A stretch of DNA of 46,591 bases. Origin: an uncultured Clostridia bacterium (lineage in GTDB: Bacteria; Bacillota; Clostridia; Oscillospirales; Acutalibacteraceae). The notes beneath the pieces were generated by a model that saw only the letters and a list, made by a program, of their open reading frames with translations, searched no databases and was not told where the DNA came from. Each line of letters begins with the position of its first letter. Positions within the stretch are counted from its first letter, which is position 1. The stretch is from positions 1 to 46,591 of the forward strand of contig CAMFSU010000009.1 of NCBI GenBank assembly GCA_945983355.1, given 5' to 3'. Positions 1 through 46,591 of the stretch are shown here, piece after piece. Both the position numbers and the translations under genes were made by a program.

Positions 1-558
1 ATGGTTTCTGCAGGCGATTTCAAAAACGGATCGACTTTTGATATGGATGGCGACGTATTCCAGGTCGTCGAGTTCCAGCATGTAAAACCCGGTAAGGGCG
101 CTGCTTTCGTAAGAACAAAAACCAAAAATGTAATTACCGGTTCGGTTATTGAAAAAAGCTATAACCCCACCGCTAAATTCCCAACCGCTTTCGTTGAAAG
201 AAAGGATATGGAATATTCCTATGCTGACGGCGATATTTACTATTTTATGGACCAAGAAACCTATGAATTAGTTCCTATTAACGCAAGTGATTTGGGCGAC
301 AACTTTAAGTTTGTTAAAGAAAATATGGTTTGCAAAATTTTGTCATATAAGGGCAAGGTTTTCGGTGTAGAACCCCCAACATTTGTTGAGCTTGAAATTA
401 CCCAAACCGACCCCGGCTTTGCAGGCAACACTGCAACCAATGCAACCAAACCCGCAACTGTTGAAACAGGTGCTGAAATCCGCGTACCGCTCTTCATCAA
501 CGAAGGCGACATGGTTCGTATTGACACACGCACAGGCGAATATATGGAACGCGCATAA
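1..558 (+). CDS. efp: Translation elongation factor P
   Basis: EF-P binds between the P and E sites of the ribosome and relieves stalling at proline runs. The 185-aa length and the three beta-barrel domain layout fit the family. The N-terminus [10 protein letters not shown] and the domain-I tip loop [10 protein letters not shown] are diagnostic; Lys32 in that loop is the position modified in many bacteria. The start is the first base of the window, and the protein begins where homologues begin, so the gene appears complete although its promoter lies outside. It is followed after 14 bases, with a GGGGG ribosome site, by the acidic zinc-ribbon gene, so the two are probably cotranscribed up to the terminator near 1032. 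No EF-P modification gene is visible here. Confidence 0.97.
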
Positions 559-572
559 GGGGGATATTTACA

Positions 573-1016
573 ATGGATATTTGTGAAAAAATTGCTTATA
601 TTAAAGGTTTGGCCGAAGGGCTTGGCTTGGACGAAGCTACCAAAGAAGGCAAGGTTTTAACCGCCATTATTGATTTACTTGAAGATATCACAGAAGAAAT
701 TTGCGATATTGAAGATGGCTGTGACGAGCTTATGGAACAAATCGACGCTGTTGACGAAGACCTTTCCGCTTTGGAAGACATTATCTATGAAGAAGATGAT
801 TGTGATTGCTGCGACTGTGATTGTGATGATGACTGCTGCGATTGCGATGACGAGGTTTACGAAATCGAATGTCCCGCTTGCAATGACATTATCTATTTAG
901 ACGGCGAAATGTTAGAAGAAGAGGGTATGGTTTGCCCCAACTGCGGCACCGAGCTTGAATTTGATTTTGACGGTTGCGACTGCTGTGACTGTGAAGAAGA
1001 CGAAACCGAAGAATAA
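573..1016 (+). CDS. Acidic Cys/Asp-rich zinc-ribbon protein (CD1247 N-terminal domain type)
   Basis: 147 aa, extremely acidic. Residues 1-70 are predicted helical and resemble the CD1247 N-terminal domain found in clostridial proteins. Residues 77-92 are almost only Cys and Asp, with a second CDCCDC patch at 135-140. Between them is a CPAC...CPNC zinc ribbon (Cys100, Cys103, Cys121, Cys124). The ribbon suggests metal binding, and the Cys/Asp tracts could bind additional metal. No enzymatic motif is visible and the function is unknown. It lies 14 bases behind efp, and genes of this type often sit beside efp in Clostridia, so a translation-linked or metal-buffering role is possible but is inference only. 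Confidence 0.8.
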   Translation: MDICEKIAYIKGLAEGLGLDEATKEGKVLTAIIDLLEDITEEICDIEDGCDELMEQIDAVDEDLSALEDIIYEEDDCDCCDCDCDDDCCDCDDEVYEIECPACNDIIYLDGEMLEEEGMVCPNCGTELEFDFDGCDCCDCEEDETEE

Positions 1017-1031
1017 TTCATTAAATTAAAA

Positions 1032-1058
1032 GCCGCGCCCTAAAGCGCGGCCTTTTTT
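1032..1058 (+). terminator. Rho-independent terminator after efp operon
   Basis: Perfect 7-bp GC stem GCCGCGC/GCGCGGC (1032-1038 with 1045-1051), 6-nt loop, followed by C and six T. Confidence 0.9.
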
Positions 1059-1072
1059 ATGAGGTATATATT

Positions 1073-1687
1073 ATGAAAAAAAGTAAAATAATTGCAGTTT
1101 CAGTTTTGGCGGTTATCTTTGCCGTGGTTGTTGCGTTAACCTTTACCGGCACTATCGAGGCGATCGAGCCCGAAATACATAAGCTTTTAAACCCCAACGC
1201 TGAAATGAGCGAATTTATGCACAGCTTTACCGTTTTTGGTGACACTATTTTGGATGTTTTCCTTATTGCTGTTTTGGTGTTTTTACCATTTACAACCAAA
1301 AAGGTTGGTATTCCTGTTGCGGCAACTGCCATTGTTTCTACCGTTTTAAACAAGGTAATTAAAAATATCGTGGCCCGCCCCCGTCCTGACGAGGCACTTC
1401 GCCTTTTGGAAATTGACGGTTATAGCTTCCCAAGTGGTCACGCAATGAATAATGCCGCAATTTATATCGCAATTATGCTTTGCCTTTTGCCCCTTTGCAA
1501 AACCAAAACACAAAAGGGCATCGTAATTGCAATTTTCACTATTATTCCGCTTATCATCGGTGTTTCACGCGTTTACTTTAATGTGCATTTCACAAGCGAT
1601 GTTATTTGCGGTTGGTGCCTTGGTGCTATTGTGGCAATTTTAATGAGCGAAATTCCATTTAATAAAAAAGGTGCTTTAAATGAATAA
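1073..1687 (+). CDS. PAP2-family membrane phosphatase
   Basis: 204-aa integral membrane protein with about five hydrophobic segments. All three signature motifs of type-2 phosphatidic acid phosphatases are present: K97-x6-RP (KNIVARPRP), PSGH at 120-123 and SR-x5-H-x3-D (Ser165 to Asp176, with His172). Such enzymes dephosphorylate lipid phosphates or undecaprenyl pyrophosphate at the outer face of the membrane. The gene overlaps ispD by 8 bases and heads a cluster with two isoprenoid-precursor genes. That makes an undecaprenyl-pyrophosphate phosphatase role (BcrC-like) attractive but unproven. No ATG closer to a better ribosome site was found. Confidence 0.9.
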   Translation: MKKSKIIAVSVLAVIFAVVVALTFTGTIEAIEPEIHKLLNPNAEMSEFMHSFTVFGDTILDVFLIAVLVFLPFTTKKVGIPVAATAIVSTVLNKVIKNIVARPRPDEALRLLEIDGYSFPSGHAMNNAAIYIAIMLCLLPLCKTKTQKGIVIAIFTIIPLIIGVSRVYFNVHFTSDVICGWCLGAIVAILMSEIPFNKKGALNE

Positions 1688-2411
1688 AACCGAATTAGAG
1701 CTTGAATTTGAGGTTTTAAATACCGAAAATAGCGGTATACCCGTTATCGTTGTGGCGGCCGGCTCGTCAACACGAATGGGGCAAAACAAACAGCTTATAA
1801 GCGTTTGCGGTTTGCCCGTTTTGGTGCGCACCTTAAAGGCGTTTCAGCAGTGTGATGGTGTTTCTAATATAATTCTTGTTGCGTCAGGTGAAACCCTTTT
1901 AGAATATCAAAACCTTTGCGAAAAGTATATGATTTCAAAGGTTAGCGATGTTGTAGAGGGTGGCAAAAACCGACAGGAATCGGTGCTGTGCGGTATAAAA
2001 CGCCTTAAAGCAAATGATGAATTTGTGCTTATACACGACGGTGCCCGCCCGCTTGTGACAAATGATGTTATAAACCGCGTTATCGATGGGCTTAAAACCC
2101 ACTTGGCTGTTACCCCTGTTGTTAAGGTTAAGGACACAATTAAGCAAATCGCAGAAAACGGCGAGGTTATAAAAACCGTTTGCCGTGATGATTTGGTGCA
2201 GGTACAAACCCCGCAGGGCGTTAATGTTAAAAAATATCTCGATGCACTTAAAGATAAAGATTTAAGCCAATTTACCGATGATGTTTCAATTTTTGAAGCC
2301 GCAGGGGAAAGGGTGCTTACTGTCTTGGGCGACTATAAAAACATTAAAATAACCACGCCTGACGATGTTGTCACAGCAGAAGCATTTTTAAAGGGGGACT
2401 TTGTCGAATGA
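1680..2411 (+). CDS. ispD: 2-C-methyl-D-erythritol 4-phosphate cytidylyltransferase
   Basis: Catalyses CTP + MEP to CDP-methylerythritol in the MEP (non-mevalonate) isoprenoid pathway. The nucleotidyltransferase signature AAGSSTRMG followed by Lys (about residues 26-37) and the later VHDGARPLV-type motif (here IHDGARPLV) are clear. At 243 aa it is slightly long because of a ~20-residue acidic N-terminal extension before the canonical PVIVVAAG strand. The ATG at 1680 overlaps the PAP2 gene and gives that extension; no nearer start is obviously better. Its stop overlaps the ispF start by 4 bases, giving translational coupling. Confidence 0.96.
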
Positions 2412-2881
2412 GAATAGGTCACGGTTATGATGTTCATAAGTTTTGCGATGACAGAAAGCTTATTATAGGCGGGGTAGAAATACCCTTTGATAAGGGGCTT
2501 TTGGGCCACAGCGATGCCGATGTTTTGCTTCACGCAATAAGCGATGCGCTTTTAGGAGCGGCGGCTTTGGGTGATATAGGCAAGCATTTTCCCGACAGCA
2601 GTGCCGAATTTTTAAATATCGACAGCCGAATTTTGCTTCGCAAGGTTATAGCACTTTTAAAGGAAAAGGGCTATACCGTTTCTAATATCGATGCAACTAT
2701 CATTGCACAAAAGCCGAAAATGGCGGCATATATTGAAAAAATGCGCCAAAACATTGCCGACGACTGCGGTGTTTTTGTTGATAAAATCAATGTGAAAGCC
2801 ACCACGGAAGAGGGGCTTGGCTTTACGGGTGAACTGCTTGGTATTTCGGCCCACGCGGTTTGCCTAATTACACAAGAATAA
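2408..2881 (+). CDS. ispF: 2-C-methyl-D-erythritol 2,4-cyclodiphosphate synthase
   Basis: 157 aa, the family's normal length. The N-terminal [12 protein letters not shown] contains the Asp and His metal ligands (DxH), and [18 protein letters not shown] is the second signature. The enzyme forms the cyclic diphosphate of the MEP pathway directly after IspD/IspE. ATGA overlap with ispD. The ispE, ispG and ispH genes are not in the window. Confidence 0.97.
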
Positions 2882-2923
2882 AAAAATAAAGCTTGTCATA
2901 TCCTTTTATTAAGAGGGGATTTG

Positions 2924-3352
2924 ATGAAGCTTTATTTTATCTTTACTAAAAAGGGATTAGCGGTAATTTTCATTTTTGTTGTAATGTTTTTAATAATAAT
3001 CGGCCAATTTTCAACCGTTAATTTAAATTATATTGATGGTTCGACAAACCAAAAGCGTATGGAATATTTTTCATCCCTTGGTCTTGATGTAAACGAAACT
3101 GCCGTTTTAGAAAAGCAAACCGTAATACCCCAAAAGCTTTCGGGCGTGTTTTTAGATTACAGCAACATATTAAAAGAGTCTGGCTTTAATATTTCCGACC
3201 ATCTTGGTAAAAATGCGACATATTATCGTTATTCTTTAAAAAGTGAACCACAAAAAAGTATTAACATTTTGGTGGTTGAGAATAAAATTATAGCAGGGGA
3301 TATCACCGACAATTTAAGCGGTGAAATTACTTCTTTAACAAGGATTAAATGA
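2924..3352 (+). CDS. DUF4830-type membrane-anchored protein
   Basis: 142 aa when started at ATG 2924. An upstream in-frame TTG at 2921 is too close to the AAGAGGGGA ribosome site at 2911-2919. Residues ~10-30 are one strongly hydrophobic segment, giving an anchor or uncleaved signal; the remainder is an extracytoplasmic domain that resembles clostridial DUF4830 proteins. The function is unknown. It sits between ispF and the pseudouridine synthase, whose ATG directly follows its TGA, so it is part of this operon. There are no catalytic motifs that I can name. Confidence 0.75.
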   Translation: MKLYFIFTKKGLAVIFIFVVMFLIIIGQFSTVNLNYIDGSTNQKRMEYFSSLGLDVNETAVLEKQTVIPQKLSGVFLDYSNILKESGFNISDHLGKNATYYRYSLKSEPQKSINILVVENKIIAGDITDNLSGEITSLTRIK

Positions 3353-4063
3353 ATGAAACAGGAACGATTAGACAAAATAATAGCAACGCAGTTTAATGTG
3401 TCACGAAGAGATGCACGAATTGCCATTCGCCGTGGAAAAGTAAAGGTTTGCGGCAAAACCGTGCGTGATTTCGGTCTGCTTACAAATATTGACAGCGAAA
3501 TTTCTTTTGACGGACAGGCACTAAATTATAAAGAGCATATTTATATACTTATGAATAAGCCAAAGGGTGTTTTGTCGGCAAGCAGTGACAAAAATAAAAA
3601 AACGGTTGTCGATTTAGTGCCTGAAAATCTTCGCCGGCAGGGGCTTTTTCCTGTGGGTCGGCTTGATAAGGATACAACGGGCTTTTTAATTATTACCGAT
3701 GACGGCGATTTTGCCCATAAGGCAATTTCCCCTAAATATGAAGTTTATAAAACCTATATTGTTCGGTTGGACGGCGAATTGACTGAGGATATGACAACCG
3801 CTTTTGCTGACGGAATTACCCTTGCCGATGGCACAAAATGCCGAAAGGCAACCCTTGAAATTTTAGATAAAAATACCGCAAGGGTTAAAATTTGTGAGGG
3901 AAAATACCACCAAATAAAAAGAATGTTTGGTGTTGTGGGGCTTGGCGTAAATGAATTAAAGCGCGAAGCAGTCGGTGCATTTTCTTTACCGAAAGATTTA
4001 GCAGAAGGGGACTGTATTGAAGTTTCAACCGCCGAAATTGAGCAAATTTTCACAAATTATTAA
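3353..4063 (+). CDS. rsuA: 16S rRNA pseudouridine synthase, RsuA/RluE family
   Basis: 236 aa: an N-terminal S4 RNA-binding domain (ERLDKIIATQFNVSRRDARI, about residues 4-50) followed by the catalytic domain with VGRLDKDTTG, in which Asp105 is the nucleophile. The family isomerises specific uridines in small- or large-subunit rRNA; closest in architecture to RsuA (E. coli U516) and to B. subtilis YtzG/RluB-like enzymes, so the exact target is uncertain. The ATG abuts the TGA of the preceding gene. The 144-base gap downstream carries the promoter of the ABC ATPase. Confidence 0.88.
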   Translation: MKQERLDKIIATQFNVSRRDARIAIRRGKVKVCGKTVRDFGLLTNIDSEISFDGQALNYKEHIYILMNKPKGVLSASSDKNKKTVVDLVPENLRRQGLFPVGRLDKDTTGFLIITDDGDFAHKAISPKYEVYKTYIVRLDGELTEDMTTAFADGITLADGTKCRKATLEILDKNTARVKICEGKYHQIKRMFGVVGLGVNELKREAVGAFSLPKDLAEGDCIEVSTAEIEQIFTNY

Positions 4064-4137
4064 CAATAGGTGGCGAAATAACCAAAAAACGAAACATAAC
4101 ATTGGCTACATTTTGCATAGAAATAAGCGCCAAGTTT

Positions 4138-4146
4138 TGCTATAAT
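4138..4146 (+). promoter_or_regulatory. Extended -10 promoter for the ABC ATPase
   Basis: TGCTATAAT (4138-4146) is an extended -10 box with no good -35 at 17 bp. It leaves a leader of about 55 bases to the ATG at 4208, which has an AGGAG ribosome site near 4194. Confidence 0.6.
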
Positions 4147-4207
4147 ATCATTGTACTATCGGGGAAATGTGACTTTCCCAAAAATTTAATCACAGGAGAA
4201 TTGTACT

Positions 4208-5350
4208 ATGGCAAGTTTATCACTTCGTAATGTTTACAAAAGATACCCCGGCGGCGTTGTAGCTGTTACCGACTTCAACCTTGAAATTAAGGATAAGGAA
4301 TTTATCGTATTCGTAGGTCCTTCAGGTTGCGGTAAATCCACCACTCTCCGTATGGTTGCAGGTCTTGAAGAAATTTCTGAAGGTGAAGTTTATATCGGCG
4401 ACCGTCTTGTTAACGATGTTGCACCTAAAGACCGTGATATCGCAATGGTTTTCCAAAACTATGCACTTTATCCTCATATGAGCGTGTTCGACAACATGGC
4501 TTTCGGTCTTAAGCTTCGCAAAACCCCAAGAGATGAAATCAGACGCCGTGTAGAAGAAGCTGCTCGAATTCTTGATATTGAACACCTTCTTGAACGCAAA
4601 CCTAAGGCATTGTCCGGTGGTCAGCGTCAGCGTGTTGCTTTAGGTCGTGCTATCGTTCGTGAACCTAAGGTATTCTTACTTGACGAACCTCTCTCCAACT
4701 TGGACGCTAAGCTTCGTGCACAAATGCGTACCGAAATTTCTAAGCTCCATCAACGCTTGGGTACAACCTTTATTTACGTAACCCACGACCAAACCGAAGC
4801 TATGACCATGGCTTCTCGTATCGTTGTTATGAAGAGCGGTGTTATCCAACAGGTTGATACTCCTCAAAACCTTTATCTCTATCCTTGCAACCTCTTCGTT
4901 GCTGGCTTTATCGGTTCACCTCAAATGAACTTTATCGAAGCAAAGCTTCTTAAAGAAGGCAAAGATTTCTTCGTTGAATACGGCACAGAAGATACCAAAA
5001 CTCGTGCAGGTGTTAAGTTTAAGATTAAGCTTCCCGCTGAAAAGAATAAGGATAACTGCCTTGAAGAATATGTTGGCAAGGAAGTTATTATGGGTATCCG
5101 TCCTGAAAATGTTCACAACGAACCCGAACTTATCGAAGCAAACAAAGACGGTATTGTTGAAGCTAATGTTGAAGTTACCGAACTTATGGGTGCTGAAACC
5201 TATCTTTATATGGATAGTGAAGAACAAAAAATCACCGCTCGTGTTGCTCCTACCAACACAGCTAAGCCCGGCGACAAGATTCAAATTGCTTTCGAAACCA
5301 AGAAGATTCACCTCTTCGACAAGGATACCGAAATCACAATTTGCAACTAA
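4208..5350 (+). CDS. ugpC: ABC sugar-transporter ATPase, UgpC/MsmX family
   Basis: 380 aa. Walker [10 protein letters not shown] (37-45), Q-loop in [13 protein letters not shown], signature LSGGQRQR, Walker B VFLLDEP with D-loop SNLDAKLR, and the switch His in VTHDQTEA. The C-terminal ~140 residues form the OB/TOBE regulatory domain characteristic of carbohydrate-importing ATPases. No permease or binding-protein genes are adjacent, as for B. subtilis msmX, whose product serves several sugar importers. The gene is richer in preferred codons than its neighbours, suggesting high expression. It is monocistronic: own promoter upstream, terminator at 5368. Confidence 0.93.
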
Positions 5351-5367
5351 TATTTATAAAATTAAAG

Positions 5368-5397
5368 CCGAGTGTCCAAATGGGCACTCGGTTTTTT
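5368..5397. terminator. Terminator between the ABC ATPase and yjjG genes
   Basis: 10-bp stem with one G-T pair (5368-5377 with 5382-5391), AAAT loop, followed by six T on the plus strand. On the minus strand the flank is less T-rich. Confidence 0.85.
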
Positions 5398-5406
5398 CGT
5401 TATTTA

Positions 5407-6084
5407 TTATAAAATTTCTTTAAGCTGCTGTAAGCTTTTAATTTCATAGGTGGGCATGTACTTGCCTTTAACTTTTTGCGGGTTATACCAACAGGTGTCA
5501 ATACCGCTGTTTATACCGCCCAAAATGTCGGATGACTGACTGTCACCCACAACAAGCATTTTTGATTTATCCTTTTCGGGTATTTTGTCAATAACATAAT
5601 CAAAATATTCGGTGTCGGGCTTTTGGCTTCCCGCATCCTCTGACACGAAAACACCATCGAAATATGGCTCCAACCCCGAACCCTTAATTCTGCTGTATTG
5701 TGTGGTGCAAAGCCCGTTTGTTGTAGCGCAAAAGTAATATCCGCGGGCTTTAAGGTAGTCAAGCACCTCAAAAACACCGTCAATGGTATAGTTGCTTTCA
5801 CCTAAATAGGTAGTGTATTTTACCGCCATTGTTTTGGTGTCGGCGGTAAGACCGTAATGCTCACAAAAGCTGATAAAACGGCCCTCATAAATCATTTCCT
5901 TGGGTATCTCGCCGTTTTCGAAGCGCTCCCACCAGCCGCGGTTTATTTTTGAATAAACCTCAACCGCATCATCGTCAAAGGGTAAGCCGTGTTCTGATAA
6001 AACACGCCTAATTGATACGGCTTCGGCTTTTGAAAAGTCTAAAAGTGTGTTATCTAAATCTAAAAATAGGGTAGTATATTTCAT
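5407..6084 (-). CDS. yjjG: HAD hydrolase, YjjG-like noncanonical pyrimidine nucleotidase
   Basis: 225 aa. HAD motif I FLDLDNTLLDF, motif II ATTNG, motif III Lys in SQKPDTEYF and motif IV GDSQSSDI are all present, with an alpha-helical C1 cap between motifs I and II. Proteins of this subgroup remove phosphate from pyrimidine nucleoside 5'-monophosphates, including noncanonical ones (house-cleaning). The substrate is inferred from family resemblance, not from visible residues. It is last in a three-gene minus-strand group (Nudix, RING-like, YjjG); the second Nudix-type house-cleaning enzyme nearby is consistent. Confidence 0.85.
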   Translation of the reverse strand: MKYTTLFLDLDNTLLDFSKAEAVSIRRVLSEHGLPFDDDAVEVYSKINRGWWERFENGEIPKEMIYEGRFISFCEHYGLTADTKTMAVKYTTYLGESNYTIDGVFEVLDYLKARGYYFCATTNGLCTTQYSRIKGSGLEPYFDGVFVSEDAGSQKPDTEYFDYVIDKIPEKDKSKMLVVGDSQSSDILGGINSGIDTCWYNPQKVKGKYMPTYEIKSLQQLKEIL

Positions 6085-6087
6085 TTT

Positions 6088-6966
6088 TTATCCCCAAAAC
6101 AATGTAAAAATGATTGCCGGCAAATAATTTGTTGCTAAAAGACCAATTAAAAACAGTAAAATATTAACGCCGCCCTGTTTTCTAAAATCTTCCGCAATAT
6201 CATCGCTGTTGGCTTTAATATCCTTGATTTTAGAAATTGTATGTTGTCTATACCACCAGTCGCCTAAAATAGCCACTGTAATACGTAAGGCGAAATCAAA
6301 AACAGAGCTTAAAAATGCTGAAATTAAAAGTGTGTAGTGTATTTGTGAAAGGTTTGTTGTCATAAACTGCATCATTTCAGCCGTGGTTTTAATGTCTTCA
6401 AAGCCAAGATTAAACAGTGTTATTTGAAGCGGAAAGGTTAAAAGATTAAAAATAATAGTTAAAACAGCACATACAATACCCGCTTTATACATTTTTCTTG
6501 ACAAAAGCCACTGGGATGGGAATAAAAATGCCATAAAATTCCACGAGATTTTTTGGCTTTTTGAAAGACGCTTGAATTTTGGAATATAGCGTGCAGTGTT
6601 GGAAATAACAAAGTTACGGGCTTCCTTTGCGGTTACGCCGTCTTCAATTATTTCGTCGGGCGCAACGCCACCCAAAAAGTCCATTGGCGGAAGATTGCGA
6701 AAAATTTCATCCCCGGGTGTGTAATTATCATCTTTTACGGTGCTTTGTGTATATTGTGCCTTACTGTTATCGGTTTTTTCGCCTGCTTTCAGCTTGTCAT
6801 ATTGCATATCGGTGCCGTGAGTGTCCTCAAGAGCACAGTGACCGATAGAGTTATAACATTCCCTATGGTGCGGCGCACCGCAAACGGGGCAGTAAACCAC
6901 ATCATCCTCTTCAAAAAGATATGCGTGGCACAGCACACAGGTGTCGTTTTGCTTTTTAAGAGTCAT
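6088..6966 (-). CDS. RING-like zinc-finger membrane protein (prokaryotic RING / DUF2628-like)
   Basis: 292 aa. The N-terminal 45 residues carry a cross-brace-like Cys/His set: Cys10, Cys13, Cys26, Cys29, His33/34, Cys37, Cys44 (CVLC, CPVCGAPHH, C, C). This resembles the prokaryotic RING-finger family. A ~90-residue polar linker precedes at least three hydrophobic segments and a WWYRQH motif, as in DUF2628 membrane proteins. The protein is thus probably membrane-anchored with a cytoplasmic zinc finger. No ubiquitin-like machinery is nearby and no enzymatic role should be assumed. Its start overlaps the Nudix stop by 4 bases, and it ends 3 bases from yjjG. Confidence 0.75.
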   Translation of the reverse strand: MTLKKQNDTCVLCHAYLFEEDDVVYCPVCGAPHHRECYNSIGHCALEDTHGTDMQYDKLKAGEKTDNSKAQYTQSTVKDDNYTPGDEIFRNLPPMDFLGGVAPDEIIEDGVTAKEARNFVISNTARYIPKFKRLSKSQKISWNFMAFLFPSQWLLSRKMYKAGIVCAVLTIIFNLLTFPLQITLFNLGFEDIKTTAEMMQFMTTNLSQIHYTLLISAFLSSVFDFALRITVAILGDWWYRQHTISKIKDIKANSDDIAEDFRKQGGVNILLFLIGLLATNYLPAIIFTLFWG

Positions 6967-7487
6967 AAAACTGCTCCTTCTAAAATGCCGGTGCTTTCAA
7001 AAAGCTTTTGAAAATATTCTTTGCCGTAATTATGAAAGCGACCAAGCTTAATCATTTTTTTTAGCTCGTCAGCATCAACCCATTTTGCCTCGGCAACTTC
7101 GCTTTCTTGAAGCTTTAAGCTGTCAATTTCGGGGTTTGCAACAATAAGCCAAGCATCTAAAAATGAATTTCTTCTTTTAAGGTGAAAGATTTGTTTAAGC
7201 GTGTCTTCGTTTGATTTAATTCCAAGCTCTTCAAAAAGCTCGCGCCTTGCGGCAGTAAATGAGCTTTCACCCGAAATTGCGGCTCCGCCTGTTGCGGCCC
7301 ATTCACCCGGCATAAGCTTTTTTCTTTCGCTTCGGCGCTGAATTAAAAATTTGCCGTCGGGCGACACTACCCAAATATGCACAACTAGGTGGTATTCACC
7401 CGGCTTTAAAAAACTGCGACCTCTTACAGCAGTTTTGCCTGTCAGGACGCCGTTTTCGTTAAATATATCCCAAATTTCTTTACTCAT
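6963..7487 (-). CDS. Nudix hydrolase
   Basis: 174 aa with a full Nudix box G-x5-E-x7-REUxEExGU (GGAAISGESSFTAARREL then FEELGI), the site that binds Mg2+ and cleaves nucleoside diphosphate-linked substrates. The N-terminal MSKEIWDIFNENG resembles the isopentenyl-diphosphate isomerase/MutT-like branch common in Clostridia. Substrate unknown. I chose ATG 7487, the first Met of the conserved domain. The longer reading frame to 7592 adds a hydrophobic, AT-rich translation without a ribosome site. First gene of the minus-strand trio. Confidence 0.87.
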   Translation of the reverse strand: MSKEIWDIFNENGVLTGKTAVRGRSFLKPGEYHLVVHIWVVSPDGKFLIQRRSERKKLMPGEWAATGGAAISGESSFTAARRELFEELGIKSNEDTLKQIFHLKRRNSFLDAWLIVANPEIDSLKLQESEVAEAKWVDADELKKMIKLGRFHNYGKEYFQKLFESTGILEGAVL

Positions 7488-7607
7488 TATGTGATAAAAT
7501 TCTCCCAATATTTCTCTATCAAACAATACTGATAGCAGTATACTATATAAAATCAAATATATTATAACAAAATTGTGAATTTTTTTCAACAATTTATATC
7601 TTTACTA

Positions 7608-7636
7608 TTGTAAAAAGTTTTATTTTATGTTAAAAT
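7608..7636 (+). promoter_or_regulatory. Promoter of SRP RNA
   Basis: TTGTAA (7608-7613), 17-bp spacer, TAAAAT (7631-7636). The expected start near 7643 lies just before the 5' strand of the RNA's closing helix. Confidence 0.65.
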
Positions 7637-7656
7637 TACTTTTGTTAAATTGCACA

Positions 7657-7800
7657 TTGCGTGTCGGAATGTGCGAATGGGCGGGTCCTGTGCGACGGGA
7701 TGCTACGAACCATGTCAGGCGGGGAACCGAGCAGCATTAAGTAGATTTTTCTGTGCGCCGCAGTCAATCGGTTCATTCGTACATTCGGATGCGCAAGTTT
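7657..7800 (+). ncRNA. ffs: Signal recognition particle RNA (4.5S-like)
   Basis: The apical SRP domain is recognisable at 7707-7740: GAACCATGTCAGG, an internal loop with GGGGAACC, and GAGCAGCATTAAG, matching the conserved Ffh-binding helix 8 symmetric/asymmetric loops of bacterial SRP RNA. Flanking arms pair over a long helix (7657-7679 with 7774-7796 share TTGCG/CGCAA, GAATGT/ACATTC and CGAATG/CATTCG), and a T-run follows at 7798-7803. The position immediately upstream of dnaX-ybaB-recR is the same as in Bacillus subtilis. The 340-base gap between the Nudix gene and dnaX is filled by this RNA and its promoter. The exact ends are estimated. Confidence 0.88.
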
Positions 7801-7828
7801 TTTATTATTTTTAACCCGAGGTGTAAAA

Positions 7829-9421
7829 ATGGCTTATCAGGCATTATACCGCAAATACCGTCCCCAAACATTTTCTGATGTTGTGGGACAAGAGCATATC
7901 ACAAGCGTTTTAAAAAACGAGCTGCGTGACGGCACAACTGTTCACGCATATTTGTTTACAGGCACACGCGGTACAGGTAAAACCACCTGTGCAAAAATTT
8001 TGGCAAATGCCGTAAACTGCCTTAATAATAACGAGGGTGACCCTTGCTTAAAATGTGACAGCTGTAAGCTGTTTTTAAACGGCGAAAATACTGACATTGT
8101 TGAAATTGATGCCGCTTCAAATAACGGCGTTGACAATATTCGCGAGCTTAGGGAAATTATAAGCTTTACACCTGTGCAGTCAAAATACCGCGTTTATATT
8201 ATTGACGAGGTGCACATGCTTTCAATCGGGGCTTTTAATGCACTTTTAAAAACCCTTGAAGAACCGCCCGAGCACGCCATTTTCATTTTGGCAACTACCG
8301 AGGTTCACAAGCTGCCCGCAACAATTTTGTCACGCTGTCAACGGTTTGATTTTAGAAGAATCGACAGCCAAAAAATTTGCGAGCGACTTCAGTATATCGC
8401 ACAGCTTGAGGGCTTAACCCTAACAGATGATGCTGCAACCTTAATTGCTTCTGCGGCTGACGGCGGTATGCGTGACGCCCTTTCAATTTTGGATTTGTGC
8501 GCTTCAAGCAGTAAAAATATCGACGAAAGCGTTGTTGAAAATGTTTGTGCAATGGCGGGTAATGACTATCTTTTGGAGCTTTGCGATGCTATAAAGGAAA
8601 TGAACACCGACAAGGCACTTTTAATGATAGATAAACTTCACAATTCATCGGTTGATATGTCACGCCTTTTGGGTGAAATGATTTCACACTATCGTGACTT
8701 AATGGTTATAAAAACCGTTCGTTCGGGAAAAAGACCAATTGTTTGCTCGGCAACACGAATGGCCGCCCTTGAAAAACAGGCCGAAAGGTTTGACATTAAA
8801 GAAATAATTTACACCTTAAATGTTTTACAGTCGGCCACCGCTTTAATGAAAACAGGGGACAGGCGCTGTGAAATGGAAATGACGGTTGTAAAGCTTTGCA
8901 ATCCTGAGCTTTCAACCGATATTGCATCTCTTGAACGCCGAATTTCGCTTTTAGAAAGCGGCGTTGTAAAGACAAAGGCGGTGCCCGTCGCTAAAAAGCC
9001 CGAGCCCGAGGCGGCAAAAGAAACCACACCTATGGTAGAGGATATTGCTGAGGATGAAATCCCCCCAATGCCAACCGATGCTGACAGCCCCGAAGCTACA
9101 CCCGTTTGTGAGGGCGAGGTTAAAAGATGGAACGAAATCCTTGCATTACTTACAAGAAATTGCCCCTTAATTGCGGCGGTTTTAAATGATTCAAAGGCAT
9201 ATATAAAGGGCGATTATTTGCTTATTGATGCACCAAATTCGCAGTTTAAAAGTCTTATCAGGCAAGAGGGCGGCAGATATAAGCAAAGCATTCGCGAGGC
9301 GGCCGAGCAGGTGCTTGGTGTGACCTATAAATTAGGGCCGTACACTAAACCTCAAGAGCCACAAGAAAGCGACCCTTTAACTGCTTTGGCAAATAAGCTT
9401 AAAAACCTTGAAATTAACTAA
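7829..9421 (+). CDS. dnaX: DNA polymerase III subunit gamma/tau
   Basis: 530 aa clamp-loader ATPase. N-terminal signature MAYQALYRKYRPQTFSDVVG, Walker A GTRGTGKTT (about 45-53), a four-Cys zinc site (CLNNNEGDPCLKCDSCKLF), Walker B IIDEVHML and sensor TILSRCQRF. The C-terminal 150 residues, after a Pro/Glu-rich linker, would be the tau-specific part binding polymerase and helicase. It follows the SRP RNA by 28 bases and has an AGGTG ribosome site; probable cotranscription with ybaB and recR. I did not see a slippery A-run like the E. coli frameshift site. Confidence 0.96.
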   Translation: MAYQALYRKYRPQTFSDVVGQEHITSVLKNELRDGTTVHAYLFTGTRGTGKTTCAKILANAVNCLNNNEGDPCLKCDSCKLFLNGENTDIVEIDAASNNGVDNIRELREIISFTPVQSKYRVYIIDEVHMLSIGAFNALLKTLEEPPEHAIFILATTEVHKLPATILSRCQRFDFRRIDSQKICERLQYIAQLEGLTLTDDAATLIASAADGGMRDALSILDLCASSSKNIDESVVENVCAMAGNDYLLELCDAIKEMNTDKALLMIDKLHNSSVDMSRLLGEMISHYRDLMVIKTVRSGKRPIVCSATRMAALEKQAERFDIKEIIYTLNVLQSATALMKTGDRRCEMEMTVVKLCNPELSTDIASLERRISLLESGVVKTKAVPVAKKPEPEAAKETTPMVEDIAEDEIPPMPTDADSPEATPVCEGEVKRWNEILALLTRNCPLIAAVLNDSKAYIKGDYLLIDAPNSQFKSLIRQEGGRYKQSIREAAEQVLGVTYKLGPYTKPQEPQESDPLTALANKLKNLEIN

Positions 9422-9439
9422 TTTAGGAGATTATAAATT

Positions 9440-9778
9440 ATGAAAGTTAGACTTCCAAACAATGGCGGCGGTAATATGAATCAAATGCTTGCAAAGGCAC
9501 AAAAAATGCAGGCAGATATGCAAAGCTTACAGGCCGATTTAGAGCAAAGAGAATATACTGCTGCTGCGGGTGGCGGTATGGTGGAAATTACCGTTGATGG
9601 TAAGCACCTTGTAAAGTCGGTTAAAATCAACCCCGAAGCAGTTGATACTGAAGATATTGAAATGCTTGAAGATTTTATCACCCTTGCATTTAACGAAGCG
9701 GTTAATAAAGCAATGGCAGAGTCTGAACAGGAAATGGGCGCTATTACAAGCGGTCTTAATCTTCCGGGGATGTTTTAA
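9440..9778 (+). CDS. YbaB/EbfC nucleoid-associated protein
   Basis: 112 aa with the family core MLAKAQKMQADMQSLQ, AAAGGGMVEITVDG and the acidic helix EDIEMLEDFITLAFNEA. These small dimeric proteins bind DNA and are nearly always encoded between dnaX and recR, as here. Good AGGAG ribosome site 10 bases before the ATG; recR begins 2 bases after its stop. Confidence 0.95.
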   Translation: MKVRLPNNGGGNMNQMLAKAQKMQADMQSLQADLEQREYTAAAGGGMVEITVDGKHLVKSVKINPEAVDTEDIEMLEDFITLAFNEAVNKAMAESEQEMGAITSGLNLPGMF

Positions 9779-9780
9779 TT

Positions 9781-10383
9781 ATGGCATCTTTTAATATTAT
9801 ACCCTTAAACGAGCTTGTTTTGCAGTTTGAAAAGCTGCCCGGTATCGGCAAAAAAACAGCACAGCGGTTAGCACTTAATATTTTAGAGCAACCGCCCGAA
9901 CGCGCCGAAAAATTTGCCGAAGCGCTTATAAACGCAAGGCGAAAGATTCGTTTTTGCAGTGTTTGTCAGGGGCTTACCGATATGGAGGTTTGCTCGGTTT
10001 GCAGTGATGTTAACCGCGATAAATCGGTGATTTGCGTGGTTGCCGAGCCAAAGGATGTTATCGCCTTTGAAAAAATAAGGGAATTTAACGGCACTTATCA
10101 TGTGCTTCACGGTGTAATTTCGCCGATGGATAACATTTCGCCTAACGATTTAAGAATTAAAGAACTTATGACACGCCTGTCAGACGGTTCGGTTAAGGAA
10201 ATTATTATGGCTACCAACCCAACTGTTGAGGGCGAAGCCACAGCCAGCTATATTTCACGTCTTGTAAAGCCAATGGGCATAAAGGTAACACGCTTGGCTT
10301 ATGGCGTGCCTGTTGGTAGTGATTTAGAATATGCCGATGAATTTACATTAGCCCGTGCACTTCAGGGCAGAAATGAGATTTAA
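9781..10383 (+). CDS. recR: Recombination protein RecR
   Basis: 200 aa. Helix-hairpin-helix LPGIGKKTAQRLA (19-31), a C4 zinc finger (Cys59, Cys62, Cys71, Cys74) and a Toprim domain starting at VICVVAEPKDVIAFE, ending with the YGVPVGSDLEYADEFTLARAL C-terminus typical of RecR. It loads RecA at gaps with RecF/RecO. Third gene of the dnaX cluster; the small DUF896 gene starts 1 base after its stop. Confidence 0.97.
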   Translation: MASFNIIPLNELVLQFEKLPGIGKKTAQRLALNILEQPPERAEKFAEALINARRKIRFCSVCQGLTDMEVCSVCSDVNRDKSVICVVAEPKDVIAFEKIREFNGTYHVLHGVISPMDNISPNDLRIKELMTRLSDGSVKEIIMATNPTVEGEATASYISRLVKPMGIKVTRLAYGVPVGSDLEYADEFTLARALQGRNEI

Positions 10384-10384
10384 A

Positions 10385-10603
10385 ATGACACAAGAAAAAA
10401 TTGACCGCATAAACGACCTTGCCCGCAAGCAAAAAACCGTTGGTCTTACCGAAGAAGAAAAGCAAGAGCAATATCTTTTAAGAAGGGAATATATCGACTC
10501 ATTTAAGCAAAGTCTTGTATCCCAGCTCGAAAATACTTATATTGTTCAGCCCGATGGCACAAAAAAGAAGGTAACTGCAAAAGATGAAAATACTTGTAAC
10601 TGA
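10385..10603 (+). CDS. DUF896 domain protein (YnzC-like)
   Basis: 72 aa. The motif RINDLARKQKTVGLTEEE then QEQ...LRREYI is the DUF896 signature of small two-helix Firmicute proteins. Start chosen at ATG 10385 (MTQEKI); the frame opens 30 bases earlier inside recR but without support. B. subtilis YnzC belongs to the SOS-linked yneA operon, but here the neighbour is recR. Function unknown. Its 3' end overlaps the dehydrogenase by 20 bases. Confidence 0.88.
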   Translation: MTQEKIDRINDLARKQKTVGLTEEEKQEQYLLRREYIDSFKQSLVSQLENTYIVQPDGTKKKVTAKDENTCN

Positions 10604-11531
10604 TAGCGCAAGCTTAAAGTCACATAACGACTTATCACTTGAGATTTTAGGGAAATTCGGCGAGGTTTTTGAATTTCCGGGCATTTCAAGGGATGAGCTT
10701 TTAAAGGAAGTTAAGGATACCGATATTATCCTTACAAATAAGGTTATAATCGACCGCGAGGTAATGGAAAATGCCCCGCGGCTTCGTTATATCGGGCTGT
10801 TTGCAACGGGATATAACAATATTGATATTGTTGCCGCAAAGGAAAAGGGAATAGTGGTTGCAAATGCAGGCAGCTATTCAACAAATGCGGTGGCACAGCA
10901 GGTAATGGCTTATATTTTAATGCACTTTACTGAAATTGCAAAGTATGATGACTTTGTAAAACAGGGTGGATGGCTTAAATCAAAATGCTTTGCACCCCTT
11001 GTTTTTGCAACTGATGAGGTTTATGACAAAACCCTTGGTATTGTCGGCTATGGTGCAATAGGTCAAGCGGTGGAAAAGGCGGCAAATGCTTTGGGTATGA
11101 GGGTTGTTGTTTACACCCGTACCCCAAAAGCTGACCCAAAATTTGTCGACTTTGACACCCTTTTGAAGAAAAGTGATATTATTTCAATGCATTGCCCACT
11201 TAATGAACAAAGTGCGGATATGATGAATGCCGATGCATTTTCAAAATGTAAAGATGGCGCTTTTTTCATAAATACTGCACGTGGTGGTGTGGTGGATGAA
11301 TGGGCACTTTTTGATGCACTTGAAAGCGGTAAACTTTCGGGTGCGGCGGTTGATGTTTTAAAGAGTGAGCCAATGAGTGAAGACTGCCCGCTTTTAAAGG
11401 CGAAAAATATTATAATCACACCGCATACTGCGTGGGCACCCCTTAAAACAAGAGAGCGCCTTTTACGAATTGTTTGTGATAACATTCAGGCGTTTTTAGA
11501 TGGCAACCCCACAAATAACGTAGCAAAGTAG
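10584..11531 (+). CDS. D-isomer-specific 2-hydroxyacid dehydrogenase
   Basis: 315 aa NAD-dependent oxidoreductase of the glycerate/hydroxypyruvate/lactate group. Rossmann motif GYGAIG at 155-160 and the catalytic triad Arg233 (NTARGG), Glu262 (SEPM) and His281 (TPHTAW). The His-x-x-Trp/Ala pattern is closer to glycerate/hydroxypyruvate reductases than to lactate dehydrogenase, but the substrate is not determined. It overlaps the DUF896 gene and is followed by comM after 10 bases. Confidence 0.9.
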   Translation: MKILVTDSASLKSHNDLSLEILGKFGEVFEFPGISRDELLKEVKDTDIILTNKVIIDREVMENAPRLRYIGLFATGYNNIDIVAAKEKGIVVANAGSYSTNAVAQQVMAYILMHFTEIAKYDDFVKQGGWLKSKCFAPLVFATDEVYDKTLGIVGYGAIGQAVEKAANALGMRVVVYTRTPKADPKFVDFDTLLKKSDIISMHCPLNEQSADMMNADAFSKCKDGAFFINTARGGVVDEWALFDALESGKLSGAAVDVLKSEPMSEDCPLLKAKNIIITPHTAWAPLKTRERLLRIVCDNIQAFLDGNPTNNVAK

Positions 11532-11541
11532 GTGAAACGGT

Positions 11542-13068
11542 TTGTTTTCAAGAATTAACAGCGTCGGTCTTTTTGGGATTGATTCTTATATGATAGAGGT
11601 TGAAGCCGACATTTCAAACGGGCTTCCCGCATTTGATATTGTGGGGCTTCCCGATGCGGCGGTTAAGGAATCACGCGACCGTGTGCGTGCCGCAATTAAA
11701 AACTGCGGTTTTAAATTTCCCGTTTCGCGCATTACCGTAAACCTTGCCCCTGCCGACCGTAAGAAAGAGGGCTCTATTTACGACCTGCCTGTGCTTTTGT
11801 CAATTTTAAAGGCAAGCGGTCAAATAAGCGTTTCGCTTGATAACACCGTTGTTATAGGTGAGGTTGCCTTGGACGGTATGCTTCGTGCTGTAAATGGTGT
11901 TTTAGCTATTGCCATTACCGCAAAGGAAAATGGTATTGAAAACCTTTTTGTACCGAAAGAAAACGCAGTTGAAGCGGCTGTTGTAGATGGGCTTAATGTT
12001 TATGGTGTTGAAAGTGTTAAAGAGCTTATTTTACACCTTAAAGGTGAAAAACCAATAGAAAAGCAACCACTTACCGTAATTAAAAGTGAAAATAATTTGC
12101 CCGTGCCCGATTTTTCGGATGTTAAAGGGCAGCTTGCCGCTAAAAAGGCAATGGAAATTGCGGCGGCGGGCGGACATAATATCATACTTGTTGGCCCTCC
12201 CGGTTCGGGTAAAAGTATGCTTGCAAAGCGACTTCCCGGTATTATGCCCGATATGACCTTTGATGAGGCAATAGAAACCACAAAAATTCATTCGGTAGCG
12301 GGTATTTTAGATAAAAACGAGCCATTTGTTTCAAACCGCCCATTCCGTTCACCGCACCATACGGTTTCTCCTGCGGCTATTGCGGGTGGCGGCACAATGC
12401 CAAGACCGGGTGAAATTTCCTTGGCGCACAACGGCGTTTTGTTTTTAGATGAATTTCCCGAATTTCGCCGCGATGTTATGGAGGCACTTCGCCAACCTAT
12501 TGAAGACGGCAAGGTGACCATATCTCGTGTAGCGGGCACGCTTACATACCCAAGCTCGATAATGCTTGTGGCGGCTATGAACCCCTGTCCCTGCGGCTTT
12601 TTCGGTCACCCCACAAGAGAGTGTAAATGCTCACCCCAAGCGGTGCATAAATATCTTTCGAAAATTTCGGGCCCAATGCTTGACCGCATTGATTTGCATG
12701 TTGAAGTACCGCCCGTTGATTACAGCGATTTAAGAAGCAACGGCAATGAGGAAACCAGTGCCGAAATTAAGGTGCGTGTTAACAAAGCCCGTGCTTTACA
12801 GGCCGAAAGATATAAGGGCACAGGCATTAACTGCAATGCCCGACTAACCCCATCGCTTATAAGAAAATATTGCATTTTAGATGATGAAGCAAGTCAGTAT
12901 CTCGCCCTTTCGTTTGAAAGGTTGGGTCTTTCTGCTCGTGCGTATGACCGCATTTTAAAGGTTGCCCGCACCGTTGCTGATTTAGACGGCTGTGAAATTA
13001 TCGAAAAACGCCACATCTTTTCAGCAATATCATTTAGAAGTCTTGACCGTAAATATTGGGGCGCATAA
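11542..13068 (+). CDS. comM: YifB/ComM-family Mg-chelatase-like AAA+ ATPase
   Basis: 508 aa. The N-terminal Lon-protease-like fold (RINSVGLFGIDSYMIEVE, GLPAFDIVGLPDAAVKESR) is followed by an AAA+ module with Walker A GPPGSGKS (218-225), Walker B LFLDEFPEF and a Cys cluster CPCGFFGHPTRECKC. The start is TTG at 11542 behind AGGTGAAA; homologues begin at the same residue (MFS). ComM in Vibrio is a helicase promoting branch migration during transformation; in Clostridia the role is inferred. Last gene before a strong terminator. Confidence 0.93.
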   Translation: MFSRINSVGLFGIDSYMIEVEADISNGLPAFDIVGLPDAAVKESRDRVRAAIKNCGFKFPVSRITVNLAPADRKKEGSIYDLPVLLSILKASGQISVSLDNTVVIGEVALDGMLRAVNGVLAIAITAKENGIENLFVPKENAVEAAVVDGLNVYGVESVKELILHLKGEKPIEKQPLTVIKSENNLPVPDFSDVKGQLAAKKAMEIAAAGGHNIILVGPPGSGKSMLAKRLPGIMPDMTFDEAIETTKIHSVAGILDKNEPFVSNRPFRSPHHTVSPAAIAGGGTMPRPGEISLAHNGVLFLDEFPEFRRDVMEALRQPIEDGKVTISRVAGTLTYPSSIMLVAAMNPCPCGFFGHPTRECKCSPQAVHKYLSKISGPMLDRIDLHVEVPPVDYSDLRSNGNEETSAEIKVRVNKARALQAERYKGTGINCNARLTPSLIRKYCILDDEASQYLALSFERLGLSARAYDRILKVARTVADLDGCEIIEKRHIFSAISFRSLDRKYWGA

Positions 13069-13091
13069 ACCTTATATCAAAATAAAATTTA

Positions 13092-13128
13092 AGCCCTTTC
13101 GGATTTTTTGTCCGAAAGGGCTTTTTTT
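13092..13128 (+). terminator. Strong terminator after comM
   Basis: Perfect 12-bp stem AGCCCTTTCGGA/TCCGAAAGGGCT (13092-13103 with 13111-13122) followed by T6. Confidence 0.95.
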
Positions 13129-13192
13129 GTTGCGTTTTTCTATATTATGATATATAATATATACTGTATAATTATGTAAAAAGAGGTGTGTT

Positions 13193-13381
13193 ATGGATAT
13201 ATCGGTTGGTGACAAGCTTTTAATGAAGAAAAAGCACCCTTGCGGCTGTGATGTTTTTACTGTAACACGCATAGGGATGGACTTTAAGCTTAAATGCGAC
13301 GGTTGCGGACACGAGGTTATGGTACCGCGTGTCAAAGCCGAAAAAAGTCTTAAAAAAATAATTAAAACAGAGGTTATTTAA
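13193..13381 (+). CDS. DUF951 domain protein
   Basis: 62 aa. MDISVGDKLLMKKKHPCGC, then TRIGMDFKLKCDGCGH and VMVPR, is the DUF951 signature; four Cys (CGC, CDGC) suggest a zinc site. The function is unknown, but the family is often located near translation or replication genes. An AT-rich promoter region lies at 13140-13180 and an AGAGG ribosome site precedes the ATG. The prfA GTG start follows its stop immediately, so the two are translationally coupled. Confidence 0.9.
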   Translation: MDISVGDKLLMKKKHPCGCDVFTVTRIGMDFKLKCDGCGHEVMVPRVKAEKSLKKIIKTEVI

Positions 13382-14458
13382 GTGTTTGATAAATTAGAAT
13401 CGGTTGTAAACCGCCACGAACAAATCGGTATTGAGCTTACTCGCCCTGATGTTGCATCAGATAACGAGCTTTTTCGAAAGCTTATGAAGGAGTATAGCGA
13501 ATTAACCCCACTTGTAGAAAAATATAAAGAGTATGTTGCGGCTAAAAATGCTGAAAAGGAAGCGCTTGAAATTTTAGCCGAGCCAAATTTGGATAAAGAT
13601 TTCAAAGAGCTTGCCGAAGAAGAGCTTAAAGAAGCAAAGGAAAACCTAATCACCTTTGCTGACGAGCTTAAAATTTTACTTTTACCAAAAGACCCCAATG
13701 ATGAAAAAAGTGTTATTATTGAAATTCGCGGTGGCGCAGGCGGTGAAGAGGCGGCACTTTTTGCGGCGGCACTTTACCGAATGTATTCAATGTATGCCGA
13801 ATCAAAGCGTTGGCAAATTGAAATTAGCAACGCCAACGAAACCGAACTTGGCGGCTATAAGGAAATCAGCTTTATGATTGAGGGTAGCGGCGCATACTCT
13901 CGCTTTAAATATGAAAGCGGTGTTCACCGTGTTCAGCGTGTGCCCGATACCGAAACCCAGGGTAGAATACACACTTCAACCGTTACTGTTGCTGTGCTTC
14001 CCGAGGCAGATGAGGTTGAGCTTGAAATCAACCCTGCTGACCTTAAAATTGACACCTTCCGTTCCTCAGGTGCAGGCGGTCAGCACATTAACAAAACCTC
14101 TTCGGCAATTCGTGTAACCCACATCCCAACGGGTACTGTTGTTGAATGTCAGGATGAACGTAGCCAGTTTAAAAACAAGGACAAGGCGCTTAAAATTTTG
14201 CGTGCCCGCCTTTTTGATGAAGAACAAAGAAAGCACGACGAAGCCATCGCCTCCGACCGTAAAAGTCAGGTTGGCACAGGCGACAGAAGTGAGCGTATTC
14301 GTACCTATAACTACCCCCAAGGTCGTGTGACCGACCACAGAATAGGTCTTACACTTTATAAATTAGACCAAATTTTAAACGGTGATATTGATGAGGTTGT
14401 AGATGCACTTATAACCCATTACCGCACCGAAGCTTTAAAGGCAGATGAAGAAAACTAA
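13382..14458 (+). CDS. prfA: Peptide chain release factor 1
   Basis: 358 aa. The GGQ peptidyl-hydrolysis motif is at residues 232-234 (SGAGGQHINKT), and the PxT-type anticodon tripeptide is PDT in RVPDTETQGRIHTST. RF1 reads UAA and UAG. It starts with GTG directly after the DUF951 stop. Start of a tightly packed run, prfA-tsaC-coaE-aminopeptidase, with overlaps of 1-4 bases. No PrmC methyltransferase gene is adjacent. Confidence 0.97.
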   Translation: MFDKLESVVNRHEQIGIELTRPDVASDNELFRKLMKEYSELTPLVEKYKEYVAAKNAEKEALEILAEPNLDKDFKELAEEELKEAKENLITFADELKILLLPKDPNDEKSVIIEIRGGAGGEEAALFAAALYRMYSMYAESKRWQIEISNANETELGGYKEISFMIEGSGAYSRFKYESGVHRVQRVPDTETQGRIHTSTVTVAVLPEADEVELEINPADLKIDTFRSSGAGGQHINKTSSAIRVTHIPTGTVVECQDERSQFKNKDKALKILRARLFDEEQRKHDEAIASDRKSQVGTGDRSERIRTYNYPQGRVTDHRIGLTLYKLDQILNGDIDEVVDALITHYRTEALKADEEN

Positions 14459-15474
14459 TGAAAACACTTCGCTTAAATGTTGCGAAAAGTGAATATGATA
14501 AAAGCATTAACACCGCGGCCCAAATTTTAAAAAACGGCGGTGTTGTTGCCATACCTACCGAAACGGTTTACGGTCTTGGCTCAAACGCTTATGATGATAA
14601 CGCCATAAAAAAGGTGTTTGTGGCAAAGGGCAGACCGCAGGACAACCCCCTTATTGTGCATATTTGTGATTTGGAAATGCTGACTGAGGTTGCCGAGGAT
14701 ATACCCGAAATTGCCTATACATTGGCAGAAAAATTTTGGCCCGGGGCACTGACAATGGTGCTAAACCGCAGTGAAAAAATTGCTGACAGTGTGTCGGCAG
14801 GGCTTACAACGGTTGCGGTCAGAATGCCGTCAAACCCTGTTGCGCTTGATGTAATCAAGGTCAGCGGTTTACCCCTTGCCGCACCGTCGGCAAATCTTTC
14901 GGGCAAACCAAGCCCCACTACTGCAAACCATGTTTTAAACGATTTAGACGGCAAAATCGATGCTGTTTTAATGGGGGAGGATTGCGATTTTGGTGTTGAA
15001 TCCACTGTTATTACCCTTGTGGGACAAACCCCAATACTGCTTCGCCCCGGTGCTGTTACTTATGAAGAGCTTTTAAAGGTTTTGCCAAATCTTGAAATTT
15101 CCGATGCGGTTTTAAACGAGCTTAAAGCAGGGGATAAGGCGGAATCCCCAGGTATGAAATATAAGCATTATGCCCCAAAAACCACCGCCTTTTTGGTAGA
15201 GGGGGACAGCTTTACCGATTTTGTTAATACAAAACAAAATGCGGTAGCGGTTTGTTTTGAGGAAGAAGCCGAAAGCATTAAAATACCAAAGCTTATTTAC
15301 GGCAGTAAAAATGACACTTTAACCCTTGCACATTCCTGCTTTTCGGTATTGCGCGAGGTTGATAAATTCGGTGCGGAAAATGTCTTTATCCACGCACCCG
15401 AAAAAGATGGTGTGGGTCTTGCGGTTTATAACCGACTTATCCGCGCCGCCGCATTTAAGGTGATAAAATTATGA
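14458..15474 (+). CDS. ywlC: Threonylcarbamoyl-AMP synthase (Sua5/YwlC type)
   Basis: 338 aa: an N-terminal YrdC domain (GGVVAIPTETVYGLGSNAYD, KGRPQDNPLIVH) and a C-terminal Sua5 domain joined by a SPGMKYKHYAP linker, so the long Sua5 form rather than TsaC. It makes threonylcarbamoyl-AMP from Thr, bicarbonate and ATP for t6A modification at A37 of ANN-decoding tRNAs. The 1-base overlap with prfA (TAATG) and the 4-base overlap with coaE indicate an operon. The prfA-sua5 pairing is common in Firmicutes. Confidence 0.95.
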   Translation: MKTLRLNVAKSEYDKSINTAAQILKNGGVVAIPTETVYGLGSNAYDDNAIKKVFVAKGRPQDNPLIVHICDLEMLTEVAEDIPEIAYTLAEKFWPGALTMVLNRSEKIADSVSAGLTTVAVRMPSNPVALDVIKVSGLPLAAPSANLSGKPSPTTANHVLNDLDGKIDAVLMGEDCDFGVESTVITLVGQTPILLRPGAVTYEELLKVLPNLEISDAVLNELKAGDKAESPGMKYKHYAPKTTAFLVEGDSFTDFVNTKQNAVAVCFEEEAESIKIPKLIYGSKNDTLTLAHSCFSVLREVDKFGAENVFIHAPEKDGVGLAVYNRLIRAAAFKVIKL

Positions 15475-16049
15475 CAAAGATTATCGGACTTACAGGCCCA
15501 ACAGGTGCAGGAAAAAGCAGTGCCGCCGCAGTTTGTAAAAAGCTTTCTATAAAGCATATCGACTGTGACATTTTGGCGCGAAAGGCCGTTGAAAAGGGCA
15601 CAAACGGGCTAAATGCGGTTGTAACCGCTTTTGGACGGGATATTTTAAACCCAGACGGCAGTTTAAACCGTAAGGCGTTGGCTCAAAAGGCGTTTTGTGA
15701 TGAAAAGAGCACCAACCTTTTAAATGAAACCCTTTTGCCCTTTATAAAAGAGCTTGTTTTAAAGGAAATTGAGGGGGATTTCGTTCTTTTAGACGCCCCA
15801 ACCCTTTTTGAAAGCGGTATAAACGAAATTTGCTTTAAAACAGTTGCGGTTTTAAGCGACAGCCAAATACGGCTTAACCGCATTATGAGGCGTGATAATA
15901 TAACAAGGGATGCCGCATTACTTCGAATAAATGCAGGCAAAACCGATGATTTTTATATAAAAAATTGTGATTTTGTAATATATAATGATGCAGATGAACA
16001 AACTTTTAATAATGAGTTTTCAAATCTTTTGAGGGAGATTTTGTTATGA
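15471..16049 (+). CDS. coaE: Dephospho-CoA kinase
   Basis: 192 aa P-loop kinase: IIGLTGPTGAGKS (P-loop), DCDILARKAVE (substrate Asp) and the lid region RIMRRDNITRDAALLRI. Last step of coenzyme A synthesis. The usual second codon positions around the P-loop (GxxGSGKS) are here GPTGAGKS, which is within family variation. ATGA overlaps on both sides. The upstream kinase of the same pathway, coaX, is elsewhere in the window (41278-42042). Confidence 0.93.
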   Translation: MTKIIGLTGPTGAGKSSAAAVCKKLSIKHIDCDILARKAVEKGTNGLNAVVTAFGRDILNPDGSLNRKALAQKAFCDEKSTNLLNETLLPFIKELVLKEIEGDFVLLDAPTLFESGINEICFKTVAVLSDSQIRLNRIMRRDNITRDAALLRINAGKTDDFYIKNCDFVIYNDADEQTFNNEFSNLLREILL

Positions 16050-17434
16050 GTGACATTAAAGCTTTAAAAAATAAACTTTTTTTAGAAAGAAAAAACGGTC
16101 GCCTTATTGTAGGCGATGAGGTTTTGCAAAAGGCAGATGAATATTGCGAGGGCTATAAGTTGTTTTTAGATGCCGCTAAAACCGAGCGTGAGGCAGTTAA
16201 AGAAGCCGTAAAAATGGCCGAAAGCAAGGGCTTTGTGCCATTTGAAATGGGCAAAAAATATGAAAAGGGCGCAAAGGTTTATTTTAATAACCGCGGCAAA
16301 ACTATTGCCTTGGCGGTTATCGGTGAAGAAAAGGTTGAAAACGGTGTTAATATTACCGCTGCTCATATCGATTCACCCCGCCTTGATTTAAAGCCCAACC
16401 CCCTTTACGAAGACAGCGATTTGGCGCTTTTTAAAACACATTATTATGGCGGTATTAAAAAATATCAATGGACCGTTACCCCCTTGGCACTTCACGGTGT
16501 TTTCGCTTTAAGAAACGGCGAGGTTATTGAGGTTTCGATTGGTGAAAGGGAAGACGAGCCCAAGTTTGTTATTGGCGATTTGCTGCCCCATTTAGCCGCT
16601 GAACAAAGCAAGCGCACCTTAAACGAGGGCATTAAGGGTGAAGAGCTTAATGTTTTAGTTGGCAGTCACCCCTTTAAAAGTGATGATGGAAGCGAGCTTG
16701 TGAAGCTTAACATTTTAAAGCTTTTAAATGAAAAATACGGCATTACCGAGGGTGACTTTTTATCAGCCGAGCTTGAAATGGTGCCCGCCTTTAAGGCGTG
16801 TGATATTGGCTTTGACAGGTCACTTATCGGCGGTTACGGTCAGGATGACCGCGTTTGTGCATATCCTGCCCTTACTGCAATTTTAAATATCGAAAATCCC
16901 TCAAAAACCGCAGTTGCAATTTTGGCCGATAAGGAAGAAATCGGCTCAAGCGGTAACACGGGCTTAGAGTCTGATTTCTTACGCTTTATAATCGGTGACC
17001 TTGCAAAAATGCAGGGTGGCGATGCCACTGTGGCGCTTCGCAATTCAAAGTGCCTTTCAGCTGATGTTAACGCCGCACTTGACCCCACCTTCCCCGATGT
17101 TATGGAGCGTAAAAACGCAAGCTTTGTAAACTATGGCGTTGTAGTTACAAAATACACAGGGGCAAGGGGTAAAGCAGCCACCTCGGATGCGTCGGCAGAA
17201 TATGTTGCCGAAATTTTGGCGCTTTTGGATAAGGCAGATATTATTTGGCAAACGGGCGAGCTTGGCAAGGTTGATTTGGGCGGCGGCGGAACAGTTGCCC
17301 AATATATCGCAAATATGGGTGTTGATGTTATCGATTTAGGTGTACCTGTTTTATCAATGCACGCACCCTTTGAAACTACTGCAAAATTTGATGTTTATAT
17401 GTGCTACCGTGCAATGTATGAATTTATGAAGTAA
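16046..17434 (+). CDS. M18-family aminopeptidase
   Basis: 462 aa metallopeptidase. The metal-binding HID of TAAHIDSPRLDLKPNP, the DKEEIGSSG motif carrying the catalytic/metal Glu pair and the C-terminal metal His in LSMHAPFE are present. Length and motifs fit aminopeptidase I/aspartyl aminopeptidase (ApeA/ApeB); cytosolic, releases N-terminal, often acidic, residues. ATGA overlap with coaE makes it the last gene of the prfA operon. Residue specificity cannot be read from sequence. Confidence 0.92.
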   Translation: MSDIKALKNKLFLERKNGRLIVGDEVLQKADEYCEGYKLFLDAAKTEREAVKEAVKMAESKGFVPFEMGKKYEKGAKVYFNNRGKTIALAVIGEEKVENGVNITAAHIDSPRLDLKPNPLYEDSDLALFKTHYYGGIKKYQWTVTPLALHGVFALRNGEVIEVSIGEREDEPKFVIGDLLPHLAAEQSKRTLNEGIKGEELNVLVGSHPFKSDDGSELVKLNILKLLNEKYGITEGDFLSAELEMVPAFKACDIGFDRSLIGGYGQDDRVCAYPALTAILNIENPSKTAVAILADKEEIGSSGNTGLESDFLRFIIGDLAKMQGGDATVALRNSKCLSADVNAALDPTFPDVMERKNASFVNYGVVVTKYTGARGKAATSDASAEYVAEILALLDKADIIWQTGELGKVDLGGGGTVAQYIANMGVDVIDLGVPVLSMHAPFETTAKFDVYMCYRAMYEFMK

Positions 17435-17501
17435 CAACTGCTTCACTTTTGCATAAAATGTTAATGGTTAAATACCAATAATATTTTAAAGGTGAAGACG
17501 T

Positions 17502-17732
17502 ATGTTAGAAAACAGAAGTAATTGCTGCAATATGTGCTGTCGCTCTAAGGTTACCGCTTGGATAATCGGTATAAGCTTGTTTGTGGTAGCACTTGTTATC
17601 GGTGCAATAATCGGCTCGTTTTTCTCGGGCTTTGTGGTTGAAAATATTGTAGCTATCGTAATTTTTGGTATAGTTTTACTGCTTGCCGCAATATTTACAG
17701 CACTTTTTGCGTATTGTAGATGTAACGACTAA
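17502..17732 (+). CDS. Small two-helix membrane protein with terminal cysteines
   Basis: 76 aa, AAAGGTG ribosome site. Residues 1-15 are Cys-rich (NCCNMCC), followed by two hydrophobic helices (about 18-42 and 47-70) and a final CRC. The helices carry G-rich faces (IGAIIGSFFSG). I do not recognise the family. The Cys clusters at both ends would lie on the same side of the membrane and could bind metal or form disulfides. It has its own downstream hairpin. Confidence 0.65.
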   Translation: MLENRSNCCNMCCRSKVTAWIIGISLFVVALVIGAIIGSFFSGFVVENIVAIVIFGIVLLLAAIFTALFAYCRCND

Positions 17733-17738
17733 ATAAAA

Positions 17739-17761
17739 AGCCGTCCATTTGGACGGCTTTA
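17739..17761 (+). terminator. Terminator after small membrane protein
   Basis: 8-bp stem AGCCGTCC/GGACGGCT (17739-17746 with 17751-17758), ATTT loop, short TTTATT tail. Confidence 0.75.
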
Positions 17762-17777
17762 TTAAAGGATGATAAAA

Positions 17778-17984
17778 ATGAAGCTTGGAAAATATCGCCA
17801 TTTCAAAGGTAATGAATATGAGGTATTAGCCATTGCCAACCACAGCGAAACAATGGAAAAAATGGTGGTTTACAAGGCACTTTACGGCGATAGAGAAATT
17901 TGGGTAAGACCGCTTTCAATGTGGGATGAGGAAATCACCCGCGACGGTAAAACCTTTAAGCGCTTTACATATATCGGTGAATAA
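17778..17984 (+). CDS. DUF1653 domain protein
   Basis: 68 aa beginning MKLGKYRHFKGNEYEVLAIA, the DUF1653 signature, and ending with VRPLSMWDEEI and RFTYIGE. The ATG at 17778 sits 8 bases after AAAGGA, whereas the ATG at 17769 overlaps that ribosome site and is rejected. A small, soluble beta-rich protein of unknown function. The MATE transporter starts 2 bases after the stop, so they are one transcript. Confidence 0.9.
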   Translation: MKLGKYRHFKGNEYEVLAIANHSETMEKMVVYKALYGDREIWVRPLSMWDEEITRDGKTFKRFTYIGE

Positions 17985-17985
17985 A

Positions 17986-19338
17986 ATGGTAAATAGTGAA
18001 TTACAGCATAAAAAAATGACCGAAACGCCAATAACACGGCTTTTGGTATCTTTGTCGCTGCCGACAGTTATAAATATGCTTTTAACCTCAATTTATAATA
18101 TGACCGACACCTATTTTGTCACAAGCTTGGGTGAAAGCGCAATAGGCGGTGTAGGTATTGTTTTTTCAATTCAGTCGCTTATTCAGGCGGTCGGTTTTGG
18201 TGTTGCAATGGGGACAGGCAGTATCGTTTCTATAAGCTTGGGTAAAAAGGATAACGAAAAAGCCAATAAAATTGCATCAAGCGGTATTATAATGGGGCTT
18301 TTGTTGGGGCTTTTGATTTCGGTTATTTGCTTTTCGTTTTTAAACCCAATTTTAAGAATTATCGGTGCTACCGAAACAATTTTACCCTATGCGCGTGACT
18401 ATGCCACGGTTATTTTAATCGCCGCACCGCTTATGTGCACCTCTTATGTAACGGGTCCGCTTTTAAGGGCAGAGGGTAGAGCAACCTATTCAATGCTTGT
18501 CGGTATTGCGGGCGGACTTATAAATATGGCACTTGACCCAATTTTCATTTTCACCTTTAATCTTGGTGTTAAGGGCGCGGCAATTGCAACTGCATTAAGT
18601 CAGGTAATCAGCTTTTCACTTGCTATTGGTTTTTATGTGTTAAATAAGGGCGTTGTTAAGCTTTCAGTAAAATATATAAGCTGTGATATTAAGGATTATT
18701 GGCTTATTTTAAAAATCGGTGCGCCAACAGTATTCAGACAAGGTCTTGGCAGTGTGGCAACCACCCTTTTAAACGGACAAGCAAAACTTTACGGCGATGC
18801 GGCAGTGGCTGCAATAAGTCTTGCCAACAAGGTTTATATGCTTATCCGTTCCATTGTTTTGGGCGTTGGTCAGGGCTTTCAGCCCATTGCAGGTTATAAC
18901 TTTGGCGCAAAGAAATTTGACCGTGTTAAAAAGGTGTTTTTGGTTGCAACAATTTTCGGCAGTGCGGCCGCCTGTCTTGGTGCTGTCGCCTGCGCGGTAG
19001 CACCAAATCAGGTTATAAGCATTTTTGGTGCCGAAAACCCCGAGGTTGTAACAATCGGCGCTCGTATGTTAATGTTTTACAGTATTGCATTGCCGTTTTT
19101 GGGCTTTTCATCATATGTTAATATGCTTTATCAGTCACTTGGCTTTGTAAAGGGTGCAACCTTTTTGGCAAGCTGCAGGCAAGGAATTTATTTTATACCG
19201 CTTATTTTAATTTTGCCGCATTTCTTTAATTTGGATGGCGTTATCATAAGCCAGTCGCTTGCCGACATATTAACATTTTTAACCTCAATACCATTTTGTA
19301 TTTGGTTTTTAAATAAAAAATTAAAAACACCTGAGTAA
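17986..19338 (+). CDS. MATE-family efflux transporter
   Basis: 450 aa with 12 predicted membrane helices in two homologous halves. The N-terminal motif TPITRLLVSLSLPTVINML then YNMTDTYFVTSLGESAIGG is typical of Firmicute MATE (NorM/DinF-like) exporters, which use Na+ or H+ gradients to extrude drugs or metabolites. Start ATG 17986, the only one outside the DUF1653 gene. Substrate unknown. The terminator hairpin overlaps its stop codon. Confidence 0.92.
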   Translation: MVNSELQHKKMTETPITRLLVSLSLPTVINMLLTSIYNMTDTYFVTSLGESAIGGVGIVFSIQSLIQAVGFGVAMGTGSIVSISLGKKDNEKANKIASSGIIMGLLLGLLISVICFSFLNPILRIIGATETILPYARDYATVILIAAPLMCTSYVTGPLLRAEGRATYSMLVGIAGGLINMALDPIFIFTFNLGVKGAAIATALSQVISFSLAIGFYVLNKGVVKLSVKYISCDIKDYWLILKIGAPTVFRQGLGSVATTLLNGQAKLYGDAAVAAISLANKVYMLIRSIVLGVGQGFQPIAGYNFGAKKFDRVKKVFLVATIFGSAAACLGAVACAVAPNQVISIFGAENPEVVTIGARMLMFYSIALPFLGFSSYVNMLYQSLGFVKGATFLASCRQGIYFIPLILILPHFFNLDGVIISQSLADILTFLTSIPFCIWFLNKKLKTPE

Positions 19339-19353
19339 TCAGGTGTTTTTTTA
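19325..19353 (+). terminator. Terminator overlapping the MATE stop codon
   Basis: 10-bp stem AAACACCTGA/TCAGGTGTTT with GTAA loop; the loop contains part of the TAA stop. Followed by a T-rich tail. Confidence 0.9.
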
Positions 19354-19411
19354 TTGAGCGGATTTAATGCACTATACAATTTAATAGCTTGTTTGAATCC
19401 CTTATTTGTAC

Positions 19412-19452
19412 AAAAATTTAAAGAGAGCAATACCTTCGGCATTACTCTCTTT
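19412..19452 (-). terminator. Terminator for tRNA-Ser
   Basis: Read on the minus strand, AAAGAGAG plus TAATGCC pairs with GGTATTG plus CTCTCTTT (two wobble pairs), followed by AAATTTTT. It starts 4 bases after the tRNA CCA. Confidence 0.7.
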
Positions 19453-19456
19453 AAAT

Positions 19457-19548
19457 TGGCGCAGAGAGAGGGATTCGAACCCTCGGTGCAGTATTAGTGC
19501 ACACACGATTTCCAATCGTGCGCCTTAGACCAGCTCAGCCATCTCTGC
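19457..19548 (-). tRNA. tRNA-Ser (anticodon GGA)
   Basis: 92-nt class II tRNA with CCA encoded (19457-19459) and a G discriminator. Acceptor arms GCAGAGA (19548-19542) and TCTCTGC pair perfectly. The anticodon loop reads TTGGAAA within CACGATTGGAAATCGTG, giving GGA. The long variable arm (TGTGCACTAATACTGCA-type) confirms serine. Confidence 0.97.
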
Positions 19549-19604
19549 ATGGCGTTTTATTAACGCCATATTAGTATAATACAACTGTGTTTAAAAATCA
19601 AGAA
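19549..19604 (-). promoter_or_regulatory. tRNA-Ser promoter with a 5' leader hairpin
   Basis: On the minus strand: TTGATT, 17-bp spacer, TATACT, upstream of the tRNA. Between promoter and tRNA, ATGGCGTT-5 nt-AACGCCAT (19549-19569) forms an 8-bp hairpin abutting the first tRNA base. Confidence 0.7.
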
Positions 19605-19618
19605 AAAGTTTTATTTTT

Positions 19619-21097
19619 TTACAGCAAAATACAAACCAAACCGTTACATCCCTCGTTTATGACGCGCTCAACTGTTTCCTGCACTCTCATTCTTGCCTCA
19701 ACCGGCATTCTTGCAAGCTTGGTATGAAGCCCTTCGTTTACAAGCTCGTGAAGTGATTTGCCGAAAATGTTAGAATCCCAAATCTTAACGGGGTCCTCTT
19801 CAAAACCCGAAAGCAAATACATTACCAAATCCTCTGACTGCTTTTCACTGCCTACAATGGGGCTAACCTCGGTGGTGATATTGGCTTTCATAAGGTGAAT
19901 TGACGGTGCCGATGCACGAAGTCGCACGCCATAGCGACCGCCCTGTTTTACAATTTCGGGCTCTTCCAATGCAAGCTCGTTTATGTCGGGCATTATAATG
20001 CCATAGCCGGTTGCCTCGCACTCTTCAAGTGCGCCTTTAACACGCGCATATTCGCGTTTAGCGTTTGCAAGCTCCTTCATACAGTCCATAAGTTCTTGCT
20101 CGTCGTTTATCACAAGACCTGTGTTTTCCGCCAAAATTTTATAGAAAAGTGACGGCTTAACATTAAGCTTTACTGTTGCACTGCCCTTGCCGAGATTTAT
20201 GCTGTCAACATCTACAAAATCAATGTTATCGCTCTTTTTAAAGGCGGCGGGAAACTTCATAATATCGCGTATGTGGCGCATGTTTTCGGCCGCCGCTTTA
20301 ACTGAAGAAATAATTTCATTTTTAAGCGGGTGGGAAAGCTCTAACGAATTTATCCAAGCAGGGTAGCAAATGCCAACCTCTTTAATAGGAAATTCAAAAA
20401 GAATTTGTGATAAAATTTCTTTAATATCCTCAACGCTTAATTCCAAGCAGTTAATTGGGGTTACAACCACGCCGTATTTTTCTGACAATTCCTCCGCTAA
20501 GGATATTGCCTCGGCAGAGTGGGGGTACATACAGTTAAGCAGCACGATAAAGGGCTTATTTATGGCTTTAAGCTCGTTTATAACTCTTTCCTCGGCTTCG
20601 GCATATTCATATCGCGGAATATCACTTATACTGCCGTCGGTTGTAATTACAAGGCCAATGGTCGAATGCTCGTTAATAACCTTTTGCGTGCCGATTTCAG
20701 CCGCCATATTAAAGGGCACGGCCTCGTCAAACCAAGGGGTACGCACCATTCGTGGCATATCACCCTCGATATAACCGAGCGAGCTTGGCACAATATACCC
20801 AACGCAGTCAATAAGCCGAACATTCATATTTGCGGTGCCGTCAAGCGAAATTTCAGCACCCTTTTCGGGCACAAATTTTGGCTCGGTTGTCATAATCGTT
20901 CTACCCGATGATGACTGCGGTAATTCGTCATTTGCGCGTTCCTTTTGATATTCGCCCGACATATTCGGAATTACCAATTTATCCATAAATTGCTTTATAA
21001 AGGTGGACTTGCCCGTTCTAACAGGTCCCACAATGCCGATATAAATGTCTCCACCCGTTCTGTCGGCAATATCCTTATATATGTTGGCGTTTGTCAT
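19619..21097 (-). CDS. spoIVA: Stage IV sporulation protein A
   Basis: 492 aa, the normal length. N-terminal MTNANIYKDIADRTGGDIYI, Walker A GPVRTGKST (24-32), Walker B region VRLIDCVGYIVPSS, and the C-terminal tail ending NGLVCILL. This ATPase polymerises on the forespore surface, is anchored by SpoVM, and is the base for spore coat assembly. It is diagnostic of an endospore-forming lineage. Ribosome site GGAGG precedes ATG 21097. Transcribed away from feoA; tRNA-Ser lies downstream on the same strand with its own promoter. Confidence 0.98.
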   Translation of the reverse strand: MTNANIYKDIADRTGGDIYIGIVGPVRTGKSTFIKQFMDKLVIPNMSGEYQKERANDELPQSSSGRTIMTTEPKFVPEKGAEISLDGTANMNVRLIDCVGYIVPSSLGYIEGDMPRMVRTPWFDEAVPFNMAAEIGTQKVINEHSTIGLVITTDGSISDIPRYEYAEAEERVINELKAINKPFIVLLNCMYPHSAEAISLAEELSEKYGVVVTPINCLELSVEDIKEILSQILFEFPIKEVGICYPAWINSLELSHPLKNEIISSVKAAAENMRHIRDIMKFPAAFKKSDNIDFVDVDSINLGKGSATVKLNVKPSLFYKILAENTGLVINDEQELMDCMKELANAKREYARVKGALEECEATGYGIIMPDINELALEEPEIVKQGGRYGVRLRASAPSIHLMKANITTEVSPIVGSEKQSEDLVMYLLSGFEEDPVKIWDSNIFGKSLHELVNEGLHTKLARMPVEARMRVQETVERVINEGCNGLVCILL

Positions 21098-21134
21098 AAC
21101 AATTTCCTCCGTTTTAAATAAACTTACCTATAAA

Positions 21135-21164
21135 AATTTATGCTGTCGTTTTTTTCTTTATGAC
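21135..21164 (-). promoter_or_regulatory. Possible sigma-E promoter of spoIVA
   Basis: Minus strand reads GTCATAAA (21164-21157), a 13-base spacer, then GCATAAATT (21143-21135), resembling the sigma-E pattern (ATA-rich -35, CATA-xx-T -10). It lies 38 bases upstream of the ATG. SpoIVA is a sigma-E gene in B. subtilis; the match here is by eye. Confidence 0.45.
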
Positions 21165-21210
21165 ACAAAAGATTTTTGTGAATAGTATATAATGTATAGG
21201 AGGGTTTATT

Positions 21211-21444
21211 TTGAAATGCCTTTATGATTTAAAAATCGGTGAAAAATGCCGTGTTGATAAAATTTTGATTTATGACAGCTTGCGCCGCCGCCTTATTGAC
21301 CTTGGATTAACGCCCGATACATTGATTGAATGTGTGGGACAAAGCCCCTTGGGTGACCCAAAGGCGTTTTTAATAAAGGGTGCGGTTATAGCACTTCGTT
21401 ATGAGGTTTGTAAAAGCATTAGAGTAACGGAGGTTTTGGCGTGA
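21211..21444 (+). CDS. feoA: Ferrous iron transport protein A
   Basis: 77-aa SH3-like protein: LKIGEKCRVDKI, RRRLIDLGLTPDTLIECVGQSPLGDP, IALRYEVCKSI match the FeoA fold. Start is TTG at 21211, seven bases after an AGGAGG ribosome site; TATAAT at 21188-21193 gives a leader of only about 10 bases. Its stop overlaps feoB by 4 bases. FeoA supports FeoB-mediated Fe2+ import. The intergenic promoter region is shared back to back with spoIVA. Confidence 0.92.
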   Translation: MKCLYDLKIGEKCRVDKILIYDSLRRRLIDLGLTPDTLIECVGQSPLGDPKAFLIKGAVIALRYEVCKSIRVTEVLA

Positions 21445-23291
21445 GTAATTTTATTACCGTAGCTCTTGCGGGCAACCCCAATGTTGGCAAAAGCACAATT
21501 TTTAATGCCCTTACGGGTATGAAACAGCACACAGGCAACTGGACAGGCAAAACGGTTGATTCGGCTCTCGGTTATTTTAAAACTGAAAAACATCACTACC
21601 GCCTTGTTGACTTACCCGGCACATATTCACTTATTCCACATTCAGCAGAGGAAAAAATCGCAAGAGATTATATTTATAATGAAAAGCCCGAGGCGGTAAT
21701 TGTGGTGTGTGATGCCACCTGTTTAGAGCGTAACCTGAACCTTGTTTTGCAAACTAAAAAAATAGCCCGCAGGGTAATTGTTTGTGTGAATTTGCTTGAC
21801 GAGGCCGAAAAAAAAGGAATTTCGGTTAATCTTAAGCTTTTATCCCACCGCCTTGGCGTTAAGGTTGTTGGCGTGGTTGCAAGGCAAAAGAAAACCATAA
21901 AAAATTTGCTTTATGCACTTGATGAGGCGGTTGAAAACGATGAATTAACCGCCGAGGGTGATGATTTTTTAAATTACGAATTACAAGAAGAGCTTGCCAT
22001 AAGCACAGTAAAAACCGCAGAAAAAATTTTTAACGGCGTGGTTACATATAAAAATGAAAATTATCAAAACCGCGACCGCAAAATAGATAAAATTCTTACA
22101 AGCCGTGCCTTTGGTTATCCCTTAATGCTTTTACTTTTATGCCTTATTTTTTGGATAACCATAAGCGGTGCCAACTATCCGTCCGACCTATTATTTTCAG
22201 CGTTTTCGTGGGTTGAAGCAAAGCTTTCGCAGTTTTTGAATTTAATTCATTTCCCAACCGTTATTCACGATGCTTTGGTTTTTGGCATTTTTCGTACCGC
22301 CTCCTTTGTGGTGTCGGTTATGCTGCCGCCAATGGCAATTTTCTTCCCACTTTTCACCCTGCTTGAAGATTTGGGCTATCTTCCGAGGGTGGCGTATAAC
22401 CTTGATAAGCCCTTTAAAAAATGTAACGCTTGCGGAAAACAAGCACTTACAATGTGTATGGGCTTTGGCTGTAATGCAGTAGGGGTTACGGGATGCAGAA
22501 TTATCGACTCGCCGCGTGAACGCTTGCTTGCAATTTTAACAAACACCTTTGTGCCTTGCAACGGGCGTTTCCCCACAATTATTTCAATAATAACAATGTT
22601 TTTGGCGGTGGGTGGCGGTATGCTGGCATCATTTTCGGCAACCGCTATATTAACCCTTGTAATTGTGTTTGGCATTTTTATGACATTTTTGGCAACAAAG
22701 TTGTTGTCGGCAACTGTTTTAAAGGGTGTGCCGTCAAACTTCATTTTAGAAATGCCACCCTACCGCAAGCCCGAATTTTTAAAGGTTATTGTGCGCTCGG
22801 TTTTAGACAGAACGGTTTATGTGCTAGGCCGTGCGCTTATTACCGCCATTCCCGCAGGGCTTATAATTTTTATAATGTCTAATGTGTCGGTCGGGGATAA
22901 AACCCTGATTTTATACTGTGCAGATTTTTTAAATCCCTTTGCACAGCTTATGGGACTTGACGGTGTGATTTTGCTCGGCTTTATTCTGGGCTTCCCCGCA
23001 AATGAAATTGTTGTGCCGATAATCATTATGGCATACACAGGGGCGGGTGTTATAAGCGGTGGTATGAATTTGCAAAATGTGGCAGAGCTTTTTATATCAA
23101 ACGGATGGGATGTAACTACTGCAATTTCTATGATAATTTTTTCGCTTTGCCATTGGCCCTGCGCCACCACGGTTTTAACCATTAAAAAGGAAACGGGCAG
23201 TGTTAAATGGACATTGCTTTCGGTCATACTGCCTACTGCCTTGGGTATTGCTCTTTGTATGCTTTTCAACCTAATTGTAAAATTTTTGTAA
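21441..23291 (+). CDS. feoB: Ferrous iron transport protein B
   Basis: 616 aa, GTG start. N-terminal G domain: G1 GNPNVGKST, G3 DLPGTYSL, G4 NLLD; then a helical GDI-like spacer and a ~10-helix permease with CNACGKQALTMCMGFGCNAVG and the second Gate motif GFPANEI. GTP-regulated Fe2+ uptake across the cytoplasmic membrane. Shorter than E. coli FeoB (773 aa), in line with compact Gram-positive forms. Coupled to feoA by GTGA overlap. No Fur-type box was seen upstream of feoA. Confidence 0.95.
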   Translation: MSNFITVALAGNPNVGKSTIFNALTGMKQHTGNWTGKTVDSALGYFKTEKHHYRLVDLPGTYSLIPHSAEEKIARDYIYNEKPEAVIVVCDATCLERNLNLVLQTKKIARRVIVCVNLLDEAEKKGISVNLKLLSHRLGVKVVGVVARQKKTIKNLLYALDEAVENDELTAEGDDFLNYELQEELAISTVKTAEKIFNGVVTYKNENYQNRDRKIDKILTSRAFGYPLMLLLLCLIFWITISGANYPSDLLFSAFSWVEAKLSQFLNLIHFPTVIHDALVFGIFRTASFVVSVMLPPMAIFFPLFTLLEDLGYLPRVAYNLDKPFKKCNACGKQALTMCMGFGCNAVGVTGCRIIDSPRERLLAILTNTFVPCNGRFPTIISIITMFLAVGGGMLASFSATAILTLVIVFGIFMTFLATKLLSATVLKGVPSNFILEMPPYRKPEFLKVIVRSVLDRTVYVLGRALITAIPAGLIIFIMSNVSVGDKTLILYCADFLNPFAQLMGLDGVILLGFILGFPANEIVVPIIIMAYTGAGVISGGMNLQNVAELFISNGWDVTTAISMIIFSLCHWPCATTVLTIKKETGSVKWTLLSVILPTALGIALCMLFNLIVKFL

Positions 23292-23296
23292 AAATA

Positions 23297-23325
23297 TTGC
23301 ATTTAAAAAAGTTTTGTGCTATACT
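23297..23325 (+). promoter_or_regulatory. Promoter of pdxK
   Basis: TTGCAT (23297-23302), 17-bp spacer, TATACT (23320-23325), 30 bases before the ATG. No terminator for feoB is evident in the 63-base gap. Confidence 0.65.
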
Positions 23326-23354
23326 TTCTCCATTAAAGAAAAGAGGCGTTTTAA

Positions 23355-24182
23355 ATGGTATACCCCAAAATTTTAACAATTCAGGACATCTCTTGTGTTG
23401 GACAGTGTTCTTTAACAGTTGCTTTGCCGATTATTTCGGCTTGCGGTGTTGAAACCTGTATATTACCTTCTGCGGTTTTATCAACCCATACTGCAGGCTT
23501 TAGCGGCTTCACCTTCCGCGATTTAACCGATGATATGCCCGATATAAGCAGGCATTGGCAAAAAGAAAATATCAAGTTTGACGGCATTTACACCGGTTAT
23601 CTTGGCAGCACAAAGCAAATAGGTTATGTTATTGATATTATCAAAAACCATAATAAAGACGGTGCAAAAGCAATTATAGACCCTGCTATGGCTGACAATG
23701 GCAAGCTTTATCCTTTATTTAATCAAGAATATGTTGAGGCAATGAAGGGACTTTGCGCTTGTGCCGATTATGTTGTGCCAAATATTACCGAAGCTGCTTT
23801 TTTGACCGATATGGAATATAAAACCGAATATGACCGTGCTTATATTGATGAAATGGTTGAAAAGCTTGTAGCACTTGGTGCTAAAAATGTTATTCTTACC
23901 GGTGTTTCTTACCGTGCGGGTTATACAGGCATTGTTGTGTTTGAAAACGGCGAATATAATTATTATGAGCACGAATTTTTGCCCAATAGCTGCCACGGCA
24001 CAGGTGATATTTATGCATCTGCCTTTACAGGTGCTTTGATAAAGGGTAAAACCGCGTTTGAAGCCGCAAAAATTGCTGCAGATTACACAGTTGAGTGTAT
24101 AAAGCAAACGGCAACTGAAGAAAACCATTGGTATGGCGCCAAATTCGAGCCCGCCCTTAAAACACTTATTGAAATGCTCTAA
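23355..24182 (+). CDS. pdxK: Pyridoxamine/pyridoxal kinase (ribokinase fold)
   Basis: 275 aa. KILTIQDISCVGQCSLTVALPI and VLSTHTAGFSGFTFRDL are typical of the PdxK/PdxY-like branch in Clostridia; the C-terminal LPNSCHGTGDIYASAFTGAL contains the ribokinase GTGD anion hole and catalytic Asp. It phosphorylates B6 vitamers to give PLP or PMP (salvage). The gene has its own promoter and is followed by the tRNA-Gly region. Vitamer preference cannot be deduced. Confidence 0.93.
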   Translation: MVYPKILTIQDISCVGQCSLTVALPIISACGVETCILPSAVLSTHTAGFSGFTFRDLTDDMPDISRHWQKENIKFDGIYTGYLGSTKQIGYVIDIIKNHNKDGAKAIIDPAMADNGKLYPLFNQEYVEAMKGLCACADYVVPNITEAAFLTDMEYKTEYDRAYIDEMVEKLVALGAKNVILTGVSYRAGYTGIVVFENGEYNYYEHEFLPNSCHGTGDIYASAFTGALIKGKTAFEAAKIAADYTVECIKQTATEENHWYGAKFEPALKTLIEML

Positions 24183-24196
24183 TATTTTTTAAAAAA

Positions 24197-24239
24197 ATAC
24201 CACAAAATGCTTGACTAACTCGGCATTTTGTGGTATTCT
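24197..24239 (+). promoter_or_regulatory. tRNA-Gly promoter embedded in a perfect palindrome
   Basis: TTGACT (24211-24216), 17-bp spacer, TATTCT (24234-24239), with tRNA starting at 24255. The spacer and -10 overlap the 3' arm of a perfect 14-bp stem ATACCACAAAATGC/GCATTTTGTGGTAT (24197-24210 with 24223-24236). On the minus strand the hairpin is followed by T7, a terminator configuration. Confidence 0.7.
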
Positions 24240-24254
24240 AACCTTTGTTGAAAC

Positions 24255-24329
24255 GCGGGTGTAGTTCAACGGCTAGAATCCCAGCCTTCCAAGCTGGTTG
24301 TGTGGGTTCGATTCCCATCACCCGCTCCA
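24255..24329 (+). tRNA. tRNA-Gly (anticodon TCC)
   Basis: 75 nt with encoded CCA (24327-24329). Acceptor GCGGGTG pairs with CACCCGC; anticodon stem CCAGC/GCTGG encloses CTTCCAA, giving TCC; T-loop TTCGATT. Followed after two bases by a strong terminator. Confidence 0.97.
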
Positions 24330-24331
24330 CG

Positions 24332-24371
24332 AAAAAAGTCACTTTTGTCTACCGACAAAGGTGACTTTTTT
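24332..24371 (+). terminator. tRNA-Gly terminator, left part of repeated unit
   Basis: 18-bp stem with one wobble (24332-24349 with 24354-24371), TACC loop, T6 end. Identical to the tRNA-Arg terminator at 31549-31588. Confidence 0.92.
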
Positions 24372-24548
24372 CAATGATATCCGTTCCTGGCAGAACGGAT
24401 GATATAGCTGATGCTATGATATCTGCTGTGCAGATGATATATGCCTGCGGCATATGAAGGAACGGATATTATATCATATTTGCAACGCAAATATATCATG
24501 CGGCGCAAGCCGTATATCATATTGCGCAAGCGATATATCATTGAAAAA
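24367..24548 (+). repeat. Hairpin-array element, copy A
   Basis: 182 bp bounded by a perfect 14-nt inverted repeat (TTTTTCAATGATAT at 24367-24380; ATATCATTGAAAAA at 24535-24548). The left half carries ATGATAT at 24374, 24399, 24416 and 24434; the right half carries the inverse ATATCAT at 24471, 24493, 24514 and 24535. Between them lie short palindromes with 3-6-nt loops, for example ATCTGC-TGT-GCAGAT and ATTTGC-AAC-GCAAAT. A longer pairing, ATATCCGTTCC (24377-24387) with GGAACGGATAT (24459-24469), encloses the left half. No coding capacity. About 75-80% similar to copy B by eye. Confidence 0.88.
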
Positions 24549-24569
24549 CATAACAAATTATGATATAAT
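24541..24569 (+). promoter_or_regulatory. Promoter at right end of element A
   Basis: TTGAAA (24541-24546) lies inside the right terminal inverted repeat; 17-bp spacer; TATAAT (24564-24569). It would start transcription about 15 bases before the ribosome site of the four-helix-bundle gene. Confidence 0.8.
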
Positions 24570-24591
24570 TCCAAAGAAAGTAGGTGCTTTT

Positions 24592-24945
24592 ATGTCCGAA
24601 AACAAATTACTTGATTTATCTTTTGAATTTGCAGTTGCTATTGTTAATCTTGTGGATGATGTAACTGCGCCGAAAAGTTCCTATATGACTGATCAACTTG
24701 CAAGATCAGGTACATCAGTAGGTGCCAATATTCACGAAGCGCAGTATGCACAGAGCAAAAAGGACTTTGTCGCCAAGTTAGAAATTGCCTTGAAGGAATC
24801 CAACGAAACAAGCTACTGGTTAAAGCTGATGTATCAAACCAAGAGAATAGATACAGCTACATATCAATATACCGAGAAACTTTGCGGCAATATCCGTAGG
24901 TTGCTGATTGCATCTTGCAAGACTGCAAAGGAGAGTTCGAAATGA
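24592..24945 (+). CDS. Four-helix-bundle protein (23S rRNA intervening-sequence/S23 family)
   Basis: 117 aa. LLDLSFEFAVAIVNL, then QLARSGTSVGANIHEAQYAQSK and KLEIALKESNETSYWLKLM, is the signature of the small four-helix-bundle family first described from ORFs within 23S rRNA intervening sequences; related to the Avd accessory protein of diversity-generating retroelements. No reverse transcriptase or variable-repeat region is present here. Start at ATG 24592, behind GTAGG and the element-borne promoter; the frame runs back into the repeat without support. Stop overlaps the next gene (ATGA). The molecular role is uncertain, probably nucleic-acid binding. Confidence 0.85.
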   Translation: MSENKLLDLSFEFAVAIVNLVDDVTAPKSSYMTDQLARSGTSVGANIHEAQYAQSKKDFVAKLEIALKESNETSYWLKLMYQTKRIDTATYQYTEKLCGNIRRLLIASCKTAKESSK

Positions 24946-25448
24946 AAATAGCGGAAATCTGTACTTTGTTGAAGCGAGAACTCTATGAAAACAACTATCA
25001 ATACGGGTTTTATTTTGGTGGGATAAAGTACATGCCTGATTTTAAGAATGGGTTTGATGAAGAATTTTTCAAGCTATCTAAAACTGTCTATCGTATTCAA
25101 AATCCGCAAGATACGATGAAAGAAAAAATTGGGACCTGCATTGATGCAGTGATAGTAATGAAAATTATTTTAGATGAAATAAATGTCCCAAGTAAAATTT
25201 GGCTACTTTATCATAATCTGAAAAAGACTCCACATACGATTCTTACCTTTGAAGCAGAAGAAAAACTTGTCTATCTTGAACTTACTCCACAATCAAACAA
25301 ACCTTGGTACGGCAAAGAAATTGTTTATAGTAACGAGCAAAGTTTGATTGAACAATTTCAAAAAGAGAATTATGCCATCGTTGAGATAACCGACAAAATA
25401 ATAATTGGCAACTCTCCCGATTCGATATTACAGTACATAGTTCCATAG
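24942..25448 (+). CDS. Transglutaminase-like fold protein, uncharacterised
   Basis: 168 aa, AAAGGAG ribosome site, ATG overlapping the previous stop. The central segment has the order expected of a transglutaminase-like catalytic core: Cys66 in GTCIDAV at the start of a helix, His98 in PHTILTF on a strand, and Glu113 in YLELTP where most members have Asp. The N-terminal 55 residues are polar. This could be a small cysteine protease or amidase-like protein, or an inactive relative. No signal peptide. It forms a two-gene cassette with the four-helix-bundle gene, bounded by the element and a weak terminator. Confidence 0.55.
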   Translation: MKIAEICTLLKRELYENNYQYGFYFGGIKYMPDFKNGFDEEFFKLSKTVYRIQNPQDTMKEKIGTCIDAVIVMKIILDEINVPSKIWLLYHNLKKTPHTILTFEAEEKLVYLELTPQSNKPWYGKEIVYSNEQSLIEQFQKENYAIVEITDKIIIGNSPDSILQYIVP

Positions 25449-25474
25449 AACACAAACCGAGAACACATTACTTT

Positions 25475-25503
25475 GCACCTTTAGGTGCGACTTCTCTTTT
25501 TTT
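25475..25503 (+). terminator. Weak terminator after the cassette
   Basis: GCACCT-TT-AGGTGC (25475-25488), effective 5-bp stem, then GACTTCTC and seven T. Confidence 0.55.
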
Positions 25504-25508
25504 ATATA

Positions 25509-25522
25509 GATGGGAATCGAAC
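25509..25522 (-). repeat. Inverted 14-nt copy of the tRNA-Gly T-arm
   Basis: The minus strand reads GTTCGATTCCCATC, identical to tRNA-Gly positions 24306-24319 (T-stem/loop). No other tRNA parts are adjacent, so it is a fragment rather than a gene. Confidence 0.6.
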
Positions 25523-25576
25523 AAGGAGTATTTTTTAACCGCTAAAATTTTAACGGCTAAATTTCATCACAAACTA

Positions 25577-25605
25577 TTGAAAATGGTGCTAATTTATGCT
25601 AAAAT
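25577..25605 (+). promoter_or_regulatory. Promoter of the decarboxylase beta gene
   Basis: TTGAAA (25577-25582), 17-bp spacer, TAAAAT (25600-25605), about 50 bases before the ATG at 25663. Confidence 0.65.
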
Positions 25606-25662
25606 TACTTTGAATTTGGGCAATTTTTGCCACAAGGAAAAAGAAACGAGGTTTTTAAGAAA

Positions 25663-26820
25663 ATGGACTTTATAATGGACGTTTTAAGCGAGCTTGGCTT
25701 TCTTGTAAATAACCTTTCAGCGTTTGTAGAAGCAGGCGGCTGGAAGTATATTGCAATGTGGGCTATCGGCGGTGTACTAATTTATCTTGCAATCCGTCAC
25801 GATATGGAGCCAACTCTTTTATTACCCCTTGGCTTTGGTACAATTTTGGTTAACATACCTTTTTCAGGCGCAATTGGGGAAGAGGGTGCGTTGACAACCC
25901 TGTTTAACGCAGGTATCGCTAACGAGCTGTTTCCGTTGATACTATTTATCGGTATCGGTGCGATGATTGACTTTGGTCCGCTTCTTACCAACCCCAAGCT
26001 TATGATTTTTGGTGCCGCTGCACAGTTTGGCATTTTCTTCACCTTCTGTATGGCGTCAATGTTCTTTACCCAAAACGAAGCCGCATCTATTGGTATTATC
26101 GGTGCGGCTGACGGTCCTACTGCTATTGTTGTTGCAAATAAACTTTTGGGCGCTGACAATGATATTACAGGCGCTATAATGGTTGCGGCTTATTCTTATA
26201 TGGCGCTGGTTCCCATTATTCAGCCACCCGTTATCAAGCTTTTAACCACTAAAAAGGAACGTCTTATCTGTATGCCTTACGAGCAAAAGCAGGTTTCAAA
26301 GCTTACCAAAATTTTATTCCCAATTGTAATTACCGTTGTTGCAGGTGTGGTTGCCCCTGAATCTGTTTCGCTTATCGGTTTTCTTATGTTTGGTAACCTT
26401 ATTCGCGAGTGCGGTGTGCTTAATTCACTTTCGGAAACTGCACAAAAGGTACTTGCAAACCTTATTACGATATTCCTTGGCATTACAATCGCCTGTCAGA
26501 TGGAGGCATCAAAATTCCTTAATGTTAACACACTTCTCATTTTAGGACTTGGTCTTTTCGCCTTTATTTTCGACACCGCAGGCGGTGTAATGTTTGCAAA
26601 GCTTATAAACCTCTTCTTGCCAAAGGGCAAAAAAATCAACCCAATGATTGGTGCCGCAGGCATTTCGGCTTTCCCAATGTCAGGCCGTGTTGTTCATAAA
26701 ATGGGACTTAAAGAAGACCCACAAAACTTCTTGCTTATGCAGTCAATCGGTGTAAATGTTTCGGGACAAATTGCATCGGTTATCGCAGGCGGACTTATTT
26801 TAAGTTTCTTTATGAAGTAG
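25663..26820 (+). CDS. Na+-translocating decarboxylase subunit beta (OadB/GcdB family)
   Basis: 385 aa, about 9-11 membrane segments. PLGFGTILVNIPFSG, GADNDITGAIMVAAYSYMALVPIIQPP and GAAGISAFPMSGR carry the conserved Asp/Asn/Ser residues of the sodium channel half of oxaloacetate, methylmalonyl-CoA and glutaconyl-CoA decarboxylases. It exports Na+ during biotin-dependent decarboxylation. I chose ATG 25663; the TTG opening at 25627 lacks a ribosome site, and ATG 25675 is an alternative. No carboxyltransferase or biotin-carrier gene is adjacent, so the substrate is unknown. Followed after 13 bases by a tiny gamma-like gene. Confidence 0.9.
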   Translation: MDFIMDVLSELGFLVNNLSAFVEAGGWKYIAMWAIGGVLIYLAIRHDMEPTLLLPLGFGTILVNIPFSGAIGEEGALTTLFNAGIANELFPLILFIGIGAMIDFGPLLTNPKLMIFGAAAQFGIFFTFCMASMFFTQNEAASIGIIGAADGPTAIVVANKLLGADNDITGAIMVAAYSYMALVPIIQPPVIKLLTTKKERLICMPYEQKQVSKLTKILFPIVITVVAGVVAPESVSLIGFLMFGNLIRECGVLNSLSETAQKVLANLITIFLGITIACQMEASKFLNVNTLLILGLGLFAFIFDTAGGVMFAKLINLFLPKGKKINPMIGAAGISAFPMSGRVVHKMGLKEDPQNFLLMQSIGVNVSGQIASVIAGGLILSFFMK

Positions 26821-26833
26821 GAGGTAATGCTGT

Positions 26834-27001
26834 ATGTTTAATAACTTAATTTTGGCTAAAAGCATTTTTTCAGAATTTAACCCAATGGCATTTGTTGATA
26901 ATTTAAGATATATGCTTTCGGGTATGATAGCAATTTTTATCGTTATCGGTATAATTGTTTTAATTACAATTATTCTTAATAAAATTTTCAGTAAAAAGTA
27001 A
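26834..27001 (+). CDS. 55-aa single-span membrane protein, OadG-like
   Basis: MFNNLILAKSIF..., 55 aa, with an AGGAGG ribosome site (from 26819) overlapping the preceding stop. It has one strong hydrophobic helix (about residues 30-50: GMIAIFIVIGIIVLITIILN) and a Lys-rich C-terminus. The layout, a short N-terminal segment, one helix and the position directly behind the beta subunit, resembles the membrane-anchor part of decarboxylase gamma subunits. The extended C-terminal domain of OadG is absent. Function by context only. A terminator follows at once. Confidence 0.7.
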   Translation: MFNNLILAKSIFSEFNPMAFVDNLRYMLSGMIAIFIVIGIIVLITIILNKIFSKK

Positions 27002-27006
27002 AACAA

Positions 27007-27037
27007 AAACCGCAAGGAAAATTCCTTGCGGTTTTTT
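27007..27037 (+). terminator. Terminator after the beta/gamma-like pair
   Basis: Stem AACCGCAAGG/CCTTGCGGTT with AAAATT loop (27007-27032), followed by T6. Confidence 0.9.
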
Positions 27038-27058
27038 ATAAATAGTATGCTTTTACTA

Positions 27059-27088
27059 TTGAAAATAATGGTAATGGTATGGTATAAT
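27059..27088 (+). promoter_or_regulatory. Promoter of the NCS2 permease
   Basis: TTGAAA (27059-27064), 18-bp spacer, TATAAT (27083-27088); leader of about 27 bases with AAAAGGGG ribosome site. Too short for a purine riboswitch. Confidence 0.7.
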
Positions 27089-27121
27089 ATTTATACTTTT
27101 TAAGAAAAGGGGAAGATAAAA

Positions 27122-28486
27122 ATGCTGGAAAAAATTTTTAAGTTAAAACAAAACAATACAACGGTTAAAACCGAGGTTGTTGCGGGCATCACGACCTTTA
27201 TGACAATGGCATACATTTTAGCGGTTAACCCAAGCATCTTGGCCGATGCGGGAATGGATTCGACCGCTGTTTTGTTAGCCACCGCAATCGCTTCATTTAT
27301 TGGTACTGCTTGTATGGCATTAATGGCAAATATGCCGTTTGCACTGTCTGCGGGCATGGGACTTAATGCATACTTGGCATATACCGTTGTTTCTGTCATG
27401 GGCTATTCTTGGCAAATTGCTTTATTGGCAGTTTTTGTTGAAGGTCTTATCTTTATTGCATTGTCGCTAACCAATGTTCGTGAGGCAATTTTTAATGCTA
27501 TTCCGTTGACCTTAAAACGCGGTGTATCTGTTGGTATAGGTTTGTTTATCGCCTTTATCGGTCTTCAAAATGCGGGCTTGGCGGTTGATTCTTCAACCTT
27601 GGTTACAATAACCAGCTTTACTGAAAACTTTAAAACTCACGGCATATGCGCCCTTCTTGCAATTATCGGCTTTTTGTTTATTGCTGCATTACATATTCGC
27701 GGTGTTAAGGGCTCAATTCTTATCGGTATCGTTGTTACCTGGCTTATCGGTATTGGTTGCCAGTTAGTTGGACTTTATACCCCTGATGTTGAAGCCGGTT
27801 TTTACTCTTTAATTCCAAGCAGCATAGTTTCATTTGACTTTTCAAAGCTTGGTGAAACCTTTGGTCAATGCTTTAATGTAGATTGGAAAGCAATTCGTAT
27901 TATAGATTTTATTGTTGTTGTTTTTGCTTTCTTGTTTGTTGATTTGTTCGACACCTTGGGCACCCTTATCGGCGTTGCCACAAAGGCAAATATGTTAGAT
28001 GAAAACGGTCGTCTTCCACGCGTTAAGCCCGCCCTGTTGGCAGATGCTATCGGCACATCGGCAGGCGCTGTGCTTGGTACCTCAACCGTAACCACCTTTG
28101 TGGAATCGGCATCTGGCGTGTCTGCAGGCGGCAGAACAGGTCTTACCGCAATGGTAACAGGCATTTTGTTCTTGCTTTCGACTTTGTTTGCACCGTTGTT
28201 TACCACAATTCCGTCCTTTGCAACAGCCCCCGCACTTATTATGGTTGGCTTTTTAATGGTAAGCTCGGTAACTGAAATTCGTTTTGATGACGATAATTTG
28301 ACCGAAGCTATTCCTGCATATATTGCAATTATTGCTATGCCGCTGTTCTACAGCATTTCAGAAGGTATAAGCTTAGGCATTATATCCTATGTTGTGCTTA
28401 ATGTTTGCACAGGTAAAGCTAAAAAGGTATCTCCTCTAATGTATGTACTTGCAGGTCTATTTATATTAAAATATATCTTCTTATAA
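27122..28486 (+). CDS. pbuG: NCS2-family purine permease (AzgA/PbuG-like)
   Basis: 454 aa, about 12-14 membrane segments. TEVVAGITTFMTMAYILAVNP at 17-37, NMPFALSAGMGLNAYLAYTV and FLFVDLFDTLGTLIGVA then GTSTVTTFVESASGVSAGGRTG are signatures of the AzgA-like group that imports adenine, guanine or hypoxanthine by proton symport. The exact base cannot be assigned. Single-gene transcript with its own promoter and a shared bidirectional terminator. guaB, also in purine metabolism, lies 5 kb away but is not linked. Confidence 0.93.
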   Translation: MLEKIFKLKQNNTTVKTEVVAGITTFMTMAYILAVNPSILADAGMDSTAVLLATAIASFIGTACMALMANMPFALSAGMGLNAYLAYTVVSVMGYSWQIALLAVFVEGLIFIALSLTNVREAIFNAIPLTLKRGVSVGIGLFIAFIGLQNAGLAVDSSTLVTITSFTENFKTHGICALLAIIGFLFIAALHIRGVKGSILIGIVVTWLIGIGCQLVGLYTPDVEAGFYSLIPSSIVSFDFSKLGETFGQCFNVDWKAIRIIDFIVVVFAFLFVDLFDTLGTLIGVATKANMLDENGRLPRVKPALLADAIGTSAGAVLGTSTVTTFVESASGVSAGGRTGLTAMVTGILFLLSTLFAPLFTTIPSFATAPALIMVGFLMVSSVTEIRFDDDNLTEAIPAYIAIIAMPLFYSISEGISLGIISYVVLNVCTGKAKKVSPLMYVLAGLFILKYIFL

Positions 28487-28491
28487 AATTA

Positions 28492-28525
28492 AAAACGGTG
28501 GAACAATTTGTTCCACCGTTTTTTT
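28492..28525. terminator. Bidirectional terminator between the permease and prfC
   Basis: Perfect 14-bp stem AAAACGGTGGAACA/TGTTCCACCGTTTT (28492-28505 with 28509-28522), T-rich on both strands. The plus-strand T-run touches the prfC stop codon. Confidence 0.93.
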
Positions 28526-30119
28526 AATCCTTACTAAAATCTTCTAAAATAAGGCCTTCGTTCTTTTCAAGCGCCCAGTTAATGTTCCATTCACTTGTGA
28601 AAATTAAAATGTTGTTGCCCTTAAAGTCTTGCACCCACTTGGTGTCAGAGGTAAGGTTTAGCTTTTTAACATCAATGCCTTTATTCTTTATCCAACGGAT
28701 GTAAGAATATGGCAAATCGTTTCTTAAAACATCGACATTATATTCATTTTTAAGGCGGTATTCAAGCACTTCAAACTGAAGAACACCAACCACGCCGACA
28801 ATTACACGTTCCATACCACTGTTTGGCTCGTGGAAGATTTGAATAGCACCCTCTTGCGCGATTTGTTCAACACCCTTTACAAACTGCTTACGCTTTAAGC
28901 TGTCTTTTTGCTCAATCATTGAAAAATGCTCGGGTGCAAAGGTTGGGATACCCTCAAACTGCACCTTTTTCTTGGGAGAGCAAACTGTATCGCCGATAGA
29001 ATAAATACCGGGGTCAAACACACCGATAATGTCGCCTGCGTATGCTTCGTTGATGATTTGGCGTTCCTCCGCCATCATTTGCTGTGGCTGTGAAAGGCGA
29101 ACGGGCTTGCCCGCTTGTACGTGGAAATAGTCAGCCCCGCGCTCAAACTTACCGGAGCATATGCGGAAAAATGTAATGCGGTCGCGGTGGTTTTTATTCA
29201 TATTTGCCTGAATTTTAAAGGCAAATGCCGAAAATTCCTCATCAAAGGGGGAAACCTCGGTATCACCCGAAATTCGTGCAAGGGGAGGGGTGGTCATTTT
29301 AAGGAAGTTTTCAAGAAAAACCTCAATACCAAAGTTCATTAAAGCCGAGCCAAAGAAAACAGGGCTTAATTCCCCACAGCGCACCTTTTCTAAATCAAAT
29401 TCATAGCTTGCGCCGTCCAAAAGCTCGATTTGGTCAACTAATTCAGCACGCTGATACGGGCCGATAAGCTCGTCTAACTTTGCAATATCGGTAATATCGC
29501 ATGGGGTGGGCTTAATTTTGTTCATGCCTTGGTGTTGCATATCCGCAAAGGATAAAATTTCACGCTTATCGCGGTCAAACACACCCTTAAAATCAACACC
29601 GCAGCCAATGGGCCAGTTTACAGGATATGTGCCAATGCCAAATTCTTTTTCAAGCTCATCCAAAAGCTCAAACGGGTCGCGTGCTTCACGGTCCATTTTG
29701 TTTATAAAGGTAAAAATTGGTATATGTCTGCGGGCGCAAACCTTAAAAAGCTTGCGGGTTTGTGCTTCAATACCCTTTGCCGCGTCAATAACCATTACCA
29801 CGCTGTCGGCCGCCATAAGTGTACGGTAGGTATCCTCTGAAAAGTCTTGGTGGCCTGGGGTGTCAAGAATATTTATGCAATATCCGTCATATTCAAACTG
29901 CATAACCGACGAGGTAATTGAAATACCACGCTGTTTTTCAAGCTCCATCCAGTCGCTGACTGCGTGCTTTGCGGTGGCCTTACCTTTAACCGAGCCGGCG
30001 GTTTGAATTGCACCGCCGTATAAAAGAAACTTTTCGGTAAGGGTTGTTTTACCTGCGTCAGGGTGAGAAATTATAGCAAATGTGCGGCGTCTGCCGACTT
30101 CGCGTTGTAATTCGGTCAC
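28524..30119 (-). CDS. prfC: Peptide chain release factor 3
   Basis: 531 aa translational GTPase; G1 SHPDAGKTTL, switch region KQRGISITSSVMQF, G3 DTPGHQDF, G4 NKMDREARD. It removes RF1/RF2 after termination. GTG start behind AAAGGAG; upstream TTGATA-17-TAATAT on the minus strand is a plausible promoter. RF1 (prfA) is also in this window at 13382. RF3 is patchily distributed among Clostridia but this copy is full length. Confidence 0.96.
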   Translation of the reverse strand: MTELQREVGRRRTFAIISHPDAGKTTLTEKFLLYGGAIQTAGSVKGKATAKHAVSDWMELEKQRGISITSSVMQFEYDGYCINILDTPGHQDFSEDTYRTLMAADSVVMVIDAAKGIEAQTRKLFKVCARRHIPIFTFINKMDREARDPFELLDELEKEFGIGTYPVNWPIGCGVDFKGVFDRDKREILSFADMQHQGMNKIKPTPCDITDIAKLDELIGPYQRAELVDQIELLDGASYEFDLEKVRCGELSPVFFGSALMNFGIEVFLENFLKMTTPPLARISGDTEVSPFDEEFSAFAFKIQANMNKNHRDRITFFRICSGKFERGADYFHVQAGKPVRLSQPQQMMAEERQIINEAYAGDIIGVFDPGIYSIGDTVCSPKKKVQFEGIPTFAPEHFSMIEQKDSLKRKQFVKGVEQIAQEGAIQIFHEPNSGMERVIVGVVGVLQFEVLEYRLKNEYNVDVLRNDLPYSYIRWIKNKGIDVKKLNLTSDTKWVQDFKGNNILIFTSEWNINWALEKNEGLILEDFSKD

Positions 30120-30210
30120 AGTAATTCTCCTTTAAATTATTCACAATTTTATATATTATCATAACAAACCCATTTTATCAAGAAAAAATCTAAATTGGTG
30201 TTATGATTTC

Positions 30211-30239
30211 TTGACAAAATGTGGCATATATTATAAAAT
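30211..30239 (+). promoter_or_regulatory. Promoter of galE
   Basis: TTGACA (30211-30216), 17-bp spacer, TAAAAT (30234-30239); AGGGAGGA ribosome site before ATG 30272. Confidence 0.8.
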
Positions 30240-30271
30240 AATAAGAGAAATTACATAGGGAGGAAAAGTTT

Positions 30272-31285
30272 ATGGCAATTTTAGTTACCGGCGGTGCAGG
30301 TTATATCGGCAGTCATACCTGTATTGAAATGTTAAATTCGGGTTATGATGTTATTGTTATCGATAATCTTGATAACAGCAGTGAAGAATCTTTAAACCGC
30401 GTTGAAAAAATTACAGGTAAAAAGGTTAAATTTTATGAAGAGGATGTAAGAAATAAAGAAGCCCTTCGTAAGATTTTTAGTGATAATAAAATTGAAGCAG
30501 TTATACATTTTGCAGGTCTTAAAGCGGTTGGCGAATCGGTTAGAGAACCCATTATGTATTACGACAACAACCTTATAAGTACACTTGTTTTGCTTGAGGT
30601 TATGAACGAATTTAATGTTAAGAAGATTGTTTTCTCATCTTCTGCAACAGTTTATGGTGTAGCAACCGAAATGCCTTTGGTTGAGGGTATGCCACTTGGT
30701 GCTATCAACCCCTATGGCAGAACAAAATATTTCATTGAAGAAATGCTTCGTGACCTTTATGTTGCCGATAAGGACTGGTGCATTGCACTTCTTCGTTATT
30801 TCAACCCCATCGGTGCACACAAATCAGGTCTTATCGGTGAAGACCCCAAGGGTATTCCCAATAACCTTATGCCTTATATTTCACAGGTTGCAGTTGGTAA
30901 ACTTGAAAAGCTTCACGTTTTTGGTGACGATTATAAAACCGTTGACGGCACAGGCGTTAGGGATTATATCCACGTTGTTGACCTTGCAATCGGTCATGTT
31001 AAGGCAATTGACTGGGCACTTGAAAACAAGGGCTGTGAGGCCTTTAACCTTGGTACAGGCAACGGCACAAGCGTTTTACAGCTTCGTGATGCGTTTGTTA
31101 AAGCAAGCGGCATTGATGTGCCTTATGTAATCGATCCACGCCGCCCCGGTGACCCTGACGAAGTTTATGCAAATGCCGAAAAGGCAAAGACAGTTCTTGG
31201 CTGGACTGCTAAATACGGCATTGACGAAATGTGCGAAGACACTTGGCGTTGGCAGTCGAATAACCCTACGGGCTATTCGAAGTAA
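30272..31285 (+). CDS. galE: UDP-glucose 4-epimerase
   Basis: 337 aa SDR-extended epimerase. NAD-binding TGGAGYIGSHT (6-16), catalytic Ser in FSSSATVYG and YxxxK in NPYGRTKYFIEEML. Interconverts UDP-galactose and UDP-glucose for Leloir metabolism and envelope sugars. No galK or galT is adjacent. Own promoter; no simple terminator. The next 180 bases hold a palindromic repeat and then tRNA-Arg. Confidence 0.97.
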   Translation: MAILVTGGAGYIGSHTCIEMLNSGYDVIVIDNLDNSSEESLNRVEKITGKKVKFYEEDVRNKEALRKIFSDNKIEAVIHFAGLKAVGESVREPIMYYDNNLISTLVLLEVMNEFNVKKIVFSSSATVYGVATEMPLVEGMPLGAINPYGRTKYFIEEMLRDLYVADKDWCIALLRYFNPIGAHKSGLIGEDPKGIPNNLMPYISQVAVGKLEKLHVFGDDYKTVDGTGVRDYIHVVDLAIGHVKAIDWALENKGCEAFNLGTGNGTSVLQLRDAFVKASGIDVPYVIDPRRPGDPDEVYANAEKAKTVLGWTAKYGIDEMCEDTWRWQSNNPTGYSK

Positions 31286-31296
31286 TAGGTAAGAAG

Positions 31297-31450
31297 TAAT
31301 AGTGAATAGGTAAGGTGTTTTTGCAAAGCAAAAACGATAAATAAGTCGTTTTGCGAAGCAAAACACCTTACTTCTTGCCACATTATTTTGATTTAAAATT
31401 TTATATCCGTCGGCAAAGCCGACACCTAACCTCTTCACTTTTTACTATTA
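31297..31450. repeat. Palindromic intergenic element upstream of tRNA-Arg
   Basis: Outer imperfect inverted arms TAATAGTGAATAGGTAAGG.. (31297-31318) and ..CCTCTTCACTTTTTACTATTA (31422-31450). An inner arm TAAGGTGTTTTTGC (31311-31324) pairs with GCAAAACACCTTA (31358-31370). Sub-hairpins have GC-AAA-GC or GC-GAA-GC tips, plus GTCGGC-AAA-GCCGAC near 31409-31423. The TGAATAGTGAA-like flanks resemble common Firmicute MITE-like repeats. No ORF. A single copy in this window. Confidence 0.65.
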
Positions 31451-31469
31451 CCATTTACTTTAAATATTT

Positions 31470-31546
31470 CTGCCCGTGGCGCAACTGGATAACGCAACAG
31501 ATTCCGATTCTGGAGATTGGGGGTTCAAATCCCTTCGGGCAGGCCA
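31470..31546 (+). tRNA. tRNA-Arg (anticodon CCG)
   Basis: 77 nt with CCA encoded (31544-31546). Acceptor CTGCCCG pairs with CGGGCAG, G discriminator; anticodon loop TTCCGAT gives CCG; T-arm GGGGG-TTCAAAT-CCCTT. The anticodon stem has one A-G mismatch at its outer pair. No clear promoter; it may be read from galE or from weak AT-rich sequence upstream. Confidence 0.94.
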
Positions 31547-31548
31547 CG

Positions 31549-31588
31549 AAAAAAGTCACTTTTGTCTACCGACAAAGGTGACTTTTTT
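31549..31588 (+). terminator. tRNA-Arg terminator, left part of repeated unit
   Basis: Same 18-bp stem, TACC loop and T6 as after tRNA-Gly; the identity of the two loci runs 61 nt from the CCA (31544-31604). Confidence 0.92.
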
Positions 31589-31761
31589 CAATGATATCCG
31601 TTCCCTACGGTCACGGATGATATAGCTAACGCTATGATATCTGCTTTGCAGATGATATACGCTTCGCGCATAAAGGAACGGATATTATATCATGCTTGCG
31701 GAGCAAGTATATCATACGGCAAGCCGTATATCATATCGCGCCAGCTATATATCATTGAAAA
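31585..31761 (+). repeat. Hairpin-array element, copy B
   Basis: 177 bp with perfect 13-nt terminal inverted repeats (31585-31597; 31749-31761). Same module order as copy A. Several stems differ, and some of the changes keep pairing: ATTTGC/GCAAAT in A is GCTTGC/GCAAGT in B. The long pairing ATATCCGTTCC (31594-31604) with GGAACGGATAT (31675-31685) is conserved. Non-coding. Confidence 0.88.
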
Positions 31762-31783
31762 GCGCAATAAATTGTGGTATGAT
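31755..31783 (+). promoter_or_regulatory. Promoter at right end of element B
   Basis: TTGAAA (31755-31760) in the right inverted repeat, 17-bp spacer, TATGAT (31778-31783). Same geometry as copy A; the spacer differs from A almost only by transitions. Confidence 0.75.
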
Positions 31784-31808
31784 GCTAACGAAAAAAGGAG
31801 AATGCAAA

Positions 31809-32135
31809 ATGATAGGTCAGATTGTTACTGTAACTGTTGACAGACCACTTGGCAGTTGTCATCCCGATTATCCTAACACTTATTATCCAATAAATTATGG
31901 TTATATTAAAGGCACAATGGCGGCTGATGGGGAGGAGCAGGACGCCTATGTTTTAGGGGTTAGTGAGCCGATTTCAAAATTCAAAGGTAAAGTAATTGCG
32001 GTCATAAAGCGTGAGGATGATATCGAGCAAAAATTGGTGGTAGTACCTGACGGTGTCAGCTTTACAAAAAAGGAAATTGAAAATCTGACATATTTTCAAG
32101 AGAAATATTTCACCTCTAAAATCGTTTTGCTTTAG
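31809..32135 (+). CDS. Short inorganic-pyrophosphatase-like protein
   Basis: 108 aa, AGGAG ribosome site, ATG 31809. TVTVDRPLGSCHPDYPNTYYPINYGYI, DGEEQDAYVLG and KREDDIEQKLVVV align with the core of family I soluble pyrophosphatases, including the YPINYGY strand. The second acidic cluster is D-G-E-E-Q-D rather than D-x-D-P-x-D, and the protein is far shorter than the ~175-aa enzyme. It may therefore be a divergent or non-canonical phosphohydrolase. Transcribed from the promoter at the end of hairpin element B. Confidence 0.75.
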   Translation: MIGQIVTVTVDRPLGSCHPDYPNTYYPINYGYIKGTMAADGEEQDAYVLGVSEPISKFKGKVIAVIKREDDIEQKLVVVPDGVSFTKKEIENLTYFQEKYFTSKIVLL

Positions 32136-32228
32136 AAATAGTATAAATGATACCCAGCTCTACGCTTCGTTTGTTTATTTTTGGCTTAAAGCGTTGTAAT
32201 ATATACACGAAAGGAGTGTGTATAAATT

Positions 32229-33104
32229 ATGAACCAAATAAAAATTGGCAGGTTTATTGCCGAAATCCGCAAAGAACAAAATATGACTCAGCTTGATTTA
32301 GCTAGAAAGCTTGGCGTGACCGACCGTGCCGTATCAAAATGGGAAAACGGCAGGGGAATGCCCGACATTTCGTTAATAAAACCATTGTGCGATACGCTTT
32401 CGGTGTCTGTAAATGAGCTTTTTTGCGGTGAAAGAATTGGGGAAGAAAATATTTCCCAAAAATCAGAGGAAAATATTGTAAACACGTTAAAATATTCAAA
32501 AAAGAAAATTAAGAAAGTAACGGTGTTTTTTATTTCGGCGATAGCAACTGTAATGTCGGTTATAATACTGCTTGCAACACTTTTTGCTGTTGATATTAAC
32601 CGAATGCGAAATAATAAGCCCGTGCTTTTCAGTACTTGGGGGTTTAGCTATGCTCCGCCCATTGATTTAAGTGAGGAAGAAATTCAGCTTGCTATAAAGG
32701 ATTATTTGGTGACGCACGGCGACAATGAAGAAAAGCATCAAGATGGCGTAAAAACCTTTATTGCTTTTAGGGTATATCTTTTAGAAGAGCTTGAACGGGA
32801 TGCCTTATATAATGTTTATGCGTGGGTTTTAGAGGAGCAATGCTATTTAAATGGTGAAAATATTGAAAGCTACAGCGGTTATTCAATGCCCTTTAAATTT
32901 ACGGTGCAAAAAGGCCAAACAAAAAACGAGTTTTATGTTTCGGATTCACGCTATCCAAGGGATGGCTCCTACTATGCAGAGGATATGAAAAACCTGTTTT
33001 CAAAATATGTAAGAAATGAAATGGCAAACATCCACAATGACGGAACATTTGAAAGACTTCAAATGGAGATAAACGAGCAAACAAAGCTTTATTTTCATAA
33101 ATAA
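32229..33104 (+). CDS. XRE-type membrane-anchored regulator
   Basis: 291 aa. Residues 6-62 form a Cro/C1-type helix-turn-helix (IAEIRKEQNMTQLDLARKLG, VSKWENGRGMPD). A single membrane helix lies at about 97-121, leaving a ~170-residue C-terminal domain outside the cell. This is a one-component sensor layout. The C-terminal domain is not one I recognise. GGAGTG ribosome site. Monocistronic, ending at a bidirectional terminator. The targets and signal are unknown. Confidence 0.82.
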   Translation: MNQIKIGRFIAEIRKEQNMTQLDLARKLGVTDRAVSKWENGRGMPDISLIKPLCDTLSVSVNELFCGERIGEENISQKSEENIVNTLKYSKKKIKKVTVFFISAIATVMSVIILLATLFAVDINRMRNNKPVLFSTWGFSYAPPIDLSEEEIQLAIKDYLVTHGDNEEKHQDGVKTFIAFRVYLLEELERDALYNVYAWVLEEQCYLNGENIESYSGYSMPFKFTVQKGQTKNEFYVSDSRYPRDGSYYAEDMKNLFSKYVRNEMANIHNDGTFERLQMEINEQTKLYFHK

Positions 33105-33105
33105 C

Positions 33106-33142
33106 AAAAACCTCTTTTGTCGTGGCGACAAAAGAGGTTTTT
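33106..33142. terminator. Bidirectional terminator between the XRE gene and guaB
   Basis: 17-bp perfect stem (33106-33122 with 33126-33142), TGG loop, five A on the left and five T on the right, so it works on both strands. Confidence 0.93.
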
Positions 33143-33151
33143 ACTTTTTAA

Positions 33152-34657
33152 TTATTTGATTGCCTGTGTGGTGTCTTTTTGGATAACGTCGTGTGCGCCG
33201 CCTTCGACAATGCTTGTGGCCGAAACCAAGGTAAGCTTGGCTTTTTGCTGAAGCTCGGCAATAGTTAATGCACCGCAGTTGCACATTGTTGACTTAACCT
33301 TTGCAAGTGAAACTGCAACATTGTCTTTAAGCGTGCCGGCATAGGGAACATAGGAATCAACACCCTCTTCAAAAGAGAGCTTTTTGTCGCCGCCAAGGTC
33401 ATAGCGTTGCCAGTTTCTCGCTCTGTTAGAGCCCTCGCCCCAATATTCCTTATAATAATTACCGCCAATGGCAATTTTGTTTGTGGGGCTTTCATCAAAA
33501 CGGGCAAAGTAACGACCAAGCATCATAAAGTCAGCGCCCATTGCAAGTGCTAATGTAATGTGATGGTCGTGCACGATACCGCCGTCAGAGCAAACGGGGA
33601 TATAAATGCCTGTTTTTTCAAAATATTCGTTTCTTGCTGCACAAACATCAATAAGTGCGGTGGCTTGACCACGGCCGATACCCTTTGTTTCACGGGTGAT
33701 ACAAATTGAGCCGCCGCCGATACCAACCTTAATAAAGTCAGCACCTGCTTCTGCCAAGAACATAAAGCCGTCACGGTCAACCACATTACCGGCACCCACC
33801 TTTACAGTGTCGCCATATTTTTCACGAATAAATGCGATGGTGCGTGCTTGCCATTCGCTAAAGCCCTCAGACGAGTCGATGCAAAGCACATCGGCGCCTG
33901 CTTCAACCAAAGCGGGAACACGTTCAGCATAGTCGCGGGTGTTAATACCTGCGCCCACAACATAACGCTTGTCCTTATCTAAAAGCTCGTTGGGGTTTGA
34001 TTTGTGAGAAGCATAGTCTTTACGGAAAACAAAATATTTTAAATTTCCGTTTTTATCAACAATGGGGAGAGAGTTAAGCTTATTATCCCAAATAATATCA
34101 TTGGCTTGCTTTAAGGTTGTGTCCTCATTGGCGGTGATAAGCTTTTCAAGGGGTGTCATAAAGTCCTTAACCTTTAAGTCAGTTGACATACGGCTTGGGC
34201 GATAATCACGGCCTGTAACAATACCCAAAAGCTTGCCGTTTGCAGTGCCGTCATCGGTAACGGCAACGGTAGAAAAGCCGTTCTTTTCTTTAAGCTCCAA
34301 AACATCACCAAGGGTGCTTTCGGGAGTAACATTAGAGCCGCTTACAACAAAGCCGGCCTTATATGCCTTTGCGCGTGCAACCATTGCGGCCTCATCTTCA
34401 ATAGACTGTGAGCCGTAAATAAAGGAAACGCCGCCCTCCTTTGCCAAGGCAACAGCCAAACGGTCGCCCGAAACCGACTGCATTATGGCAGAGGTCATTG
34501 GTATATTCATTGAAATTGCGGGCTCTTCACCCTTTTTGAACTTAACAAGCGGAGTTTTAAGCGAAACATTTGCGGGGATGCATTCACTTGAGGAATAACC
34601 CGGAACAAGCAAATATTCGTTAAAGGTGTGTGATACTTCGTTGAAAAAATAAGCCAT
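33152..34657 (-). CDS. guaB: IMP dehydrogenase, Tritrichomonas-like type
   Basis: 501 aa from ATG 34657 (GGGAG ribosome site). TIM barrel interrupted by two CBS domains (about 100-215). Active-site loop [15 protein letters not shown] with Cys319, flap [17 protein letters not shown] with Arg418-Tyr419, and Glu431. It oxidises IMP to XMP, the committed step of GTP synthesis. The loop GGGSICITR rather than GPGSICTTR, and the match of the catalytic residue numbers to Tritrichomonas foetus IMPDH (Cys319, Arg418, Tyr419, as I recall them), place it in that unusual branch. Single gene with consensus promoter. Confidence 0.95.
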
Positions 34658-34697
34658 AGTTACTACTCCCTCACTGTATATTTTAATTATTTTTAAT

Positions 34698-34726
34698 ATT
34701 ATATATTTTTTGCCGCGCAATGTCAA
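34698..34726 (-). promoter_or_regulatory. Promoter of guaB
   Basis: Minus strand TTGACA (34726-34721), 17-bp spacer, TATAAT (34703-34698): full consensus. Leader about 33 bases. Confidence 0.85.
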
Positions 34727-34832
34727 TTTGGCGAAAATAACGAAAATTATGCCGTTTTTTGCTCTTAAAAAGTATAAATAAACAACTTTTTAGCATTTTA
34801 ATTTAAATTGCCGATTTTTAGCAAAAAAACGC

Positions 34833-34861
34833 TTGATTTTCGGGGGCGTGTGTGGTATAAT
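34833..34861 (+). promoter_or_regulatory. Promoter of rpsB-tsf
   Basis: TTGATT (34833-34838), 17-bp spacer, TATAAT (34856-34861). The 343-base gap between guaB and rpsB holds this, the divergent guaB promoter and the rpsB leader. Confidence 0.85.
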
Positions 34862-34867
34862 TTATCG

Positions 34868-35000
34868 GCTGCTTAAAGGCGGCAAATATTATAACACACA
34901 CCTCATTAAATAACGGCGGTTTTACCGCAGGTGTCGTCCAATACTGTCGGGCGATTTCTTAAACGGTGGGGTGGCGGAAAATTCTTAGGAGGAAAAACAA
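34868..35000 (+). promoter_or_regulatory. Structured 5' leader of rpsB
   Basis: About 130-base untranslated leader. CACCT (34901-34905 region) can pair with AGGTG (34930-34934 region) around an inner GCGGT-TTT-ACCGC hairpin, followed by a G-rich stretch and AGGAGG. This is the layout of autoregulatory ribosomal-protein leaders; binding of S2 is inference. Confidence 0.45.
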
Positions 35001-35741
35001 ATGGCAGTAGTATCAATGAAACAGTTGCTTGAAGCCGGTGTTCATTTCGGACATCAAACAAGACGCTGGAACCCGAAGATGGCTGAATACATCTTCACAG
35101 AAAGAAACGGTATTTACATCATCGACCTTCAAAAAACCGTTAAGAAGCTTAACGAAGCTTATATGTTCGTTCGCGACATTGCAGCTGACGGCGGTGACAT
35201 CCTTTTCGTAGGTACCAAAAAACAAGCTCAGGATTCTGTTAAGGAGGAAGCTGAACATTGCGGCATGCCTTACGTAAATGCACGTTGGCTTGGCGGTATG
35301 CTCACAAACTTCACAACCATTAAAACTAGAATCGCTCGTCTTAACCAACTCCGCACAATGCGTGACGATGGTACTTTTGAACTTCTCCCCAAGAAAGAAG
35401 TTATCAAATTAAACCTTGAAATTGAAAAACTCGAAAAATTCCTCGGCGGTATTCAAAATATGAAGAAGGCACCTGCTGCTCTCTTTATCGTTGACCCCCG
35501 CAAAGAAAGAATTGCAGTTGCTGAAGCTAAGAAATTAGGTCTTCCGATTATTGCTATCGTTGACACCAACTGCGACCCTGATGAAATCGATGCTGTTATC
35601 CCCGGTAATGACGACGCTATCCGCGCTGTTAAGCTTATCGCTGAAACCATCGCTGCTGCTGTAATCGAAGGCAGACAGGGTGCTGAAATGGGCACAGCTG
35701 CTGTAGAAGAAGCTGCTGAAGAAACTGCTGACGCAGAATAA
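35001..35741 (+). CDS. rpsB: 30S ribosomal protein S2
   Basis: 246 aa. [27 protein letters not shown] and [18 protein letters not shown] are unmistakable; the acidic Ala/Glu-rich tail ([14 protein letters not shown]) is typical of Clostridia. Part of the small subunit, assembled late at the head-body junction. Codon use is strongly biased to preferred codons, consistent with high expression. Cotranscribed with tsf 20 bases downstream. Confidence 0.98.
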
Positions 35742-35760
35742 TTTTTTGGAGGAAACTATA

Positions 35761-36672
35761 ATGGCTTTTACTGCTAAAGACGTTCAAGCTTTAAGAGAAA
35801 AAACCGGTTGCGGTATGATGGACTGCAAAAAAGCTCTCGTAGAATGCGATGGCAACATGGAAGCTGCTGTTGACTATTTGCGCGAAAAGGGTCTTGCTTC
35901 TCAAGCAAAGAAGGCAGGCCGTATCGCTGCTGAAGGTACAGTTGCTGTTTATACAGCTAACGGCGTTGGCTCTATTGTTGAGCTTAACAGCGAAACCGAC
36001 TTCGTTGCTAACGGCGACGGCTTTAAGGCACTCGCTGCTGAAGTTGCTGAAGTTGTAGCTACTCAAAACCCCGCTGATATGGATGCTCTCTTGGCTTGCG
36101 AAAAAGACGGTATGACCGTTGAAGCAAAGGTTCAAGAATTGTTCCTTGCTATTCGTGAAAATATTAAGGTTCGTCGTTTTGCTCGTTATGAAGGTAAGGT
36201 TATTTCTTACGTTCACGCCGGCGGCAAAATCGGTGTTCTTGTAAACTTCGATACCGACCTTGCTTTCGATAATGAAGGTCTTGTTACTATGGGTAAAAAC
36301 GTTGCAATGCAAATTGCTGCTATGAACCCCGGCTATCTTGATGAAGCATCAGTTCCTGCTTCAGTTATCGAAAAAGAAAAGGAAATCCTCATTGCTCAAA
36401 TGAAGGAAGACCCCAAAATGGCTAACAAGCCCGATGCTGTTCTTTCAAAAATCGTTGAAGGTAAAATTGGCAAATTCTATAAGGAAAACTGCCTTGTAGA
36501 ACAAGCTTTCGTTATGAATGGCGACATCAACGTTGGTAAATACATTGCTGACACCGCTAAAGAGCTTGGCGCTGATGTTAAGCTTACTTCCTTTGTTCGT
36601 TTTGAAAAGGGCGAAGGCATTGAAAAGCGTGTAGACGACTTTGCTGCTGAAGTTGCTGCAATGGCTAAATAA
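35761..36672 (+). CDS. tsf: Translation elongation factor Ts
   Basis: 303 aa. N-terminal UBA-like domain MAFTAKDVQALREKTGCGMMDCKKAL, the TDFVA nucleotide-exchange motif (ELNSETDFVANGDGF) and duplicated core subdomains. It catalyses GDP/GTP exchange on EF-Tu. Start at ATG 35761, eight bases behind TTGGAGG; the upstream in-frame Met at 35746 overlaps this site. The rpsB-tsf order is nearly universal. Confidence 0.98.
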   Translation: MAFTAKDVQALREKTGCGMMDCKKALVECDGNMEAAVDYLREKGLASQAKKAGRIAAEGTVAVYTANGVGSIVELNSETDFVANGDGFKALAAEVAEVVATQNPADMDALLACEKDGMTVEAKVQELFLAIRENIKVRRFARYEGKVISYVHAGGKIGVLVNFDTDLAFDNEGLVTMGKNVAMQIAAMNPGYLDEASVPASVIEKEKEILIAQMKEDPKMANKPDAVLSKIVEGKIGKFYKENCLVEQAFVMNGDINVGKYIADTAKELGADVKLTSFVRFEKGEGIEKRVDDFAAEVAAMAK

Positions 36673-36689
36673 TTAAAGCTAAAAAAATT

Positions 36690-36726
36690 AAGCTGTCTTA
36701 ATGGTTTCATTAAGACAGCTTTTTTG
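36690..36726 (+). terminator. Terminator after tsf
   Basis: 13-bp perfect stem AAGCTGTCTTAAT/ATTAAGACAGCTT (36690-36702 with 36709-36721) and a T6 tail. Confidence 0.93.
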
Positions 36727-36736
36727 TATAAAAACA

Positions 36737-36769
36737 AAAGATATGCTACCATTATGATAGCATATCTTT
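36737..36769 (-). terminator. Terminator of the peroxide-defence operon
   Basis: Stem AAAGATATGCTA with TAGCATATCTTT (36737-36748, 36758-36769), 9-nt loop. On the minus strand it is followed by TGTTTTT; on the plus strand by a short T-run. Confidence 0.75.
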
Positions 36770-36784
36770 TTTGGGTTTTCAAGT

Positions 36785-36937
36785 TTATTCGGCTTCAAAA
36801 GCGTCTTTGCCGAGACCACAAATTGGACATACCCAATCTTCAGGGATGTCTTCAAAAGCAGTGCCGGGGGCAATGCCGTTATCAACATCGCCGATTTCAG
36901 GGTCATAAACATAACCGCAAGGACAAGTATATTTCAT
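36785..36937 (-). CDS. Rubredoxin
   Basis: 50 aa: [20 protein letters not shown], then [20 protein letters not shown] and [10 protein letters not shown]. One-iron electron carrier. The second ligand pair is the usual CPICG, but the first is C-P-C-G (Cys5, Cys7), one residue shorter than the canonical C-x-x-C-G, with the reading frame intact. AAGGA ribosome site before ATG 36937. It is the last gene of the perR-revRbr-BFD group and could be the electron donor to the reverse rubrerythrin. Too short for most ORF length filters. Confidence 0.9.
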
Positions 36938-36994
36938 AGTGATTAATCCTTCCAAGTAATAATTTTTAATAAAATGTTTTTTGTGTGTTTTAAA

Positions 36995-37186
36995 TTATAT
37001 TGCTGCACCGTTCATTATATCGGATATAATGTCGAGTACTTTTTGGTGGCAACCGCCACAACCGGTAGAGCAGTTGGTTATCTTCTGAACACTTTCAAAT
37101 GTTTTTAACACATCATCAAACTTAGTGTTGTTTTGAACAGCATCAGCTATATTAGCATAACTTACCTGCTTACAATTACAAACCAT
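36995..37186 (-). CDS. BFD-like [2Fe-2S]-binding protein
   Basis: 63 aa. MVCNCKQVSYANIADAV, then NCSTGCGGC, is the bacterioferritin-associated ferredoxin/NirB-type BFD fold with cysteines CxC...CxxxxC region. Such small proteins bind a [2Fe-2S] cluster. ATG 37186 lies seven bases after AAGGA; an alternative start at 37201 adds five residues. The gene is between revRbr and rubredoxin on one strand. A role in electron supply or iron handling under oxidative stress is inference. Confidence 0.85.
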   Translation of the reverse strand: MVCNCKQVSYANIADAVQNNTKFDDVLKTFESVQKITNCSTGCGGCHQKVLDIISDIMNGAAI

Positions 37187-37223
37187 ATAATTTTCCTTCA
37201 TGGCGGTCACATCCTTAATTTAA

Positions 37224-37766
37224 TTAGCCAAAGTATCTATTGAGAAGACCTTCAAATGCCTTACCGTGTCGAGCTTCGTCGCGTGCCATTTCGTGAACGG
37301 TGTCGTGAATAGCATCAAGACCGAGTTCCTTAGCCAATTTTGCAAGCTCGAACTTGCCCATAGTTGCGCCGTTTTCAGCGTCAACACGCATTTCAAGGTT
37401 CTTCTTGGTAGAGTCAGTTACAACTTCACCTAAAAGCTCTGCAAATTTTGCAGCGTGTTCAGCTTCTTCTAAAGCTGCCTTTTCCCAATAAAGACCGATT
37501 TCGGGGTAGCCCTCGCGGTGAGCAACGCGAGCCATTGCAAGATACATACCAACTTCACAGCATTCGCCGTTAAAGTTTTCGCGAAGACCGTCGATAATTC
37601 TTTGGTCAACACCTTGTGCAACACCTACAACGTGTTCGGCAGCCCAGGTTTTTTCGCCTGCTTGTTCTTGGAATTTAGAAGCGGGAGCGTGGCAGATGGG
37701 GCATTCTTCGGGTGCAGAGTCACCTTCGTGGGTATAACCGCAGATAAGACATACATATTTTTTCAT
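37224..37766 (-). CDS. Reverse rubrerythrin (NADH-dependent peroxidase terminal component)
   Basis: 180 aa. The rubredoxin domain is N-terminal ([23 protein letters not shown]; residues 2-30), followed by a ferritin-like four-helix diiron domain with E...EEAEHAAK and [10 protein letters not shown] metal-ligand helices. This reversed order defines the clostridial revRbr peroxidases that reduce H2O2 (and O2) in anaerobes. Start ATG 37766 behind GGAGG; the in-frame Met five residues upstream overlaps that site. 27 bases downstream of perR in the same operon. Confidence 0.94.
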
Positions 37767-37793
37767 TTTAATTTCCTCCAAAGTTTAGTTTTA

Positions 37794-38162
37794 TTATTTA
37801 CAGTTTTTACAGATACCATACACTACATAAATGGTATTTTGTGGCGTAAAGCCCAAATCGTTTGACAGCTTTGAAAGTGGTTCAATATCAAGTTTTGCGT
37901 CGATTATCGCACCACACTTTTTACAGTGCAAATGCGCGTGGGGAGCAGTGACAAAGTCAAAATGCTCAAACCCGTCGGCAACATGAAGACTTAAAATTTC
38001 GCCCGACTGTGAAAGCTGTGCAAGGTTGCGGTAAACAGTGCCAAGACTTATACTAGGTATTGTTTCCCGAACCTTTTCGTAAATCCAATTTGCTGTAGGG
38101 TGAGTATCTGTGCAGCGTAAAACTTCTAAAATAGCTTCGCGCTGTTTAGAATAGTTTTTCAT
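37794..38162 (-). CDS. perR: Fur-family regulator, PerR-like
   Basis: 122 aa. Winged-helix N-terminus (YSKQREAILEVLRCTDTHPTANWIY, SLGTVYRNLAQLSQSGEI) and dimerisation domain with HAHLHCKKCG and CKNCK, i.e. the Cys4 structural zinc site, plus the HFDFV region ligands. ATG 38162 lies behind GGGTGA. Peroxide sensing rather than iron sensing is suggested by context: the downstream genes are revRbr, BFD and rubredoxin. A palindromic operator overlaps its own transcription start. Confidence 0.88.
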   Translation of the reverse strand: MKNYSKQREAILEVLRCTDTHPTANWIYEKVRETIPSISLGTVYRNLAQLSQSGEILSLHVADGFEHFDFVTAPHAHLHCKKCGAIIDAKLDIEPLSKLSNDLGFTPQNTIYVVYGICKNCK

Positions 38163-38178
38163 ATTTATCACCCAAATC

Positions 38179-38191
38179 AGTAATGATTACT
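38179..38191 (-). promoter_or_regulatory. Candidate PerR/Fur operator
   Basis: AGTAATGATTACT, a 6-1-6 perfect palindrome of the Fur/PerR-box type, placed over the predicted start just downstream of the perR -10. Confidence 0.7.
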
Positions 38192-38196
38192 ATTTT

Positions 38197-38224
38197 ATTA
38201 TAATTATTTTTTTACATTTGTCAA
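38197..38224 (-). promoter_or_regulatory. Promoter of the perR operon
   Basis: Minus strand TTGACA (38224-38219), 16-bp spacer, TATAAT (38202-38197). Confidence 0.8.
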
Positions 38225-38259
38225 TAGTTTTTTAAAAAAATTTTAAAAATTTTTTCGTC

Positions 38260-38288
38260 TTGACAATGTGAGGTTTTTATTCTATTAT
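38260..38288 (+). promoter_or_regulatory. Promoter of rex
   Basis: TTGACA (38260-38265), 17-bp spacer, TATTAT (38283-38288). The Rex palindrome TTGTTAA-N4-TTAACAA is not evident nearby. Confidence 0.75.
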
Positions 38289-38325
38289 TTATATGTATAT
38301 AAAAGAAAAGATAGGACAATAAATA

Positions 38326-38952
38326 ATGGCTGGTATAATTTCTGAATCGGTAATTAAAAGGTTACCAAGATATTATAGGTTTTTGGGTGAGCTTAAAGCC
38401 GAGGGGTTAGAGCGCATTTCCTCGCGTGAGCTTTCTGAAAGAATGGGGCTTACTGCAAGTCAAATCAGGCAAGACCTTAATTGCTTTGGTGGGTTTGGTC
38501 AGCAGGGTTATGGTTATAATATTCAGCTCTTGCAGTCCGAAATTGGTGAAATTTTGGGGCTTAACACGCCTAAAAACACAATTTTAATCGGTATGGGCAA
38601 TATGGGCCGTGCGGTAACAAACCATATGAATTTTGAATCAAAGGGCTTTCATCTTATCGGCCTTTTCGATGCAAAGGAATCATTAGTGGGACAAATTGTT
38701 AGAAACCAACCAATTAGAAGTATCGACACGCTTGATGAATTTTGCCGTGAAAACTTGCCAAAGGTTGCAATTTTGTGCATCCCAAAAGAAGCGGCAAAGG
38801 GCATCGCCGAACAGCTTGTAAAATTGGGCGTTAAAGCTTTTTGGAATTTTAGTCACTATGATATTGCTATGAATCACCCCGATGTTGTGGTGCAAAATAT
38901 GCATTTTAGTGACAGCTTAATGCGGCTTTCATTTAAAATGAGAAATAATTAA
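38326..38952 (+). CDS. rex: Redox-sensing transcriptional repressor Rex
   Basis: 208 aa. Winged-helix domain (VIKRLPRYYRFLGEL, TASQIRQDLNCFGGFGQQGYGY) followed by a Rossmann domain IGMGNMGRAV and domain-swapped C-terminal helix (DSLMRLSFKM). Rex represses fermentation and respiration genes and releases DNA when NADH/NAD+ rises. It stands alone with its own promoter and terminator, divergent from the perR operon, so two redox regulators share one intergenic region. Confidence 0.96.
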   Translation: MAGIISESVIKRLPRYYRFLGELKAEGLERISSRELSERMGLTASQIRQDLNCFGGFGQQGYGYNIQLLQSEIGEILGLNTPKNTILIGMGNMGRAVTNHMNFESKGFHLIGLFDAKESLVGQIVRNQPIRSIDTLDEFCRENLPKVAILCIPKEAAKGIAEQLVKLGVKAFWNFSHYDIAMNHPDVVVQNMHFSDSLMRLSFKMRNN

Positions 38953-38957
38953 ACTTA

Positions 38958-38985
38958 AAAAGTTCGTACATTTGTACGAACTTTT
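38958..38985 (+). terminator. Terminator after rex
   Basis: 13-bp perfect palindrome AAAAGTTCGTACA/TGTACGAACTTTT (38958-38970 with 38973-38985), then TAATTTTAG. Confidence 0.85.
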
Positions 38986-39084
38986 AATTTTAGTAAAATG
39001 CAAGTGAATTTTGTCGACTGAAAAAATATTTTAACCGTTTATTAAAAGTGCATAACGGAAATAATCCTTAATGGAGGTGCTGTT

Positions 39085-39846
39085 ATGTACAACAAGGTTT
39101 CAATTTGTGGGGTTGATACAAGCAAATTGCCTGTACTTCGCGAGGCACAAAACGAAAAGCTTTTGAAAGAGGTTAAAGCAGGGAATAAATACGCCCGGGA
39201 TGAACTTATAAACGGCAATTTACGGCTTGTTTTAAGCGTTATTCAGCGTTTTACAAACCGTGGGGAGAATTTAGACGATTTGTTTCAGGTGGGGTGCATT
39301 GGGCTTATAAAGTCAATCGACAATTTTGATATATCCCAAAATGTGCGGTTTTCGACCTATGCCGTTCCGATGATAATCGGTGAAATAAGGCGTTATTTAA
39401 GGGATAATAATTCAATTCGTGTTAGCCGTTCAATTAAGGACACGGCATATAAGGCGATGCAGGTTAAGGAAAAACTGACCGCCCAAAACGGAAAAGAGCC
39501 AAGGGTTGAAGAAATTGCAAAGGAGTTAGATCTGCCTATAGAGGATGTTGTAATAGCGCTTGAAAGTGTTGTAAGCCCTGTTTCGCTTTATGACCCTGTT
39601 TATTCCGACGGGGGAGATACGATTTATGTGCTCGACCAGGTTGGTGATAAAAACGATGATAAAAACTGGCTTTCGGAAATTGCTTTTAAAGAGGCAATTA
39701 AAAATTTAAGTCAGCGTGAAAAGCACATTTTAAACCTTCGGTTTATGCAGGGCAAAACCCAAATGGAAGTGTCGGAGGAAATTGGCATTTCACAGGCACA
39801 GGTTTCCCGCCTTGAAAAAGGAGCACTTCAAAAAATAAGGGAATAA
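39085..39846 (+). CDS. sigG: Sporulation sigma factor G
   Basis: 253 aa. The N-terminal KVSICGVDTSKLPVL is the sigma-G signature, followed by region 2 (LVLSVIQRF, DDLFQVGCIGLIKSIDNFD, FSTYAVPMIIGEIRRYLRD) and region 4 (MEVSEEIGISQAQVSRLEKGAL). It directs late forespore gene expression. GGAGGTG ribosome site. In B. subtilis sigG follows spoIIGA-sigE; here it is alone between rex and a membrane-protein gene. GCATA at about 39049 could be part of a sigma-F/G -35, but no -10 is convincing. Confidence 0.96.
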   Translation: MYNKVSICGVDTSKLPVLREAQNEKLLKEVKAGNKYARDELINGNLRLVLSVIQRFTNRGENLDDLFQVGCIGLIKSIDNFDISQNVRFSTYAVPMIIGEIRRYLRDNNSIRVSRSIKDTAYKAMQVKEKLTAQNGKEPRVEEIAKELDLPIEDVVIALESVVSPVSLYDPVYSDGGDTIYVLDQVGDKNDDKNWLSEIAFKEAIKNLSQREKHILNLRFMQGKTQMEVSEEIGISQAQVSRLEKGALQKIRE

Positions 39847-39847
39847 A

Positions 39848-39873
39848 AAAGCGACCTTTCGGTCGCTTTAATT
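39848..39873. terminator. Terminator after sigG
   Basis: 9-bp stem AAAGCGACC/GGTCGCTTT, TTTC loop (39848-39869), T-rich tail on both strands. Confidence 0.85.
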
Positions 39874-40596
39874 TTATTCAGCTGTTACATTTTCAATAAC
39901 TACATTTTCGCTAATTTCTACGGTGTTTTGGGGCTTCTTTTTAAGGTCTGTAAGCTTTACTATAACAGCGGCATAGCCGATAATCAGCACCAAACGGTTA
40001 AATATACTGCTTAAATTTAAGATTAGTGTATTTAAGAAATATCTGAAAGGTGCACCGTTTGTAAGGTATGAGATTATGTTGGAAACATTACCGAAAAATG
40101 TAAAGAACAAAATAAGTGCAAAAATTATAACAGGCGCAAAGGCAACAATCTTTAAAAACTTTGGTATTTCCTTTTTCTTGAAAAACAAAACTGCAAGCCA
40201 AAGTGCAATGGCAAACACCAAGAAATATGCAAGCATATAAGATAAAGCTGACAGCACATTTGTAAAGCTTAAACGATAGAAATCATATTTGAATGAATTT
40301 ATAATACTTGTAATAAAACTGATAAGTGTGCCAAGCCAAAGCAATGCGGCAGACACAGCAACGGCTATTTTATCGAATTTTGTGAATATGCCAACTGTAA
40401 TAATTATGTAAGACCAAAAGCAAATAATACTGTGAAGCGATAACATTGATGAGATTGAATGGCGTATAACATCCGCAAAAGAATTACCCATAATTAAATC
40501 TAATATTGGGTTTATTACAAGTGGGCAAAAGGCAAGATATATAAATGAAATTGCCGCAATAATTGACGGTATACTGATTATTTTCTTTGTTGCCAT
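39874..40596 (-). CDS. Uncharacterised six-helix membrane protein
   Basis: 240 aa with about six hydrophobic segments and a short, acidic cytoplasmic tail (NTVEISENVVIENVTAE). I do not recognise a family. Lys-rich loops (FFKKKEIPKFLK, LTDLKKKPQ) suggest cytoplasmic sides by the positive-inside rule. It lies 17 bases downstream of the ECF S-component gene on the same strand and may share its transcript. No catalytic motifs seen. Confidence 0.6.
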   Translation of the reverse strand: MATKKIISIPSIIAAISFIYLAFCPLVINPILDLIMGNSFADVIRHSISSMLSLHSIICFWSYIIITVGIFTKFDKIAVAVSAALLWLGTLISFITSIINSFKYDFYRLSFTNVLSALSYMLAYFLVFAIALWLAVLFFKKKEIPKFLKIVAFAPVIIFALILFFTFFGNVSNIISYLTNGAPFRYFLNTLILNLSSIFNRLVLIIGYAAVIVKLTDLKKKPQNTVEISENVVIENVTAE

Positions 40597-40613
40597 AACT
40601 TAAACTCCTAAAA

Positions 40614-41198
40614 TTATTTTTTTGCAAACTTTAAAACACGCACAATTACAGGCGCTAAAATAACATTTGTTGCGAATTCAATAATAAAATTAATACCTGC
40701 AAGACCGATAAACATATATGCGGTAACATTTGTAAAGCCCGCAGCCATACCCCAAGATTTTATAGTTTCAAGGAAAAAAACTAAGCAGCCAAGTAAAAAC
40801 ACGCCTGTGTTTACAACGGGGCAAATAACAGCCGCAGCAGCAACTGCAAGGTATTGGTTTTTCTTGTGAAGTGCCTTATAAACAAGACCTGCCGCAATAC
40901 CGCAAAGTGTACCCTTTAAAAGCACGGTTAAAATTGTGCCGAAAACATCAATGGCTAAAAAGGGTGCGGCGTCGCCAGTTAAAAGCACAATAACGCCAAA
41001 CACAAAGCCAAGCCAGCCACCCGCTAAAACACCGCAGGTTGCAGCGCCGATAACAACGGGCACAAGCACCAATGTGATTGAAAAGGTACCAAAGCGAAGC
41101 GCCATGCTTACATATTGAAGCACGACCACAAGCGCTGTCAAAAGTGCCGTAAAGACAATTTTTTGTGTGTTTTGTTTCCTAAGTTGTGAATTTGTCAT
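40614..41198 (-). CDS. panT: ECF transporter S component, probably pantothenate-type
   Basis: 194 aa, six membrane helices. The N-terminal KIVFTALLTALVVVLQYV contains the small-residue (Ala) helix used to dock EcfT. The GTFSITLVLVPVVIGAATCGVLAGGWLGFVFGVIVL pattern is that of the folate/pantothenate/riboflavin-type S components, split here only in this description. It lies 79 bases downstream of the coaX stop on the same strand, so import of pantothenate, the CoaX substrate, is the best guess. The shared energising module (EcfA/A'/T) is not in the window. Confidence 0.75.
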   Translation of the reverse strand: MTNSQLRKQNTQKIVFTALLTALVVVLQYVSMALRFGTFSITLVLVPVVIGAATCGVLAGGWLGFVFGVIVLLTGDAAPFLAIDVFGTILTVLLKGTLCGIAAGLVYKALHKKNQYLAVAAAAVICPVVNTGVFLLGCLVFFLETIKSWGMAAGFTNVTAYMFIGLAGINFIIEFATNVILAPVIVRVLKFAKK

Positions 41199-41277
41199 TT
41201 TAAATTACCTCCGATACTGCCTCTTGACGAGTGCAGTTCATAATATAATATTACAATCCGCCAAAAGCGGTAATTGC

Positions 41278-42042
41278 TTAATGATTTTTTTCGTAAATTG
41301 CACAAAGACCTTCAAGTAAAAGGTTTTCGTTATAAATTATTTGGTGCTTGCAGTGGGTGATAATCTCTTTTGAAAGACCGCCCGTTGCAACAACTGTGGG
41401 CGCTTCGCCGAGCTTATGCTCAATTCTATCCAAAAGGCCGTCAAGCATTGCCGCACTGCCAAGCACTAACCCTGACTGCATAGATTCGGTAGTATTGCTG
41501 CCGATAACCGACTTTGGTGCTTCAATTGGGATAGAGGGTAAAAGTGCAGTATTTTCAGCCAACGCCTTTAGGGTGAGGCGCACGCCTGCCGCAATAACAC
41601 CGCCTAAAAAAGCACCATCCTTATCTAAAACGCTTAAGGTGGTAGCGGTGCCCATATCAACAATTACGCAGGGCATTTTATAGGTATCAATAGCGCCGAC
41701 AGCACCTGCAACAAGGTCAGCACCAAGTTGGGCAGGGTTGTCGATTTTAATATTAAGTCCCGTTTTTATACCGGGGCCCAAAACAAGCGGAACAATTTGA
41801 CAAAGCTTTGCAACTGCACGGCTTATGCTCTTTGCAACAGAGGGCACAACCGACGCGATAATACAGTCTTCAATATCATCGGGTGTCATATCGTTAAGTG
41901 CCAAAAGCTGTTTAATGTCAATGGCATATTCATCCTCGGTCTTTTTGGTGTCGGTCGCAAGACGGGCTGTGAAACCTAAAATTCGGTTATTATAGGTGCC
42001 AAGCGTAACATTGGTGTTGCCAATATCAATAGTAAGCAGCAT
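41278..42042 (-). CDS. coaX: Type III pantothenate kinase
   Basis: 254 aa from ATG 42042 (MLLTIDIGNTNVTLGTY). ASKHA-fold motifs: phosphate-1 DIGNTN, GADLVAGAVGA with the catalytic Asp, and DMGTATTLSVL. First step of CoA synthesis; type III enzymes are not feedback-inhibited by CoA. The start is nine bases after AAAGGA; Met codons at 42048 and 42063 are too close to or upstream of the site. With coaE at 15471, two CoA-pathway kinases are in this window. Confidence 0.95.
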   Translation of the reverse strand: MLLTIDIGNTNVTLGTYNNRILGFTARLATDTKKTEDEYAIDIKQLLALNDMTPDDIEDCIIASVVPSVAKSISRAVAKLCQIVPLVLGPGIKTGLNIKIDNPAQLGADLVAGAVGAIDTYKMPCVIVDMGTATTLSVLDKDGAFLGGVIAAGVRLTLKALAENTALLPSIPIEAPKSVIGSNTTESMQSGLVLGSAAMLDGLLDRIEHKLGEAPTVVATGGLSKEIITHCKHQIIYNENLLLEGLCAIYEKNH

Positions 42043-42102
42043 TGTCATCAGTCCTTTCTGCATTTATTATATAATTATTACTAATTAAAAGCAAGATTTT
42101 TA

Positions 42103-42131
42103 TTGACAAAAAAAGAAAATATTGTTATAAT
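42103..42131 (+). promoter_or_regulatory. Promoter of rpsF-ssb-rpsR
   Basis: TTGACA (42103-42108), 17-bp spacer, TATAAT (42126-42131): perfect consensus. Confidence 0.9.
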
Positions 42132-42137
42132 GGGTGT

Positions 42138-42212
42138 TGCTAAATGGAGAAGTATGGTCTTCATTAGCTCCTTGTTCCGTGGAACCACGGGACCAAAAGT
42201 CCAGAAGGAGGT
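42138..42212 (+). promoter_or_regulatory. S6:S18-type ribosomal leader sequestering the rpsF ribosome site
   Basis: CTCCTT (42168-42173) can pair with AAGGAG (42205-42210), i.e. the Shine-Dalgarno itself, enclosing two arms: CCGTGG/CCACGG (42177-42182 with 42185-42190) and GGAC/GTCC (42190-42193 with 42199-42202). The CCG-containing hairpin in front of rpsF fits the known S6:S18 autoregulatory leader; the assignment is by structure and position. Confidence 0.65.
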
Positions 42213-42222
42213 GCAAAAGTAA

Positions 42223-42504
42223 ATGACCAATAAGTATGAGGCAGCTATGATTTTCACTGTAGCAAACGGTGAAGAAGCAACATTAGCTTTGAAAGAAAAG
42301 TTTAATGACCTTATCGCTAAAAATGGTACCATTGAAAATGTTAATGAGTGGGGCAAGCGTCGCCTTGCATACCTTATTAACGACGAAGCAGAGGGTTACT
42401 ATGTTTTCTTCGAATTTGAAAGCGAACCAACCTTCCCCGCAGAATTAGAGCGTATTGCAAAAATTACTGACGGTGTACTTCGTATAATGGTTATCAAAAA
42501 GTAA
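42223..42504 (+). CDS. rpsF: 30S ribosomal protein S6
   Basis: 93 aa. YEAAMIFTVANGEEATLALKEKF and the WGKRRLAYLINDEAEGYYVFFEFE core are characteristic. S6 forms a heterodimer with S18, encoded two genes downstream, and the pair binds the central 16S domain. Strong AAGGAGG ribosome site that can be masked by the leader. 12 bases before ssb. Confidence 0.98.
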   Translation: MTNKYEAAMIFTVANGEEATLALKEKFNDLIAKNGTIENVNEWGKRRLAYLINDEAEGYYVFFEFESEPTFPAELERIAKITDGVLRIMVIKK

Positions 42505-42516
42505 GGAGAAAAAACA

Positions 42517-42930
42517 ATGTTTAATTTAGTTGTTTTAACCGGACGTTTAACCGCAGACCCAGAACTTAAAACCACACCAAACGGCACAAATGTTACCAGC
42601 TTTTCAATCGCTGTTGAACGCCGTTACCGTTCAGGTGAGGAACGCCAGACCGATTTTATAAATATCGTTGCTTGGCAAAAAACTGCAGAATTTATTACCA
42701 AATATTTTAAAAAGGGTAATTTAATTGGTATCGAGGGTGCAATTCAAACCAGACGATATCAGGATAAGAACGGTAACAACCGCACTGCTTTTGAGGTTAT
42801 CGCTAATAATGTTCAGTTTGTTGAATCAAAGCGTGATTCAGCTGCTGGCGACGGCGCAACCTTTAGCAATGCAGATGTTAATGATTTTGCAGAAATGGAC
42901 GCTGATATGGATAGCGACCTTCCGTTCTAA
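42517..42930 (+). CDS. ssb: Single-stranded DNA-binding protein
   Basis: 137 aa. OB fold MFNLVVLTGRLTADPELKTTPNG, FINIVAWQKTAEFI, GAIQTRRYQDKNGN, then a flexible acidic tail ending DSDLPF, the protein-interaction tip. Protects single-stranded DNA and recruits repair and replication partners. The rpsF-ssb-rpsR order is the standard Firmicute arrangement. Confidence 0.97.
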   Translation: MFNLVVLTGRLTADPELKTTPNGTNVTSFSIAVERRYRSGEERQTDFINIVAWQKTAEFITKYFKKGNLIGIEGAIQTRRYQDKNGNNRTAFEVIANNVQFVESKRDSAAGDGATFSNADVNDFAEMDADMDSDLPF

Positions 42931-42966
42931 TTATTTTTTAAAAATTTAACGATTGGAGGCTTTAAA

Positions 42967-43209
42967 ATGGAAGAAAGAAACGAAAGACCCATGCACAGAA
43001 AACCCCGCAAGAAAGTTTGCCATTTCTGTGTTGACCGTGTTGAAGCCATTGATTATAAGGATGTTGCATATCTTCGCAAGTTCATTTCAGAACGCGCTAA
43101 GATTTTACCCCGCCGTGCTACCGGCACCTGCGCTGCTCACCAGCGTGAATTGACCACCGCTATCAAGCGTGCCCGTCAAATCGCATTACTTCCTTATGTT
43201 AATGACTAA
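42967..43209 (+). CDS. rpsR: 30S ribosomal protein S18, zinc-binding form
   Basis: 80 aa. [24 protein letters not shown], then [18 protein letters not shown] and [15 protein letters not shown]. The Cys-x2-Cys and Cys-Ala-Ala-His set marks the zinc-ribbon (C+) paralogue rather than the Cys-less form induced under zinc shortage. GGAGG ribosome site. Ends at a strong bidirectional hairpin. Confidence 0.97.
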
Positions 43210-43222
43210 TATTTAACAAAGC

Positions 43223-43252
43223 AAAACGCTCACCATTTGGTGAGCGTTTTTT
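43223..43252. terminator. Bidirectional terminator after rpsR
   Basis: AAAACGCTCACCA/TGGTGAGCGTTTT (43223-43235 with 43238-43250), T6 on the plus strand; also faces the DUF4097 gene. Confidence 0.92.
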
Positions 43253-43254
43253 GT

Positions 43255-44217
43255 CTATTTTATAGTGATTTTAATGTCGCCTGTGTCGGTGGTTATTTCA
43301 CATTTACCGCCTGTTATTGTTTTGGGAACATTGATTTTGCCTGTGTCGGTTTTTGTGATGAATACCTTGTCAGTTAGCAAGCTGCCTTTAACATCACCTG
43401 TGTCGGTTGTTATAGATAGCTCGGCGGCGTCGCAAAGTTCAAATTTCACATTGCCTGTGCTTCTTTTAATATCAAACCTTTCGGCCGAAATTACATTACT
43501 CAAATAAATATCACCTGTGCTGCCGCTTGACACAAGGTTTTTACATTTAATATTTGATAAATTTGTTTTCCCTGTTGAAACTTTATGGTTAAAATCGCCG
43601 CTGCAATCGATATTTGAAGCAGTTATTTTACCTGTCGAGGCAGAAAGATTGACACTATTAGCCGATACATTTTCAAGGTTGATATTGCCGGTGCTTGTTT
43701 TAATTTTTATAAAATCATTTACAGAGGCAAGGTTGGTTACATCACCGGTGCTAAGCGAAATAGCTACACTTTCAAATTTAAAATCGTTTGGTATTTTAAC
43801 ATTACTTGTGTCGGCGTTTACCGAAAGTTTACCGTATTCACCTTTTGGCAGGTTAACGGTTATACTTTGGCTACCAAAAGAGATACCGATATGCTCATAC
43901 CACTTTCTTGTGTCGTTAATTTCAATTAAAAGTGTATTCTCCTTAACTGTTACCGAGTGTTTAATGTTTTGTTGCTCATCACAAATAATTGTGGTTTTGT
44001 CGTTATCGGTGGCTATAAGGGAAATATTCGCGGTGTCTGATATAATAGAAATATTTTTATAGTTTTCGGTTATTTCATAAGTATTAGTTTCATATTTGAC
44101 GGTGGATAATTTCAAAAAATCCCATTTAAGCATTGACATCGCCCCTGAAAAAATTATAGCACCAATCAAAATAAGGGAAGTGGCCACAATAAGCCAAATT
44201 TTAGTTTTTGTTTTCAT
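43255..44217 (-). CDS. DUF4097 beta-strand repeat protein, membrane-anchored
   Basis: 320 aa. N-terminal membrane helix (about 8-29), then a right-handed beta-helix-like domain with repeated S/T-T-G-D/N/K-I/V steps (LSTGDV, TSTGNI, ASTGKI, STGKTN, STGDIY, STGNVK, TDTGDV, TDTGKI, TDTGDI). Such DUF4097 proteins sit on the outer face and usually belong to PadR-DUF1700 modules that respond to envelope stress. Function otherwise unknown. It overlaps the DUF1700 gene by 4 bases. Confidence 0.85.
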   Translation of the reverse strand: MKTKTKIWLIVATSLILIGAIIFSGAMSMLKWDFLKLSTVKYETNTYEITENYKNISIISDTANISLIATDNDKTTIICDEQQNIKHSVTVKENTLLIEINDTRKWYEHIGISFGSQSITVNLPKGEYGKLSVNADTSNVKIPNDFKFESVAISLSTGDVTNLASVNDFIKIKTSTGNINLENVSANSVNLSASTGKITASNIDCSGDFNHKVSTGKTNLSNIKCKNLVSSGSTGDIYLSNVISAERFDIKRSTGNVKFELCDAAELSITTDTGDVKGSLLTDKVFITKTDTGKINVPKTITGGKCEITTDTGDIKITIK

Positions 44218-44816
44218 TTTGCTTCCCCCTTTTTAATAAAAAAGCGTTTTATAGCTATAATAACCTTTTTTGTAAGTAATAAAATGCCTTTTGTGGCAAG
44301 CTTGCAGCCAAAAAATGTGAAGATAGAAAGTCCTGCACAAACCAAAGCGGCGGCAAGCATTGCAATTGCTGTTAATGTGTTAGAGTTAAGGGCGAAAATA
44401 ATGCCTGAAATTATACCACCGACTGCACAGCCGATAAACGCGGCAAACACCGCCCAGAGTGAAATAATAACTGCCCAAAGTGAAGCATAAAGTGATAAAA
44501 TTACTGCAACTGCGGCAACAAGAAGGGAAGCCCAAATAGGAAAGCCCAATGCCAAAAGTACAATTTCCCAAGTGTTATGCGACTTTTTTACCTTTAATTT
44601 TTCCTTTGCGATTTTTGTAAAAGAGGTTTCGGCTATGGTTTGCTTTGCAATTTCATCAGTTGTGCCGATAGCTGCTACTGCATCTTCTTCTGAAAGACCT
44701 TCTTCCATGCGGTCTTCTATCATTTCACTGTAAAAATTAAGGCGTTCTTCAATATCTTCTTTTGAAAGGCCTGATAATTTATCCCTTAGCTCAAAAAGAA
44801 AATTGACTTTAGTCAT
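44214..44816 (-). CDS. DUF1700 (HAAS-domain) membrane protein
   Basis: 200 aa. The N-terminal helical domain (MTKVNFLFELRDKLSGLSKED, ERLNFYSEMIEDRMEEGLSEEDAVAAIG) is the HAAS/DUF1700 domain, followed by four membrane segments. In this gene triad the HAAS domain is thought to connect the membrane protein to the PadR regulator; that is family knowledge, not visible here. Overlaps padR by 8 bases and DUF4097 by 4 bases. Confidence 0.88.
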   Translation of the reverse strand: MTKVNFLFELRDKLSGLSKEDIEERLNFYSEMIEDRMEEGLSEEDAVAAIGTTDEIAKQTIAETSFTKIAKEKLKVKKSHNTWEIVLLALGFPIWASLLVAAVAVILSLYASLWAVIISLWAVFAAFIGCAVGGIISGIIFALNSNTLTAIAMLAAALVCAGLSIFTFFGCKLATKGILLLTKKVIIAIKRFFIKKGEAK

Positions 44817-45129
44817 CTGTGATATCCTCCTTACTTACAAATTGGTATATTGAAAGGATTTCTTGCCATTCGTTTTTAAAATCTTCAATTCGTTTTAGTC
44901 CGTCATTGGTTATGTGATAGTATTTTCTAAGACGACCGCCGTGTTCTGCGGTGCTGACCGTCAGTAAATTTGCGGTTTCCAAGCGTTTTAAGATGGTATA
45001 TAATGTTGATTCTGAAAGTTCGATATAAGGTTTTAAATCTTTAATAATTTTATAGCCGTAAGATGCTTCGTTTTTAATTGCGGCCAAAACACATACATCT
45101 AAAAGACCGCGTTTTAATTGAATATCCAT
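44809..45129 (-). CDS. PadR-family transcriptional regulator
   Basis: 106 aa winged helix: LKRGLLDVCVLAAIKNEASYGYKI, STLYTILKRLETANLLTV, GRLRKYYHITNDGLKRI. Short (subfamily 1-like) PadR with a C-terminal dimerisation helix. First gene of the padR-DUF1700-DUF4097 operon and presumably its own repressor; AGGGAGG ribosome site. A short inverted repeat around 45145-45175 (ATCATATCACGAAGTATTG) could be an operator, but this is weak. Confidence 0.9.
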   Translation of the reverse strand: MDIQLKRGLLDVCVLAAIKNEASYGYKIIKDLKPYIELSESTLYTILKRLETANLLTVSTAEHGGRLRKYYHITNDGLKRIEDFKNEWQEILSIYQFVSKEDITDD

Positions 45130-45201
45130 ACCATACCTCCCTTTGCGTAATACATCATATCACGAAGTATTGTTTTTGTCAACAGCTTTTTAGGAAAATA
45201 A

Positions 45202-45226
45202 AAACAGCGGGTGTAACCCGCTGTTT
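45202..45226. terminator. Terminator of the lipid-kinase gene
   Basis: Perfect 10-bp stem AAACAGCGGG/CCCGCTGTTT with TGTAA loop; the minus strand continues into TTTATTTTCC. Confidence 0.85.
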
Positions 45227-45235
45227 AAAGTGTTT

Positions 45236-46114
45236 TTATTTTGTCAAAACGGCTAATTTTGTACTATGTACGGTGTATTCGGTAACATCGCCGATAACCT
45301 CACCATCAACCTGAAGCGGTGCGGGCTTTGAAAGCTTTACCGAAATTTCGTAACCCTCGATAGTGTCAATCATAGATTTCATTTTAATATGTGTGCCTTT
45401 CATAAGGCGTAAAAATGCAATTACAATTTTAAAGAAATTATTGCTGTACATTGCAACCGTGGTTAACTTTTGGTCTTTATTTAAACGGTCTTGATTAGGG
45501 GCAGACATAAAACCGCCACCAAAAAACCTGCCGTTCATAGTGGGGACAAGCCAAGCGTGTTTATAGGTTTTTGTAGCACCGTCAACCGTAACGGTTGCAT
45601 CGCAGGGCTTATATGCGCCTAAAAGTGCTTTAATAGCCACAAATGTATAGTTGGCGCGTTTTTTGCCGAGAGAGCGCAAGCGTTCAACCTCGGCACAGCA
45701 GTAACCGTCCATACCGCTGCCGACGCAGTTTATAAATTTATAAACCTTGTCTTTAATTTTTGCGGTGGGAAGATTTTTTATGTAATTATTTATACAAATT
45801 GGTTTGGTGCGTTTTGGATATTTAATGTCACGAGCAAAATCATTGCCGCTGCCCGATGCATAAAAATAAAGCTTTTGCTTTAAGTTGTCACAGTCGGTGC
45901 GGTTTATGAAGCTGTTTAAGGTGCCGTCGCCACCGGTTAAAATAATGTCAGTACCAACGGGAAGCTGATTTAAAAATTCGTCATAATCGTTTATGGCGGT
46001 CATATCCTGATAAACAAAGCGGTGTTCACCCATTAACGGCTCAATTTCCTTTGCGATATTAAGACCTTTGCCACCGCCTGAATTGGGGTTGTATAAAATT
46101 ACATAATTTTCCAA
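45236..46114 (-). CDS. Diacylglycerol/lipid kinase family protein
   Basis: 292 aa. VILYNPNSGGGKGLNIAKEI (P-loop-like start), ILTGGDGTLNSFINR (GGDGT catalytic loop), ASGSGNDFARDI and the C-terminal LQVDGEVIGD are signatures of the DagK/YegS/BmrU family, which phosphorylates diacylglycerol or related lipids. Start is TTG 46114 behind GAGGTG. In Gram-positives DgkB recycles diacylglycerol from lipoteichoic acid synthesis; the exact lipid is not resolved. Stand-alone gene. Confidence 0.92.
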   Translation of the reverse strand: MENYVILYNPNSGGGKGLNIAKEIEPLMGEHRFVYQDMTAINDYDEFLNQLPVGTDIILTGGDGTLNSFINRTDCDNLKQKLYFYASGSGNDFARDIKYPKRTKPICINNYIKNLPTAKIKDKVYKFINCVGSGMDGYCCAEVERLRSLGKKRANYTFVAIKALLGAYKPCDATVTVDGATKTYKHAWLVPTMNGRFFGGGFMSAPNQDRLNKDQKLTTVAMYSNNFFKIVIAFLRLMKGTHIKMKSMIDTIEGYEISVKLSKPAPLQVDGEVIGDVTEYTVHSTKLAVLTK

Positions 46115-46182
46115 ACCGACACCTCGATTTCGTTTTATATAACCATTTTAAAGGTTTTGTCGCATTTTGTCAATGAATAAAA

Positions 46183-46207
46183 AAAGCCGAACAAAAAGTT
46201 CGGCTTT
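46183..46207 (-). terminator. Terminator of the rubrerythrin gene
   Basis: AAAGCCGAAC/GTTCGGCTTT perfect 10-bp stem (46183-46192 with 46198-46207); the minus strand continues with T7. Confidence 0.92.
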
Positions 46208-46214
46208 AAAGGGT

Positions 46215-46591
46215 TTAATAATTTTCTGCGTGGATTTCGAAATATGACTGTGGGTGAGCACAGGTTGGGCAAAGGTCGGGTGCTTTTGTACCAACAATAA
46301 GATGACCGCAGTTTCTGCATTCCCAAACCTTTACTTCGCTCTTTTCGAATACTTCTTTAGCCTCTACGTTGTGAAGAAGAGCTCTGTATCTTTCCTCATG
46401 ATGCTTTTCGATAGCGCCAACCAAGCGGCACTTGATAGCAAGTTCAGGGAAACCTTCTGCCTCGGCTGTTTTGGCAAATCCTTCGTACATATCAGTCCAT
46501 TCATAGTTTTCACCGTCTGCGGCAGCTTCAAGGTTTGCAGCTGTGTCTCCGATACCGTTAAGTTCCTTGAACCACATCTTTGCGTGTTCTT
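46215..46591 (-). CDS. rbr: Rubrerythrin, 3' part (gene runs off the window)
   Basis: 125 residues visible, beginning [12 protein letters not shown], the first E-x-x-H metal-ligand motif, in frame to the window end, so the Met at 46577 is internal. The second half of the diiron ferritin-like domain ([14 protein letters not shown]) is followed by a C-terminal rubredoxin domain ([21 protein letters not shown]). Classical order, unlike the reverse rubrerythrin at 37224. Reduces peroxide. The missing N-terminus should be about 65-70 residues. Confidence 0.95.

Follow-up and report, generated by a model that had tools for sequence, protein, structure and literature searches.

Gene cassettes behind tRNA genes of gut bacteria, apparently an undescribed kind of small mobile element

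A 1140-bp cassette located directly behind a tRNA-Gly gene was analysed in a stretch of 46,591 nucleotides from an uncultured Clostridia bacterium of the Acutalibacteraceae (contig CAMFSU010000009.1; the whole stretch is called the window), together with related loci from other genomes. Cassettes of this type, found behind tRNA genes in gut bacteria, apparently represent an undescribed kind of small mobile gene cassette. Judged by comparison between genomes, they are mobile and modular units at tRNA 3' ends: insertion occurs at the CCA side, an empty site exists, one orthologous site carries different cassettes, related cargo genes are shared, a short repeated word is linked to the clade of a four-helix-bundle protein (IVP), and pairing within the hairpins is conserved. 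A search of the open-access literature (most subscription papers fall outside it) gave nothing linking IVP genes, word arrays and tRNAs. The parts of the cassette in the window (copy A) and its surroundings are as follows.

24255..24329, + strand: tRNA-Gly (TCC), identified with ARAGORN; its CCA end is the left insertion point according to the empty-site comparison
24330..25469, + strand: complete insert (cassette) of 1140 bp, reaching from the CCA of the tRNA as far as the native terminator that it displaced, delimited by comparison with the empty site in congener G051
24331..24372, + strand: terminator-like hairpin of copy A itself (arms 24331-24349 and 24354-24372, 95% complementary)
24367..24548, + strand: hairpin array, 182 bp, with four ATGATAT and then four ATATCAT words
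24372..24465, + strand: Gut-1-like left half of the array (RF01706), 46.1 bits, below the cut-off
24541..24569, + strand: promoter-like TTGAAA-17-TATAAT, the -35 beginning at the end of the last inverted word
24592..24945, + strand: IVP (four-helix-bundle) gene, 117 aa; PF05635 at 85 bits, TIGR02436 at 94.3 bits
24927..24945, + strand: AAAGGAG, resembling a ribosome-binding site, in the 3' end of the IVP gene, and the ATGA stop/start overlap
24942..25448, + strand: cargo gene, 168 aa, with a weak transglutaminase-like match (DUF553, below the cut-off)
25470..25503, + strand: displaced native terminator of tRNA-Gly, from the alignment with G051
25509..25522, + strand: inverted copy of the tRNA-Gly T-arm (GATGGGAATCGAAC)

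The left end of the cassette starts with CGAAAAAAG, and the right border was set by alignment, with an uncertainty of some bases. The only Pfam match of the IVP in the window was PF05635, the family of the 23S rRNA intervening-sequence protein, a four-helix bundle. A preliminary description of this DNA had reported an array behind tRNA-Gly with a terminator in between, composed as a 182-bp element with perfect 14-nt terminal inverted repeats and four plus four inverted words, and ending in a TTGAAA exactly 17 bp from a TATAAT; all of these elements were recovered. The terminal repeats lie at 24367-24380 and 24535-24548, the left one overlapping the T-tract of the terminator; the ATGATAT words start at 24374, 24399, 24416 and 24434 and the inverted words at 24471, 24493, 24514 and 24535; the promoter elements occupy 24541-24546 and 24564-24569. 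That the array exceeds chance is supported by 28 occurrences of ATGATAT on both strands of the window compared to 6.2 expected (maximum of 12 in 100 shuffles) and by folding-energy z-scores of −6.8 for copy A and −5.5 for the second copy, copy B (0 of 200 shuffles equally low for each). The loop of the copy A terminator-like hairpin (TTTTGTCTACC) was found again in other copies. Of the proposed union of terminator, array and promoter, the association of array and promoter was supported by counts (see below), and the terminator was seen to precede the array in the copies that were read by eye. The window also holds a bacterial small SRP RNA at 7679-7777.

Insertion was assessed at the tRNA-Gly locus of three congeners (G051, G001 and G026), in which the orthologous kinase gene (85–88% protein identity) and tRNA-Gly gene are present. 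G051 has an empty site, with the native terminator right behind tRNA-Gly, followed by the inverted T-arm, and with neither array nor IVP in the 825 nt examined behind the tRNA. G001 carries an insert of 1110 bp at the same position, of which the array, the IVP and the cargo all differ from those in the window; this cassette and the 1140-bp cassette of the window genome (G000) are unrelated. Upon joining of the flanks, 141 of 161 alignment columns matched the empty site for G001 and 129 of 173 for the window, and the tRNA is kept intact by the insertion behind its 3' end. Both junctions in G001 read CA followed at the breakpoint by AAAAAGAAGT, a 10-nt direct repeat, which leaves the border ambiguous by as much as 10 bp unless it represents a short target duplication; comparison of the window junctions with the empty site gave no direct repeat of this kind. 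The mobility suggested in the preliminary description thus agrees with what was found: further copies beyond the two in the window occur in the same genome and in congeners, and orthologous sites are empty or differently filled, the empty site being one between species rather than strains.

Inspection by eye showed no duplicated tRNA 3' end ahead of the native terminator in either G000 or G001, but such duplicates do occur in neighbouring units, in which the reverse complement of a tRNA's own T-arm lies behind that tRNA (by eye). In several of these units a hairpin body containing CAGTCCGG.GGACTG comes next, together with a second copy of the tRNA 3' end. These T-arm units were noted at 25509-25522 in the window and at L013, L014, L015, L078, L083, L096, L115, L123, L140, L164, L183, L188 and L260. 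The own inverted 13-nt T-arm (at most one mismatch) was present behind 14 of 166 tRNAs, compared to 6 hits in 830 trials with foreign T-arms. In G026, a relative of the window IVP, broken into two pieces and without an array, lies near tRNA-Gly (C105, 8644-8945) and adjoins a duplicated tRNA 3' end.

The second copy in the window lies behind tRNA-Arg with its own promoter-like TTGAAA-17-TATGAT, as the preliminary description had it, and consists of the following parts.

31470..31546, + strand: tRNA-Arg (CCG), site of copy B
31548..31589, + strand: terminator-like hairpin, identical in sequence to that of copy A
31589..31757, + strand: hairpin array of copy B
31755..31783, + strand: promoter-like TTGAAA-17-TATGAT (-35 at 31755-31760, -10 at 31778-31783)
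31794..31811, + strand: junction AAAGGAGAATGCAAAATG, resembling the 3' tails of IVP genes elsewhere; copy B is without an IVP
31809..32135, + strand: cargo gene, 108 aa, a partial inorganic-pyrophosphatase-like protein

The start of the copy B cargo is preceded by AAAGGAGAATGCAAA, similar to the 3' tail of IVP genes elsewhere, and loss of an IVP gene would be the simplest reading of this copy. For tRNA-Arg(CCG), seven congeners were searched for the upstream gene, which six of them have, and together with the window this gave seven sites: four with complete arrays of different word types, one with a truncated array and two without an array (by eye). The genes behind the complete arrays differ as well, coding for the pyrophosphatase-like protein and (by eye) for an HTH protein, a lipoprotein-like protein and an IVP. 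An IVP that is 94% identical to the one in the window was found behind tRNA-Arg(CCG) with a different cargo. A third copy in the window genome is located on contig C61, with no tRNA within the 6 kb of sequence examined around it, and at L094 a TGATGT cassette follows an apparent 5S rRNA with a terminator instead of lying directly behind a tRNA.

The extent of the mobile unit differs from what had been described. Related cassettes at different tRNAs (L119 versus L121, L146 and L143) share 82–88% DNA identity from the tRNA end to the IVP stop only; the matches end at +348 to +357, the IVP genes being 342–354 nt long. Since this homology continues to the IVP stop, a stand-alone insulator of 240 bp was ruled out. 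The unit of about 240 bp in the preliminary description is in fact one of about 1.14 kb (24330-25469) that runs through the next gene, and what had been taken for an insulator-promoter cassette forms the leader of this gene cassette, whose IVP gene had been missed. Pairs without a tRNA link can match further (L112/L137 up to +726). In the first of two samples of IVP genes (defined below), the next ORF overlapped the IVP stop as ATGA, GTGA or TTGA for 15 of 43 tRNA-linked IVPs and 2 of 48 others; in the second sample the numbers were 14 of 45 and 6 of 27, and therefore the contrast in overlap between tRNA-linked and other IVPs is not firm. Related cargo was encountered across word classes, with protein identities of 86% (L140/L184), 79% (L141/L150b) and 56% (window/L188 and L112/L187), and for L115/L189 the cargo shows 90.8% DNA identity that begins just before the IVP stop. 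Ten cargos, taken from 28 cargo proteins, were assigned to families: GNAT (three), NUDIX, methyltransferase, nucleotidyltransferase, SMI1, ASCH, DUF218 and AAA_18 (below cut-off). A motif like the tRNA 3' end was seen by eye behind several cargos and not all; the right ends vary. Known phage or plasmid elements were discarded as an identity, as 24327-24592 of the window gave no match in phage or plasmid collections, and so were known defence systems, for which PADLOC yielded no matches with the IVP and two window cargos.

The linkage to tRNAs was determined in two samples. Sixty-one congeneric genomes were searched with the array DNA and for IVP genes, which gave array matches in 25 of the 61 (up to 16 per genome, some of these to the terminator only) and IVP genes in 48 of the 61 (0–7 each). 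The first IVP sample comprises 90 loci from these genomes and the window, with 92 IVP genes in total; the remaining IVP places entered no count. The second comprises the best 80 loci from an IVP-profile scan of 84,980 species genomes, mostly from gut Clostridia and their relatives, of which 79 were used (all but L203, which is truncated by the contig start); L199, L201 and L229 had already been fetched, and L229 is also part of the first IVP sample. In the first sample 43 of the 86 IVPs with at least 300 nt of upstream sequence were tRNA-linked, 41 of them following a tRNA on the same strand at a distance of no more than 450 bp and 2 following a tRNA 3' fragment, involving 24 isoacceptors. The second sample gave 48 of 75 IVPs with enough upstream sequence (45 of 72 minus the three repeats) and 23 isoacceptors, and the controls were 0 of 28 for kinase genes and 2 of 85 for other ORFs. 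Not close behind a tRNA were 43 of 86 IVPs in the first sample and 27 of 72 in the second.

Word arrays were likewise enriched upstream of IVP genes. At least three copies of one word were present for 67 of 75 IVPs of the second sample (64 of 72 minus the repeats) and in 49 of 852 control stretches of these loci; at least five words were found for 51 of 79 compared to 11 of 852 controls. In the first sample, 34 of 86 regions upstream of IVPs and 10 of 492 control stretches had a detector score of at least 2, obtained with a 6-mer detector that overlooks arrays with variable words. Of the 61 genomes, 28 contain three-word patterns of ATGATAT, 11 of ATGATGT and 16 of ATGAAAT, a few of the matches looking like chance coding matches, and no reversed three-word patterns were obtained apart from two matches in one genome for ATGAAAT. 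Hairpin arrays are one of several types of word array, which the preliminary description had missed; by eye, the words at the array position of other IVP clades are longer and lack short hairpins. A second ATGATAT subfamily, apart from the window subtype, has GATGATATGCAATTCC hairpins (G021, G009, G025, G034, G036 and others). In a further word class, which is not tRNA-linked, IVPs between protein genes are flanked on both sides by words of the AATTCGGAATT/AATGCGTAATT type (L093, L095, L097, L098, L103, L108, L110, L131 and L134).

The words were then placed on trees of the IVPs (118–119 columns, many forks open), each IVP carrying as its label the word most common upstream of it. For the first sample, 16 changes were required, with a minimum of 14 and 62.2 for shuffled labels (0 of 200 as low); here the list of words had been compiled after inspection of these very loci and 12 labels were assigned by eye, automatic labels also giving 16 changes, and the distant IVP of L092 was dropped and 6 unlabelled IVPs were uncounted. 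The second sample, to which a script assigned labels from the list of the first, needed 3 changes, the least possible, compared to 32.7 for shuffled labels; this tree omits L242, L258 and L268 (short frames) and leaves 10 unlabelled rows uncounted. Without the three repeats the values were 3 changes, a minimum of 3 and 30.7 shuffled (0 of 200 as low). The TGATAT class, to which the relatives of the window IVP belong, forms one starred clade in the second tree. On that same tree tRNA identity required 35 changes, close to the 37.0 for shuffled labels (23 of 200 as low), or 33 compared to 34.4 without the repeats (43 of 200 as low). A word that tracks the IVP, while the tRNA does not, is what a mobile element that brings along its recognition sequence would produce, although array and IVP are adjacent and inheritance as a block would likewise tie word to clade. 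Each IVP is likely to bind its own word. Among solved relatives of the IVP, two have five chains per entry, and the title of a reference cited in the available text of PMC10053308 mentions five four-helix bundles; a pentamer of IVP on a multi-word array is plausible.

The data are best explained, and with a probability that is better than even, by an integron-like mobile cassette behind the tRNA CCA, with IVPs that each recognise a word of their own and a recombinase that comes from elsewhere. The cassette was inserted between the CCA of tRNA-Gly and that gene's own terminator, and its own terminator would end the tRNA transcript anew. Next comes the array, a 7-nt word between hairpins that is forward in the left half and inverted in the right, and a promoter whose -35 starts at the array end; the last codons of the IVP gene carry a putative ribosome-binding site for one small cargo gene that starts within the IVP stop codon (ATGA). 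Each IVP would bind its own word, and the array, folded or double-stranded, would not be a free RNA but the DNA site for insertion, and perhaps for promoter control. A recombinase that the cell supplies in trans would exchange the strands, using the tRNA 3' end much like attI in the case of integron cassettes; this role of the array with a recombinase in trans is the more speculative part, and the arrays found without a cognate IVP (see below) speak against it. No recombinase linked to the cassettes was found; reverse transcriptase (RT) and integron integrase were looked for in the 61 genomes, and neither fits.

Alternatively, the array could be an operator through which the IVP represses its own promoter, the apparent mobility being due to homologous recombination between similar tRNA and terminator sequences. 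The match between word and IVP clade would fit an operator, and so would the position of the promoter: allowing at most 2 mismatches, a promoter was found at 52 of 103 array-linked IVPs in five word classes (8 of 515 shuffled regions), nearly always with a spacing of 17 bp, and in 24 of the 52 the -35 starts −4 to +3 bases from the last word (one locus is counted twice in these pooled counts). We nevertheless consider this unlikely, given that IVP-carrying cassettes sit behind 24 and 23 isoacceptors in the two samples and that arrays occur without an IVP. In G033 an IVP lies beside 1 of 9 places with arrays of the window subtype (by our count), and in G057, with its four array places, a search of the genome gave no PF05635 match. 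For the preferred reading, too, the evidence on IVPs acting in trans is mixed: counted by hand over the fetched IVPs, genomes with arrays away from an IVP contained a cognate IVP in 4 of 6 cases for the window subtype (3 of 6 if a broken copy is disregarded), in 5 of 9 for TGATGT, and in only 4 of 14 for TGAAAT (p = 0.19); a TGATGT match in G035 was left out as a chance coding match, and a match on C17 of G001 looks alike. These counts and G057 give no support to the presence of a cognate IVP in every array-bearing genome.

It is rather improbable that the array is a structured RNA of the Gut-1 type, that is, a non-coding or leader RNA made by read-through or from an unseen promoter. The preliminary description knew of no named family with this architecture; the left half of the array in fact has the hairpin layout of Gut-1 with its repeated separator, and copy A scores 46.1 bits (E 3e-8) with the covariance model, just under the cut-off of 50. 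The cut-off was passed by three sister copies from 14 hand-picked sources (L045, 58.1; L068, 55.4; L001, 51.5 bits), the gathering score was reached by 13 of 16 hand-picked array loci, often by arrays of the TGAAAT type, and five of these 13 lie between a tRNA and an IVP (L113, L152, L175, L187 and L249). Rfam lists Gut-1 as an sRNA, and the available text of Weinberg et al. 2010 (PMC2864571), the sole match for RF01706 in the open-access literature searched, reports it from human gut samples and rates it as certainly RNA. The stems also covary. In 17 aligned arrays of the window subtype, a part of all those found, the words are near-invariant and the hairpins variable; a 42-pair hairpin consensus was paired in 97.6% of the cells and had 47 double-change cells compared to 16.6 in shuffled alignments (0 of 500 as high) and at most 8 in slid versions, figures that are inflated by related sequences and by the derivation of the consensus from the same alignment. 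Single stem mismatches on the IVP strand lean towards G.T over A.C (29 versus 14, p = 0.03, one locus being counted twice), a hint that the IVP strand folds, as RNA or as single-stranded DNA. Two right-half hairpins have exchanged positions between L079 and L077, and hairpins may thus move as modules. Against a free RNA, the array in the window has a terminator in front of it and an outgoing promoter behind it, a promoter that is widespread among such arrays; the array halves are mirror images, as expected of a DNA site; and in other IVP clades the same place is taken by arrays that lack short hairpins. Flanked in this way by terminator and promoter, the array may function as DNA, and Gut-1 is doubtful as an RNA here. 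Gut-1 also spans only half of the element, and its original description is that of an independent RNA, whereas the array here belongs to a cassette that also comprises terminator, promoter, IVP and cargo.

An ordinary MITE-like repeat that lies near IVP genes by chance is very improbable. Correia and BOX elements are similar in their terminal inverted repeats and outgoing promoter, and a 10-nt direct repeat flanks the insert in G001; the insert in the window is without one, and the enrichment of arrays before IVPs in both samples argues against chance. Hardly tenable is the absence of mobility, with old cassettes whose words drifted in place alongside the IVP: both compared tRNA loci are occupied in several species and some word classes are alike (TGATAT, TGATGT, TGAAAT, TGAAGT), but the empty site, the almost random distribution of tRNAs on the IVP tree and the related cargo across IVP classes already disfavour it.

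An integron-like cassette with an IVP that recognises its own word, the preferred reading, resembles several known systems in part, and it gives a context to the orphan Rfam family Gut-1 and to the common protein family PF05635. REP/BIME palindromes with RAYT proteins are comparable in that a protein clade has its own palindromic word and copies without the protein exist. RAYT is a Y1 transposase-like nuclease; the IVP matched PF05635 alone and gave no Y1 transposase-like match, and we know of no catalytic activity in the IVP family. If the IVP reads its word, the dozen or so natural variants would constitute a new protein-DNA code. The intervening sequences of 23S rRNA share the IVP/S23p family and terminal inverted repeats in a stable-RNA gene, and the available text of PMC4990558 describes heptameric direct repeats before the ORF of one of them. 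Those elements lie inside 23S rRNA and are excised by RNase III, whereas both copies in the window are behind tRNA genes and not within 23S rRNA, with the ORF outside the hairpins; the functionality and origin of the intervening sequences are said in the same text to remain unclear (PMC4990558). PF05635 also resembles Avd of diversity-generating retroelements, according to the available text of PMC10053308. An RT-driven element was rejected: an RT match was present in only 16 of the 61 genomes, among them G000 (E 2e-10), and none was found in the array- or IVP-rich G033, G052, G009 and G018, nor was an RT domain found in any of the five genes around the window IVP.

The integron was ruled out as such by the integrase TIGR02249, which was above the cut-off in 0 of 61 genomes; matches below the cut-off were obtained in 60 of the 61 and in all 14 control genomes. 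In G000 the tyrosine recombinase matches comprise five stretches, some of which belong to one gene. The cassettes are nonetheless like integron cassettes in their single small cargo genes, exchange at a fixed border, one fixed target side and a putatively folded site, and they differ in targeting a tRNA 3' end and in often including an IVP gene. Different cassettes occupy one site and cargo is shared, yet the cassettes have their own promoter, unlike the promoterless cassettes of integrons. If they move in the way proposed, they would provide a tRNA-based route of gene shuffling in gut Clostridia without integrons. A bolder reading, rather less likely than not, is a further natural gene-cassette system besides integrons, located behind the CCA of many tRNAs, in which each class would be defined by a four-helix-bundle protein and its word in folded DNA, the promoter and ribosome-binding site would express any small gene placed at the stop codon, Gut-1 would be such a site, and the 23S rRNA IVPs and Avd would be cousins of the accessory factor.

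What the first reader, a model, noticed from the sequence alone, without database searches (positions are those of the whole stretch)
24327..24569. tRNA-linked hairpin-array element that carries a terminator at one end and a promoter at the other (copy A)
Directly behind tRNA-Gly there is an 18-bp terminator, then a 182-bp element with 14-nt perfect terminal inverted repeats, four ATGATAT motifs followed by four inverted ATATCAT motifs, and a short palindrome between each pair of motifs. The right inverted repeat contains TTGAAA, exactly 17 bp from TATAAT, so the element end is the -35 of the next gene. Terminator, symmetric hairpin array and outgoing promoter in one ~240-bp unit look like a mobile or recombining insulator-promoter cassette. 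I know of no named family with this architecture, but cannot search.
Basis: partly seen in the sequence, partly recalled or inferred. Interest (0 to 1): 0.8.

Follow-up and report, generated by a model that had tools for sequence, protein, structure and literature searches.

The report
tRNA-end gene cassettes with hairpin tree
A small mobile DNA cassette of gut bacteria, made of a terminator, a tree of hairpins, a promoter, a gene of a protein family of unknown function and an exchangeable passenger gene, inserts exactly behind the CCA end of many different tRNA genes, and looks unlike the mobile elements it was compared with.

Summary
Copy A heads a 1,143-bp insertion (24330-25472) that starts at the base after the CCA of tRNA-Gly and splits that tRNA's own terminator. 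In a close relative (G063) the site is empty, while the same head (98.9% over 622 bp) sits behind tRNA-Glu with another passenger gene. Unit: terminator hairpin, a "tree" of 4+4 separators with covarying hairpins, promoter, a four-helix-bundle gene (PF05635, the 23S-rRNA intervening-sequence family), and a passenger ORF whose ATG overlaps that gene's TGA. Of 72 related loci with enough upstream sequence (from the 80 closest of 473), 70 carry the tree and 47 have a tRNA ending 30-60 nt before it: 23 anticodons, 11 amino acids. Separator type follows the bundle protein's phylogeny with the fewest changes possible (15; shuffled mean 32.6). Rfam knows part of it as Gut-1 RNA. No transposase lies in the unit; reverse transcriptase and Y1 transposase are not consistently present in carrier genomes. 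I read it as a new class of mobile gene cassette aimed at tRNA 3' ends. The joining enzyme and the bundle protein's role are inferred, not shown.

The parts
24255..24329 (+). tRNA-Gly(TCC), the insertion target; the insertion begins at the base after its CCA
   Evidence: the alignment with the empty site of G063 ends at the last base of this tRNA
24330..24372 (+). h0: terminator hairpin that goes with the unit, loop region TTTTGTCTACC; by its A-run and T-run it may work in both directions (by eye)
   Evidence: identical behind tRNA-Gly in G000 and tRNA-Glu in G063; in the loci held, 31 of 35 tRNAs followed by a TGTCTAC loop also have a tree
24373..24542 (+). tree: four ATGATAT and four ATATCAT separators with hairpins between them
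   Evidence: 81 copies aligned, 22 of 50 pairs with changes on both sides
24372..24465 (+). part matching Rfam Gut-1 RNA (RF01706), below the gathering score
   Evidence: 46.1 bits, E 3.2e-8, gathering 50; the right half matches on the - strand at 32 bits
24541..24569 (+). promoter-like site TTGAAA-N17-TATAAT starting in the last separator
24592..24945 (+). four-helix-bundle protein gene, 117 aa, PF05635 (23S rRNA intervening-sequence protein)
   Evidence: 83.8 bits, cut-off 33.8; PDB 2rld, E 6.6e-26
24942..25448 (+). passenger ORF, 168 aa, ATG overlapping the TGA of the bundle gene; no Pfam match
   Evidence: other ORFs in its place in G063 and G072
25463..25474 (+). possible truncated right-end motif (ACATTACTTT)
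   Evidence: short, may be chance
25473..25530 (+). remaining 3' part of the tRNA-Gly native terminator, displaced by the insertion
   Evidence: 94% over 52 nt to the empty site of G063
31470..31546 (+). tRNA-Arg(CCG), target of copy B
31547..31589 (+). h0 terminator hairpin of copy B
31590..31756 (+). tree of copy B (no bundle gene follows)
31755..31783 (+). promoter-like site of copy B (TTGAAA / TATGAT)
   Evidence: read by eye
31809..32135 (+). ORF downstream of copy B, 108 aa, shared with G063, where another kind of hairpin array stands upstream

Best explanation
A mobile gene cassette that inserts exactly behind the CCA end of tRNA (and tmRNA) genes of many kinds. Shown: unit anatomy; left end at CCA; empty and differently occupied sites in close relatives; near-identical units at different tRNAs; exchange of passengers behind the same head; co-divergence of bundle protein and separator motif. 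Inferred: the bundle protein binds the separators of its own tree, folded as a single strand or cruciform, and brings the unit to the tRNA 3' end, while an enzyme from outside the unit does the joining (this step about 0.35). The h0 hairpin ends tRNA transcription and the promoter at the tree's end drives bundle gene and passenger, so an insertion need not harm the tRNA. Copies without a bundle gene (B and C61 here) may be moved in trans by the bundle protein of copy A, whose separators they share.
For: Empty site: G000 and G063 align at 87.9% through the last base of tRNA-Gly and again (94% over 52 nt) from 25473, so 1,143 bp stand where G063 has 9 bp (right edge good to a few bases). The head 24327-24948 recurs at 98.9% in G063 behind tRNA-Glu with other flanks, and with nearly the same ends at 84.7% in G072. 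L113 and L118: 99% over 1,354 aligned bases, behind tRNA-His and tRNA-Tyr, upstream 300 nt sharing only a 57-nt match at 79%. L130 and L147: same tRNA-Gly(GCC) site, heads 97%, unlike passengers, chromosome resuming at 81%. Tree in 70 of 72 loci; tRNA end 30-60 nt before it in 47 of 72; 23 anticodons, 11 amino acids. 45 chosen passengers fall into 35 clusters. 16 separator types need 15 changes on a tree of 46 bundle proteins, the least possible; shuffled mean 32.6, 0 of 200 as low.
Against: No joining enzyme was identified. Co-divergence also follows if protein and tree merely travel together; many inner branches of that tree are weak (17 of 42 open) and near-copies help. L185, left out of it, is a counter-example: a broken L068-like bundle gene behind part of an ATGATGT-type tree. 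Some copies are not behind a tRNA-like end: C61 here, L142, L160, L173, and others behind another tree. The 80 loci are the closest of 473. In a per-genome sample of 30 PF05635 genes of the genus, by eye, 11 are behind tRNA ends, 5 have a tree elsewhere, 14 have simple repeats or nothing tree-like upstream. The right-end motif is seen in 19 of 75 loci (opposite strand 6 of 80; some of the 19 look like chance) and 5 of 99 genomes. All 80 named records are metagenome assemblies.
Confidence: 0.8

Rival explanations
1. A structured regulatory or noncoding RNA (Gut-1) that happens to lie behind tRNA genes; the unit as such is not mobile.
For: Rfam has the left half as Gut-1; Weinberg 2010 lists it as a noncoding RNA, 'human gut only' (PMC2864571, passages). 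Hairpins covary strongly. In right-half hairpins G.T outnumbers A.C 81 to 2 on the tRNA-sense strand, 27 to 2 without the three columns beside separators (summed).
Against: The tree lies between a terminator and a promoter, poorly placed to be transcribed. The left-half hairpins in the consensus structure show no strand bias (G.T 4, A.C 5). The same unit occurs at different tRNAs and its site is empty elsewhere.
Confidence: 0.12
2. A REP/RAYT- or IS200/IS605-like unit moved by a Y1 (HUH) transposase acting on single-stranded hairpins.
For: Hairpin end, fixed short target, no target duplication at site A; Y1_Tnp matches in 49 of 70 genomes of the genus, G000 (E 2.2e-39) and weakly G063 (27.5 bits) included.
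Against: No Y1 gene in the unit; 17 of the 57 PF05635-bearing genomes have no Y1 match, among them G002, G043 and G061, which carry A-like trees. These genomes are incomplete (G043 57%), so this is not final. Known ends of that family were not compared.
Confidence: 0.15
3. A retroelement: RNA that starts behind the tRNA's CCA is joined to another tRNA's 3' end and copied back by a reverse transcriptase, with the bundle protein as an Avd-like helper.
For: Many CCA ends, tmRNA included, are targets; PF05635 resembles the DGR accessory protein Avd (PMC10053308, passages); part of the strand bias; G000 has one weak RVT_1 match (40 bits).
Against: RVT_1 is found in only 17 of 70 genomes of the genus and not in G063, which carries the 99% copy; 42 of 57 PF05635-bearing genomes have no match.
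Confidence: 0.1
4. The covariation of hairpin arms is not selection on a folded strand but repair of near-palindromes by template switching during DNA copying (compatible with the mobile-cassette reading).
For: Few wobble intermediates in left hairpins despite many double changes; in L160 one arm of h0 looks like an inverted copy of the end of the gene upstream (by eye).
Against: Separators keep their order and number, and right hairpins do show wobble bias. It explains the arms, not the insertions.
Confidence: 0.25

Closest known systems
Integron gene cassettes (attC/attI, IntI; recalled)
   Same: Short units with one passenger gene, precise insertion at an anchor, passengers of similar broad kinds (GNAT, methyltransferase, DUF), sometimes in rows (two trees about 1.5 kb apart in G072 contig C11).
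   Different: The anchor is the CCA end of many tRNAs; units carry their own terminator and promoter and often a bundle gene; no integrase gene in the unit.
23S rRNA intervening sequences with S23p/IVP ORF
   Same: Same protein family (PF05635); insertion at a stable-RNA gene; inverted repeats. A study of the Coxiella case calls function and origin unclear and cites mobility as one hypothesis (PMC4990558, passages).
   Different: Inserted behind tRNA/tmRNA, not inside 23S rRNA; carries tree, promoter and passenger.
Gut-1 RNA (RF01706)
   Same: Left half of the tree matches the model.
   Different: The full element is about twice as long, symmetric, and part of a mobile cassette; separators vary widely.
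REP/RAYT and IS200/IS605 derivatives (recalled)
   Same: Palindromic arrays, possible mobilisation in trans.
   Different: No Y1 transposase in the unit; the target is a tRNA 3' end.
Diversity-generating retroelements (Avd protein)
   Same: PF05635 resembles Avd (PMC10053308, passages).
   Different: No reverse transcriptase in the unit; template/variable repeats were not looked for.

Membership tests
Gut-1 RNA (RF01706) | score at or above the gathering threshold of 50 bits | tested here: not met
   Copy A 46.1 bits. Two other matches of the same genome pass: C61 51.5 and C3 60.9.
Integron gene cassette | insertion at an attI site beside intI | tested here: not met
   Insertion is at the CCA of tRNA genes.
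Integron gene cassette | IntI-type recombinase in the genome | not tested
   No search for IntI was made.
Integron gene cassette | one passenger ORF, usually promoterless, with a recombination site at its 3' end | tested here: inconclusive
   One passenger follows but behind the unit's own promoter-like site; a right-end motif in 19 of 75 loci.
23S rRNA intervening sequence | encodes a PF05635/S23 protein | tested here: met
   83.8 bits, cut-off 33.8.
23S rRNA intervening sequence | lies inside a 23S rRNA gene | tested here: not met
   Copy A lies behind tRNA-Gly; no rRNA match in the window.
REP/RAYT or IS200/IS605 | Y1 transposase encoded in, or consistently present with, the element | tested here: not met
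   None in the unit; no match in 17 of 57 PF05635-bearing genomes (genomes incomplete).
Diversity-generating retroelement | reverse transcriptase | tested here: not met
   None in the unit; no RVT_1 match in 42 of 57 PF05635-bearing genomes.
Transposon or MITE with target duplication | direct duplication of the target | tested here: not met
   Site A replaced 9 bp and shows no duplication; one site only.
tRNA-integrating genomic island | copy of the tRNA 3' end at the far side | tested here: inconclusive
   Among 43 loci searched (those of 47 with at least 500 nt downstream) one long direct repeat, L178, 45 nt; L124 a 12-nt direct and L104, L107 11-nt inverted matches; nothing in the other 39. 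On the near side, L126, L146, L148, L159 and L169 sit behind a second copy of a tRNA 3' end (by eye).

The most novel reading that the evidence does not exclude
A class of mobile element that recognises the mature 3' end of tRNAs (acceptor plus CCA) rather than one DNA sequence, and so can use nearly every tRNA and tmRNA gene of a genome as a safe landing site; the four-helix-bundle protein is the targeting factor, and the 23S rRNA intervening sequences, unexplained since 1990, are relatives of the same elements that landed in another stable RNA.
Probability: 0.25. Interest if true: 0.95.

Novelty: categorically new. Interest (0 to 1): 0.85.

Why it matters
It gives the PF05635/S23 family, whose function and origin are called unclear in the paper seen here (PMC4990558, passages), a concrete genetic setting with a cognate nucleic-acid motif that can be tested. 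It would be a route of gene capture and exchange in gut Clostridia that uses tRNA genes as docking sites, with passengers such as acetyltransferases, methyltransferases and nucleotidyltransferases. It also recasts a catalogued noncoding RNA as half of a mobile DNA element.

Tried and rejected
Phage origin: one scan of viral contigs with the bundle protein (close relatives only) found none. Reverse transcriptase and Y1 transposase as necessary partners: not consistently present, so neither is adopted. tRNA-type integrase with a far-side att copy: one clear case (L178) among 43. Homologous recombination between tRNA genes as the whole explanation: units at 99% sit behind unlike tRNAs with little or no shared upstream sequence. 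Defence cargo: 18 PADLOC families match among 45 passengers, the strongest mad2 in 4 members (E 4.6e-26) besides methyltransferases and nucleotidyltransferase-like models; these are broad folds that Pfam shows too, so no defence role is claimed. A pure RNA reading of the wobble bias was toned down: left hairpins do not show it, and RNAalifold favours G-U pairs when choosing the structure; two near-invariant G-U columns (55-78, 57-76) are of that kind, which inflates the raw total of 300 to 13. Gut-1 as a census tool: 5 of 398 genomes of the phylum match, G000 among them, 4 over the cut-off; separators vary too much.

Rows dropped or chosen: of 83 trees collected, 81 were aligned (L145, 202 nt, and L168, 158 nt, left out). 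Of the bundle proteins at hand 46 went into the tree, among them 11 of the 80; L185, L012, L062 and others were left out. Separator labels were given by eye before the tree was built. Passengers: 43 from the loci and two from the window, chosen for an open frame of fair length, 10 of the 45 without an ATG overlap or without a bundle gene (L112 GTG, L127 TTG, others near the stop, copy B's ORF); the near-copies L107, L118 and L126 were left out, which raises the apparent diversity.

Absence from print rests on searches of the held open-access library only.

Full report
What is there. The window is contig C9 of a 1.57-Mb genome in 62 contigs, 97.7% complete. Copies A and B are 83% identical and share a 42-nt terminator hairpin without a difference. 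A third copy (C61, 78%) lies at the end of a gene that looks like a mechanosensitive channel (recalled, not searched), apparently inside that gene's own terminator (by eye). Weak matches on C39 and C14 read as trees with GCGATAT/ATATCGC in place of ATGATAT/ATATCAT (by eye).

The unit is larger than the tree. Copy A is followed by a 117-aa protein of PF05635, the 23S rRNA intervening-sequence protein (83.8 bits, cut-off 33.8), which matches the solved structure 2rld at E 6.6e-26. The stretch 24327-24948 recurs at 98.9% in G063 and, with nearly the same ends (24328-24948), at 84.7% in G072, while the flanks differ. The left flank is tRNA-Gly here and tRNA-Glu in G063. The right flank is another ORF each time, its ATG overlapping the TGA of the bundle gene.

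Empty site. In G063 the gene before the tRNA (pdxK-like, name recalled; 96% protein identity) and tRNA-Gly are the same, but the tRNA is followed by an ordinary terminator. The alignment breaks at the last tRNA base and resumes at 25473: 1,143 bp here stand for 9 bp there. Behind the same tRNA-Gly, G068 and G001 hold other trees with other bundle genes, G026 a broken bundle gene behind a copied tRNA end, G064 no insert, G051 another kind of repeat (by eye). tRNA-Arg was found in 9 of 10 genomes tried. It is followed by different trees in G000, G063, G034, G064, G001 and G026 and by a remnant in G051, and in G068 by a tree of the reversed type (my display was out of register there). G042 shows another repeat family. 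G000 and G063 share 96.9% up to that tRNA and 89.4% from 17 bp before the downstream ORF, with unlike arrays between. At tRNA-Glu, G063, G026, G068 and G064 hold four different inserts, G051 a remnant, G001 only a terminator; in G000 the match ends at a contig end.

How general. A scan of genome contigs with the bundle protein gave 473 relatives; the best 80, 75% or more identical, are kept with flanks of up to 3 kb. All 80 are titled as metagenome assemblies, of Clostridia and other Bacillota. Of 72 with at least 330 nt upstream, 70 have at least two ATGATAT and two ATATCAT, 57 have an ARAGORN tRNA within 700 nt upstream of the tree, and 47 have it ending 30-60 nt before the tree; the 47 cover 23 anticodons and 11 amino acids. 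A T-arm-plus-CCA pattern is found in 57 of 72 (no chance control). Among the rest, by eye, some sit behind a tRNA 3' fragment or a tmRNA 3' end (L125, L155, L181); L142, L160 and L173 do not, and some follow another tree. A per-genome sample is less clear-cut: PF05635 occurs in 57 of 70 genomes of the genus. Of the 30 best loci, by eye, 11 lie behind tRNA ends (9 with an ARAGORN call), 5 have a tree elsewhere and 14 have simple repeats or nothing tree-like. Gut-1 matches in a single-contig genome of the phylum but outside the class (G457) lie behind tmRNA, tRNA-Pro and tRNA-SeC (ARAGORN names), and one in G498 behind tRNA-Asp, with other separators. So the arrangement is not limited to one genus.

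Mobility beyond this genome. L113 and L118 share 99% over 1,354 aligned bases, passenger included, behind tRNA-His and tRNA-Tyr; their upstream 300 nt share only a 57-nt match at 79%. L130 and L147 share the site (tRNA-Gly, upstream 88%) and the head (97%) but not the passenger; the chromosome resumes at 81%. Of 48 units compared, these two pairs and A/G063 were the only ones at 93% or more. Thus units move whole, and passengers are exchanged behind a kept head. Chimeric assembly is possible in principle, but the flanks compared are long.

Passengers. In 47 of 80 loci the TGA of the bundle gene overlaps an ATG (6 more TTG, 2 GTG); in 36 of the 47 the ORF is at least 79 aa, in 11 it is short or cut by a contig end (counted by eye). 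45 chosen passengers form 35 clusters. The commonest Pfam matches are GNAT acetyltransferases, methyltransferases, nucleotidyltransferases, histidine phosphatases and DUF4279; the window's own passenger matches none.

Right end. Some passengers are followed by a motif ending CTCTTTCGCA and then by the next terminator hairpin. It is found with up to 2 mismatches in 19 of 75 loci, against 6 of 80 on the opposite strand; a few of the 19 look like chance. A search made without reference to the bundle gene found 6 places in 5 of 99 genomes and none with the reversed control. All six stand, by eye, before a terminator hairpin, three with a whole or shortened tree. G000 has no match. The right end is the least certain boundary.

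Structure. 81 trees fold into a common form in which outer separators pair and hairpins fill most gaps. 98.6% of 4,013 cells pair; 22 of 50 pairs have changes on both sides, against 13.6 in shuffles, 0 of 500 as high; sliding the partners destroys the signal. The tree lies between a terminator and a promoter-like site (52 of 70 loci, 2.45 in base shuffles), which speaks for a role as DNA or as a rare read-through RNA. Wobble counts are mixed: right hairpins favour G.T over A.C on the tRNA-sense strand (81 to 2; 27 to 2 without columns next to separators); the left hairpins of the consensus structure do not (4 to 5), summed.

Protein and tree belong together. On a tree of 46 bundle proteins, 16 separator types need 15 changes, the least possible; shuffled labels need 32.6 on average, 0 of 200 as low. 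Similar separators are neighbours (ATGAAAT with GTGAAAT; ATGATGT with GTGATGT and ATGAAGC). This fits recognition of the separators by the protein, but co-inheritance alone would give it too, 17 of 42 inner branches are weak, and labels were given by eye. L185 is a counter-example, left out as a broken hybrid.

Mechanism. Shown: insertion right after CCA, mobility, modular exchange. Inferred: the bundle protein gathers the folded tree and directs the unit to a tRNA 3' end; the joining enzyme comes from outside. Reverse transcriptase (17 of 70 genomes, a weak match in G000, none in G063) and Y1 transposase (49 of 70, present in G000, weak in G063, none in G001) are not consistently present; from the tables, 42 and 17 of the 57 PF05635-bearing genomes lack a match. 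Other recombinases were not searched for.

Comparison with the known. Rfam Gut-1 is the left half; its paper lists it as a noncoding RNA, human gut only (PMC2864571, passages). The 23S rRNA intervening sequences carry the same protein family; a study of the Coxiella one says that function and origin remain unclear and names, as one theory, a mobile element whose ORF serves mobility (PMC4990558, passages). PF05635 resembles Avd of diversity-generating retroelements (PMC10053308, passages). No paper on a tRNA-end cassette of this kind turned up, all in one open-access library.

Noticed in passing
window 25519-25535; L045, L046, L051, L065, L069, L096: Behind several tRNA terminators stands an inverted copy of the tRNA T-arm, in some followed by an AACAGTCC..GGACTGTT hairpin and by a second copy of the tRNA 3' end: apparently another repeat family at tRNA ends (by eye).
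   Followed up: no
L160 upstream of 1088: The tree follows a gene whose last codons have an inverted copy as the right arm of the h0 hairpin, as if the hairpin had been copied from the target (by eye).
   Followed up: no
L197, L199, L201, L202, L208, L213, L215 upstream of the bundle gene: Other PF05635 genes of the genus follow short repeats of the type AATGCGTAATTCGTAATGCG, without a tRNA nearby; on the protein tree they form their own part.
   Followed up: partly
G000 C39 (L007 2960-3500): A second bundle gene of this genome with its own tree of GCGATAT/ATATCGC separators.
   Followed up: partly
L185 from about 1795: Apparent hybrid insert at tRNA-Glu of G068: part of an ATGATGT tree joined to a broken L068-type bundle gene.
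   Followed up: no
G457 contig C1 around 1,919,772-1,920,705: Several Gut-1-like trees in a row near the tmRNA gene of a single-contig genome.
   Followed up: partly
L178 downstream of the bundle gene: A perfect 45-nt repeat of the tRNA-Tyr 3' end 628 nt behind the bundle gene's stop: a second tRNA or a far-side copy.
   Followed up: no
control: The Gut-1 model also rings below its cut-off in Escherichia coli.
   Followed up: no
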